From assembly GCF_002154695.1 (NCBI RefSeq), contig NZ_MTAV01000025.1, forward strand, positions 1 to 37,226: 37,226 bases of DNA, written 5' to 3'. This DNA is from Nostoc sp. T09 (lineage in GTDB: Bacteria > Cyanobacteriota > Cyanobacteriia > Cyanobacteriales > Nostocaceae). This document shows positions 1-37,226 of the stretch, piece by piece; the stretch's first letter is position 1; the number at the start of each line of letters is the position of its first letter. The translations under genes were made by a program, and so were the position numbers. Under the pieces are notes generated by a model, which was not told the origin of the DNA, did not search any database, and saw nothing but the letters and a program-made list of their open reading frames with translations.

Positions 1-34
1 GCCCCAGGCTTACAGCCTGTGGGCGGTCTTTTGG
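1..34 (+). terminator. Terminator-like hairpin at the left edge
   Basis: GCCC-C-AGGCT (1-10) pairs with AGCCT-G-(T)-GGGC (14-24) around a TAC loop, with one bulged T. GGTCTTTT follows on the plus strand. It probably ends a plus-strand gene lying left of the window, but the edge hides the context. It could also serve moeB from the other strand, where the T-run would be missing. Confidence 0.45.
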
Positions 35-61
35 GTAAGCCAGAGAAGTTAAGTTGACACT

Positions 62-86
62 AATGAGCATTGCTGTGCCCCTACGA
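62..86. repeat. Degenerate copy of a GGGCAC..GTGCCC fold-back repeat
   Basis: GAGCATTGCTGTGCCCCTAC resembles one arm and loop of the perfect GGGCACAAC-AAT-GTTGTGCCC palindrome at 22639-22659. It looks like a decayed copy of a dispersed cyanobacterial intergenic repeat. It lies downstream of the moeB stop. Confidence 0.35.
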
Positions 87-130
87 TCGCTTATATTTTA
101 TGCAAGCCAAAACTTTAGATATCTTGCAGT

Positions 131-1303
131 TTAATATTCGGGAACCGAAGGATCTACTTCCCGACTCCAAGCGGTAATTCCGCCTTTAACATTCGTTCCA
201 ACAATCCCTGATTCTTTAAGAATGCTCAGGGCTTTTGCCGATCGCCCGCCCATTTTACAATGAGCTATTAAGCGGTGTCCGTTGAGTACTTCTTTTACCT
301 TTTGCACGCCATCACCATTTTCAATATCTGGTAATGGTACTAATACAGAGCCAGGAATCTTGGCAATTTCGTATTCATGAGGGTTGCGGACATCCAACAG
401 CACAAAGTCTTTTGCACCGCTATCTAATAACTGTTTCAATTCCACAACAGTCATTTCTTGAACTTCCTGCTGCTGTTTCGCTTCTTCAGCTTTCGCTTGG
501 GGAATACCGCAGAATTCTTCGTAATCTATCAGTTTTTCAATAACTGGACGAATGGGGTTGGGACGCAGCTTCAATTCCCGGAACTTCATTTCTAAGGCGT
601 TGTACAGTAGCAGTCGTCCACTTAAGGTATTACCTTGTCCAAGAATAATTTTGACAGTTTCTGTGGCTTGAATAACACCAATAATTCCTGGCAATATTCC
701 TAACACCCCACCTTCTGCACAAGAGGGAACCATTCCTGGTGGTGGTGGTTCGGGATACAAGTCACGATAATTCGGCCCTTCTTGGTAGTTAAATACAGTA
801 GCTTGCCCTTCAAAGCGGAAAATAGAACCGTAGACGTTGGGCTTATTAAGCAACACACAAGCGTCGTTAACTAGATATCTCGTGGGGAAATTATCAGTAC
901 CATCCACGACAATATCGTAAGGTTCCAAAATACTCAGAGCATTTTCGGAACTGAGGCGAGTCTCATGGAGATCAACCTGACAGTAAGGGTTAATCTCGAG
1001 AATTCGCTCTTTAGCTGATTGAATCTTCGGTTTACCTACCCAGGATGTACCGTGAATTACTTGGCGTTGCAAATTAGAAGTATCGACAACATCGAAATCA
1101 ACAATACCGATGCGTCCAATACCCGCCGCCGCCAAATATAACAGCAGTGGCGCACCCAGTCCACCTGTACCAATACACAGGACACTGGCGGCTTTTAGGC
1201 GTTTCTGCCCCTCCAGCCCCACTTCCGGCAAAATTAGGTGACGGGAGTAGCGTTCGTAATCGTCTTTTGTCAACTGGATTTCATCCAGATTGGGATTGAG
1301 CAT
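131..1303 (-). CDS. moeB: MoeB/ThiF-type adenylyltransferase fused to rhodanese
   Basis: This is an E1-like enzyme that adenylates the C-terminal Gly-Gly of a sulfur carrier (MoaD or ThiS type). Its fused rhodanese domain can supply persulfide sulfur for molybdopterin, thiamine or tRNA thiolation. The N-terminal ThiF domain (about 15-250) has the nucleotide loop GTGGLG at 45-50 and DGTDN at 134-138. The C-terminal rhodanese domain (about 283-388) has the active loop CKMGGRS, with Cys349. The two CxxC zinc pairs usual in E. coli MoeB are absent: only Cys195 and Cys265 remain in those regions. It lies 66 bases downstream of a JAMM protease gene on the same strand, so the two are probably cotranscribed. 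At 390 aa it is a normal length for the fused cyanobacterial form. Confidence 0.93.
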   Translation of the reverse strand: MLNPNLDEIQLTKDDYERYSRHLILPEVGLEGQKRLKAASVLCIGTGGLGAPLLLYLAAAGIGRIGIVDFDVVDTSNLQRQVIHGTSWVGKPKIQSAKERILEINPYCQVDLHETRLSSENALSILEPYDIVVDGTDNFPTRYLVNDACVLLNKPNVYGSIFRFEGQATVFNYQEGPNYRDLYPEPPPPGMVPSCAEGGVLGILPGIIGVIQATETVKIILGQGNTLSGRLLLYNALEMKFRELKLRPNPIRPVIEKLIDYEEFCGIPQAKAEEAKQQQEVQEMTVVELKQLLDSGAKDFVLLDVRNPHEYEIAKIPGSVLVPLPDIENGDGVQKVKEVLNGHRLIAHCKMGGRSAKALSILKESGIVGTNVKGGITAWSREVDPSVPEY

Positions 1304-1369
1304 AGCAATTTAATGTGGAGAGCGGACTATCAATAGTACCGAAAAATGTTATCCGTATTGAGCGGTTAT

Positions 1370-1828
1370 TTAAATTATGTTCTTAATTGTTTCTGGTTGG
1401 AATTGATGAGTGTCATCTAAACTCCAGCTTTGGAGTGTCTCAGCTTTACCTTTTTGAACGGAAACTATTATATACGAGTATTCAGGCCAAGCATAGAGGC
1501 GATCGCATTCTGAGGGAATTGGGGGCGCATCAGTATGGGAGTGGTAAATACCGATAATATTCAGCGAGCGATCGCGTGCTTCTCTTTGGGCTTGTAACAT
1601 AACTTGGGGTGCGATCGCATATCTTCGCCTTTGGCTCTCTGTTGTGTCATCATATGGGAAGTCTGCTGCTTCTGTATTCCAGGCATTTTCTGTTGGCATA
1701 ACTTCTACTACAGTTTTGCCTTCGCTCATGGCATGACCCAGTATTATACCGCAACACTCCTCAGGGTAAGTGCTTTCAGCATGGGTGCGGATAATTTGCA
1801 GGTGTTCGGGGAGGAGTTGGAGAATCAT
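1370..1828 (-). CDS. M67 (JAMM/MPN+) family metallopeptidase
   Basis: This is a zinc metalloprotease of the JAMM class, 152 aa. The motif is complete: Glu23/24 in YPEECCG, His96-x-His98, Ser106 and Asp109 (HxH-x7-S-x2-D). Bacterial single-domain members act on ubiquitin-like sulfur carriers, trimming residues after Gly-Gly or releasing the product. Sitting just upstream of the moeB-rhodanese gene fits that role, but no MoaD/ThiS-like carrier is encoded in the window. I start at the ATG at 1828, one codon inside a possible TTG start, because AGGAA lies 7 bases upstream of it. Family assignment is secure; the substrate is inferred. Confidence 0.9.
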   Translation of the reverse strand: MILQLLPEHLQIIRTHAESTYPEECCGIILGHAMSEGKTVVEVMPTENAWNTEAADFPYDDTTESQRRRYAIAPQVMLQAQREARDRSLNIIGIYHSHTDAPPIPSECDRLYAWPEYSYIIVSVQKGKAETLQSWSLDDTHQFQPETIKNII

Positions 1829-2010
1829 CAAAAATTCCTACTCAGCTTCTCAATCTAACTTTCCAGTAATTCTTTCACTTCTACAACACTACTGACCAAC
1901 TGAGCTTTTTTTGACTTTCCAAACATCCTCTCAGATAATCCACTCAAATTCACCAGAGTCTAAATCTTGTAAAACTTTGACAATATTTTTAACAAACTTC
2001 TTATTAATAA

Positions 2011-2754
2011 TTAAGAAAGCATAGTTACTTTTCCTGTAGCTAGGTCGTAACGACCACCAACAATTTTAAGTTTGTCTTCCCTAACTAAGTTTCTTAAAAT
2101 TGTTGAACTTTCTGCCAACCTTTGTGCTTGATATCGCACATTGGTGATGATAGCACTTTCTGCTAAATTGCTAGTTTTGTGTCTGGCTATTTCTACAGCC
2201 GGTTTGATTTCTTCTACAAAAATACCAATTCTGCCAGGGAGTGGTTTACCTTCAACCGCAGCCTGTACTGCACCACATTTTGCATGTCCCAAAACTAAAA
2301 TTAGTTGTGCACCTAATACTGATGTAGCGTATTCCAAGCTACCTATAGCCTCTTGAGATGCGACATTACCAGCAACTCGCACAACAAATAAATCCCCTAG
2401 TCCTTGGTCAAAAACAATTTCTGCGGGTACTCGAGAATCAGCACAACCTAGTATGGCTGCAAATGGATATTGAGCTACAACTGTTTCCTGCAAACGCAAC
2501 TTTGATTGGTGAGGATTCAGACGTTTCCCTTGCACAAACCTTTGATTTCCCGTTAGTAAATTATTTAAAGCAACTTGTGGATTAACTGGTTGTGGTCTTT
2601 GTCCAACATCAGTATTAGATGCGTGTTGAGCTACAGCTGGCTCATCTTTCCAAAGCATACCGCCAGCACCAACAATAGCCCCGATACCAAGGCTACCCAT
2701 ACCTGCTAAATGTAAAAAATTGCGTCGCCCAATAAATCCATTAATTCTAGTCAT
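2011..2754 (-). CDS. Beta-class carbonic anhydrase with Tat signal
   Basis: It interconverts CO2 and bicarbonate. The beta-class zinc site is intact: Cys104-x-Asp106-x-Arg108 (CADSR) and His157-x2-Cys160 (GHAKC). The N-terminus has GRRNFLHLAG (twin Arg at 10-11) followed by a Gly/Ala-rich hydrophobic stretch to about residue 32. That is a twin-arginine export signal, so the enzyme should act in the periplasm (EcaB-like), not in the carboxysome. It is 247 aa long. The ATG has AGGT about 8 bases upstream. It is flanked by intergenic repeats rather than carbon-concentrating genes and is probably a single-gene unit. Confidence 0.92.
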   Translation of the reverse strand: MTRINGFIGRRNFLHLAGMGSLGIGAIVGAGGMLWKDEPAVAQHASNTDVGQRPQPVNPQVALNNLLTGNQRFVQGKRLNPHQSKLRLQETVVAQYPFAAILGCADSRVPAEIVFDQGLGDLFVVRVAGNVASQEAIGSLEYATSVLGAQLILVLGHAKCGAVQAAVEGKPLPGRIGIFVEEIKPAVEIARHKTSNLAESAIITNVRYQAQRLAESSTILRNLVREDKLKIVGGRYDLATGKVTMLS

Positions 2755-2855
2755 TCATCTACCTGACAACAGTTTCGTTGTTGCCTGGAAGATATCAAAA
2801 TTCAGCCAGATGCAAGAGTACGCGCTGACACGGTTTAAGAGTCATTTAATCTTTT

Positions 2856-2957
2856 GTCATTGGTCATTGGTCATTGGTCATTGGTCATTTGTCCTTTGTC
2901 TCCCCTGTCCCATTGCTCCCCACCCTCCCCCACACTTCCCACACTCCCTTGTCCCCC
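2856..2957. repeat. Heptamer STRR (GTCATTG) plus pyrimidine-rich tract
   Basis: Four perfect GTCATTG units run from 2856 to 2883, followed by variants GTCATTT and GTCCTTT to 2897. A nearly pure C/T tract built on CTCCCxTGTCCCA and CTCCCCACCCTCCC then reaches the stop codon of the next minus-strand gene at 2958. The same two-part composite recurs at 7391-7519, and its C/T half recurs near 3795-3852. Confidence 0.85.
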
Positions 2958-3686
2958 TTAATGCCCTTTCCCGGCTCCCAGATACAGTTCTGCCACTTTA
3001 GGGTCATTCAACAATTCTCGACCTGGGCCGGAGATAGCATCGCGTCCTGACTCTAGTACATAACCACGATCGGCCATTTCCAAAGCTTTCCGGGCATTTT
3101 GCTCTACCAAAACAATTGCTGTACCACTCTGGTTAATTTGCTTAATCTGCTCAAATACTTGTGTAACTAGTATGGGAGATAAAGCAGCAGAAGGTTCATC
3201 CAAAAGCAGCAAACTCGGTTCCAACATCAAAGCTTTACCCATTGCCAACATCTGACGTTCTCCTCCTGAGAGAGTCCCAGCACGTTGACGACGGCGATCG
3301 CTTAATCGGGGAAACATGGTAAATATATGATCTTTAAGGGGTTTTAGTGGAACATTACGCACAAAAGCCCCCATTTCCAGGTTTTCTTCAACACTGAGCG
3401 AAGGGAAGACATTAGTAATTTGCGGTACGTAACACATTCCCCGTTGAACTATTTGATTTGACTTTAGTCCTGCAATATTGTCACCTTTAAAAGTAATAGT
3501 GCCTGTATGGGGTGTTAACAGTCCAAAAATGGTTTTTGCCAAGGTGGATTTACCAGCACCGTTAGGGCCGATTACGGTTACCAGTTCCCCCGCTTCAACT
3601 CGGAAATTTACACCTTGCAGGATATCTACGTCTTTAATATATCCAGCATGAACATTTTCAACTTCTAGCAAATAATCAATAGTCAT
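2958..3686 (-). CDS. ABC transporter ATP-binding protein, LivF/NatE type
   Basis: This is the cytoplasmic ATPase of a branched-chain/neutral amino acid (HAAT-family) importer. Walker A GPNGAGKS is at 40-47, Q-loop Gln89, signature LSGGERQ from 139, and Walker B LLLLDEP at 159-165. Length (242 aa) and the N-terminal pattern LEVENVHAGY fit LivF; the closest characterised cyanobacterial match I recall is NatE of the N-I neutral amino acid system. No permease, second ATPase or binding-protein gene is adjacent, so its partners are encoded elsewhere, as for the scattered nat genes of Anabaena. The start codon lies inside a tandem 14-base repeat and has no Shine-Dalgarno sequence. Confidence 0.88.
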   Translation of the reverse strand: MTIDYLLEVENVHAGYIKDVDILQGVNFRVEAGELVTVIGPNGAGKSTLAKTIFGLLTPHTGTITFKGDNIAGLKSNQIVQRGMCYVPQITNVFPSLSVEENLEMGAFVRNVPLKPLKDHIFTMFPRLSDRRRQRAGTLSGGERQMLAMGKALMLEPSLLLLDEPSAALSPILVTQVFEQIKQINQSGTAIVLVEQNARKALEMADRGYVLESGRDAISGPGRELLNDPKVAELYLGAGKGH

Positions 3687-3703
3687 TTGTCAATAGTCAT
3701 TTG
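3676..3703. repeat. Tandem 14-mer overlapping the ABC ATPase start codon
   Basis: TCAATAGTCATTTG occurs twice in perfect tandem (3676-3689, 3690-3703). The CAT in the first copy (3684-3686) is the start codon of the ABC ATPase gene, so the repeat supplies its first four codons and its ribosome-binding region. Confidence 0.8.
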
Positions 3704-3794
3704 TTATTGGGTATTGGGCATGGGACAAACAAGGAGTGTGGGAGGATGGCGAAGATGGCGGGAAGCGCTCGAAAGAAAGTGTGGTTCGTTTCTC

Positions 3795-3852
3795 CCCACA
3801 CTCCCCTCTCTCCCCACACTCTCCTCTGCTCCTCTGCTCCCTTGCCTCTTTC
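3795..3852. repeat. Pyrimidine-rich dispersed tract
   Basis: A C/T tract made of near-copies of CTCCCCACACTCCCCT and CTCCTCTG ends shortly before the 3' end of the minus-strand ferredoxin gene. It is closely similar to the tracts at 2898-2957 and 7458-7519. Confidence 0.6.
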
Positions 3853-3873
3853 TTAACCCTGGACTATGGACTA

Positions 3874-4098
3874 TTATGGTGTTTTTTGCAAATCGGGTCG
3901 CTCTTCTGGGACGATCGCTCCTTCAACTGGGCAAACTTGGATACAGATGCCGCAATCAATGCAGGTGGCAAAGTCAATCCAGTACCAATCGGTTCCCTTC
4001 GTATTTTTACCAGGCCCATCATGAATACAAGCTACTGGACAAGCATCTACGCAGTCAGCGATGCCTTCACAGACATCAGTAACAATTGTGTGTGGCAT
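3874..4098 (-). CDS. Small bacterial-type ferredoxin (two Fe-S clusters)
   Basis: A 74-aa soluble electron carrier. The second cluster motif is classical: CIDCGICIQVCP. The first is C10-x5-C16-x3-C20-P followed by Cys24. This recalls the seven-iron ferredoxins (C-x7-C-x3-C-P-x2-C) with two residues deleted, rather than a standard CxxCxxC cluster. It may therefore bind a [3Fe-4S] plus a [4Fe-4S] cluster. The middle insert (GPGKNTKGTDWYWID) is typical of a conserved cyanobacterial ferredoxin whose partner I cannot name. It lies alone between the ABC ATPase and hisZ. Family is secure; cluster type is an inference. Confidence 0.88.
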   Translation of the reverse strand: MPHTIVTDVCEGIADCVDACPVACIHDGPGKNTKGTDWYWIDFATCIDCGICIQVCPVEGAIVPEERPDLQKTP

Positions 4099-4229
4099 AT
4101 TCTTGATTCCCTCTGTTTGAAATCGGCTGTTTCTAGCCTAGCAATTAGAAATATTTACTACTAAGCTGTAACGTATATATTTTGCCTATACTTAGTAGCC
4201 AGAATGCTTGCTATTGAATTGGAGATTGC

Positions 4230-5438
4230 TTAAGACAATGGTTCTATGGTTGGTGAGCCATCAGCTTTAATCCAGGCAATTTGGTCAATGCCGCGATCGC
4301 GTGCGTATTGCCGAATAGCCTCTACATCTCTTCCTCCCAAATCTATTTCTACCCGCACCATCTCGTTAGAATACCGTAGCTTTTGCGCGTAAGCAAAGGC
4401 GGCAGCATCAGCATTAGCTGTTGGTACTACTAACCAATCGCTAGCTGGTGGAGCTTGTGGTAATTGCTGAGTAGACAAGATAATTTGGGATAAATCTTCG
4501 ATGTTGAGAGCAAAGCCAATTCCAGGGATGTTTTCTCCTTGGGGATGATATAGCCCTAAAAGCTGGTCGTAGCGACCACCTCTTCCTAAAACTCGGGCTT
4601 GCCCTTCGGTATCGCTAACAACTTCAAACACGATACCAGTGTAATAGTCGATAGTTTGAATTAAGCTGAGATCCAGGATTAAGGGGAAATTTCCGCCGGA
4701 TTCCAGTAACTCTACTAAAGATGCGAGGTTGTTCACAGCCTCTTGTTGTGCTTGATCTAGCTCTAAGCTATTGACTTTTCGCAATACTTCGGTACTTGTG
4801 CCGCGTAGATCTAAGATGAGTCTGGCGCGATCGCGCAGTTCCTCACTTAGAGGTAAATTATCTATGGCAATGCGGTCGAGATTGGCGATCGCACGGCGAA
4901 TTTTACTTTGGAGATGGGCAGGAAAAACGCTCAAGAGCGATCGGGTAATTCCCGCCTCACCTAAAATTAAATGCCATCGCTGCAACGACAGCGCCGCCAA
5001 GCAATCTACTACTAACAACAACACTTCTGCATTGGCTAGCAATCCGCCAGCACCAAGCAACTCTACCCCAGCTTGATAAAACTCTTGCTGACGGTTATGC
5101 CTGTTTTCCCAGATGCGGCGAAACACATTGGCATTGTAGTACAGCCGTTGCGGATAAGTAGCACCTGCCATGCGAGTCACAACAGTACGAGCAATAGAGG
5201 CTGTGAGTTCTGGACGCAACCCTAATTCTTCATCTTCAGCATTTTGGAGTTGAATTACCGTTTGGCGCTGAATTGCTTCCCCCGCCATCAGGGTATCCAT
5301 CCGCTCCAAAGTTGAGGTGATAATCCTGTGATATCCCCAACGATGAAATACTTGTTGTAACCTATCTTCAATCCAGCGTTTTTGAGCCACATCCAAAGGT
5401 AATAAATCCCTGGCTCCCGCTGCTGGTTGATAAACCAT
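4230..5438 (-). CDS. hisZ: ATP phosphoribosyltransferase regulatory subunit HisZ
   Basis: A catalytically inactive histidyl-tRNA-synthetase paralogue that activates the short form of HisG in the first step of histidine synthesis. The class II synthetase-like core runs from about 15 to 330, with LRPELTASIAR (motif 2 region), YYTGIVFE and VLGRGGRYDQLLGLY. It lacks a full C-terminal anticodon-binding domain, and at 402 aa fits HisZ better than HisS. The ATG is preceded by GGAGG at 7 bases. hisG is not in the window. Confidence 0.9.
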   Translation of the reverse strand: MVYQPAAGARDLLPLDVAQKRWIEDRLQQVFHRWGYHRIITSTLERMDTLMAGEAIQRQTVIQLQNAEDEELGLRPELTASIARTVVTRMAGATYPQRLYYNANVFRRIWENRHNRQQEFYQAGVELLGAGGLLANAEVLLLVVDCLAALSLQRWHLILGEAGITRSLLSVFPAHLQSKIRRAIANLDRIAIDNLPLSEELRDRARLILDLRGTSTEVLRKVNSLELDQAQQEAVNNLASLVELLESGGNFPLILDLSLIQTIDYYTGIVFEVVSDTEGQARVLGRGGRYDQLLGLYHPQGENIPGIGFALNIEDLSQIILSTQQLPQAPPASDWLVVPTANADAAAFAYAQKLRYSNEMVRVEIDLGGRDVEAIRQYARDRGIDQIAWIKADGSPTIEPLS

Positions 5439-5515
5439 TCATCCTCCGTATATTAATCCTGTTCTCTTGCAAAATCTCCTTATATATGGACATAGCACTT
5501 AGTGTGAGTCGCTGA

Positions 5516-6472
5516 TTATTTTTTCTTCCCACCAAACAAACCACCAAACAAACCACCACCTCCAGAGTTATCTGATTGTTTACCAGCTGTATTGGCAGGT
5601 GACTTTCCCTTGGAACCACCAGATTGTTGCCCCAAAGCCTTATCTAGTTTTGGTTTCCATTCCAAGGCTGTTTTGTCGTTGGGGTCTAATTTCAGCGCAT
5701 TATCAAAGTGAATCTTGGCCATTTTCAAGCGATTTTGCTTCAAATACACCAATGCTATCAGGCTATGGCAGCGACTATTCTTAGGTTCTAGTTTTATCGC
5801 ATCTTGCAACTCTACTTGAGCTTGGGCAAATTGGTTTTTGTCAATCAAAGTTTGCGCGCGACGGAGATAGTGATCCACTGCTGAATCTTCGTTGACTGGC
5901 GCTGGCGGTGGTGGTGCCGGATTTGGCTTTGGCGGAACTGAGTTAACAGTGGGTTGAATCAATGGCGGGGGTGGTGCTGCCAATGATTTACCAGCATTCC
6001 GCATTAAGTAAACTAAATTCAACTCACTAATTTGGGCAATGACTTGCGGTACTTGCTGCAACGACTGATATTGAGTTTCTGCAAGTTTAGCGATCGCTGT
6101 TTTATAGAGTTGATTGATATTTGATTCGGGAGCAGTAGCTAACTGTTTAGCCAAGTTGGTGTGAATGTCCACCGCAGTAGCTTCTTGTACTAAACGCTTC
6201 CCCATTTGAGACAGAACTATCATGTATTCCGCGCGGGTGCGTTCCCCAGAAAGCTTTTCGTAAGCTGGGTTAACCAACTTTGATAAGAATTCGCTAGCTA
6301 GCTGTTTTTCAGACGCACTGGCAGCACCATTAGCATCAGGATGTAAAAGCCGGGCAATTGCCAGATAGCGTTTGCGAATATCTTTTACATCTGCATCAAC
6401 AGGAACGCACAAAACTGCATGATGGTCTATGAAATCATATTTAAAAAGTCCACGATCTATTCTTAAAGACAT
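5516..6472 (-). CDS. J-domain protein with TPR repeats and Gly-rich tail
   Basis: A probable DnaK co-chaperone of 318 aa. The N-terminal J domain (about 12-85) keeps the HPD signature at 44-46. A proline-rich linker (about 168-193, runs of PPPP) leads to two or three TPR-like helical repeats (about 195-275, with QAQVELQDAIKLEPKN and KIHFDNALKLDPND). The tail is low complexity, GGGGLFGGLFGGKKK. TPRs suggest that it brings a particular protein client or complex to DnaK; the client is unknown. It lies 77 bases upstream of hisZ on the same strand, so cotranscription is possible, but hisZ has its own strong ribosome-binding site. This is a conserved cyanobacterial architecture. Confidence 0.85.
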   Translation of the reverse strand: MSLRIDRGLFKYDFIDHHAVLCVPVDADVKDIRKRYLAIARLLHPDANGAASASEKQLASEFLSKLVNPAYEKLSGERTRAEYMIVLSQMGKRLVQEATAVDIHTNLAKQLATAPESNINQLYKTAIAKLAETQYQSLQQVPQVIAQISELNLVYLMRNAGKSLAAPPPPLIQPTVNSVPPKPNPAPPPPAPVNEDSAVDHYLRRAQTLIDKNQFAQAQVELQDAIKLEPKNSRCHSLIALVYLKQNRLKMAKIHFDNALKLDPNDKTALEWKPKLDKALGQQSGGSKGKSPANTAGKQSDNSGGGGLFGGLFGGKKK

Positions 6473-6582
6473 AAAAGGGTATGCACCAAAGTCTGCGAAA
6501 TATTTTTCTAGTTTACTTCGCTACATTGGCGATCCGTCAGTGGCAAATTGTTAAAATTCATACCCTCCAATAGTTAATTCCC

Positions 6583-7395
6583 TCAAGTCCAACTTGACAG
6601 TGGACGAACTTGCATCAATTCTTGGCTGAGGCTGTCGTGAAGATAACCATTAGTAGCCAGAATTCTACCTGACTCAATTTTAAAAGGACTACCATCGTAG
6701 GCAGTAACCTTCCCACCAGCTTCTTGCAGGATGATAATGCCAGCAGCCATATCCCAAGGAGCAAGTCCTCTTTCCCAATAGCCATCAAACCGCCCACAAG
6801 CAACATAAGCCAAATCCATCGCGGCTGAACCACTGCGCCTAACCCCTTGAGTCAGATGGGTGAAATGACAAAATTCTGCATAATTATTATCAGATGTTTC
6901 CCGGCGATCGTAGGCAAATCCCGATACTAAAAGGCTTTTACCTAGTTCAGATGTAGCCGAAACTTTGATGGGTCGTCGGTTGCGTGTTGCTCCTAAGTCG
7001 GCAGCTGCACGAAATAGCTCATTGTGAAAGGGGTTATAAATTACACCTACTTGTGGAACGCCATTAATTAACAACCCGATGGAAACAGCAAAATCAGGGT
7101 ATTGGTGAGCGTAGTTGGTTGTCCCATCTAGAGGATCGATTGCCCAAAGGTATTCATTATCTTGATCACCAAGTTTTCCAGATTCTTCAGCCAAGATAGA
7201 GTGTTGGGGAAAGTGGCGACGCAAAACTTCCAAAACTACCACTTCCGAAGCTTTATCGGCTGCTGTCACTAAATCACCAGGACGCCCTTTTTCTGTGATT
7301 GCGTCTTCTAATTTACCCCAGTAGCTTTGCAATACTTCACCAGCAGCTAAAGCAGCTTCGGTGGCTATGTCTAGAAAAGTTTGTAGATTAGTCAT
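6583..7395 (-). CDS. Inositol monophosphatase family protein (SuhB-like)
   Basis: A Mg2+-dependent sugar-phosphate phosphatase of the IMPase superfamily, 270 aa. Metal ligands are all visible: Glu70/71 in AEESG, Asp87 and Asp90 in DPLDGTTN, and Asp215 in APWDMAAG. The substrate cannot be told from the sequence: myo-inositol-1-phosphate, histidinol-phosphate and other sugar phosphates are all hydrolysed within this family. The start codon sits in the first heptamer of an STRR (7391-7432) and has no Shine-Dalgarno sequence upstream. Neighbours offer no pathway link. Confidence 0.9.
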   Translation of the reverse strand: MTNLQTFLDIATEAALAAGEVLQSYWGKLEDAITEKGRPGDLVTAADKASEVVVLEVLRRHFPQHSILAEESGKLGDQDNEYLWAIDPLDGTTNYAHQYPDFAVSIGLLINGVPQVGVIYNPFHNELFRAAADLGATRNRRPIKVSATSELGKSLLVSGFAYDRRETSDNNYAEFCHFTHLTQGVRRSGSAAMDLAYVACGRFDGYWERGLAPWDMAAGIIILQEAGGKVTAYDGSPFKIESGRILATNGYLHDSLSQELMQVRPLSSWT

Positions 7396-7519
7396 TGGTC
7401 ATTCGTCATTAATCATTGGTCATTAGTCATTGGGTAATAGGCAATAGTCAAGAATCATTTCTCCCTTGTCCCATTTCTCCCCACCCTCCCCACACTCCCT
7501 TGTCCTCCTAGTCCCCCTC
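7391..7519. repeat. Six-unit STRR plus pyrimidine tract, second composite copy
   Basis: Six consecutive heptamers of the GTCATTG type (GTCATTG, GTCATTC, GTCATTA, ATCATTG, GTCATTA, GTCATTG) fill 7391-7432. The first contains the IMPase-family start codon. A C/T-rich tract at 7458-7519, nearly identical in its core to 2898-2957, ends directly at the nuclease stop codon. Confidence 0.85.
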
Positions 7520-8071
7520 TCATCGATACTGGCGGCGAAACTCAGCAGGAGTAAGGCGCATGGGTTTTTCCGGTTGCCAAATTCCTTGTCCCATGATTCT
7601 TGCCCATTGTTGGGCACGTTCTAAACGCTGGTCATATTTATGATTAGGCGATCGCCCTACAAATAATACGTACCCTTGTTTAACTAATTCTTCATTCACC
7701 AACACCTTATCTTTCCACACATAGGCTAAAGTCCGGCCAATTTTGTCTTTGGGTTCAATGTCAAACTCCAGCGTTACAACTTGTTCTGTACCCCCAATTA
7801 GCGCCTCTAACCTTTGCTTGGCGTTGTCTCCCCAAGGACGCTGGCGGATATCTGGTGCATCAATCCCAATTAACCGCACTTGGGAAATCAAATTCGGTTG
7901 TTCAGCCATCCCTAAAACTTCCAAACTTTGCCCACTTACTACCCGCGCTACTTTTACCTGCACCTGATTGGCTGTTAGCTGATTATTGGCTTGACAACTT
8001 ACAAGGAGTAATAGACAAGCCAAAATTACTATTCTTCGCACTAATACGCCAAAATGCGCCAGCAAAGGCAT
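7520..8071 (-). CDS. Thermonuclease (SNase) family lipoprotein
   Basis: A staphylococcal-nuclease-like enzyme predicted to be a lipoprotein. From the ATG at 8071 it is 183 aa: a hydrophobic signal (about 9-25) ends in the lipobox LVSC26, and the nuclease fold covers about 36-160. Catalytic counterparts are visible: Arg66 and Asp71 in VRLIGIDAPD (Asp74 for the usual Glu) and Arg113 in IGRTLAYVW. A longer frame reaches 8197, but its extra 42 codons run through a heptamer repeat and read like non-coding sequence. It should degrade nucleic acid outside the cytoplasmic membrane, for nutrition or against incoming DNA; which is unknown. Confidence 0.87.
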   Translation of the reverse strand: MPLLAHFGVLVRRIVILACLLLLVSCQANNQLTANQVQVKVARVVSGQSLEVLGMAEQPNLISQVRLIGIDAPDIRQRPWGDNAKQRLEALIGGTEQVVTLEFDIEPKDKIGRTLAYVWKDKVLVNEELVKQGYVLFVGRSPNHKYDQRLERAQQWARIMGQGIWQPEKPMRLTPAEFRRQYR

Positions 8072-8074
8072 GAG

Positions 8075-8102
8075 ATGGCAGATGGCAGATGGCAGATGGC
8101 AG
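8075..8102. repeat. STRR of ATGGCAG, four perfect units
   Basis: Four exact copies of ATGGCAG abut the nuclease start on its 5' side. The reverse-oriented counterpart CTTCTGCCTCCTGCCCTCTG at 8256-8275 could fold back on it imperfectly. Confidence 0.9.
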
Positions 8103-8311
8103 AAGGGAAATTTTATAAATAAATTGAGGGATTTCAAACAAGAACACCTTTTTTTTTCACTTTGAGAGTCTCGAAAAAAATCTTTTACTCTTTTCATAAA
8201 TCAATCATGGTGGCTTTAAGCCCACTTAGCAGAGGGCGAAATATAGTTTCTTTCTTCTGCCTCCTGCCCTCTGCCTTTCTTTATAATTTGCACCTTTGCG
8301 CCAACCAATTC

Positions 8312-8680
8312 TTAATCCTCATCTAAAGGTAAACCCGCCTTAACTTTCCCTCTAGCAAAATAGCGCCCAAACTGGAGTTCATAGACTTCATCTTCGTCTT
8401 GTGTCTCCACTTCCAAATCAGAACGAGGATAACTCACACATAATAGGGCATAACCTTTCCGCCGTAACTCTGGTGACAATCCTATTGCTTCTGGTTGGTA
8501 AATTTCTCCCGACAGCACCCTAACAGCACAAGTCGTGCAAGCCCCATTACGGCAAGAAAACGGCAATTCTGTTCCTTGTTGTTCAGCGCTGTGCAAAATG
8601 TAGCGGTCTTCTGGCACTTCTAGGGTATATTCTTTGCCAGAATTGCGATCGTGAACTCTAATCGTGTATGTTCGGGACAT
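8312..8680 (-). CDS. [2Fe-2S] plant-type ferredoxin with C-terminal extension
   Basis: A one-electron carrier with the plant-type cluster motif Cys43-x4-Cys48-x2-Cys51-x29-Cys81. From the ATG at 8680 it is 122 aa, about 25 longer than photosynthetic PetF (about 98). The extra part is the C-terminal segment ELQFGRYFARGKVKAG plus an acidic end, which recalls the extended FdC-type ferredoxins of cyanobacteria and plants. It probably serves a partner other than bulk PSI-to-FNR flow. A frame extending to 8710 adds ten residues that do not look like ferredoxin. It is a single gene divergent from tRNA-Ser. Confidence 0.9.
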   Translation of the reverse strand: MSRTYTIRVHDRNSGKEYTLEVPEDRYILHSAEQQGTELPFSCRNGACTTCAVRVLSGEIYQPEAIGLSPELRRKGYALLCVSYPRSDLEVETQDEDEVYELQFGRYFARGKVKAGLPLDED

Positions 8681-8772
8681 TTTAATTGAGGATTTTAGCT
8701 CTACTTTCAAATATCTTCTTTCATCTTTGCATTTTCTGGGATTTCAGTGTAGAATCGTAAATCGTGGCACCT

Positions 8773-8859
8773 GGAGAGGTGGCCGAGTGGTTGAAGGCGC
8801 AGCACTGGAAATGCTGTTATGCAGCAATGTATACGAGGGTTCGAATCCCTCCCTCTCCG
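8773..8859 (+). tRNA. tRNA-Ser (anticodon GGA)
   Basis: The acceptor stem GGAGAGG (8773-8779) pairs with CCTCTCC (8852-8858), with discriminator G8859. The anticodon stem CAGCA/TGCTG closes the loop CTGGAAA with GGA at 8807-8809. A long variable arm and the GGTTCGAATCC T-arm identify a class II serine tRNA of 87 nt. CCA is not encoded. GGA reads UCC and UCU codons. A run of five T follows directly. Confidence 0.97.
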
Positions 8860-8918
8860 TTTTTAAAGCTAGTCTCAACATCTAGCTTGAACCCAAGTTA
8901 GATAAACAATTGGGTTCA
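8860..8918 (+). terminator. Two hairpins behind tRNA-Ser
   Basis: TTTTT directly follows the tRNA. Then AAGCTAG (8866-8872) pairs with CTAGCTT (8882-8888), and TGAACCCAA (8888-8896) pairs with TTGGGTTCA (8910-8918). They probably end or process the tRNA transcript, though neither is followed by a T-run. Confidence 0.4.
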
Positions 8919-9005
8919 GCAAACAGCCTTATATTATCAAAACTATTTTCTAAATTTGGTACTTAAAATTAGCGATCGCCTGCATATTTAAGAGCTATAA
9001 AAATT

Positions 9006-9122
9006 GCGATTGCTTCTTAATTTACCTTCTTTTCTAAAGTCCGCCTGCGCGGACTTTGCCTGTGTAGCCGCGACTTCTAGTCGCCAGGGCTTCTTACAAT
9101 TAGCGATCGCTTCTTAATTTAC
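9006..9122. repeat. Fold-back repeat element between 20-bp direct repeats
   Basis: GCGATTGCTTCTTAATTTAC (9006-9025) and GCGATCGCTTCTTAATTTAC (9103-9122) differ at one base and flank a 77-base insert. The insert has a 9-bp stem AAAGTCCGC/GCGGACTTT (9036-9044, 9049-9057) and a second stem GCGACT-TCT-AGTCGC (9070-9084). The rest of the 8919-9169 gap is AT-rich with no coding signal. Confidence 0.7.
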
Positions 9123-9169
9123 AACTCCAATAAGTTCGCCTACTTATTTATTAATAACTCTTTTTATCG

Positions 9170-10933
9170 CTACATATCCCATTCCTTAAACAATCCCATC
9201 AATTTACGCTTCCGCCCATGCTGCTGCATTAACTTGGCTTTATAGCTATCCCAATCTGCCTTTCTCTCAGATTCCAAGTAGGCGGCGCGAGCCTTTTTTA
9301 ACCACTGAACTGCCTGATCGTAAGATTCTGCCTTACCTGCATCCATAATCGATTCCGCACGGCGACAAGCATTAGCAATTACCCAGCTAGGATTGTGAGA
9401 TATTGCCGCATCCATGACTTGATGAACTAAATCATCATGGTAATAATTGAGTTCATTGACAATTTTAATAGCATCATCAATTAACCCTTCATGTAAGAAA
9501 ATATCTACCTTGGCTGATTCTCTTCCCCAACCGCCAGATGTGCGAATAATTTGCAAAAGTTCTGTTTTAATATTTGCCCAGTTTTCTCCTGCTAATTCTG
9601 CCATCTTTTGGTAATCAACAAAGGAAGCTTTGACTTGGAAAGCAGCCTTGAGTGCCGATAAAGCAGCTTCCCGATTTCCTAATTCCTGGGCTAAATCACT
9701 TGTCCAAATACCCAATTCATACTGACAATTTCCTGGTAAATTTAAGCCAATTTGGGCAATATCTAGCGCTTCTGCCAATGAATCCTGCTGCCCAAAGGTT
9801 TTCGCTAGGGCAAAGGCTTCTTCCATTGTGTCCATCTGAGCTTGCGCGGCTGTTATTGCTTCGTCTATTCTGCCTAAACGCCCCAGCATTGTCAGATATT
9901 GTTCGGTTTGTCCTTCGGCTGCTGCCAAGTACAGGTATTCTTGGTAACGTTCCTGACGTTCCAAAATTTTGAGGCGAATTAAAGCTAAATCATCGGCGTA
10001 GTCTGGTATTTCTTCTTCCCAAACTCCCATTTCCGGGATATTACCTTGAAGAACTTGCATAAGTGGCGAGTAATCCCAACCTTGCCGTAACGCTTCAGAA
10101 GCTAAGTCAAAATCAGCATCCCACTCATCCTGCCATGCTTCCAAATTGACTTGGATATCAACTTTTTCTTCTGGGGTAAGTTCAGCAGTGAGAATTGCTT
10201 CACACCAAGCCTTATTCAATTCTTGGACAATCTCATAGTTGTCAGCACCGTAGTCTGCGACATCATCCCAGTTTTCTACACAACTAGAGGTAATCGCTTC
10301 TAAAATAGCGATCGCATTATGACCATCTCCCCGTTCACTCAAATCTACGGCGGTTTGCACTACACTGAGCAATTCCTCACTGATGGGGTCATCATCATAA
10401 CCATCTTCCCAAGCACGCACGGCATCGCGGAGAATCTGGCGTACTTTCTGCCCAAAAGGCTTTGGATCTATATTGAAAGTTTTTGCGCTTGGCTGTTTAA
10501 CGGGAGTAGATGTAATCCAGTTGACATGGCGATCGATAGCCTCGATCAATCTGGGATATTCTGCTACTAACTGTAGCAGTAACTTTTTAGTTTGTCGCTC
10601 ATCCAGGCGATTCAGAAGTTGTTCTAGGGTGGGACGCTCCTCTATACTTTCTGGCTGACGCATACAAACAAGCATGGTTGCCACAATATGTTTACACCAC
10701 CCCTCAGCATCATAGGGACAAGTGCATTTAACTGAGGTTAATCCCCCGCTATTAAAACTGAGGCTGACTTGATAGGGGTGAGCTTGATTTCCTTCTACTT
10801 CAGCCTGAAGTAGGTTACCTCGTTGGGTAAGGGACATCACGGCATCCGCCTCATAATATGCCTCACCTCGTTGAAAAGATTTGGCGTTGGCATTCCGGCG
10901 GATAGTAAATTCACTTAACTTGGGAATTAACAT
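9170..10933 (-). CDS. SWIM zinc-finger domain protein
   Basis: A 587-aa protein with an N-terminal SWIM zinc finger: Cys70-x-Cys72-x7-Cys80-x-His82. The following ~500 residues are predominantly helical and acidic, with repeated blocks resembling TPR/SEL-like arrays (for example ERQERYQEYLYLAAAEGQ). SWIM domains are thought to bind DNA or proteins; the C-terminal half suggests a scaffold. No enzymatic motif is seen and the function is unknown. It starts at ATG 10933 without an evident Shine-Dalgarno sequence; a HIP1 palindrome lies just upstream. It stands alone, divergent from lpdA. Confidence 0.85.
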   Translation of the reverse strand: MLIPKLSEFTIRRNANAKSFQRGEAYYEADAVMSLTQRGNLLQAEVEGNQAHPYQVSLSFNSGGLTSVKCTCPYDAEGWCKHIVATMLVCMRQPESIEERPTLEQLLNRLDERQTKKLLLQLVAEYPRLIEAIDRHVNWITSTPVKQPSAKTFNIDPKPFGQKVRQILRDAVRAWEDGYDDDPISEELLSVVQTAVDLSERGDGHNAIAILEAITSSCVENWDDVADYGADNYEIVQELNKAWCEAILTAELTPEEKVDIQVNLEAWQDEWDADFDLASEALRQGWDYSPLMQVLQGNIPEMGVWEEEIPDYADDLALIRLKILERQERYQEYLYLAAAEGQTEQYLTMLGRLGRIDEAITAAQAQMDTMEEAFALAKTFGQQDSLAEALDIAQIGLNLPGNCQYELGIWTSDLAQELGNREAALSALKAAFQVKASFVDYQKMAELAGENWANIKTELLQIIRTSGGWGRESAKVDIFLHEGLIDDAIKIVNELNYYHDDLVHQVMDAAISHNPSWVIANACRRAESIMDAGKAESYDQAVQWLKKARAAYLESERKADWDSYKAKLMQQHGRKRKLMGLFKEWDM

Positions 10934-11305
10934 CGAGCGATCGCTTTCAGAAATCCTGTGCGTGCGAAGATTTTAAACCTTGCTTGGATATGTAACTAAC
11001 ACGTTGCAAATAAACTCAACGTTTGAGAATTGGGTCTAGGAGGAGAGGCCAGAGCAGACAAGGAGAATAATTAATGACCTTGCCTTTGCCTATTGCCCAT
11101 TTTTAATTCAAGGCATAGCAGTTAACTAATCTAAGTATAAAATACAGCGAGTATATAAGTTTGATTATGATACTGAAGATATTCAGTCCCTTTGCCTGCT
11201 AGCGTAAATCATAAATTGGAATTAGTAACTCCCGAACCTCAAGGGGGTTGCACTGATTGCTAGTCAAGTTGAGAATAAATAGGCGGAGCACACGGGGAAA
11301 CTAAC
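10934..11305. other. Divergent intergenic region, SWIM gene / lpdA
   Basis: These 372 bases must hold the promoters of both divergent genes, but no convincing -35/-10 pair stands out. Degenerate STRR-like text (TGACCTTGCCTTTGCC near 11074-11090) is present. No small coding frame was credible. Confidence 0.4.
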
Positions 11306-12736
11306 GTGAGTCAGGGATTCGATTACGATTTAGTGATTATAGGCGCTGGTGTAGCTGGACATGGAGCAGCCCTACACGCCGTAAGTTGCGGTTTAAAAAC
11401 AGCGATTATTGAAGCAGCTGATATGGGAGGAACCTGTGTCAACCGGGGCTGTATTCCCTCGAAAGCGCTGTTGGCGGCATCTGGACGTGTGCGGGACTTA
11501 CGTAATGCCCACCACCTGAAGTCGTTGGGAATTCAAGTTGGTAGTGTGGAGTTTGATCGGCAAGCGATCGCCAATCATGCTACCAATCTTGTCGAGAAAA
11601 TCCAAGGCGATTTAACCAACAGCCTCAAGCGTCTGGGAGTTGATATCATTAAGGGCTGGGGAAAACTAACTGGTACGCAAAAAGTCAGCATTACTGGGGA
11701 TGGTGGTGAAAAAACTATCACAGCCAAAGACATCATCCTTTCCCCTGGTTCAGTGCCTTTTGTGCCTCCAGGCATTGAAGTAGATGGCAAAACTGTCTTT
11801 ACTAGTGACCAAGGAGTGAAGTTAGAATCGCTACCAAACTGGGTGGCAATTATTGGCAGTGGCTACATTGGCTTGGAATTTTCCGATATTTACTCAGCTT
11901 TGGGCAGTGAAATCACGATGATTGAAGCCCTAGATCAGCTAATGCCGGGATTTGACCGCGATATTGCCAAACTTGCCGAACGGGTGCTGATTACTCCCCG
12001 CGATATCGAAACGAAAGTAGGGATCTATGCTAAAAAGGTGATTCCTGGTTCTCCTGTGGTGATTGAGTTAGCAGATTTCAAAACCAAAGAAGATTTAGAT
12101 GTCATTGAGGTAGATGCTTGTCTAGTGGCTACCGGACGCATTCCAGCTACTAAAAATCTCGGTTTAGAGTCTGTAGGTGTGGAACTCGACCGCAGGAATT
12201 TCATTCCCGTCGATGACCGTATGGCGGTATTATCTTCTGGGGAAGTAGTGCCTCATCTGTGGGCAATTGGTGATGCTAACGGCAAAATGATGCTAGCTCA
12301 TGCTGCTTCTGCTCAAGGTATCGTCGCAGTAGAAAATATCATTGGACGCCCGCGAGAAGTAGATTATCGCAGCATCCCCGCAGCAGCTTTTACTCACCCA
12401 GAAGTTAGCTATGTGGGCTTAACGGAAACAGCAGCTAAGGAATTAGGTCAAGCTGAGGGCTTTGAAGTGGGTACGAGTAAGAGTTACTTCAAAGGTAATT
12501 CTAAAGCCTTGGCAGAAAATGAAGCAGACGGCATCGCTAAGGTAGTCTATCGCAAAGACACAGGTGAAGTCTTAGGCGTCCACATCTTTGGACTACACGC
12601 CTCAGATATCATCCATGAAGCGTCAGCAGCCGTTGCTAACCGCCAATCTGTAAATACCCTCGCTCATTTAGTTCACGCCCATCCTACACTTTCAGAAGTG
12701 CTGGACGAAGCTTATAAAAGAGCGATCGCTCATTAG
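11306..12736 (+). CDS. lpdA: Dihydrolipoyl dehydrogenase (E3)
   Basis: This FAD-dependent disulfide oxidoreductase reoxidises dihydrolipoamide in the pyruvate dehydrogenase and glycine cleavage complexes, reducing NAD+. It has the N-terminal FAD site GAGVAG (about 13-18) and the redox disulfide Cys44-VNRG-Cys49 followed by IPSK. It also has a central NAD site GSGYIG, a second FAD motif AIGDANG, and the C-terminal catalytic HAHPTLSE (His459, Glu464). At 476 aa it is full length. It starts with GTG at 11306; GGGGAAA about 6 bases upstream is a weak ribosome-binding candidate. trpC follows 96 bases after the stop, separated by inverted STRRs, so read-through is uncertain. Confidence 0.95.
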
Positions 12737-12742
12737 TTTTTT

Positions 12743-12829
12743 GTCCTTTGTCCTTTGTCATTTGTCCTTGGTTAATCAACAGGGACAAATGACCAATGAC
12801 CGATGATTAATGACCCTTGACCCTTGACA
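12743..12829. repeat. Inverted pair of STRR arrays between lpdA and trpC
   Basis: Four heptamers of GTCCTTT type (12743-12770) face six of AATGACC/CTTGACC type (12788-12829). Across them GTCATTTGTCC (12757-12767) pairs perfectly with GGACAAATGAC (12783-12793), an 11-bp stem with a 15-base loop. The array ends three bases before the trpC ATG. Confidence 0.8.
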
Positions 12830-12832
12830 AAT

Positions 12833-13723
12833 ATGCAAATCCGTCGCCGTTCACCTAGTACACCTATTGCTGTTTCATATTTAAGTTATCAGGTTGCTGT
12901 GCCAGGTGCAGAGCCAAATAACATTTTGGAGGAAATTGTTTGGCAAAAAGAAATAGAAGTTGACCAAATGCGGGAAAGAGTACCTTTGCGGGAATTGCAA
13001 AAGCAAGCACTCACTGCACCGCCAACTCGTGATTTTGTGGGGGCGCTACGACAAGGTAAGACAAAACCAGCATTGATTGCAGAAGTTAAAAAAGCTTCGC
13101 CTAGTAAAGGTGTTTTACGGGAGAATTTTGACCCAACTGCGATCGCGCTTTCTTATCAACAAGGAGGTGCTAGTTGTCTTTCTGTACTAACAGATGAGAA
13201 ATTCTTTCAAGGCAGCTTTGACAATTTAGCAAAGGTTCGGACTGTAGTAGATTTACCTTTGTTGTGTAAAGATTTTATTATCTATCCTTATCAGATGTAC
13301 TTAGCACGCATTCGGGGGGCAGATGCAGTTTTATTGATTGCCGCTATACTCAGCGATCAAGATTTGCAGTACTTCGTGAAAATTGCCAATTCTCTCAACA
13401 TGGCAGCTTTAATTGAAGTGCATAGTTTGGCAGAACTTGACCGTGTGTTAGCCTTAGATGGCGTCACTTTGGTAGGAATTAACAATCGCAATTTAGAAGA
13501 TTTTTCTGTAGACTTGCAAACAACTTGTCAACTACTTGCCCAAAGAGGTAAGCAGTTGCAAGAACGGAACATCTTGGTTGTGAGCGAGTCAGGTTTACAT
13601 AAAGCAGATGATTTAAGTTTAGTATCAACAGCTGGCGCATCTGCCGTGCTTATTGGTGAGTCTTTAGTTAAACAATCAGAGCCAGAGCTAGCAATTGCCA
13701 ATCTCTTTGCTAAATCTTCATAG
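12833..13723 (+). CDS. trpC: Indole-3-glycerol-phosphate synthase
   Basis: It closes the indole ring of tryptophan from carboxyphenylaminodeoxyribulose phosphate. The (beta/alpha)8-barrel signatures are present in order: [46 protein letters not shown] and a C-terminal phosphate-binding GESLVK. From the ATG at 12833 it is 296 aa, including the ~40-residue N-terminal extension seen in cyanobacterial TrpC. A TTG nine bases upstream is less likely. The 5' side is pure STRR with no Shine-Dalgarno sequence. No other trp gene is nearby, in keeping with dispersed trp genes in cyanobacteria. Confidence 0.95.
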
Positions 13724-13835
13724 CCTACTCTATCTAAGGGTTAAGCAAATACTGGTTGCCTATGTAACAATTTAGTTAGTAGCAAAAAACTTTGGCTTAT
13801 CCAAAAATCCCTTATTAAAAAAAACAATAAACTTC

Positions 13836-14084
13836 ATGGAGCAAATTCCTCTGCCCTCACCTATCCACTACGAACTTATACTGCAACTTTTAGAAAGACA
13901 AACGATGTCAGCAGTAAGTCAAAATCCGGATTTGCGGCATCAGGTGAATCAGCTAATTATTAGTCTGCGTAAAGCAGCTGCCCAACAAAAGCACCTGGAA
14001 GAAATTTGCCAGTTTTCCTCTGTAGCGATTGACCATCGTTGGTCGATCAACCATCATGCTGAAAAAGCTGTTGCTCCTGAATAA
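13836..14084 (+). CDS. Small conserved cyanobacterial protein (DUF5340-like)
   Basis: An 82-aa soluble, probably helical protein (PSPIHYELILQLLERQT, then QVNQLIISLRKAAAQQKHLEE). I believe it belongs to the cyanobacterial DUF5340 family, from memory of the HYELxLQLLERQT pattern; no function is known. It is 112 bases downstream of trpC on the same strand and is followed by a 12-bp hairpin, so it may be the last gene of the lpdA-trpC group. There is no clear ribosome-binding site (A-rich upstream). Confidence 0.75.
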   Translation: MEQIPLPSPIHYELILQLLERQTMSAVSQNPDLRHQVNQLIISLRKAAAQQKHLEEICQFSSVAIDHRWSINHHAEKAVAPE

Positions 14085-14099
14085 CAACTCTTGAGCAGG

Positions 14100-14129
14100 G
14101 GAGGAAAGAGGGCCACTCCTCTTTCCTCC
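14100..14129 (+). terminator. 12-bp hairpin after the DUF5340-like gene
   Basis: GGAGGAAAGAGG (14100-14111) pairs perfectly with CCTCTTTCCTCC (14118-14129) around a 6-base loop, 15 bases past the stop at 14084. No T-run follows, so it may act as a stabilising 3' hairpin as much as a terminator. Confidence 0.5.
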
Positions 14130-14713
14130 TCTAAAAACCATACGTAACTGTTTCTAATCGCAAAGCTCAAGCCTTAGTTGCAGTCATTTTTCACGGTTTT
14201 AGACTGTACCTGTGTGACAAGCTTTATATCGGTGCATCAGATTTTCTGTGTCGTCAAAACTACCTTGAGTGACAGGTATTGTGTGATAGGTTTTTATTGG
14301 TTTGGCGTTGAATCGCTTGCTACCACAACCACCTAATAATGTGACTTGTATGCGCGCTTATTTGTAGCTGAACTTGGCTACGAAAACTTCTCTCTAGAGA
14401 GCCGATGCACTAATAGTTATTACAAAAGTACAAATCTATAAAGTTCGATAAACCAGTTATTTCAGGCGCAACATTTGGGAAATAATTTTTGGCGATCGCA
14501 AAGCGTTGTTGCTTCGGTAGGTATTCATATTTTCATTCCGAATGCTTTGGTAATGCATTCTCCATATCCTACGTCTTGTGTTAATTACTTCTACTGGACT
14601 AATGCTCTAGTAGCAAGTGTAGCGGTGGCGGCTAGAGTATTTTGTCAATATCGAGCCATAACTTTCTTGTAGCAATTTGAAAAATAATTGTGACAGATTG
14701 ATGACTCAAAAAT
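14130..14713. other. Long intergenic region without recognised genes
   Basis: About 580 AT-rich bases with one HIP1 site (near 14491). A 65-codon plus-strand frame at 14475-14672 starts with TTG, lacks a ribosome-binding site and has no recognisable domain. I see no RNA fold or promoter I would defend. Confidence 0.4.
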
Positions 14714-14905
14714 TTATCCAGCAACTCGTTCACAATCACGTGATGAGGATTGTTCAGATTCGCAACACTCATCACTCATAACTAAATCAAAAGAGCGAGT
14801 TGAATATCTAACTCGCTCTTTTGGTTTTAAACTAAACAAATAGTCAGGGTAAAAGTTTGTTTCCTTTTCTATTAGCCTTTGTGATCGGCGTAATTGATTT
14901 GACAT
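14714..14905 (-). CDS. Possible 63-aa Arg/Ser-rich protein (uncertain)
   Basis: The frame starts with ATG at 14905 behind AGGAGA (9 bases) and GAGG (1 base), and follows the DUF2949 gene by 31 bases on the same strand. These are the only arguments for it. The product is polar and charged (RRSQRLIEKE, SDECCESEQSSSRDC) with no domain I know. A perfect 13-bp terminator-like palindrome (14789-14822) lies inside the frame, which argues that the transcript normally ends there. It may be a real small gene attenuated by the hairpin or a chance frame. Confidence 0.35.
   Translation of the reverse strand: MSNQLRRSQRLIEKETNFYPDYLFSLKPKERVRYSTRSFDLVMSDECCESEQSSSRDCERVAG
14789..14828. terminator. Strong bidirectional terminator-like palindrome
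   Basis: AAAAGAGCGAGTT (14789-14801) and AACTCGCTCTTTT (14810-14822) form a perfect 13-bp stem with an 8-base loop. GGTTTT follows on the plus strand. It can end transcription arriving from the DUF2949 side. Confidence 0.75.
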
Positions 14906-14936
14906 ACCTCGATTCTCCTACATGAGCTATTCATAT

Positions 14937-15128
14937 CTATGCCGTCTCCAGCCAATCATAAATTTGCTCTAGCTGATCGAGAGTAATCAAACCATACTGC
15001 CAAAGTATCATAGGTAAAGGGCCTGGATCTTGCTCTCTATGCCGCAAAGCCACGGACAAAGAAGCTGTAGAAATTGCCAAATCTTCTTGCAAAAAATGAA
15101 TCAGCCGAGAATACTTTGATGGTGACAT
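14937..15128 (-). CDS. DUF2949 family small protein
   Basis: A 63-aa cyanobacterial protein of unknown function. It is recognised by LIHFLQEDLAIS, ALRHREQDPGPLPMILWQYGLI and LDQLEQIYDWLE, which I associate with DUF2949. I chose ATG 15128 over the upstream in-frame start at 15164 because GGAGGTGA lies at ideal distance before it. It is predicted helical and cytoplasmic. A long 5' region with a folded element (15278-15356) precedes it, so regulation through the leader is possible. Confidence 0.8.
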   Translation of the reverse strand: MSPSKYSRLIHFLQEDLAISTASLSVALRHREQDPGPLPMILWQYGLITLDQLEQIYDWLETA

Positions 15129-15277
15129 TTGTATCTCACCTCCTTGTGCAGAGTGTATTGTCATATATCAGTTCGCCATTTCTCAGTAGCCATTAGCCAG
15201 TATCTTATCTGTCACTATGGCATTAATACTTAAATACCACAGCAAATCTTGTCTAAATTTACCTTAAAGAAATTGCT

Positions 15278-15356
15278 CTGATTGAGAGAAGCACAAAAGC
15301 TCAACTCTCGAGCTAATTGCCTGAGAGATGCTCCAGTAGCACTTTTCTCAGATCAA
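15278..15356 (-). ncRNA. Structured element upstream of DUF2949 (unclassified)
   Basis: The ends (CTGATTGAGAGAAGC near 15279-15292 and GCACTTTTCTCAGATCA near 15339-15355) are imperfectly complementary over about 13 pairs. They close an inner stem AGCTC/GAGCT (15298-15302, 15309-15313). The minus-strand text GGAGCA...CTCTCAGGCAA recalls parts of glycine riboswitches, but the spacing is wrong. It could be a leader fold or a small RNA. The rest of 15129-15676 shows no gene. Confidence 0.3.
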
Positions 15357-15676
15357 ATTGGTTTCATTTTTAGTAAAGGTAGGATCTTATTTTAATTAGA
15401 CATGTGGTAACAAATATTCCTTAGCTTATAGTCTCTTATTAACGCCTATTTGCACGTACACCAAAAGGAAGATCTTTGAAGGAGAAAGCTTAAAGCTCTG
15501 ATTCTACCGTGGGGAAAGAAGAGCTTCCAATAATTGGCAATCTATTCAATAGTCGCTTTGTGATCGCATATTATACCAAATTACGTGATATTTTTTTTAC
15601 ATCTACATTATTTGTTTAGATTTTACAATTGTTTAAAAAAGCAACCAACAAACCTGCTTCTACGTAAATTTGCTGT

Positions 15677-16186
15677 TTATAAGACATTAATTTTGATACT
15701 ATCTCCAACCTTTAACCTTAATTCAGTAGCTCGTCCAGACCGCAGTTCAATTACTGTATCAATAGGTGTGTTGGGACCGTATGTAGGGCAAGGCTCCTTA
15801 ATGCAAGGAGGAGCAGAAGTTTGGATATACTTGACAACCCCATTCTGCATAAAGACTATATCTAGAGGGATGAGCGTATTCTTCATCCAGAACCTAACTG
15901 GTTGTGCTGAAGGAAACTTAAACAACATCCCTTGGTTATCTGGCAAAGATGTCCGATACATCAAACCTATTTCCTGCTGTTTCGGTGTCTGTGCCACTTC
16001 CAACTGCACCTTAGTGCCATTAGGAACAATAGCTTCGGCAGAAATCGGTAGTTTTTGACCAGCTGATACTGGTGCTTGAGTTTGAGAATCAGATGTGGCC
16101 GTAGGAGGTTTAGCTGTAGTTGGTGGAGAACAGCCCATCAGCAAAACACTCAGCAATATTGAAAACAAACTAAGTCCACGCAACAT
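15677..16186 (-). CDS. DUF192 family lipoprotein
   Basis: A 169-aa exported protein. Its hydrophobic signal ends in the lipobox LMGC19, followed by a Pro/Thr/Ser linker (20-45) and a DUF192 domain (about 55-167). Family hallmarks are EIGLMYRTSLPDNQGMLFKF, RFWMKNTLIPLDIVFM and the closing ELRSGRATELRLKVGDSI. DUF192 is a widespread small beta-rich domain without an established activity. It is probably anchored on the periplasmic side of a membrane. The gene is isolated, with nothing adjacent that explains it. Confidence 0.88.
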   Translation of the reverse strand: MLRGLSLFSILLSVLLMGCSPPTTAKPPTATSDSQTQAPVSAGQKLPISAEAIVPNGTKVQLEVAQTPKQQEIGLMYRTSLPDNQGMLFKFPSAQPVRFWMKNTLIPLDIVFMQNGVVKYIQTSAPPCIKEPCPTYGPNTPIDTVIELRSGRATELRLKVGDSIKINVL

Positions 16187-16384
16187 AAAAGTACCAATTT
16201 TGTAATTGAGATTACGATTTTACAAAATATTAAGCAAGAAAGCTCACAATTTATAGCAGATTTGCTGGGATAAAGTACATAAAACTTTTCACAACGAACC
16301 AAACTCTTATCCCTTAACCGTTCAGGCTTTCCCAACTCCAAGTTATATTGCACTCAACTGCCACAATATACTCGTTGAATCAAG

Positions 16385-16410
16385 AATCCCACCTTTTTAG
16401 GGGTGGGATT
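16385..16410 (-). terminator. Hairpin downstream of the NblR-like gene
   Basis: AATCCCACC (16385-16393) pairs with GGTGGGATT (16402-16410), with an 8-base loop, 46 bases past the regulator stop at 16456. On the minus strand CTTGATT follows, a weak T-tract. Confidence 0.55.
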
Positions 16411-16455
16411 GTCGAATAATTGCTCTGTAGTCTTTGTTACTCCTGCCATTGGCTT

Positions 16456-17142
16456 TTAAGATTCTCTTAAAACGTACCCTACGCCTCTGACTGTTTGAAT
16501 GAGACGCTTTTGGCCTTCATCTTCGATTTTTAAGCGTAAGTAACGAATGTACACTTCAATCACATTTGACTCCCCCATAAAGTCGTAACCCCATACATTT
16601 TCGAGAATTTGTTCGCGGGTTAACACTTCACGAGGATGTTCCATTAAGAACTTTAAGAGTTCAAATTCCTTCATGGTTAAGTCAATTACCCGTCCATTAT
16701 GTATGGCTCGACGGCTGCTTATATCTAAGACTAGCTCCCCAAAACGTAACTGTTCTGTGGTATCGATATCGGGTTTTAAGTAGAGACGAATCAACTTTAA
16801 AAAGTCTTCTGAGCGGTAAGGCTTAAGAATGTAGTCATCGGCTCCGGCTTCTAAACAAGCTACCCGATCATCAACGGTATCCCGTGCCATCAGCACTAGT
16901 ACGGGAGAGCGCATCCCAGAGTTTCTGAGATTTTTGCACAATGAGAGTCCTGATTCCCCTGCTAGCATTCTGTCTAGAACAATTAAAGCAGGTTGGCGAT
17001 CGCGACTGTATTGTAAACCGCTGATGGCGTCATGAGCCAAAATGGAGTCATAGCCAGCCTCTTGCAAATCAAAAGAAAGCTGACCGGCTAGGCTTTCATC
17101 GGTTTCAATTACCAAAACACAAGGACTGTGAGCAACTGTCAT
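16456..17142 (-). CDS. nblR: OmpR-family response regulator, NblR-like
   Basis: A 228-aa DNA-binding regulator with a receiver domain (about 8-120) and a winged-helix output domain (about 132-225, ending VRGVGYVL). The phospho-acceptor Asp57 and Lys107 are kept. The second acidic-pocket residue is Thr14 (ETD instead of D/E-D), and the conserved Thr/Ser switch residue is Met85 (VLMARD). Such losses are the known hallmark of NblR, the regulator needed for phycobilisome degradation under nutrient or high-light stress, which works without classical phosphorylation. No histidine kinase gene is nearby. The symbol rests on these traits and on N-terminal similarity from memory; RpaB-type regulators would keep the full pocket. 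Confidence 0.8.
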   Translation of the reverse strand: MTVAHSPCVLVIETDESLAGQLSFDLQEAGYDSILAHDAISGLQYSRDRQPALIVLDRMLAGESGLSLCKNLRNSGMRSPVLVLMARDTVDDRVACLEAGADDYILKPYRSEDFLKLIRLYLKPDIDTTEQLRFGELVLDISSRRAIHNGRVIDLTMKEFELLKFLMEHPREVLTREQILENVWGYDFMGESNVIEVYIRYLRLKIEDEGQKRLIQTVRGVGYVLRES

Positions 17143-17528
17143 ATCAATATTGCGATGTTAAGTGCAGAATTTGGATTGTACTAACGTACATAAGCTAGAG
17201 ATGTAATTTACAAGTTTCTGATGTGGAATCCTGACTTTATCCCAAAAGTTACCATTCTAGGCATAGTTGTGCTCAGAATGAAGATAAGTTATGTATCCGA
17301 CTGTAACTTGGTATAATATGCCGTTTCAGATGTTTTAGCATTTGCAGGTATTACCCATCAAATTAACCAGGTGCAATTTTACTCACTAGTTCCAAATACC
17401 ATGACCACACCAGCAATTCTGGAAGGAAATTACCAAAAAAACCCAAAGGCAAAAGTTACAAGATAGGGGTGTAAAGGCTTTGGTCAGATTTTTGAACTAA
17501 TGATAAATTACCAATGACTAATGACTGT
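17143..17528. other. Intergenic region between nadK and the NblR-like gene
   Basis: This region contains the promoter of the NblR-like gene. A plus-strand TATAAT (near 17312) points away from it. GTA-N8-TAA (near 17290-17303) is a near miss to an NtcA site. A 21-codon frame from 17401 lacks a ribosome-binding site. Nothing here is firm. Confidence 0.35.
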
Positions 17529-18446
17529 CTAAGGTAATTCTACAGAAGTGGGTTTAGCAATATGGGGCAGACCCCAGCCCAACTTTTCTCGCAAAATCCG
17601 AAAAAATTCCGGTGGTTGCAAGCGAATAAACCGGGCAGTATATTGCGATCGCTCTAAATGTACCCGATCCTCTGGTAGAACATAACACCCCCCATTGCCA
17701 TCCACCACCATTACCAATCGCGGAATATTAACTGGGTAGATGTTGACTGGTTCTGTATCTGGAAATACTAATGCCCTGGAAGCTAACGAATGGGGACAAA
17801 TGGGCACTAGTTGTAACGCGGGTACACCTGGAATAACTACTGGACCACCAGCACTCAAAGAATAAGCTGTTGAACCAGTTGGTGTGGAAACAATCACACC
17901 ATCCGCCGCTATATCAACTGGCGCGTGACGCCCTACAGCAATTTCAAAATGGCACATAGAGGTCAATGGTTCCCGGTGCAGTACCATTTCATTGAGACAT
18001 AGTGCTTCCCAAAGTACTGATTCTCCACGCAGCACTTTGACAGTGAGCATGGCTCGTTCTTCAATTTCATACTCACCCGTCATCACCTGTTCCATAGCTT
18101 GGGGCAGTTGATTTAGGTAAGCTTCCGTCAAAAACCCCATGTGACCAGTATTCACTGTTAATAGTGGAATACCGTAGGGGGCTACCTGACGAGACGCTGC
18201 CAAAACAGTGCCGTCTCCCCCTAATACCACAGCAAATTCCATGTCTGATTCAAACCCAGGTGGCGTCAGACCATCAATTGGGGTGTGGCATACGGGACTT
18301 TCTGGATTACAGTAGCCAAGTATGCCACCGATACTAGTTGTGATGCATACATTCCAACCGGCAGCGGTTAGCTTGTCTTTTAGTTCGATAGCGATGCGAG
18401 TCGCTATCGGCTTAAGGTCATTGTAGATAATGCCTGCTTTCGGCAC
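17529..18446 (-). CDS. nadK: NAD kinase
   Basis: It phosphorylates NAD+ to NADP+ using ATP, setting the NADP pool that photosynthesis reduces. Motifs: GGDGT in [23 protein letters not shown], the catalytic-site loop [21 protein letters not shown], and C-terminal VDGNGG. At 305 aa it fits the longer cyanobacterial type. I prefer the GTG at 18446 ([10 protein letters not shown], the usual N-terminus) over TTG at 18452. The 117-base gap to ycf39 upstream on the same strand allows cotranscription, but no evidence decides it. Many cyanobacteria have two NAD kinases; this is one. Confidence 0.93.
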
Positions 18447-18563
18447 ATTCAAATATCCAAGTTTAGGCGACGCTCTGTATTATGCTAATCCTTACACATT
18501 TTTGACAACGTAGTCATGTGTTTAGAGTCAAAACTCCACAGTCTCATGACTATTGGCTCTTGA

Positions 18564-19562
18564 TTATTGACTATTAATTTTTGAAGGTTGTTTAAAAGGT
18601 GTTTTTTTAGACTTCTGCTTTTTGGTTTTATTTTTCTCGTAGTCTAGCTCTTTAAGTTTTTTCATAATTCGGCTGAAGTACTCTTGCAGGTAGCTTTCTA
18701 GGGTGGTGGTTTGTTGTGGATCTAAGCCAAAGACTTGGTATACTCCATCCATCGAGGCATTTAGGGGTTTACCACTAGCGAGGACTTCTGTAAATGCCAA
18801 TCTGTCTGCTACATTCCATCCCCATTGAAAGAACCGAAGAAAACCCCGCACAGTACGCAGTAAGTTTATCGGCATTCGTGTAACTCTGGCTTCTTTCCCA
18901 GATAAGCGTTCGCACACACTAATGATGTCCTCAGCACTCCAAGCACGAGTACCCACTACCGGGAAGGTTTGTTGTTCCGTTTCTGGTACACTCAACGTCC
19001 GAATCGCAAACTTAGCAATATCCAAAGTATCCATGTAGGCAACAGGAGAAGACTCACCAGTCACCCAAACCGGTTGGTTTTCCAAAATCGGAATTCCGTA
19101 TTGACCAATTAACCCTTGCATAAAGCCAGCTAGGCGTAAGATGGTGTAATTCAAGCCAGATTCAGCTAGAAACAGTTCTGTACACCGCTTAATTTCCATC
19201 AAGGGTACTTCTGGGTACTTATCAGCTTCCAGTATTGAAAAGAAGATAAAACGTTCTACACCAGCAGCCTTCGCCGCTTGGATTAATGCTACCTTGCCAT
19301 CCCAGTCCACCTGTTTGATACTCAGTGAATCTGTGGGGCGAGATGTTGCTGCATCAATAATTGCAGTTACACCTTCCAGCGCTCTGGGAAGGGTTTGCGG
19401 GTAACATAAATCTCCTGATACGAGTTCTGCACCCCACTCTTTAAGAAAAGCAGCTTTTTTGGTACTCCGGACAAGACAGCGTACCTTATACCCCTCATCG
19501 ATAGCACGACGAGCCACTTGTCTTCCTAAGGTGCCAGTGGCACCGACGATTAATAATGTCAT
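18564..19562 (-). CDS. ycf39: Ycf39-like atypical SDR (PSII assembly factor)
   Basis: An NmrA-like atypical short-chain dehydrogenase. It has the N-terminal dinucleotide motif GATGTLGRQV (about 7-16), SGDLCYP, an acidic-to-Tyr-poor active region and a C-terminal half typical of Ycf39 (GFLRFFQWGWNVADRLAF, QVFGLDPQQTTTLESYLQEYF). In cyanobacteria Ycf39 works with Hlips in delivering chlorophyll to newly made D1 during photosystem II assembly. The last 28 residues form a Lys/Gln-rich tail (KKLKELDYEKNKTKKQKSKK) beyond the usual fold. It lies downstream of petM, but a clear terminator separates them. Confidence 0.9.
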   Translation of the reverse strand: MTLLIVGATGTLGRQVARRAIDEGYKVRCLVRSTKKAAFLKEWGAELVSGDLCYPQTLPRALEGVTAIIDAATSRPTDSLSIKQVDWDGKVALIQAAKAAGVERFIFFSILEADKYPEVPLMEIKRCTELFLAESGLNYTILRLAGFMQGLIGQYGIPILENQPVWVTGESSPVAYMDTLDIAKFAIRTLSVPETEQQTFPVVGTRAWSAEDIISVCERLSGKEARVTRMPINLLRTVRGFLRFFQWGWNVADRLAFTEVLASGKPLNASMDGVYQVFGLDPQQTTTLESYLQEYFSRIMKKLKELDYEKNKTKKQKSKKTPFKQPSKINSQ

Positions 19563-19666
19563 GAGGGTTGTAACAATTTTTAAATTTATATGAAAAGAAT
19601 TTTAACAGAATAGCCAACTAAACAAAAGTTTACATTTATTTTCAGAATTAATCCAAGATTATTTGG

Positions 19667-19694
19667 AAAAAAGCGTTGTCCGAAAACCGGACAA
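19667..19694 (-). terminator. Rho-independent terminator of petM
   Basis: TTGTCCG (19676-19682) pairs with CGGACAA (19688-19694). On the minus strand the stem is followed by CGC and a run of six T (19667-19672). It lies about 60 bases past the petM stop, with a second small stem AAGCC/GGCTT at 19716-19728. Confidence 0.85.
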
Positions 19695-19752
19695 GCTATT
19701 TCTTTAGAGAGACCAAAGCCTCTGGCTTCTGAAAATCAGTTCACCCAAAGAT

Positions 19753-19857
19753 TTATTCTTCTGAACCCTGAATTTTCAGTAACAAAGCACCTATGGCCCA
19801 ACCCACGAAGATTAAACCGAAGGACAACAGAGCTGCATTCAAAATTTCGCCGCCCAT
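19753..19857 (-). CDS. petM: Cytochrome b6-f complex subunit 7 (PetM)
   Basis: A 34-residue single-span membrane subunit of the cytochrome b6f complex. It reads [20 protein letters not shown] up to residue 20 and ends LLKIQGSEE. The hydrophobic helix (about 6-27) with a short acidic tail matches cyanobacterial PetM. AAGGAGA lies 9 bases before the ATG at 19857, a strong ribosome-binding site. Its own terminator follows and two hairpins precede it, so it appears to be monocistronic. The gene is too short for default ORF calling and easily missed. Confidence 0.93.
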
Positions 19858-19898
19858 TGGTGTGATTCTCCTTAGCGAATGGTTTACTTGATAGTTAT

Positions 19899-19957
19899 CG
19901 CCGTTAAACATGCTTGCATTTGATGCCTAACGGCGGATTCTAAAGGTCATCCTTTAG
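19899..19957 (-). promoter_or_regulatory. Two hairpins in the petM upstream region
   Basis: CGCCGTTA (19899-19906) pairs with TAACGGCG (19928-19935), with ATGC/GCAT inside its loop. CTAAAGG (19940-19946) pairs with CCTTTAG (19951-19957) over a TCAT loop. Both are perfect and lie 42-100 bases before the petM start. They could be a structured 5' leader. The remaining stretch to 20229 shows no gene. Confidence 0.45.
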
Positions 19958-20229
19958 CTTGCCTGTTTTTTGGTCTGCTTAATTAGACTAGACTTTACTG
20001 CTCTAATCTCATTTTGCCAATCCAAAAACCCAGGTATTGTAGTTGTACGTTCACCAAGTGCCTGAGGCAGTTCAGGTAAACTAGGTCTACCAGGAGCTTC
20101 TTAACAGCTACTTTTGTATTAGACCAGTGTAAATAATTTTAAACCAGTTTAGTGGTCAAACCCTACTATTGCCAGATGGGTAGAGGGTTAGAGGGCTGAA
20201 AGCTGACAACAAAACTATGAATCAATTAT

Positions 20230-21318
20230 ATGTATCAAGTTAATCAAAATCAGATAGTAAATTCATCTTGCGAAAATAGCCCACGTTTGGCGCTGACATT
20301 AGGAGATCCGGCGGGAATTGGTCCAGAGGTGATTTTAAAAGCTTTGGCTGATCCAGATGTAAGTCAAAACTTTGATGTGACAGTGGTAGGAAATTTAGAT
20401 TTATTAATACAAACTTACACAAAATTGACTTTCATCAATAATCAGACTCCCTTAGCAAATCCAGCAAAATTGTCAGTTATTGATGTGCCATTGCCTAGAA
20501 AAATTAAAGATGAAATGATCATCGGCATAGGTAATAAAGCTAGTGGTGCAGCTAGTTTTGCTTATATGGAATATGCGATCGCCCAAACACTAGCTGGTAA
20601 ATTTGATGGCATTGTCACTGGTCCGATCGCTAAATCAGCTTGGAAAGCTGCGGGGTACAATTATCCAGGGCAAACGGAACTTTTAGCTGAAAAATCGGGT
20701 GTTGAGCGCTTTGGGATGTTATTTGTAGCGCGATCGCCTTACACTGGTTGGACACTCCGCACTTTGCTGGCGACTACACATATACCTTTACGTCAAGTAG
20801 CGGATACTCTAACACCGCAGTTGTTAACCAAGAAACTAGATTTGCTGGTGGAGTGTTTAGAGAAAGATCTTGGCATTAAGGAAGCGAGAATTGCGATCGC
20901 GGGTTTAAATCCCCACAGCGGCGAACAGGGACAACTAGGAAGCGAAGAAATAGATTGGTTAATTCCCTGGTTAGAACAAGAACGCCAAAAGCGCCCAAAT
21001 TTACAGATAGAGGGACCAATACCACCGGATACGATGTGGGTTAAACCTGGTCAAGCTTGGTATGGCAATACTCACAGCCAGAACCCGGCTGATGGCTACT
21101 TGGCACTTTACCACGACCAAGGCTTAATACCTGTAAAGTTGATGGCTTTTGACCGTGCAGTTAATACCACGATAGGTCTACCTTTTGTGAGAACTTCGCC
21201 GGATCATGGGACAGCCTTTGATATTGCGGCTAAGGGAATTGCTGATGCTACGAGTATGAAAGCAGCAATTGAGTTAGCGGCGGAGTTGGTGAGTCAAAGG
21301 CTAAGTCAAACTAAATAA
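20230..21318 (+). CDS. pdxA: 4-hydroxythreonine-4-phosphate dehydrogenase
   Basis: It oxidises 4-phosphohydroxy-L-threonine in the DXP-dependent pyridoxal-phosphate pathway. Motifs: [10 protein letters not shown] (about 26-35), [42 protein letters not shown] and the closing [16 protein letters not shown]. Metal-binding His residues in ATTHIPL, YHDQG and SPDHG are kept. It is 362 aa, full length. The TAA overlaps the ATG of the next gene (TAATG), so translation of pdxA and the DUF4365 gene is coupled, although their functions look unrelated. No Shine-Dalgarno sequence is evident at ATG 20230. Confidence 0.94.
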
Positions 21319-21821
21319 TGAGCCTCAATACCCAAAAAGAAGATTTCAGTTATGCGTATGTATATGCCGTCTCCGCAACTGCTGGCTATTCTCTACAAGC
21401 AGCCACACGTAGATTAGATGACAGCGGCATCGACGCTACAATCACTGTACCAGGAAAAATTAACTCCAAGCGTCTGCCTAGATTTGACGTACAAATTAAA
21501 TGTACATCCCAAGACGTTCTCAGAGAAACATCCATCAAATACCGACTAAGCACTAAAAATTATGATGAACTTCGTGAAGACGACCCTTTCGTGCCACAAC
21601 TATTAATAGTCGTCTTGGTGCCAGAAGAGATAAGAGACTGGTTATCTCAAACCCAAGAATCCTTATGTCTTAAACGCTGCGGTTACTGGCTATCCTTGCG
21701 CGAACAACCACCGATTGATAACAAGACTTCCATCACCGTGGAGATTCCTCGTCAAAATATATTTAGCCCCGACGCACTCAAAATCATAATGGAACGCATC
21801 GCTGTAGGAGAATCCCTATGA
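21318..21821 (+). CDS. DUF4365 protein, predicted PD-(D/E)XK-type nuclease
   Basis: A 167-aa protein with the DUF4365 layout: an N-terminal acidic residue (Glu8), a helix with AVSATAGYSLQ, then DDSGID39ATI and D57-V-Q59-I-K61. The D...QxK arrangement is the restriction-endonuclease-like active site in its Gln variant. DUF4365 is found alone or fused in many bacteria, often near mobile or defence genes, and is predicted to cut nucleic acid. Its ATG overlaps the pdxA stop, and its own stop overlaps the start of the 178-aa gene (ATGA). A nuclease/partner pair is plausible; activity and target are unknown. Confidence 0.82.
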   Translation: MSLNTQKEDFSYAYVYAVSATAGYSLQAATRRLDDSGIDATITVPGKINSKRLPRFDVQIKCTSQDVLRETSIKYRLSTKNYDELREDDPFVPQLLIVVLVPEEIRDWLSQTQESLCLKRCGYWLSLREQPPIDNKTSITVEIPRQNIFSPDALKIIMERIAVGESL

Positions 21822-22354
21822 CAGCTATATTCCCGGATGTTGAAAAGTTCAAATATCTTGACCCGCTACAGGTAGAAGCCTACTTAGTCGCGCATGGTTG
21901 GCAGCAACAGCAATGTCAGGGTGATAAAGCTTCAATTTGGACTCTAGACGGTTTTGAAATTTTACTTCCTCTCAAACCAGAAATTATCGACTTTTCTCGT
22001 CGCATGGGCGAAGTCGTGGAAACTCTCGCTTTCGCAGAAACCAAATCGCAACTGGAAATTTTAGGTGAATTAATTACAAATGCACCCAACACCAGCATCC
22101 AAGCAGTCGTCACGCAAATCGCCACACCCAACGCCGATAAACTCAGCGGGGAAATCACTCTTCTTGGCATCGTTATTGAGAAACTGCGTCCCATTCATAC
22201 TGAACTAGCTGATCGGGACTACATTCTCGCGCTTAAGGCTTATCAAGAACGCTTGCCTATTTACTGCACAGGTGACTTAATCAAGGAAAACGGTATATTC
22301 ATTCTCAAAAATCCCCACCACTTTAGCTTGGATGATACTGGATACTATTCCTAG
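21818..22354 (+). CDS. Unrecognised 178-aa partner of the DUF4365 gene
   Basis: I cannot assign a family. Two parts are visible. The N-terminal part (about 10-90) has LDPLQVEAYLVAHGW and FEILLPLKPEIIDFSRRMGE, then a helix VVETLAFAETKSQLEILGELI; similar patterns recur in bacterial hypothetical proteins. The C-terminal part (about 110-172) looks beta-rich and small: SGEITLLGIVIEKL, then ALKAYQERLPIYCTGDL and FILKNPHHF. No signal, membrane span or catalytic motif is seen. The gene overlaps the DUF4365 stop by four bases (ATGA), so the two proteins are made together and may form a complex, for example nuclease plus specificity or control subunit. That role is inference. Confidence 0.8.
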   Translation: MTAIFPDVEKFKYLDPLQVEAYLVAHGWQQQQCQGDKASIWTLDGFEILLPLKPEIIDFSRRMGEVVETLAFAETKSQLEILGELITNAPNTSIQAVVTQIATPNADKLSGEITLLGIVIEKLRPIHTELADRDYILALKAYQERLPIYCTGDLIKENGIFILKNPHHFSLDDTGYYS

Positions 22355-22414
22355 TAAAAAATATTTTGGCGAAGTTATTGAGTAAATATGAGGTAATTAC
22401 TTGCAGTCAGTCTG

Positions 22415-22601
22415 GTAATAAGTTAATGAAACCCGTTCGCGGGATTGAAACTTACTGGCGGATGATGGAGGAACATCCATCGATGCGACTTTCAAATTAA
22501 TGAAACCCGTTCGCGGGATTGAAACAAATTATCGGCTTCTCCCGTGGTCAGAAAATCATGCTGGCTTTTAAATTAATGAAACCTGTTCGCGGGATTGAAA
22601 C
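22415..22601 (+). CRISPR. Orphan CRISPR mini-array, three 37-nt repeats
   Basis: The repeat core, 29 bases, starts TTAATGAAACCCGTTCGCGG and ends GATTGAAAC. It lies at 22423-22451, 22497-22525 and 22573-22601. Repeats 2 and 3 also share the 8-base prefix CTTTYAAA (22489 and 22565), giving 37 nt; repeat 1 has lost this prefix. Repeat 3 has one C-to-T change in the CCCG stem. Spacers of 37 and 39 nt are 22452-22488 and 22526-22564. The ATTGAAAC end is the usual crRNA 5' handle, implying plus-strand transcription. No cas gene is in the window. Confidence 0.85.
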
Positions 22602-22638
22602 TTTTAATTTAAAATTGGGTGAGTACAGATAATTTTAA

Positions 22639-22659
22639 GGGCACAACAATGTTGTGCCC
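22639..22659. terminator. Perfect palindrome between convergent genes
   Basis: GGGCACAAC (22639-22647) pairs with GTTGTGCCC (22651-22659) over AAT, and GTAC blocks flank it. It sits between the CRISPR array and the 3' end of the aminopeptidase gene. It may end transcription both ways, or be a copy of a dispersed repeat (decayed relative at 62-86). Confidence 0.6.
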
Positions 22660-22707
22660 CGTGTACTTTATTTAACTGAAAAATGCTCTATAATTATGCC
22701 TGCTCAA

Positions 22708-25305
22708 CTATGATGCAGTAGTCTTAGATTTAGCCTCCAAATTTTCTAAGCGACTTCTCAATTCCTGATTTTGCTGCTTGAGTTGGTCGAGTTCCTCACG
22801 CAAAGTCCGCAGCGCATTGTCTGTGCCAATATTACTTTGGACTCGCGTAACTTCTTCATCAGCATAGCGGCGTACACGCCCATCTGGTGTTTGGTCAGCC
22901 AGCGATCGCAAAATTCCAATGGCTTTGGGTGTCTCCATTTGTCCTAATGCGATGACGACAGACACTTGGGTTAAAAAGAAGGTTTCTTTCGCTAGTTCTG
23001 CTAGTCTTTCTAAAATCCGTTCCAAGTTGACTGGATTTTGACCAACAGAAATTTTTCCTAAAGCGCGGATTGTCGCGAGGCGTAAAGCTTGGGGTACACC
23101 GGGTTTGGTGTATTCCAGCAATAAGTTTAAAGCTGCTTCTGAGGTTTTGAGTTCCGCTAAACCTGCGATCGCACCACTGCGAACTACTTCATTCCAGCCT
23201 TGTCTTTCTTCTAAAACAGATTTCAGGAGTTTGAGTACTTTTTCTTCTCTGGGTTTTTCGTCTAAGTTAGCAGCCGAAATTGCCCCAATTGCACGACAAG
23301 CGGCTGATTCTACATAGTAGCTGGGGTCGCCATCTTGGACTAATCCTTTCACAGCCTTATAGCTTTCGGTGGTTTTAATGTTAGCAAGTGCATCTACGAC
23401 AGCACGACGCACATAAGGACTTTTATCTTGCAAACCAATGACTAACCCATCAAAAGCTTGATCCAATTTTACTTCGGCTAGTTGTTTAGCGACTTCGACA
23501 CGCACACCCCAAAATGGATCATTTATTAAGGACGTAGATAAGGCTTTTATTGCTTCTAAACCACCTTTTTTCGCTAAAGCCTCAGCTGCATAAATGCGAG
23601 AAAGAGGATCGGGGTCAAATTCTAACTGTGCTTTTAATTCGGGAATTGGGTATTCCAGAGTTACAGTTTTGAGATAATTATTTCCGACATCAAAGCTAAT
23701 AAATTGTGGCTTGGTTTCTAGGGGAAAATAGAAACTTTGTTCTCGTTCATTTACCCTGACCGTAAAAGTTTTGATTTGTGGAGATTCTCCTGTTTGGGCA
23801 TAACCAAAGCCAATAGGAATTCTTAAGTCAAATAACTCTTTACTCTCATTATTTTGTGCTTGGGTTTGAGTTACTGTGACTTTCGCTAAATTTGCATCTC
23901 CATCCCAAGAGTAAGCGACTTTAAAATCAGGATGACCACCACGATAAACGTATTGGTCGAAAAGGAAGGTGAGATTTCGTCCAGTTGCTTTTTCAATTGC
24001 CCGTAATAAATCTACTGTTTCTACAGTTTTGTGGGCATTATCTTGAACAAATGTGTGAATTGCTTGCCAAAACAATTCTTCTCCTAATTCCGCCCGCATC
24101 ATGTGATATACACAAGATCCTTTTTCGTAAATGTGGCGATCGTAAAGTTCAATTGCTTCTCGATAAACGTGAGTTACCATTGGACGGCGATAACGTCCGC
24201 TATCTTCACTAAAGTAACTCCGCGCTTCTAATAGTCGATAGTATGCTGCTTCTTGGCTACTATATTCATGTTCTGTCCACATGACCTCAGAATAAGAAGC
24301 CATTCCTTCTTTAATCCAAGCATGAGACCAATGTTTAATCACCACCAAATCGCCGAACCATTGGTGTGCTAGTTCGTGAACGACTAAACTTTCGGTGTTG
24401 CGATTATCTAAAGCAGCGCGTTCATCTATTAAACAGCGATCGGTTAACAGCGTTGTAGAGGTGTTTTCCATGCCGCCGAAAATGAAGTCATCAACGCAAA
24501 CCTGGGCGTATTTAGGATAAGCATAGGAATAACCATACTTTTCACTTAAAAACTCGATCATGCGGGGAGTTTTGCCCATGCTGCGTTTAGCATCTGCTTC
24601 TCTACCTTTTTCTACATAATAGGTAACAGGTAACCCAAGCCATTCATCGCGAATTTCGGCAAAGTCGCCGATCGCCAATGTCATTAAATAGGTAGGATGA
24701 ATTTCTTGCTGTGACCAATGATAGATTTTATCTTTACCATCTTCCTGGGTATCAATCAGTTCGCCGTTGGAAATCGCCACCAGGGGTTTAGGAACACGAA
24801 CCCGAATTTCGGAAGTAGAAAGTTGTCCGGGATAGTCGAAGCAAGGAAACCAGAAGCGCGAGTCTTCGTCTTCTCCTTGTGTCCAGACTTGGGTAGGCTT
24901 GTTGGGGTAGTGCTTGTCTGGTTGAATGAAATAGATACCGCGTTGGGGTTTTTCTACAGAGTAGGCGATCGCAATCAATAACCGCTTACCTACCTGAGTT
25001 GGACTAGAAAGTTTAATAACTAGCTGTTCGCCATCATAGTCAAACTTTTGCTCTACTTCATCCACCTGCACAGATTTAATATTCAGGTTGACGGCATCCA
25101 AAGTCAAACTGTCAATGCCAGTACGGATTGGTGACAGGCGAATATTACAACTGCCAGAGTAACTTTGGTTAGGAATATCTAAGCTGAGATCTAAAAAAAT
25201 ATGTTCTACCTGTCCGGGGCGATCGGGGTTGTAATGTGGTTTTGCCCCTGGTAACTCAAAAGATCTGTGACCGTTATTTTCTGTATCAAAATAAAAATGA
25301 GACAT
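22708..25305 (-). CDS. pepN: M1 family aminopeptidase with HEAT repeats
   Basis: A zinc aminopeptidase that removes N-terminal residues from peptides, 865 aa. The exopeptidase motif is GGMEN (277-281, usually GAMEN). The zinc site is HELAH (310-314) with Glu333 in WIKEGMASY, and the likely transition-state Tyr is in IYEKGS (about 393-398). The C-terminal third is not the usual M1 domain. It is a HEAT/PBS-lyase-type repeat array (about 565-825, repeated VRRAVVDALANI and LRLATIRALGKI), closed by a short coiled coil (about 838-862, LREELDQLKQQNQELRSRLE). The repeats may bind protein partners. It is a single gene with divergent neighbours and no signal peptide, so it is cytoplasmic. Confidence 0.92.
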   Translation of the reverse strand: MSHFYFDTENNGHRSFELPGAKPHYNPDRPGQVEHIFLDLSLDIPNQSYSGSCNIRLSPIRTGIDSLTLDAVNLNIKSVQVDEVEQKFDYDGEQLVIKLSSPTQVGKRLLIAIAYSVEKPQRGIYFIQPDKHYPNKPTQVWTQGEDEDSRFWFPCFDYPGQLSTSEIRVRVPKPLVAISNGELIDTQEDGKDKIYHWSQQEIHPTYLMTLAIGDFAEIRDEWLGLPVTYYVEKGREADAKRSMGKTPRMIEFLSEKYGYSYAYPKYAQVCVDDFIFGGMENTSTTLLTDRCLIDERAALDNRNTESLVVHELAHQWFGDLVVIKHWSHAWIKEGMASYSEVMWTEHEYSSQEAAYYRLLEARSYFSEDSGRYRRPMVTHVYREAIELYDRHIYEKGSCVYHMMRAELGEELFWQAIHTFVQDNAHKTVETVDLLRAIEKATGRNLTFLFDQYVYRGGHPDFKVAYSWDGDANLAKVTVTQTQAQNNESKELFDLRIPIGFGYAQTGESPQIKTFTVRVNEREQSFYFPLETKPQFISFDVGNNYLKTVTLEYPIPELKAQLEFDPDPLSRIYAAEALAKKGGLEAIKALSTSLINDPFWGVRVEVAKQLAEVKLDQAFDGLVIGLQDKSPYVRRAVVDALANIKTTESYKAVKGLVQDGDPSYYVESAACRAIGAISAANLDEKPREEKVLKLLKSVLEERQGWNEVVRSGAIAGLAELKTSEAALNLLLEYTKPGVPQALRLATIRALGKISVGQNPVNLERILERLAELAKETFFLTQVSVVIALGQMETPKAIGILRSLADQTPDGRVRRYADEEVTRVQSNIGTDNALRTLREELDQLKQQNQELRSRLENLEAKSKTTAS

Positions 25306-25812
25306 TGATGCTTACTAACCTTATGTCTTGATAATTCTGGCTGGATGTATTGAAGAAAAATTGCGCGATCGGGCATCTTGCCCAAATCAACTCAGCAGTT
25401 TAGAAGAATTACCTTCTGGGGTTTGAGAATTAAAATCAATCTTCCCCATCACTCTGCTGCATTTGCTTCCCCTGATGTAAGCTGATATCCTGCACTCTGT
25501 TGCTATCGAATCAAGAGTCTGTTCTCGATCAATGCCACTTGAGTACAAATACTCCCAAGTATTTTTATAGCTTAGGATAGTCTGCTAAATAGTAGCGGCC
25601 TATTTTTTAAGTTAAACAACACACTATTTACGGATTTACTGCTCACTCTGTTGTAGTAATTCTAGGAGTAGTTTATAACCATTGGTGTATAGCAATACTA
25701 GTTTTATCAGTGATTACCGATAAATTAGTAAAACTTATAAATAATTCTGAAAACTCTACAATGACGTTATTACCCGCCTCGACAACAATTGGCGGAAAAG
25801 AGGATAACCACA
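25306..25812. other. Divergent intergenic region, aminopeptidase / DUF3352
   Basis: About 500 AT-rich bases upstream of two divergent genes, presumably holding both promoters. No hairpin, repeat or convincing small frame was seen. Confidence 0.4.
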
Positions 25813-27501
25813 ATGCCTGAAAGTAAATCAAAGTTTTTAATTCCTACTATTGGCGCGGCTGTAGTCCTGACAGGAGGTATAGCTGCCTATATGTATTTTA
25901 AAGGAGGTCCGGCTGGAGATGGTGCAGGTGCTCTAGGCAGCGCTAAAGTGGTACCTTCTTCAGCATTAATGGCAACTTACATTACCACTGACCCACAAGC
26001 ATGGGCGAAGTTGCAGCAGTTTGGCACTCCAGAAGCACAACAGCTAGTTGCCAAAGGTTTGGAGTCATTCAATAAAGACATGTTGAAAGATAGCAACATT
26101 TCTTATGAAAAAGATATAAAACCTTGGGCTGGCGATGTAATGGTTGCTGTGCTGCCACCAACTGCGGTTAAACCTGCACAATTTAATACACCTGCTACAC
26201 CTAATAAACCGCTCAAGTTACAGTCGGAACCGAATATTTTATTGGTAATAGGAATTAAAGACAAAATTGCTGCTTTAAATTTTGGTAACAAATTAAAGGC
26301 ACAAAAAGGTGTGAAATTCCAGGAATCTGATTACAAAGGCGAAAAGATTACAGAAACCACAGATAAAGGCAAACCGACCTATAGCGTAGTTTTAAATAAT
26401 AGCCAATTAATATTAGCTCCTGAAAAGCAAGCTGTAGAACAGGCAATTGACACCTTTAAAGGGCAGCCTTCCTTTGCCAGTAAAGAAGGTGCAAGCAATA
26501 TACTCTCTAGAGGCGTGGATGTCAAAAATACCCTAGCTCAAATTTATATACCTGACTATGCGGGTATGGTAAAGCAGTTAGCAGCCGCTAATCCTCAAGG
26601 AACGCAGTTACCCCCCCAAACCCTCAAGCAGTTGCAGCAAGTGAAATCTATGGTAGCGGGTGTAAGTGTTGATGATGCAGGTTTGCGGGTAAAAGCGATC
26701 GCTAATTTAGATCCGCAACTGAACAAATTCCAGTATCAAAATACTCCTGCCAAGATAGTTGGGCAGTTTCCCACTGACACCTTTGCTTTGGTTAGTGGAC
26801 AAGGTATCAGCCGTGCTTGGTCATCTGTGCTAGAACAGTCAAAAGATTACCCAGAATTTAACCAAGCAGTAGCACAGGTTCGCCAACAACTAAAATCAGT
26901 CGTCAATTTAGATTTGGATAAAGACATTATTGGTTGGATGGATGGAGAATTTGCTTTGGGGATGATTCCATCTAATCAAGGTATATTAGCCAGTGTTGGT
27001 TTTGGGGGAGCTTTATTATTTGACACCAACGATCGCAAAACTGCGGAAAGCACTTTGAGTAAATTGGATGATCTGATCAAAAAGCAATCGGTCAAAGTTG
27101 CCCAAAGAAATGTCGGCGGGAAAGATATAACTGAATGGCAAGTCCCTCAGCAAGGCGCATTACTATCTCATGGCTGGTTAGATCGAGATACTTTATTTGT
27201 AGCTATTGGTGAACCCGTTGCTCAAGCGATCGCGTCAAATAAGAGCCAATCTCTCGACAATAGCGACACCTTTAAAGCCGTTACTGGTTCTTTGCAAAAA
27301 CCTAATGGCGGCTACTTCTACGTGGATATGGACAAAACAATGACTTTGGTTAATCGTTTTGCCGTGGCTCAACCTGTACCGCCAGAAGCCAGCGCTATTC
27401 TAAGTTCTATTCGGGGTTTGGGTGTGACTGCTACCAGTCCTGACAAATCTACCAGTCAAGTGGAAATGTTGTTAGCTCTCAAACCGAAAACTGCAAAGTA
27501 G
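25813..27501 (+). CDS. DUF3352 domain protein, membrane-anchored
   Basis: A 562-aa protein with one N-terminal hydrophobic segment (about 8-28, FLIPTIGAAVVLTGGIAAYMYF). The rest is a large extracytoplasmic domain of the DUF3352 type, common in cyanobacteria and without known function. Typical features are the early VVPSSALMATYITTDPQAWAKL and repeated substructures with GWMDGEFALGMIP and GWLDRDTLFVAIGEP. No Cys or catalytic motif is evident. I start at ATG 25813 (GAGG 10 bases upstream) rather than a TTG at 25789. A terminator-like hairpin follows, so it is probably monocistronic. Confidence 0.87.
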   Translation: MPESKSKFLIPTIGAAVVLTGGIAAYMYFKGGPAGDGAGALGSAKVVPSSALMATYITTDPQAWAKLQQFGTPEAQQLVAKGLESFNKDMLKDSNISYEKDIKPWAGDVMVAVLPPTAVKPAQFNTPATPNKPLKLQSEPNILLVIGIKDKIAALNFGNKLKAQKGVKFQESDYKGEKITETTDKGKPTYSVVLNNSQLILAPEKQAVEQAIDTFKGQPSFASKEGASNILSRGVDVKNTLAQIYIPDYAGMVKQLAAANPQGTQLPPQTLKQLQQVKSMVAGVSVDDAGLRVKAIANLDPQLNKFQYQNTPAKIVGQFPTDTFALVSGQGISRAWSSVLEQSKDYPEFNQAVAQVRQQLKSVVNLDLDKDIIGWMDGEFALGMIPSNQGILASVGFGGALLFDTNDRKTAESTLSKLDDLIKKQSVKVAQRNVGGKDITEWQVPQQGALLSHGWLDRDTLFVAIGEPVAQAIASNKSQSLDNSDTFKAVTGSLQKPNGGYFYVDMDKTMTLVNRFAVAQPVPPEASAILSSIRGLGVTATSPDKSTSQVEMLLALKPKTAK

Positions 27502-27518
27502 AGGAATTGGGAATAGAA

Positions 27519-27552
27519 AATGGGGAATATAACTGATAGTTTATTCCCCATT
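27519..27552 (+). terminator. 11-bp hairpin after the DUF3352 gene
   Basis: AATGGGGAATA (27519-27529) pairs perfectly with TATTCCCCATT (27542-27552) over a 12-base loop, 18 bases after the stop. There is no clear T-run after the stem. Confidence 0.5.
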
Positions 27553-27629
27553 AACGCATCAACTGGCAGGAAGCGATCGCTCCACCATGACAGCGTTAAA
27601 ATAAACCCATAAATCGCAATGTCATAGCC

Positions 27630-28289
27630 ATGTCCCTCGCCAAAGAATTAGACCCTGACCAAGGCATCCAAGAAGATGTTATTCTTCCTCCAGGTGACTT
27701 ATACAGCGATGAGCCTCCCTTGGAAACTGAACTGCATCTAGAGCAAATAATGCTCTTACTTAAATGTCTAAAATGGTTGTGGCGAGACAGAACTGATTTC
27801 TATGCTGCGGGGAATCTTACTATTTATTACAGCCTGAACAAACTCAAAATAGAAAGCTTCCGGGGACCAGATTTTTTTGTTGTGCTAGACACAGAACGCA
27901 AAACCCGCAAAAGTTGGATCGTTTGGGAAGAAGATGGCAGATATCCTAACTTAATTCTCGAAATTCTTTCCGAATCAACAGCTAATACAGACAAAGATTT
28001 AAAGAAAAAAATTTATCAAGATACCTTTCGCACCCCTGATTATTTTTGGTTTGATCCCTACACATTAGAATTTGCCGGGTTTCACTTAGTTGATGGTCAA
28101 TACCAACCTCTAGAACCAAATACCCAAGGACATCTTTGGAGTCAGCAGCTTGGTTTATATTTAGGAATTCATCAGGGACTCTTACGATTTTTTACAACAA
28201 CCGGAAAGCTAGTACCAACCCCAGAAGAAACAGCAGAGAAATTAGCGGCTAAATTGCGAGAATTAAATATAGATCCAGATACAATTTAG
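27630..28289 (+). CDS. Uma2 family (DUF820) endonuclease-like protein
   Basis: A 219-aa member of the Uma2/DUF820 family, greatly expanded in filamentous cyanobacteria and built on a PD-(D/E)XK nuclease fold. Family hallmarks are GPDFFVVLD, YPNLILEILSEST with the acidic residue, a Lys-rich helix (DKDLKKKIYQD), and TPDYFWFDPYTLEFAGFHL. The C-terminal helix (EETAEKLAAKLRELNIDPD) is the usual Uma2 tail. Biological role is unknown; members are often mobile-like and multi-copy. An AT-rich hairpin follows. Confidence 0.9.
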   Translation: MSLAKELDPDQGIQEDVILPPGDLYSDEPPLETELHLEQIMLLLKCLKWLWRDRTDFYAAGNLTIYYSLNKLKIESFRGPDFFVVLDTERKTRKSWIVWEEDGRYPNLILEILSESTANTDKDLKKKIYQDTFRTPDYFWFDPYTLEFAGFHLVDGQYQPLEPNTQGHLWSQQLGLYLGIHQGLLRFFTTTGKLVPTPEETAEKLAAKLRELNIDPDTI

Positions 28290-28294
28290 AATTC

Positions 28295-28334
28295 AAATTG
28301 GAAGTCCCTAATTTCGGGAGCATCCCAATTTTTC
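28295..28334 (+). terminator. Terminator-like hairpin after the Uma2 gene
   Basis: AAATTGG (28295-28301) pairs with CCAATTT (28325-28331), with an inner TCCC/GGGA pairing, six bases after the stop. The stem ends in a T-run (28329-28333). Confidence 0.5.
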
Positions 28335-28477
28335 AAAAATAAAAGAAGATAAATTATTCGTGATATTTACTCGTTGCGAATAATCTGTTGACTCAAACTT
28401 TTTGTTTTGGGTTAACCAACGCTCAGAAATCGCCACTAGTGCGACCTTACTTCATTTATGTAATTATTGTTAGGTAT

Positions 28478-29212
28478 TTAATTTGGAATCAACTGGTTAG
28501 AAGTATGATAAAAAATATTTTTTAATCTATATACTTCATAAATTGAAATTCCCACTTTCTGATCAATAAAATAATCGTGTTCTTGACAAGATTCATTAAT
28601 TAATTTAATAGCAGTAATATTTAAAACATTTAAATCTCTATCTCGAATAACGCCTTGATTATGTTCTAATAAATTTCTAACAGTAATAGCAACTTTTATT
28701 AGTAGCCTTAGATTTTCATCTATTTTTTGTCCGAGATATTCTTCAACCTTATCTATCTTATCTACACCAGGACTATTATCAAAATTTCTTCTTATAATTC
28801 TTAGATTTTCATCTATAGTTTTAATAGGAGATATTTTTTCATGGATTTTAGGGTATTTACTACTATCTATAAAACTTACTTTTACAAGTTGTTCAATTAT
28901 TTGATTAAGAAAATCATACCATAACTGAATTATTCGCCCATAAAATAATTCTGTAATAACTTCTTTATGGGTTAAATAAATAGCAAACATTTCTGAATAT
29001 TGTAGTTTACTAATCTCAGCTAAACTCTCTCCTAAACTAGTTGAAATTGGGACAGCAAAACTATAAAACGAATTATGTGTATTGATTTCATCCTGTACTA
29101 TATCAATACCAAGTGAATTTATTGCTACAAAACTATGTGCTTTATTAAACCATTCTCTTAAATCAAATTGAAATTTATTACGTATATTTTGTAATTCTGC
29201 CAAACCACACAT
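28478..29212 (-). CDS. AT-rich orphan protein with a HEPN-like RN-x3-H motif
   Basis: I do not recognise a named family. The 244-aa product is almost all helical, rich in Ile, Asn and Lys, without signal or membrane span. Near the C-terminus VRNLLEH gives Arg179-Asn180-x3-His184 (R-x4-H) at the end of a long helix. That is the arrangement of HEPN ribonucleases, including toxin and abortive-infection effectors. Base composition is clearly more AT-rich than its neighbours, and no HIP1 site lies in it, so recent acquisition is likely. No antitoxin-sized gene is adjacent. It starts at ATG 29212 without a clear ribosome-binding site. A HEPN-type RNase is a hypothesis; one motif alone can be chance. 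Confidence 0.7.
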   Translation of the reverse strand: MCGLAELQNIRNKFQFDLREWFNKAHSFVAINSLGIDIVQDEINTHNSFYSFAVPISTSLGESLAEISKLQYSEMFAIYLTHKEVITELFYGRIIQLWYDFLNQIIEQLVKVSFIDSSKYPKIHEKISPIKTIDENLRIIRRNFDNSPGVDKIDKVEEYLGQKIDENLRLLIKVAITVRNLLEHNQGVIRDRDLNVLNITAIKLINESCQEHDYFIDQKVGISIYEVYRLKNIFYHTSNQLIPN

Positions 29213-29360
29213 ATAAAAACTTAAACTTTACAACACCCCACCATAATACTCTCTGGTCTCCCTCATTTTCTCCAATCCCTAATCTCCAATCCCCAGCCCC
29301 TAGACCGACTGTCAGCAAATATGTCATAAGTAAAAAAGGCTGTTGAGCGCAAATTGATCT

Positions 29361-30281
29361 ATGACTGCTGCTGTAAATAATGCTCCTGGTTTAGCTTCCC
29401 GCTTGGTAAATGGCGTACTGGCAATCAAGCCTTTAGCCAACCTAGCCAAGCATCGCGCCAGACAGATGATGATTAAACGTGCCGAAAAAATGGGCGTACC
29501 TTGGACGAAAGAAGTAGAAAAACTGCAAGCACGTGATTGGACAAACGAGTTAGCTAGAGTAAAAAATCCTCAGCTTTCCTACCCAGACTACTACCTCACC
29601 TCATTCCATGCCTACGAAACCGGAAATATGAGTTGGCAAGCTGCTTTTGAGGTGGAACCTGCGGCTTATGCTGTTCACGCTAAGATTTGGCAGGGTGCTG
29701 AAGCGCAAGGTGATGTAAAGTTGCGCCAGAGTTACCACGACATCTTGAAAAACCAAATTCCTCAGGAACCGCAAGACATTTTAGACTTGGGATGCAGTGT
29801 CGGCATGAGTACCTTTGCTTTACAAGCACTTTATCCCCAAGCCAAAATCACTGGATTAGATCTATCTCCCTACTTCTTAGCTGTTGCCGAGTATCGCTCA
29901 CAGCAACGTAGCTCACAAATCAACTGGGTTCATGCCCCAGCTGAAACTACAGGATTACCAGATGCAACATTTGATTTAGTTTCGATTTTTCTGGTTTGCC
30001 ATGAATTACCCCAGTCGCCAACCAAGCAGATTTTTGCAGAGGCGCGGCGTTTGTTGCGTCCAGGCGGTTACTTGGGGATTATGGATATGAATCCCAAATC
30101 AGAAGCATTTGCGAAAATGCCACCTTATATTTTGACACTGCTCAAAAGTACTGAACCTTATCTAGATGAATACTTCAACTTAGATATTGAACAAGCCCTA
30201 GTTGAGGCGGGTTTCCAAACTCCCATAATCAGCAGTAATAGCCCTCGTCACCGCACTGTAATTGCTCAGGTGCGTGGCTGA
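29361..30281 (+). CDS. Class I SAM-dependent methyltransferase
   Basis: A 306-aa Rossmann-fold methyltransferase. SAM motif I is DILDLGCSVGMSTFAL (about 140-155), motif II has ITGLDLSPYFL, and the post-motifs are FDLVSIFLVCHELPQ and EARRLLRPGGYLGIMDM, as in UbiE/COQ5-like enzymes. A ~125-residue N-terminal region (with SYPDYYLTSFHAYETGNMSWQAAFE) precedes the fold and may set the substrate, which cannot be inferred. Its stop overlaps the next, membrane-protease gene, so the two are cotranscribed. Confidence 0.9.
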   Translation: MTAAVNNAPGLASRLVNGVLAIKPLANLAKHRARQMMIKRAEKMGVPWTKEVEKLQARDWTNELARVKNPQLSYPDYYLTSFHAYETGNMSWQAAFEVEPAAYAVHAKIWQGAEAQGDVKLRQSYHDILKNQIPQEPQDILDLGCSVGMSTFALQALYPQAKITGLDLSPYFLAVAEYRSQQRSSQINWVHAPAETTGLPDATFDLVSIFLVCHELPQSPTKQIFAEARRLLRPGGYLGIMDMNPKSEAFAKMPPYILTLLKSTEPYLDEYFNLDIEQALVEAGFQTPIISSNSPRHRTVIAQVRG

Positions 30282-31224
30282 TTTGTTTTTGCTGCTGTGG
30301 GCAGTCATACCACCACTACTGCTACTTTTTTATTACTATTACCGTGTCCTCACTGCCCCACCAGTTTTAAAGTTACTGCTGTTATTTATATTTGGGGCAA
30401 TATCTGGTTTTGTCGCCCTTAGCTTAGAAATAGTTTTTGAAACTATAGCCAACTGGGTTGTCAATTGGCAGTATATAAGGTACTCGCTTCCTGGTATTGC
30501 CCTACGGCAACTAATAGAAATAGGGCCTATTGAAGAAGGTTGTAAGTTGGTAACAGTGCTCATCCCAACCTATTATCTACAACGCAGGTATCAATTACGC
30601 CCTAGCACTGTTTTCCTATTTACCATAGCTGTTGCTTTGGGATTCACCGCCCAAGAAAACTGGATTTACCTTTTCTACAACACAGCATCAATTCTTGATC
30701 GTAGTATTGGAACCCCAGTCCATGCCATGTTCTCCGCTCCTTGGGGCTATGCCTTGGGCATTAAATTAAATCACAATAGAAATTTTCTTTTTAGTGCTTG
30801 GCTAAATTCTGTTATCTGTCATGCCCTAGTAAATGTCTTATCTAGCGCGTGGGGTTATCCATTACCATTGGGTGTTCTCAGCTATGGCTTATTTCCATTG
30901 CTGTTGTGGATGTTTTGGCGGATGGAACAATTACTGCGAAGAGTGGAAAGTAAACCCCCCATTACCTTAATCTCTGGCAATACACCTCAGCATCGTTACT
31001 GGCAAAGAGGTTTAGTGTTGTTTGCCCTGATGTTAGGTGGAAATGCAATTTTTGGGTTGTTTCTCTTGTCCAGAAAGCTTAGCCCCTTGCGGTTGTCGCA
31101 ACTTTTTTACCCAAATGTTTTGTGGTTTATATTGAGTAGAAGTTTACTCAATATAAATTTTGCAGTTATTGCATGGCTAATTTATCGTTATTTGCGACGT
31201 TCAGCCCAACGACGATATTTTTAA
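30274..31224 (+). CDS. PrsW-like intramembrane protease
   Basis: A polytopic membrane protein, about 316 aa with roughly eight hydrophobic segments. PrsW-family features are EIGPIEEGCKL (the paired Glu), GFTAQENWIYLF, PVHAMFSAPWGYALG and SVICHALVNVL, where Glu and His residues line the expected intramembrane active site. B. subtilis PrsW cleaves an anti-sigma factor; a target here is not evident. No ATG is available: GTG at 30274 (overlapping the methyltransferase stop by eight bases) or TTG at 30283 are the choices. No ribosome-binding site is seen, fitting translational coupling. Confidence 0.82.
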   Translation: MADLFLLLWAVIPPLLLLFYYYYRVLTAPPVLKLLLLFIFGAISGFVALSLEIVFETIANWVVNWQYIRYSLPGIALRQLIEIGPIEEGCKLVTVLIPTYYLQRRYQLRPSTVFLFTIAVALGFTAQENWIYLFYNTASILDRSIGTPVHAMFSAPWGYALGIKLNHNRNFLFSAWLNSVICHALVNVLSSAWGYPLPLGVLSYGLFPLLLWMFWRMEQLLRRVESKPPITLISGNTPQHRYWQRGLVLFALMLGGNAIFGLFLLSRKLSPLRLSQLFYPNVLWFILSRSLLNINFAVIAWLIYRYLRRSAQRRYF

Positions 31225-31250
31225 AAGAGCTTGCAGTAGCAAATTTTGCG

Positions 31251-31281
31251 ATTGGTAATAAGTAATAAATTTATTACCAAT
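31251..31281. terminator. AT-rich hairpin between convergent genes
   Basis: ATTGGTAATAA (31251-31261) pairs with TTATTACCAAT (31271-31281), a perfect 11-bp stem lying between the PrsW-like stop and the QueD-type stop. It is probably a bidirectional terminator. Confidence 0.5.
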
Positions 31282-31299
31282 TACCAAATCCTCGATTAC

Positions 31300-32172
31300 T
31301 TAAACTCGCGCTAATATTGGCTGGCTTGCTGTTGCACTAACTGAATTTGATTCAGAATCAGCACAGTAAATTTCGCAAGAGTTATTCGGGCTTTCAATCA
31401 GTTTAACCTTGTAAAGCTTGGCTCCCAATTTTTGGACGGGCGATCGCAGTAAATTACTAATGTAAAGTGCGATATTCTCAGCTGTAGGCACGACTTCAGC
31501 AAAATAGGGAATATCTTTATTTAAAAAAGTGTGATCGAATGGTTCTACCACATAATCTTCTATTACCTGATTCAACGCTCCTAAATCCACAATCATGCCA
31601 GTGCGTTGGTCAATTTCCCCTTTGACTGTAATTTCTAGATGATAGTTGTGTCCGTGTCCGTGGGTACGAGCACACTTACCGTAAATCTCCGCATTTTCTT
31701 CGTTACTGAGATTGGGATGAGCCAGCCGATGGGCGGCGCTAAAGTGAGTGCTGGTGGTGAGGTAAGCTTCCATTCCGTTTCCCATATAATCTGCCCAAAG
31801 TTCAGGATGTTCAAACAACTGCACGCGCACTAGAGGTAAGTGAGGTGCTAACCGCTGCCAGATAACTTGTGCAATATTCTCAGTAGTGGGCAGAGTTTGT
31901 TGAAATTCTGCCCACACATCGTTGAGGTAAGAAAAGTCCAGTTGGCTGGTAACTTCGCGCTTGATTACGTGTTTCACATCAGACAAGTTCAAAACCATGC
32001 CATATTCATCTAATTCCCCAATTAGAGAAATAAATAAGACATAGTTATGCCCGTGCCCAGGAAATTTAGAGCAAGCACCAAACTGCTGAATGTTTTCAGC
32101 TTCACTCAATTCTGGCAACCAATAGCGATGACTTGCCGAAAACTGAGCACGTCGATTAACAATGCATTGCAT
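31300..32172 (-). CDS. Tandem 6-carboxytetrahydropterin synthase (QueD/PTPS) protein
   Basis: Two PTPS/QueD domains in one 290-aa chain, against about 120-140 aa for a single-domain enzyme. Domain 1 (about 1-133) has FSASHRYW and GACSKFPGHGHNY; domain 2 (about 135-268) has FSAAHRLAHP and YGKCARTHGHGHNY. Each keeps the three zinc His residues, a Cys in the CxxxxxHGH loop, and the late Glu (LFEHPEL; LIESPNN). QueD turns dihydroneopterin triphosphate into 6-carboxytetrahydropterin for queuosine; PTPS homologues make 6-pyruvoyltetrahydropterin. Both sites may be active, or the fusion may be a stable half-hexamer. No queC or queE is nearby. Confidence 0.9.
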   Translation of the reverse strand: MQCIVNRRAQFSASHRYWLPELSEAENIQQFGACSKFPGHGHNYVLFISLIGELDEYGMVLNLSDVKHVIKREVTSQLDFSYLNDVWAEFQQTLPTTENIAQVIWQRLAPHLPLVRVQLFEHPELWADYMGNGMEAYLTTSTHFSAAHRLAHPNLSNEENAEIYGKCARTHGHGHNYHLEITVKGEIDQRTGMIVDLGALNQVIEDYVVEPFDHTFLNKDIPYFAEVVPTAENIALYISNLLRSPVQKLGAKLYKVKLIESPNNSCEIYCADSESNSVSATASQPILARV

Positions 32173-32262
32173 GAGTACACTGGGAGCAAAATTTAAAATT
32201 TCTTAATCTTTTACTATTTCCAGCATAAACTAATTTTCGTGTCAGTTGTTTTTTACTCTTGA

Positions 32263-32949
32263 CTATTTCACAGATGCTTGCGCTTCGTAGTGTAATCTTG
32301 TGGCAATGCGGAAGAGTTCTTGACCTGTGTGTAAATAATGCTCATCGTAGTTTAAAGGGAAATAAGCTAACTCTTCCAATCCATCTGCTACTTGATTGAG
32401 GCTGTAGTAAAGATGAGCAGCTGTTCTGGCTAGACTGGGCGGATTTGGGAGGGAACGAAAAGCTGTTTGCGCCTGCTTGAGGTCATCTTTACAGGTAATT
32501 AGATAATCTTGAAATTCCTCTAACAATTCATCATCAAAAGGATCGGCGGCTAGTGTTTCAATTTGCTCTTCTAGAGAATTGAGAATGCGGCCCAATAAGC
32601 GATTCACTGGTTGATAAACGAGGCGCAGCCATTCCTCAACTAGTTCATCAGCATCTTTTCCTGTTTTTCTTGTTGCTTGGTAATGTCTTTGAGCAGATGC
32701 TGTACGCTGTTGTCGGCTATTTAATTTCTGAGAAGCATTCTTTAATTGTTGGTCGTAATTTAAGCGAGTTTGAGAGTCGCCTAAAACTTCATAAGCTGCA
32801 TTGATCCTAATAATATGCTCTTTATCTGCTGTTTCCTGATTACTGTCAGGATGAAATAATTTAACCTGGCGGCGATAAGCTTGCTTAATCTCCGCTTGGC
32901 TGGCATTGGGATTAACTTTTAGAATTTCGTAGTGGTTATGATCGACCAT
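32263..32949 (-). CDS. J-domain (DnaJ-like) co-chaperone
   Basis: A 228-aa protein with an N-terminal J domain (about 5-68). It has YEILKVNPNASQAEIKQAYR, the HPD motif in KLFHPDSN, and INAAYEVLGD. It lacks the Gly/Phe, zinc-finger and substrate-binding domains of true DnaJ. The C-terminal ~130 residues are acidic and helical and unknown to me. The gene starts 16 bases after cysK on the same strand, so it is in its operon; why a J-protein should accompany cysteine synthase is unclear. Confidence 0.88.
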   Translation of the reverse strand: MVDHNHYEILKVNPNASQAEIKQAYRRQVKLFHPDSNQETADKEHIIRINAAYEVLGDSQTRLNYDQQLKNASQKLNSRQQRTASAQRHYQATRKTGKDADELVEEWLRLVYQPVNRLLGRILNSLEEQIETLAADPFDDELLEEFQDYLITCKDDLKQAQTAFRSLPNPPSLARTAAHLYYSLNQVADGLEELAYFPLNYDEHYLHTGQELFRIATRLHYEAQASVK

Positions 32950-32965
32950 TAATCCAAATTTATAG

Positions 32966-33928
32966 CTAGCTAATGCTAGCTGCTACTCTGTCTTCCAGGT
33001 CTTGAAACAATGGCGTAGTTAAATACCTTTCTCCAAAACTTGGCTGAATGACTACAATTAAATGTCCTTCGTTTTCTGGACGTTGGGCAACACGAATGGC
33101 GGCACATAAAGCTGCGCCACTAGAAATACCAGATAGTAGCCCTTCTTCTCTGGCTAAACGCCTACCATAGGCGATCGCTTCTTCATCTGTGACTGTAATC
33201 ACTTCATCAATCAATTCTAGCTTCAGCACTTGGGGAATAAAACCAGCACCAATTCCCTGAATTTTGTGTGCTCCCGGTCTTCCTCCAGATAATACTGGGC
33301 TATTACTTGGTTCAACAGCGATCGCTTGAAAGCTCGGCTTACGTATTTTGATTACTTCTGCTACACCAGTAATCGTACCACCTGTTCCGACCCCTGCCAC
33401 AATCATATCTACCTGACCATCGGTATCTTCCCAGATTTCCTCGGCGGTAGTTTCTTGATGTATTTTAGCATTTGCTGGATTGCGAAACTGCTGCAACATA
33501 TAGGCATGAGGCGTCTTGTTCGCTATCTCCTGTGCCCGCCGAATTGCCCCACTCATGCCTTCAATTCCTGGTGTTAGTTCTAGTTCAGCTCCATAAGCCC
33601 GTAACATTGCCCGTCGTTCTCCACTCATAGTTTCGGGCATTGTCAAAATTAAACGATAACCTTTAGCTGCTGCCGCCATTGCTAGAGCGATTCCTGTATT
33701 GCCAGAAGTCGGTTCCACCAATACTGTTTTTTGAGGAGTAATCAGCCCCTCCTTCTCGGCAGCACTAATCATACTTACCCCTATGCGATCTTTAACTGAT
33801 GCAGATGGGTTCATGCTTTCCAATTTCACTACAATCTGAGCCAAACACCCTTCTGCTTGGGGAATGCGGTTCAGTTTTACTAAAGGTGTACGTCCCACGA
33901 GTTCTGTAATGTTATTAGCAATCCGCAT
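32966..33928 (-). CDS. cysK: Cysteine synthase A
   Basis: A PLP enzyme making cysteine from O-acetylserine and sulfide, 320 aa. It has the PLP Lys in [11 protein letters not shown] (about 40-50), the substrate loop TSGNTG (about 69-74), the phosphate-binding GVGTGGT (about 177-183) and GISSGAA near the C-terminus. AAGGA sits 7 bases before the ATG. A J-domain gene follows 16 bases downstream, and an Rrf2 regulator gene lies 92 bases upstream in the same direction. That matches the CymR/CysK pairing of Gram-positives, where CysK itself is the regulator's corepressor. Confidence 0.95.
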
Positions 33929-34020
33929 AATTATTCCTTAGTTATTTAGTTATTAGTTAGTAGCCAATAGACAGTAGTTATAAGCCATTAGGCAACTGAC
34001 AAAGGACAAATGACTATTGA

Positions 34021-34458
34021 CTAAATGTAGTACATGATATCCAACTGTCGCCGGGAATCTCTCTTTTCACAAAGATCCTGAAGCGAATAATTTTGGAACA
34101 CTGAGTTAGCTGCCTGACAAGCTTCTTGCCAGATTTCTTCTATAACACCACTATCTACAGTTCTATGATTAATGTTTGTTTGACCAGTCCGTACATCTAA
34201 CCCTTCTAAACACTCCAAAATCTCGAAGAGAGTAATTCTCTTGGGTTCTCGCGCCAAGAGATAGCCACCTTTAGAGCCTCTTTGGCTCTTAATTATACCG
34301 CCACGCCTTAAGGTTGCTAGCAGCTGTTCTAAATAGCGATCGGGTATGTTTTGTTGTGCTGCAATTTGCCTAATTTGCATTGGTTCACCGCTTTGATAAT
34401 TAGTTGCCATCTCTAATAAGGCCAGAATTCCGTATTCAGACTTACACGATATTTCCAC
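34021..34458 (-). CDS. Rrf2 family transcriptional regulator (CymR-like)
   Basis: A 145-aa winged-helix regulator: KSEYGILALLEMA, IRQIAAQQNIPDRYLEQLLATLRRGGII and RGSKGGYLL form the Rrf2 DNA-binding domain (about 1-85). The three closely spaced cluster Cys of IscR are absent (the region reads LECLEGLDVRTGQTNINHRTV), so it is unlikely to hold an Fe-S cluster. Together with the neighbouring cysK this points to a CymR-type sensor of cysteine status that may act through CysK. Start chosen at GTG 34458 (MEISCKSEYG, the family's usual N-terminus) rather than TTG 34467. Confidence 0.9.
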   Translation of the reverse strand: MEISCKSEYGILALLEMATNYQSGEPMQIRQIAAQQNIPDRYLEQLLATLRRGGIIKSQRGSKGGYLLAREPKRITLFEILECLEGLDVRTGQTNINHRTVDSGVIEEIWQEACQAANSVFQNYSLQDLCEKRDSRRQLDIMYYI

Positions 34459-34562
34459 AGGTAGCAATCAAGAATGAAGAATAAAGCATGAAGGATCAAT
34501 ATGATTCATGCTTCTTCTAGTATACTCCGGTTCTCCACTGGGGTTTATGTGTCACCGCCAGC

Positions 34563-34591
34563 AAAAACAAAAACCCCGCCTGATAGCGGGG
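34563..34591 (-). terminator. Rho-independent terminator of the porin gene
   Basis: CCCCGC (34574-34579) pairs with GCGGGG (34586-34591). On the minus strand the stem is followed directly by TTTTTGTTTTT (34563-34573). It lies 59 bases past the porin stop and isolates it from the Rrf2 gene. Confidence 0.88.
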
Positions 34592-34649
34592 AGTAGTAGA
34601 GTTCAAATTTTTATGTACACTTATCCAAACTTGAGCATTACTCTAGGTT

Positions 34650-36404
34650 CTAGAAGGTAAATGTTGTTCTGAGTGTACCGATGAATGCATTTTCTTCAGC
34701 GTCGTTTTGACCAGGAGCTCTCAGCCAAATTACACCAGGGGTAACGGAGATATTATCCGATACACGATATTTGTAGAAGCCTTCAACATGGATTGGCGCA
34801 TTACCACCAACACCAGCTACGCCTGGAACTATCCGTCCCCTTGCATAGGGTTCAGCACCGCCGAAAATACCTAATACGTTACCTTTCTTACCAAAGTCAG
34901 GTAAGGCGATACCACCACCGTAACTCCAGGCTTCATAGTCATTTCCAGCACCGACTTGGTTGACATCATGGTAAGTAACGAAGCCACTAATCGACAATTT
35001 GTCGCTTGGTCTGAAAGCAGCAGAAATACCGTAGGAATTACTGTTCGCTGCGGCTGTTAGTAGGTTTGCTTGACGAGTACCGACGACACCGCCAATTGGT
35101 GAATCACCATTAGTACCAGTGATACCAGAATCAAATAAGGAACTACCTGTGCCATTATATGCGTGGACGTAGGTAGCAGCCAATGCCAAGCGATCGCCAA
35201 CAGCAAAGTTCAATTGGCCTAGAGCAGAATAGTTACCATTGAACAAGCCTGAACCTGCTCCAGGATTATTCGCTTCTGAACTCAAGTAACCTAAAGTGAT
35301 GGAACTGGGTTTGAAAATACTGCCACCGCTACTAAAAGGTATGTTCAGCGCTATACCAGCGCCGCCACCAATCCGATAGATAGGACTTTCAGAGGCAAAG
35401 GTAGACAACGCACCGTTACCACCGTCATCCCCATCGTGGAAATAAGGATTGTTGACAGCAGCATATTGATGGTGACGTCCACCGGAAGCTGCAAGATAAA
35501 CTTGAGCTGGTCCGATGGGAGCTTCATAGGTTAATCTGTCAATTCTGACACTGTTGTTACCAGTGCTACCAACTTGATATGTTTGTGTACCTTCTCTGGT
35601 ATCTACAGGCAAGTTATTTTGGTCTCTGAGATCAAAAGCAGAGGCGTTACCAGCAGCCAGACGAGTTGTCAACTTGTCTCTACCAGTGAAGCTGGTTTCC
35701 AAACCTAGACGTACTCTGTCTTGGAAGACGGTATTGTTGACATCACCAGTATTACCACCAAAAGCATCGCTAACGGCGAAAATCGCTTCACCAACCAGTT
35801 TGGTGGTAGTAGAGAACTGATTAGCTTCCAATTCAGCAGTACGCGCTTCTAAGGAATCAACACGACCGCGTAAAGTTGCCAGTTCTGCAGAAAATTCTTC
35901 TTGCAACCGCTGCAAAGTTGCCAAATCTTGTTTGGTCACCAAGTCAGCTGTAGCTGTGGCAATCAATTCGTTAACCCGATCCAAACAAGCATTTAAACCA
36001 GCGGCAAATTCGTAACGGGTTAAAGCACGGTTACCGCGATAGGTACCATTTGGATAACCTGCGATACAACCATAGCGCTCAACCAATGACTGTAATGCTT
36101 GGAAAGCCCAGTCAGTTGGTTGAACATCGGAAAATTGCGAAACCGATGTTACTTGAGCCTGAGAGTTATTCCCCTCTTTGCTGTACCGGGTAACTTGCTC
36201 TAAAACCTTAGCGTCATCACTGGTAGGTGCTGCTTGAGCTATGATTTCTGCTGGCTTTTGAGCCACTTCAGCAGCAGCTTGTTTATCTGCTGGTGATACT
36301 TCTGTTGTGGTATTTGGAGCTGCCATTGCTGTTGTCGAAACTAACAGCGTTGCTCCTAAAACTGCTGGACTAATAACCAGGGATTTCCACAAAATATTAG
36401 ACAT
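34650..36404 (-). CDS. SLH-domain/OprB-type outer-membrane porin (iron uptake porin)
   Basis: A 584-aa outer-membrane channel of the cyanobacterial iron-uptake-porin type. In order: a signal peptide ending AMA-APN (about 1-28), a low-complexity Ala/Gln linker, and an SLH domain (about 90-150, FSDVQPTDWAFQALQSLVER and NRALTRYEFAAGL) that binds peptidoglycan-linked polymer. A coiled coil (about 155-195, LATLQRLQEEFSAELATLRG) and an OprB-like beta-barrel ending in aromatic TLRTTFTF complete it. Start at ATG 36404, with AGGAG 10 bases upstream; the frame extends to a GTG at 36452 but that part lacks signal-peptide logic. Substrate specificity (iron, sugars, ions) cannot be read from sequence. Confidence 0.92.
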   Translation of the reverse strand: MSNILWKSLVISPAVLGATLLVSTTAMAAPNTTTEVSPADKQAAAEVAQKPAEIIAQAAPTSDDAKVLEQVTRYSKEGNNSQAQVTSVSQFSDVQPTDWAFQALQSLVERYGCIAGYPNGTYRGNRALTRYEFAAGLNACLDRVNELIATATADLVTKQDLATLQRLQEEFSAELATLRGRVDSLEARTAELEANQFSTTTKLVGEAIFAVSDAFGGNTGDVNNTVFQDRVRLGLETSFTGRDKLTTRLAAGNASAFDLRDQNNLPVDTREGTQTYQVGSTGNNSVRIDRLTYEAPIGPAQVYLAASGGRHHQYAAVNNPYFHDGDDGGNGALSTFASESPIYRIGGGAGIALNIPFSSGGSIFKPSSITLGYLSSEANNPGAGSGLFNGNYSALGQLNFAVGDRLALAATYVHAYNGTGSSLFDSGITGTNGDSPIGGVVGTRQANLLTAAANSNSYGISAAFRPSDKLSISGFVTYHDVNQVGAGNDYEAWSYGGGIALPDFGKKGNVLGIFGGAEPYARGRIVPGVAGVGGNAPIHVEGFYKYRVSDNISVTPGVIWLRAPGQNDAEENAFIGTLRTTFTF

Positions 36405-36825
36405 CTTTTCTTTTCTCCTCACACCTTGTATAGATAATTGTGTTCGTTGCACCTAATTCTCAAATATGCGACATCTTGTTGGGACTTCTGGATGAGGCAT
36501 AGTTGCCACTACTACAATTTTAGTTTTTGCCAAGCTAATAACTGATTAACTGGATGTTAAAAATCGATGTAATTAACTTATGCAAAAACACATCTCCATA
36601 GCATATCATTATAAAACATTTCAAGCACATGGCAACATAGGAGCGATCGGCTCAACAACTGTCACATCACTAACCTAATATATTTAAGCTCAGAGTAGGG
36701 CTAGAGAAATCACTAAATCCCTCTTTACCTAAGTAATCAGTATGAATTGCGTACATTATGCATAAAAATTATTTATTGTCTTCTGCCTGCTGTATTTTTT
36801 ACAGTCAGCTTTTCCAGAGAAATTA
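36405..36825. other. Promoter region of the porin gene
   Basis: About 420 AT-rich bases upstream of the porin and downstream of the carbinolamine dehydratase gene. The porin leader and promoter must lie here. I found no Fur-like box or hairpin that I would defend, and no credible small gene. Confidence 0.4.
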
Positions 36826-37107
36826 CTAATTAATTTGAGAAATTACTGCTGCTAGATCAAAGTCTTTCTGAGTTAAACCACCAGCATCGTGTGTGGTTAA
36901 TTGAATTTTAACTTTGTTATAAGAAATCTCTATATCAGGGTGATGTCCTGCGGACTCAGCTGGTTTCACCAGTTTATTCACAAACTCAACTGCCTGGATA
37001 AAATCTTTAAAGGTGCGCGTAGTCTTTAAAGTAGAGCCTTCCACCGTCCAGCCCGAAAGCACACTTACCCGTTGTTGAATTTCCGCCTCAGTGAGTAGCT
37101 GCGCCAT
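36826..37107 (-). CDS. Pterin-4a-carbinolamine dehydratase
   Basis: It dehydrates 4a-hydroxytetrahydropterin to the quinonoid dihydropterin (EC 4.2.1.96). The 93-aa product carries the full signature: SAGHHPDIEISYNKVKIQLT then THDAGGLTQKDFDLA, including the paired His and the later His-Asp. Start at ATG 37107, with AAGGTG about 10 bases upstream; an earlier GTG (37119) is less likely. No aromatic amino acid hydroxylase is in the window. Cyanobacteria often keep this enzyme without an obvious hydroxylase, so its cellular role is uncertain. Confidence 0.93.
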   Translation of the reverse strand: MAQLLTEAEIQQRVSVLSGWTVEGSTLKTTRTFKDFIQAVEFVNKLVKPAESAGHHPDIEISYNKVKIQLTTHDAGGLTQKDFDLAAVISQIN

Positions 37108-37226
37108 ATTCAAAAACACCTTTAAATTGTAATATTTACTACACTTACTTAAGTTAACGTCAGTTGGGGTTAAGGAGGTTTATTAAACGTTAAATGCCTG
37201 AAACAGCGCAAGCACGTTGACAGATC

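What the first reader, a model, noticed from the sequence alone, without database searches (positions are those of the whole stretch)
21318..22354. Coupled DUF4365 nuclease-like gene and unknown 178-aa partner beside a CRISPR remnant
Three genes overlap stop-to-start (pdxA TAATG, then ATGA). The last two are a predicted PD-(D/E)XK protein with a D39...D57-x-Q-x-K61 site and a protein of no family I know. Coupling implies fixed stoichiometry, as in nuclease plus specificity or immunity subunits. They sit directly before an orphan CRISPR array. This is a candidate two-gene defence or nucleic-acid-processing module riding on a housekeeping gene.
Basis: partly seen in the sequence, partly recalled or inferred. 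Interest (0 to 1): 0.7.

Follow-up and report, generated by a model that had tools for sequence, protein, structure and literature searches.

The report
Roaming nuclease gene and its guardian
Two overlapping genes in a Nostoc-like cyanobacterium encode a likely DNA-cutting enzyme and a partner protein that probably keeps it in check; the pair moves between plasmids and chromosomes and looks like a compact version of a predicted but untested anti-phage system.

Summary
In detail: pdxA, a 167-aa DUF4365 gene (A) and a 178-aa gene (B) overlap, before three orphan CRISPR repeats. A matches PADLOC's candidate PDC-M02A (E 1e-56); B matches only the two ends of PDC-M02B (E 1e-34), a compact form. The CRISPR and pdxA links look incidental: in 145 related genomes the pair sits in many contexts (behind plasmid parA operons, inside type I restriction operons, beside tyrosine recombinases), at pdxA only in the window and one sister, where a plasmid Rep gene adjoins it. 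A has the DUF4365 catalytic motif; B is predicted to be an N-domain plus an OB fold. The N-domain recurs as DUF4365 partner alone (~100 aa), with the OB fold, or with longer tails. Decay is lopsided: B intact/A broken at 46 of 114 sites, the reverse at 3; 45 of 45 genomes with intact A have intact B, while 18 of 61 with intact compact B lack intact A; one set of orphan B orthologues is under purifying selection. Best reading: a mobile toxin-antitoxin-like nuclease module for defence or plasmid upkeep, in which B restrains A. Function is untested; whether B inhibits or activates A is open.

The parts
20230..21318 (+). pdxA, the host gene at whose 3' end the pair sits (incidental neighbour)
   Evidence: Pfam PF04166 1e-98; relatives have pdxA without the pair
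21318..21821 (+). Gene A: DUF4365 (DREN-type PD-(D/E)XK) nuclease-like protein, 167 aa; PDC-M02A
   Evidence: Pfam PF14280 2.7e-24; PADLOC PDC-M02A 1e-56; model of a natural A-B fusion from a relative matches SPARDA DREN-APAZ chains
21420..21434 (+). D35-x-G37-x-D39, part of the predicted active site of A
   Evidence: sequence; D39 invariant in 23 A proteins; DxGxD...QxK motif named in PMC11297309 (passages)
21492..21500 (+). Q59-x-K61, part of the predicted active site of A
   Evidence: invariant in 23 A proteins; compare Q60 and K62 of NbaSPARDA (PMC12205087, passages)
21818..22354 (+). Gene B: compact PDC-M02B partner, 178 aa
   Evidence: PADLOC PDC-M02B 1.3e-34, two stretches: residues 1-87 on profile 1-91 of 380, and (other model) 104-167 on 313-376 of 391; ATGA overlap with A
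21839..22072 (+). B N-domain (residues 8-85), recurrent partner domain of DUF4365
   Evidence: AlphaFold model, mean pLDDT 88.6; the same domain alone is the partner in a second DUF4365 group
22079..22330 (+). B C-domain (residues 88-171), predicted OB fold
   Evidence: beta1-2-3-alpha-beta4-5 order; many Foldseek hits to OB-fold proteins (PolC, RPA, SSB, Teb1), probabilities mostly 0.8-1.0 but E 0.007-0.1
22415..22601 (+). Three-repeat CRISPR remnant, not part of the module
   Evidence: unique in the assembly; repeat absent from sister genome G141

Best explanation
A and B are a mobile, toxin-antitoxin-like nuclease module of the PDC-M02 kind. A is a DUF4365 (DREN-type PD-(D/E)XK) nuclease; B is its cognate guard. 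B's N-domain binds A and holds it idle (inferred); B's OB-fold tail senses a nucleic-acid signal of invasion, replication stress or plasmid loss (inferred). When B is diverted or lost, A degrades DNA, which stops the phage or kills the plasmid-free cell (inferred from other DUF4365 effectors). The pair tends to sit close behind resident genes of the same direction and is probably read through from them (inferred; promoters were not tested). It travels on plasmids and probably entered the pdxA locus with an integrated plasmid. Shown here by sequence: family, overlap, spread, contexts, catalytic motif, lopsided decay, selection on one set of orphan B genes. Not shown: nuclease activity, A-B binding, inhibition, defence.
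For: PADLOC profiles for both genes. Motif invariance; DUF4365 proteins degrade DNA or are toxic elsewhere (passages: PMC10810196, PMC11297309, PMC12205087). One natural A-B fusion. Plasmids: 17 PLSDB records with at least 80% of B, all of cyanobacterial genera; ParA plus a small protein upstream at 7 of 124 sites (lower bound) and 10 of 80 named loci (the sets overlap). Pair between hsdS-like and hsdR-like genes at 6 of 124 sites (Pfam for three of them). Nearest upstream ORF codirectional 38 of 47, downstream 25 of 49. Sister genome: Rep_1 gene next to the pair. Decay, 114 sites: 50 both intact, 46 B intact/A broken or gone, 3 A intact/B broken, 15 both broken; 30 solo-B clades on a B tree. 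45 of 45 genomes with intact A have an intact B (2 of them the long form); 18 of 61 with intact compact B have no intact A of this group. Orphan orthologues L122/L123/L263: dN/dS 0.15-0.22 at dS 0.41-0.52.
Against: No activity data for PDC-M02 in anything read here. In type II toxin-antitoxin operons the antitoxin usually comes first (recalled); here A is first. In NbaSPARDA the DREN domain alone shows no detectable activity and works as a tetramer in a filament (passages), so A might be harmless without B. B decays too: 29 rows of short B fragments against 7 of A were left unfetched (counted by eye). A, as the 5' gene, could suffer more from events at the insertion border. Orphan B genes are not more constrained than paired ones (median dN/dS 0.27 against 0.22; the close orphan pair L283/L295 0.45 at dS 0.09). 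Two of the 18 genomes without intact A (G001, G044) hold a DUF4365 gene of the second group. The A-B arrangement in the fusion model is not reliable (pTM 0.57).
Confidence: 0.55

Rival explanations
1. Nuclease plus activator or targeting subunit: B is not an inhibitor but brings A to nucleic acid through its OB fold, or assembles A into active oligomers, as the Ago-APAZ filament does for DREN in SPARDA.
For: Predicted OB fold in B; DREN alone undetectable, active as a tetramer (passages); fixed order and pairing; natural fusion.
Against: A subunit that only serves A should decay once A is gone, but B stays intact at 46 sites with A broken or gone, and the L122/L123/L263 orthologues are under purifying selection although two of their three genomes show no A match.
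Confidence: 0.27
2. Selfish mobility or DNA-rearrangement pair, comparable with XisH/XisI or a homing endonuclease, with no defence role.
For: Up to 10 matches per genome, many sites, frequent decay; I-Ssp6803I among the fold hits (E 0.02) and likened to DREN in PMC12205087 (passage).
Against: XisH/XisI profiles do not match A/B (hhalign probability 0.2); embedding in restriction and partition operons; no common target sequence noticed at the 5' borders (by eye only).
Confidence: 0.1
3. A housekeeping pair tied to pdxA or to the CRISPR remnant.
For: Overlap with pdxA and position of the repeats.
Against: pdxA found in 142 of 145 genomes, the pair beside it in two; the sister with the pair at pdxA has no such repeat in its genome.
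Confidence: 0.02

Closest known systems
PDC-M02 (PADLOC phage defence candidate, M02A + M02B)
   Same: Both genes match, same order, overlapping. Long-form relatives occur in a Leptospira phage, in mycobacterial prophage records and on an Entomospira plasmid among DUF262, HicA and Abi genes.
   Different: B is 178 aa against profiles mostly of 360-412 positions; the middle part (with an RLGHT..GS-like motif in most long forms) is missing. No validation was found in what was read.
SPARDA (short pAgo + DREN-APAZ)
   Same: A belongs to the same nuclease domain (DUF4365/DREN) with corresponding D/Q/K residues.
   Different: B gives no SPARDA chain among the 50 listed fold hits, and the direct neighbours are PdxA and an M1 peptidase, not an Argonaute.
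EAT16, a DUF4365 toxin linked to an eCIS of Photorhabdus
   Same: DUF4365 with DxGxD...QxK; toxic in E. coli, and three of the four residues mattered when mutated (passages).
   Different: One two-domain protein; a B-like partner was not looked for.
XisH/XisI
   Same: Nuclease-like gene plus small partner, many copies and orphan partners in the same genome (11 XisI matches).
   Different: No profile similarity for either gene.
Type II toxin-antitoxin modules
   Same: Plasmid-borne overlapping pair; presumed toxin never without a partner in the genome, partner often alone.
   Different: Gene order (recalled rule); the antitoxin-like role of B is inferred.

Membership tests
PDC-M02 | First gene matches an M02A profile | tested here: met
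   E 1e-56
PDC-M02 | Second gene matches an M02B profile | tested here: met
   E 1.3e-34, N- and C-terminal stretches only
PDC-M02 | M02B at full length with its middle region | tested here: not met
   178 aa, no stretch in the middle; long forms aligned. Hence filed as a variant, not a standard member
PDC-M02 | Protection against phage | not testable with these tools
   0 papers in the library hold the name PDC-M02
DUF4365 / DREN nuclease | Pfam PF14280 above cut-off and D...QxK residues | tested here: met
   86.3 bits against 24.3
DUF4365 / DREN nuclease | PD-(D/E)XK fold | tested here: met
   All 11 hits at E 0.001 or better are SPARDA chains; the listing does not say which part aligns, I infer the A half; only 4 listed SPARDA hits have rmsd under 6. 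A half has block pLDDT 58-86. No sequence match of the A profile to solved chains
SPARDA | APAZ domain and short Argonaute with the nuclease | tested here: not met
   no SPARDA chain in the 50 listed hits of B; direct neighbours PdxA and M1 peptidase
XisH/XisI | Homology of A to XisH and of B to XisI | tested here: not met
   hhalign probability 0.2 for both; only 3 XisH and 8 XisI sequences, all of this genome
Toxin-antitoxin module | Intact toxin gene only with an intact partner gene in the genome | tested here: met
   45 of 45 genomes
Toxin-antitoxin module | Toxicity of A alone, rescue by B | not testable with these tools
   needs an expression assay

The most novel reading that the evidence does not exclude
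B's ~90-residue N-domain is a general inhibitor of DUF4365 nucleases that evolution couples to exchangeable tails (none, an OB fold, a middle part plus OB-like end, or a PDC-M63B-like tail), giving nuclease guards with different triggers; orphan B genes act as immunity or anti-addiction genes against incoming A-B plasmids.
Probability: 0.35. Interest if true: 0.75.

Novelty: new variant of a known kind. Interest (0 to 1): 0.55.

Why it matters
PDC-M02 is a predicted system without a known mechanism in what I read. The cyanobacterial form strips the partner to two small domains, and a second DUF4365 group strips it to one, so a minimal guard can be tested directly. The lopsided decay makes a clear prediction (A harmful alone, B protective alone) and would connect the DREN nuclease of SPARDA to a guide-free control system that rides on plasmids, partition operons and restriction operons.

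Tried and rejected
Rejected: coupling to pdxA; CRISPR association (a crude detector found no other 3-repeat array that I would call CRISPR next to the pair, its four hit loci were not examined further); XisH/XisI homology. Presence in IMG/VR: two scans, 200 and 43 pattern matches, no relative confirmed (low sensitivity). Sequence match to solved chains: none for A at E 1, best 0.29 for B. I first looked at 'stops inside' in the genome hit tables; some of those stops were the gene's own end (e.g. G011), so I replaced that by a six-frame HMM scan of fetched DNA. The idea that the pair lacks its own promoter rests on codirectional neighbours (simple ORF caller, no control genes) and on upstream sequences read by eye; no promoter scan was run. 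Rows dropped before the decay count: 10 of 124 sites (4 at contig ends; 6 with long B, one of these also at an end). 29 rows of short B fragments and 7 of short A fragments (counted by eye, no full-length match among them) were never fetched. The 12 sites of the second DUF4365 group were handled apart (11 with both genes whole). The six hsdS/hsdR sites form one flank group, so they are not six independent insertions; at L273 another gene lies between hsdS and the pair.

Full report
What is there. The coordinates and overlaps are right. A (21318-21821) is DUF4365 by Pfam. B (21818-22354) has no Pfam, NCBIfam or PHROGs family at E 1. In PADLOC, A is PDC-M02A and B is PDC-M02B, with B matching the beginning and the end of ~380-position profiles and nothing in between. 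No paper in the library names PDC-M02 (library limits apply); 10 papers name DUF4365, of four of which I saw passages. For PADLOC candidates in general I saw passages of three papers; none of those passages treats PDC-M02.

Spread. In 145 genomes of the family, B matches in 68 and A in 63 at E 1e-3, up to 10 matches each in one genome. A scan of GTDB contigs with the B alignment confirmed 95 relatives; the 80 kept all have cyanobacterial titles. In 292 genomes spread over the phylum 26 match at 1e-10; among the listed places the full compact form is confined to family codes f1 and f6, while matches in more distant genomes lie in frames of 379-403 aa or are partial. Among 72,556 plasmids 21 match, 17 over at least 80% of B (Nostoc, Tolypothrix, Calothrix, Microchaete); weaker matches lie in Methylobacterium, Pigmentibacter and Entomospira. 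In phage records, long-form pairs are genes 1-2 of a M. abscessus prophage record (a second record gives the same match) and lie in Leptospira phage LE1.

How it sits. Flanking DNA of 124 sites falls into 78 groups by nucleotide similarity, an upper bound on distinct contexts because some flanks are short. Between subfamily-1 sites with different neighbours, similarity ends a few to some 16 bases before A's start codon (by eye). The nearest upstream ORF runs the same way in 38 of the 47 intact pairs that have one (22 within 100 bases), the nearest downstream one in 25 of 49. Recurrent neighbours: ParA plus a small protein upstream (7 of 124 sites, a lower bound since many stretches are short; 10 of 80 named loci; ParA-type domain); a phage-integrase family protein as next downstream ORF (11 of 49; in most sites the same recombinase); hsdS-like before and hsdR-like behind (6 of 124 sites, one flank group, A broken in two of them; Pfam confirms both genes at L148 and L152 and hsdS at L284). 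In G141 the pair at pdxA is followed by a Rep_1 plasmid replication gene where the window has the CRISPR repeats, so the pair probably came with an integrated plasmid. The 98-aa ORF between them looks HigA-like to me (recalled, untested).

What the proteins are. A: D34, D39, Q59 and K61 are invariant in 23 A proteins. NbaSPARDA DREN uses D41, Q60, K62 (PMC12205087, passages); in EAT16, toxic in E. coli, three of the four residues of DxGxD...QxK mattered when mutated (PMC11297309, passages); TmuRE-Ago degrades DNA nonspecifically after target recognition (PMC10810196, passages). The folded natural fusion (pLDDT 82, pTM 0.57) gives 11 hits at E 0.001 or better, all SPARDA chains; I-Ssp6803I and EcoRV follow at about 0.02, mixed with OB-fold proteins. 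Most of the SPARDA alignments span both halves at rmsd over 20 A and say little beyond the nuclease half. B: the model of the window protein has pLDDT 88.6 and pTM 0.73, an alpha/beta N-domain and an OB-like C-domain. OB hits have high Foldseek probability but none has E under 0.001, and the first-ranked chain aligns at rmsd 12; DNA binding is an inference. The N-domain got no convincing match.

Modularity. A second DUF4365 group (about 30% identical to A) is followed by a 99-105 aa protein that matches only the first ~100 positions of B; both genes are whole at 11 of 12 such sites, and the one partner scanned matches only the start of M02B profiles. Three long partners (L137-L139, 71-91% identical to one another's first) have the same N-domain; L137, the one scanned, continues as PDC-M63B. 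So the N-domain is the recurrent companion of DUF4365 here.

Decay. Scanning 124 sites in six frames and dropping 10, 50 have both intact, 46 only B, 3 only A (L110, L296, L308; at L296 B is broken only near its end, at L308 a 110-aa N-domain frame remains), 15 neither. Of the 46, 32 keep a remnant of A, so those are losses; the window's own genome has such a site (L115). A B tree of 96 rows needs at least 25 changes between paired and solo and shows 30 solo clades with a midpoint root. A 46:3 split has a coin-toss probability of 7e-11, but the sites are not all independent. Orphan orthologues L122, L123, L263 lack A altogether; dS 0.41-0.52, dN/dS 0.15-0.22; two of their genomes, G028 and G100, have no A match, the third (G074) has an intact A elsewhere. 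Against this, orphan B genes overall are no more constrained than paired ones (medians 0.27 and 0.22), and L283/L295 give 0.45 at dS 0.09. The pattern is what one expects of an antitoxin or immunity protein and not of a subunit that only serves A; it does not exclude a separate use of B.

Verdict. Ordinary in that it belongs to a catalogued candidate; new in its compact form, in the modular partner, and in the decay pattern that points to B as guard.

Noticed in passing
window 22452-22488: First CRISPR spacer matches cyanobacterial plasmids (14 records; best 97% over 36 bases, e.g. Nostoc sp. UHCC 0926 plasmid pn2, in a hypothetical gene), so the remnant seems to hold an anti-plasmid spacer. 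The second spacer gave no good plasmid match; phages were not searched.
   Followed up: partly
G000 C210 12196-12714 (L003, L115): The same genome has a second B (55% identical) with only a 24-residue C-terminal remnant of A upstream.
   Followed up: yes
L165-L175: The genome has 11 XisI matches; full or partial XisH was seen upstream of only three in the ORF listing, an orphan-partner pattern like that of B.
   Followed up: partly
L218:6882-8534: Orphan B fused in frame behind a GHMP-kinase-like protein (550 aa) in Nostoc paludosum FACHB-159.
   Followed up: partly
L137:5500-6591: Long partner whose tail matches PDC-M63B, linking two PADLOC candidates.
   Followed up: no
L119, L127, L128, L132, L134, L261 and others: A nearly identical tyrosine recombinase lies convergent, mostly 8-45 bases behind B, at about a dozen sites; it may help move the pair.
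   Followed up: partly
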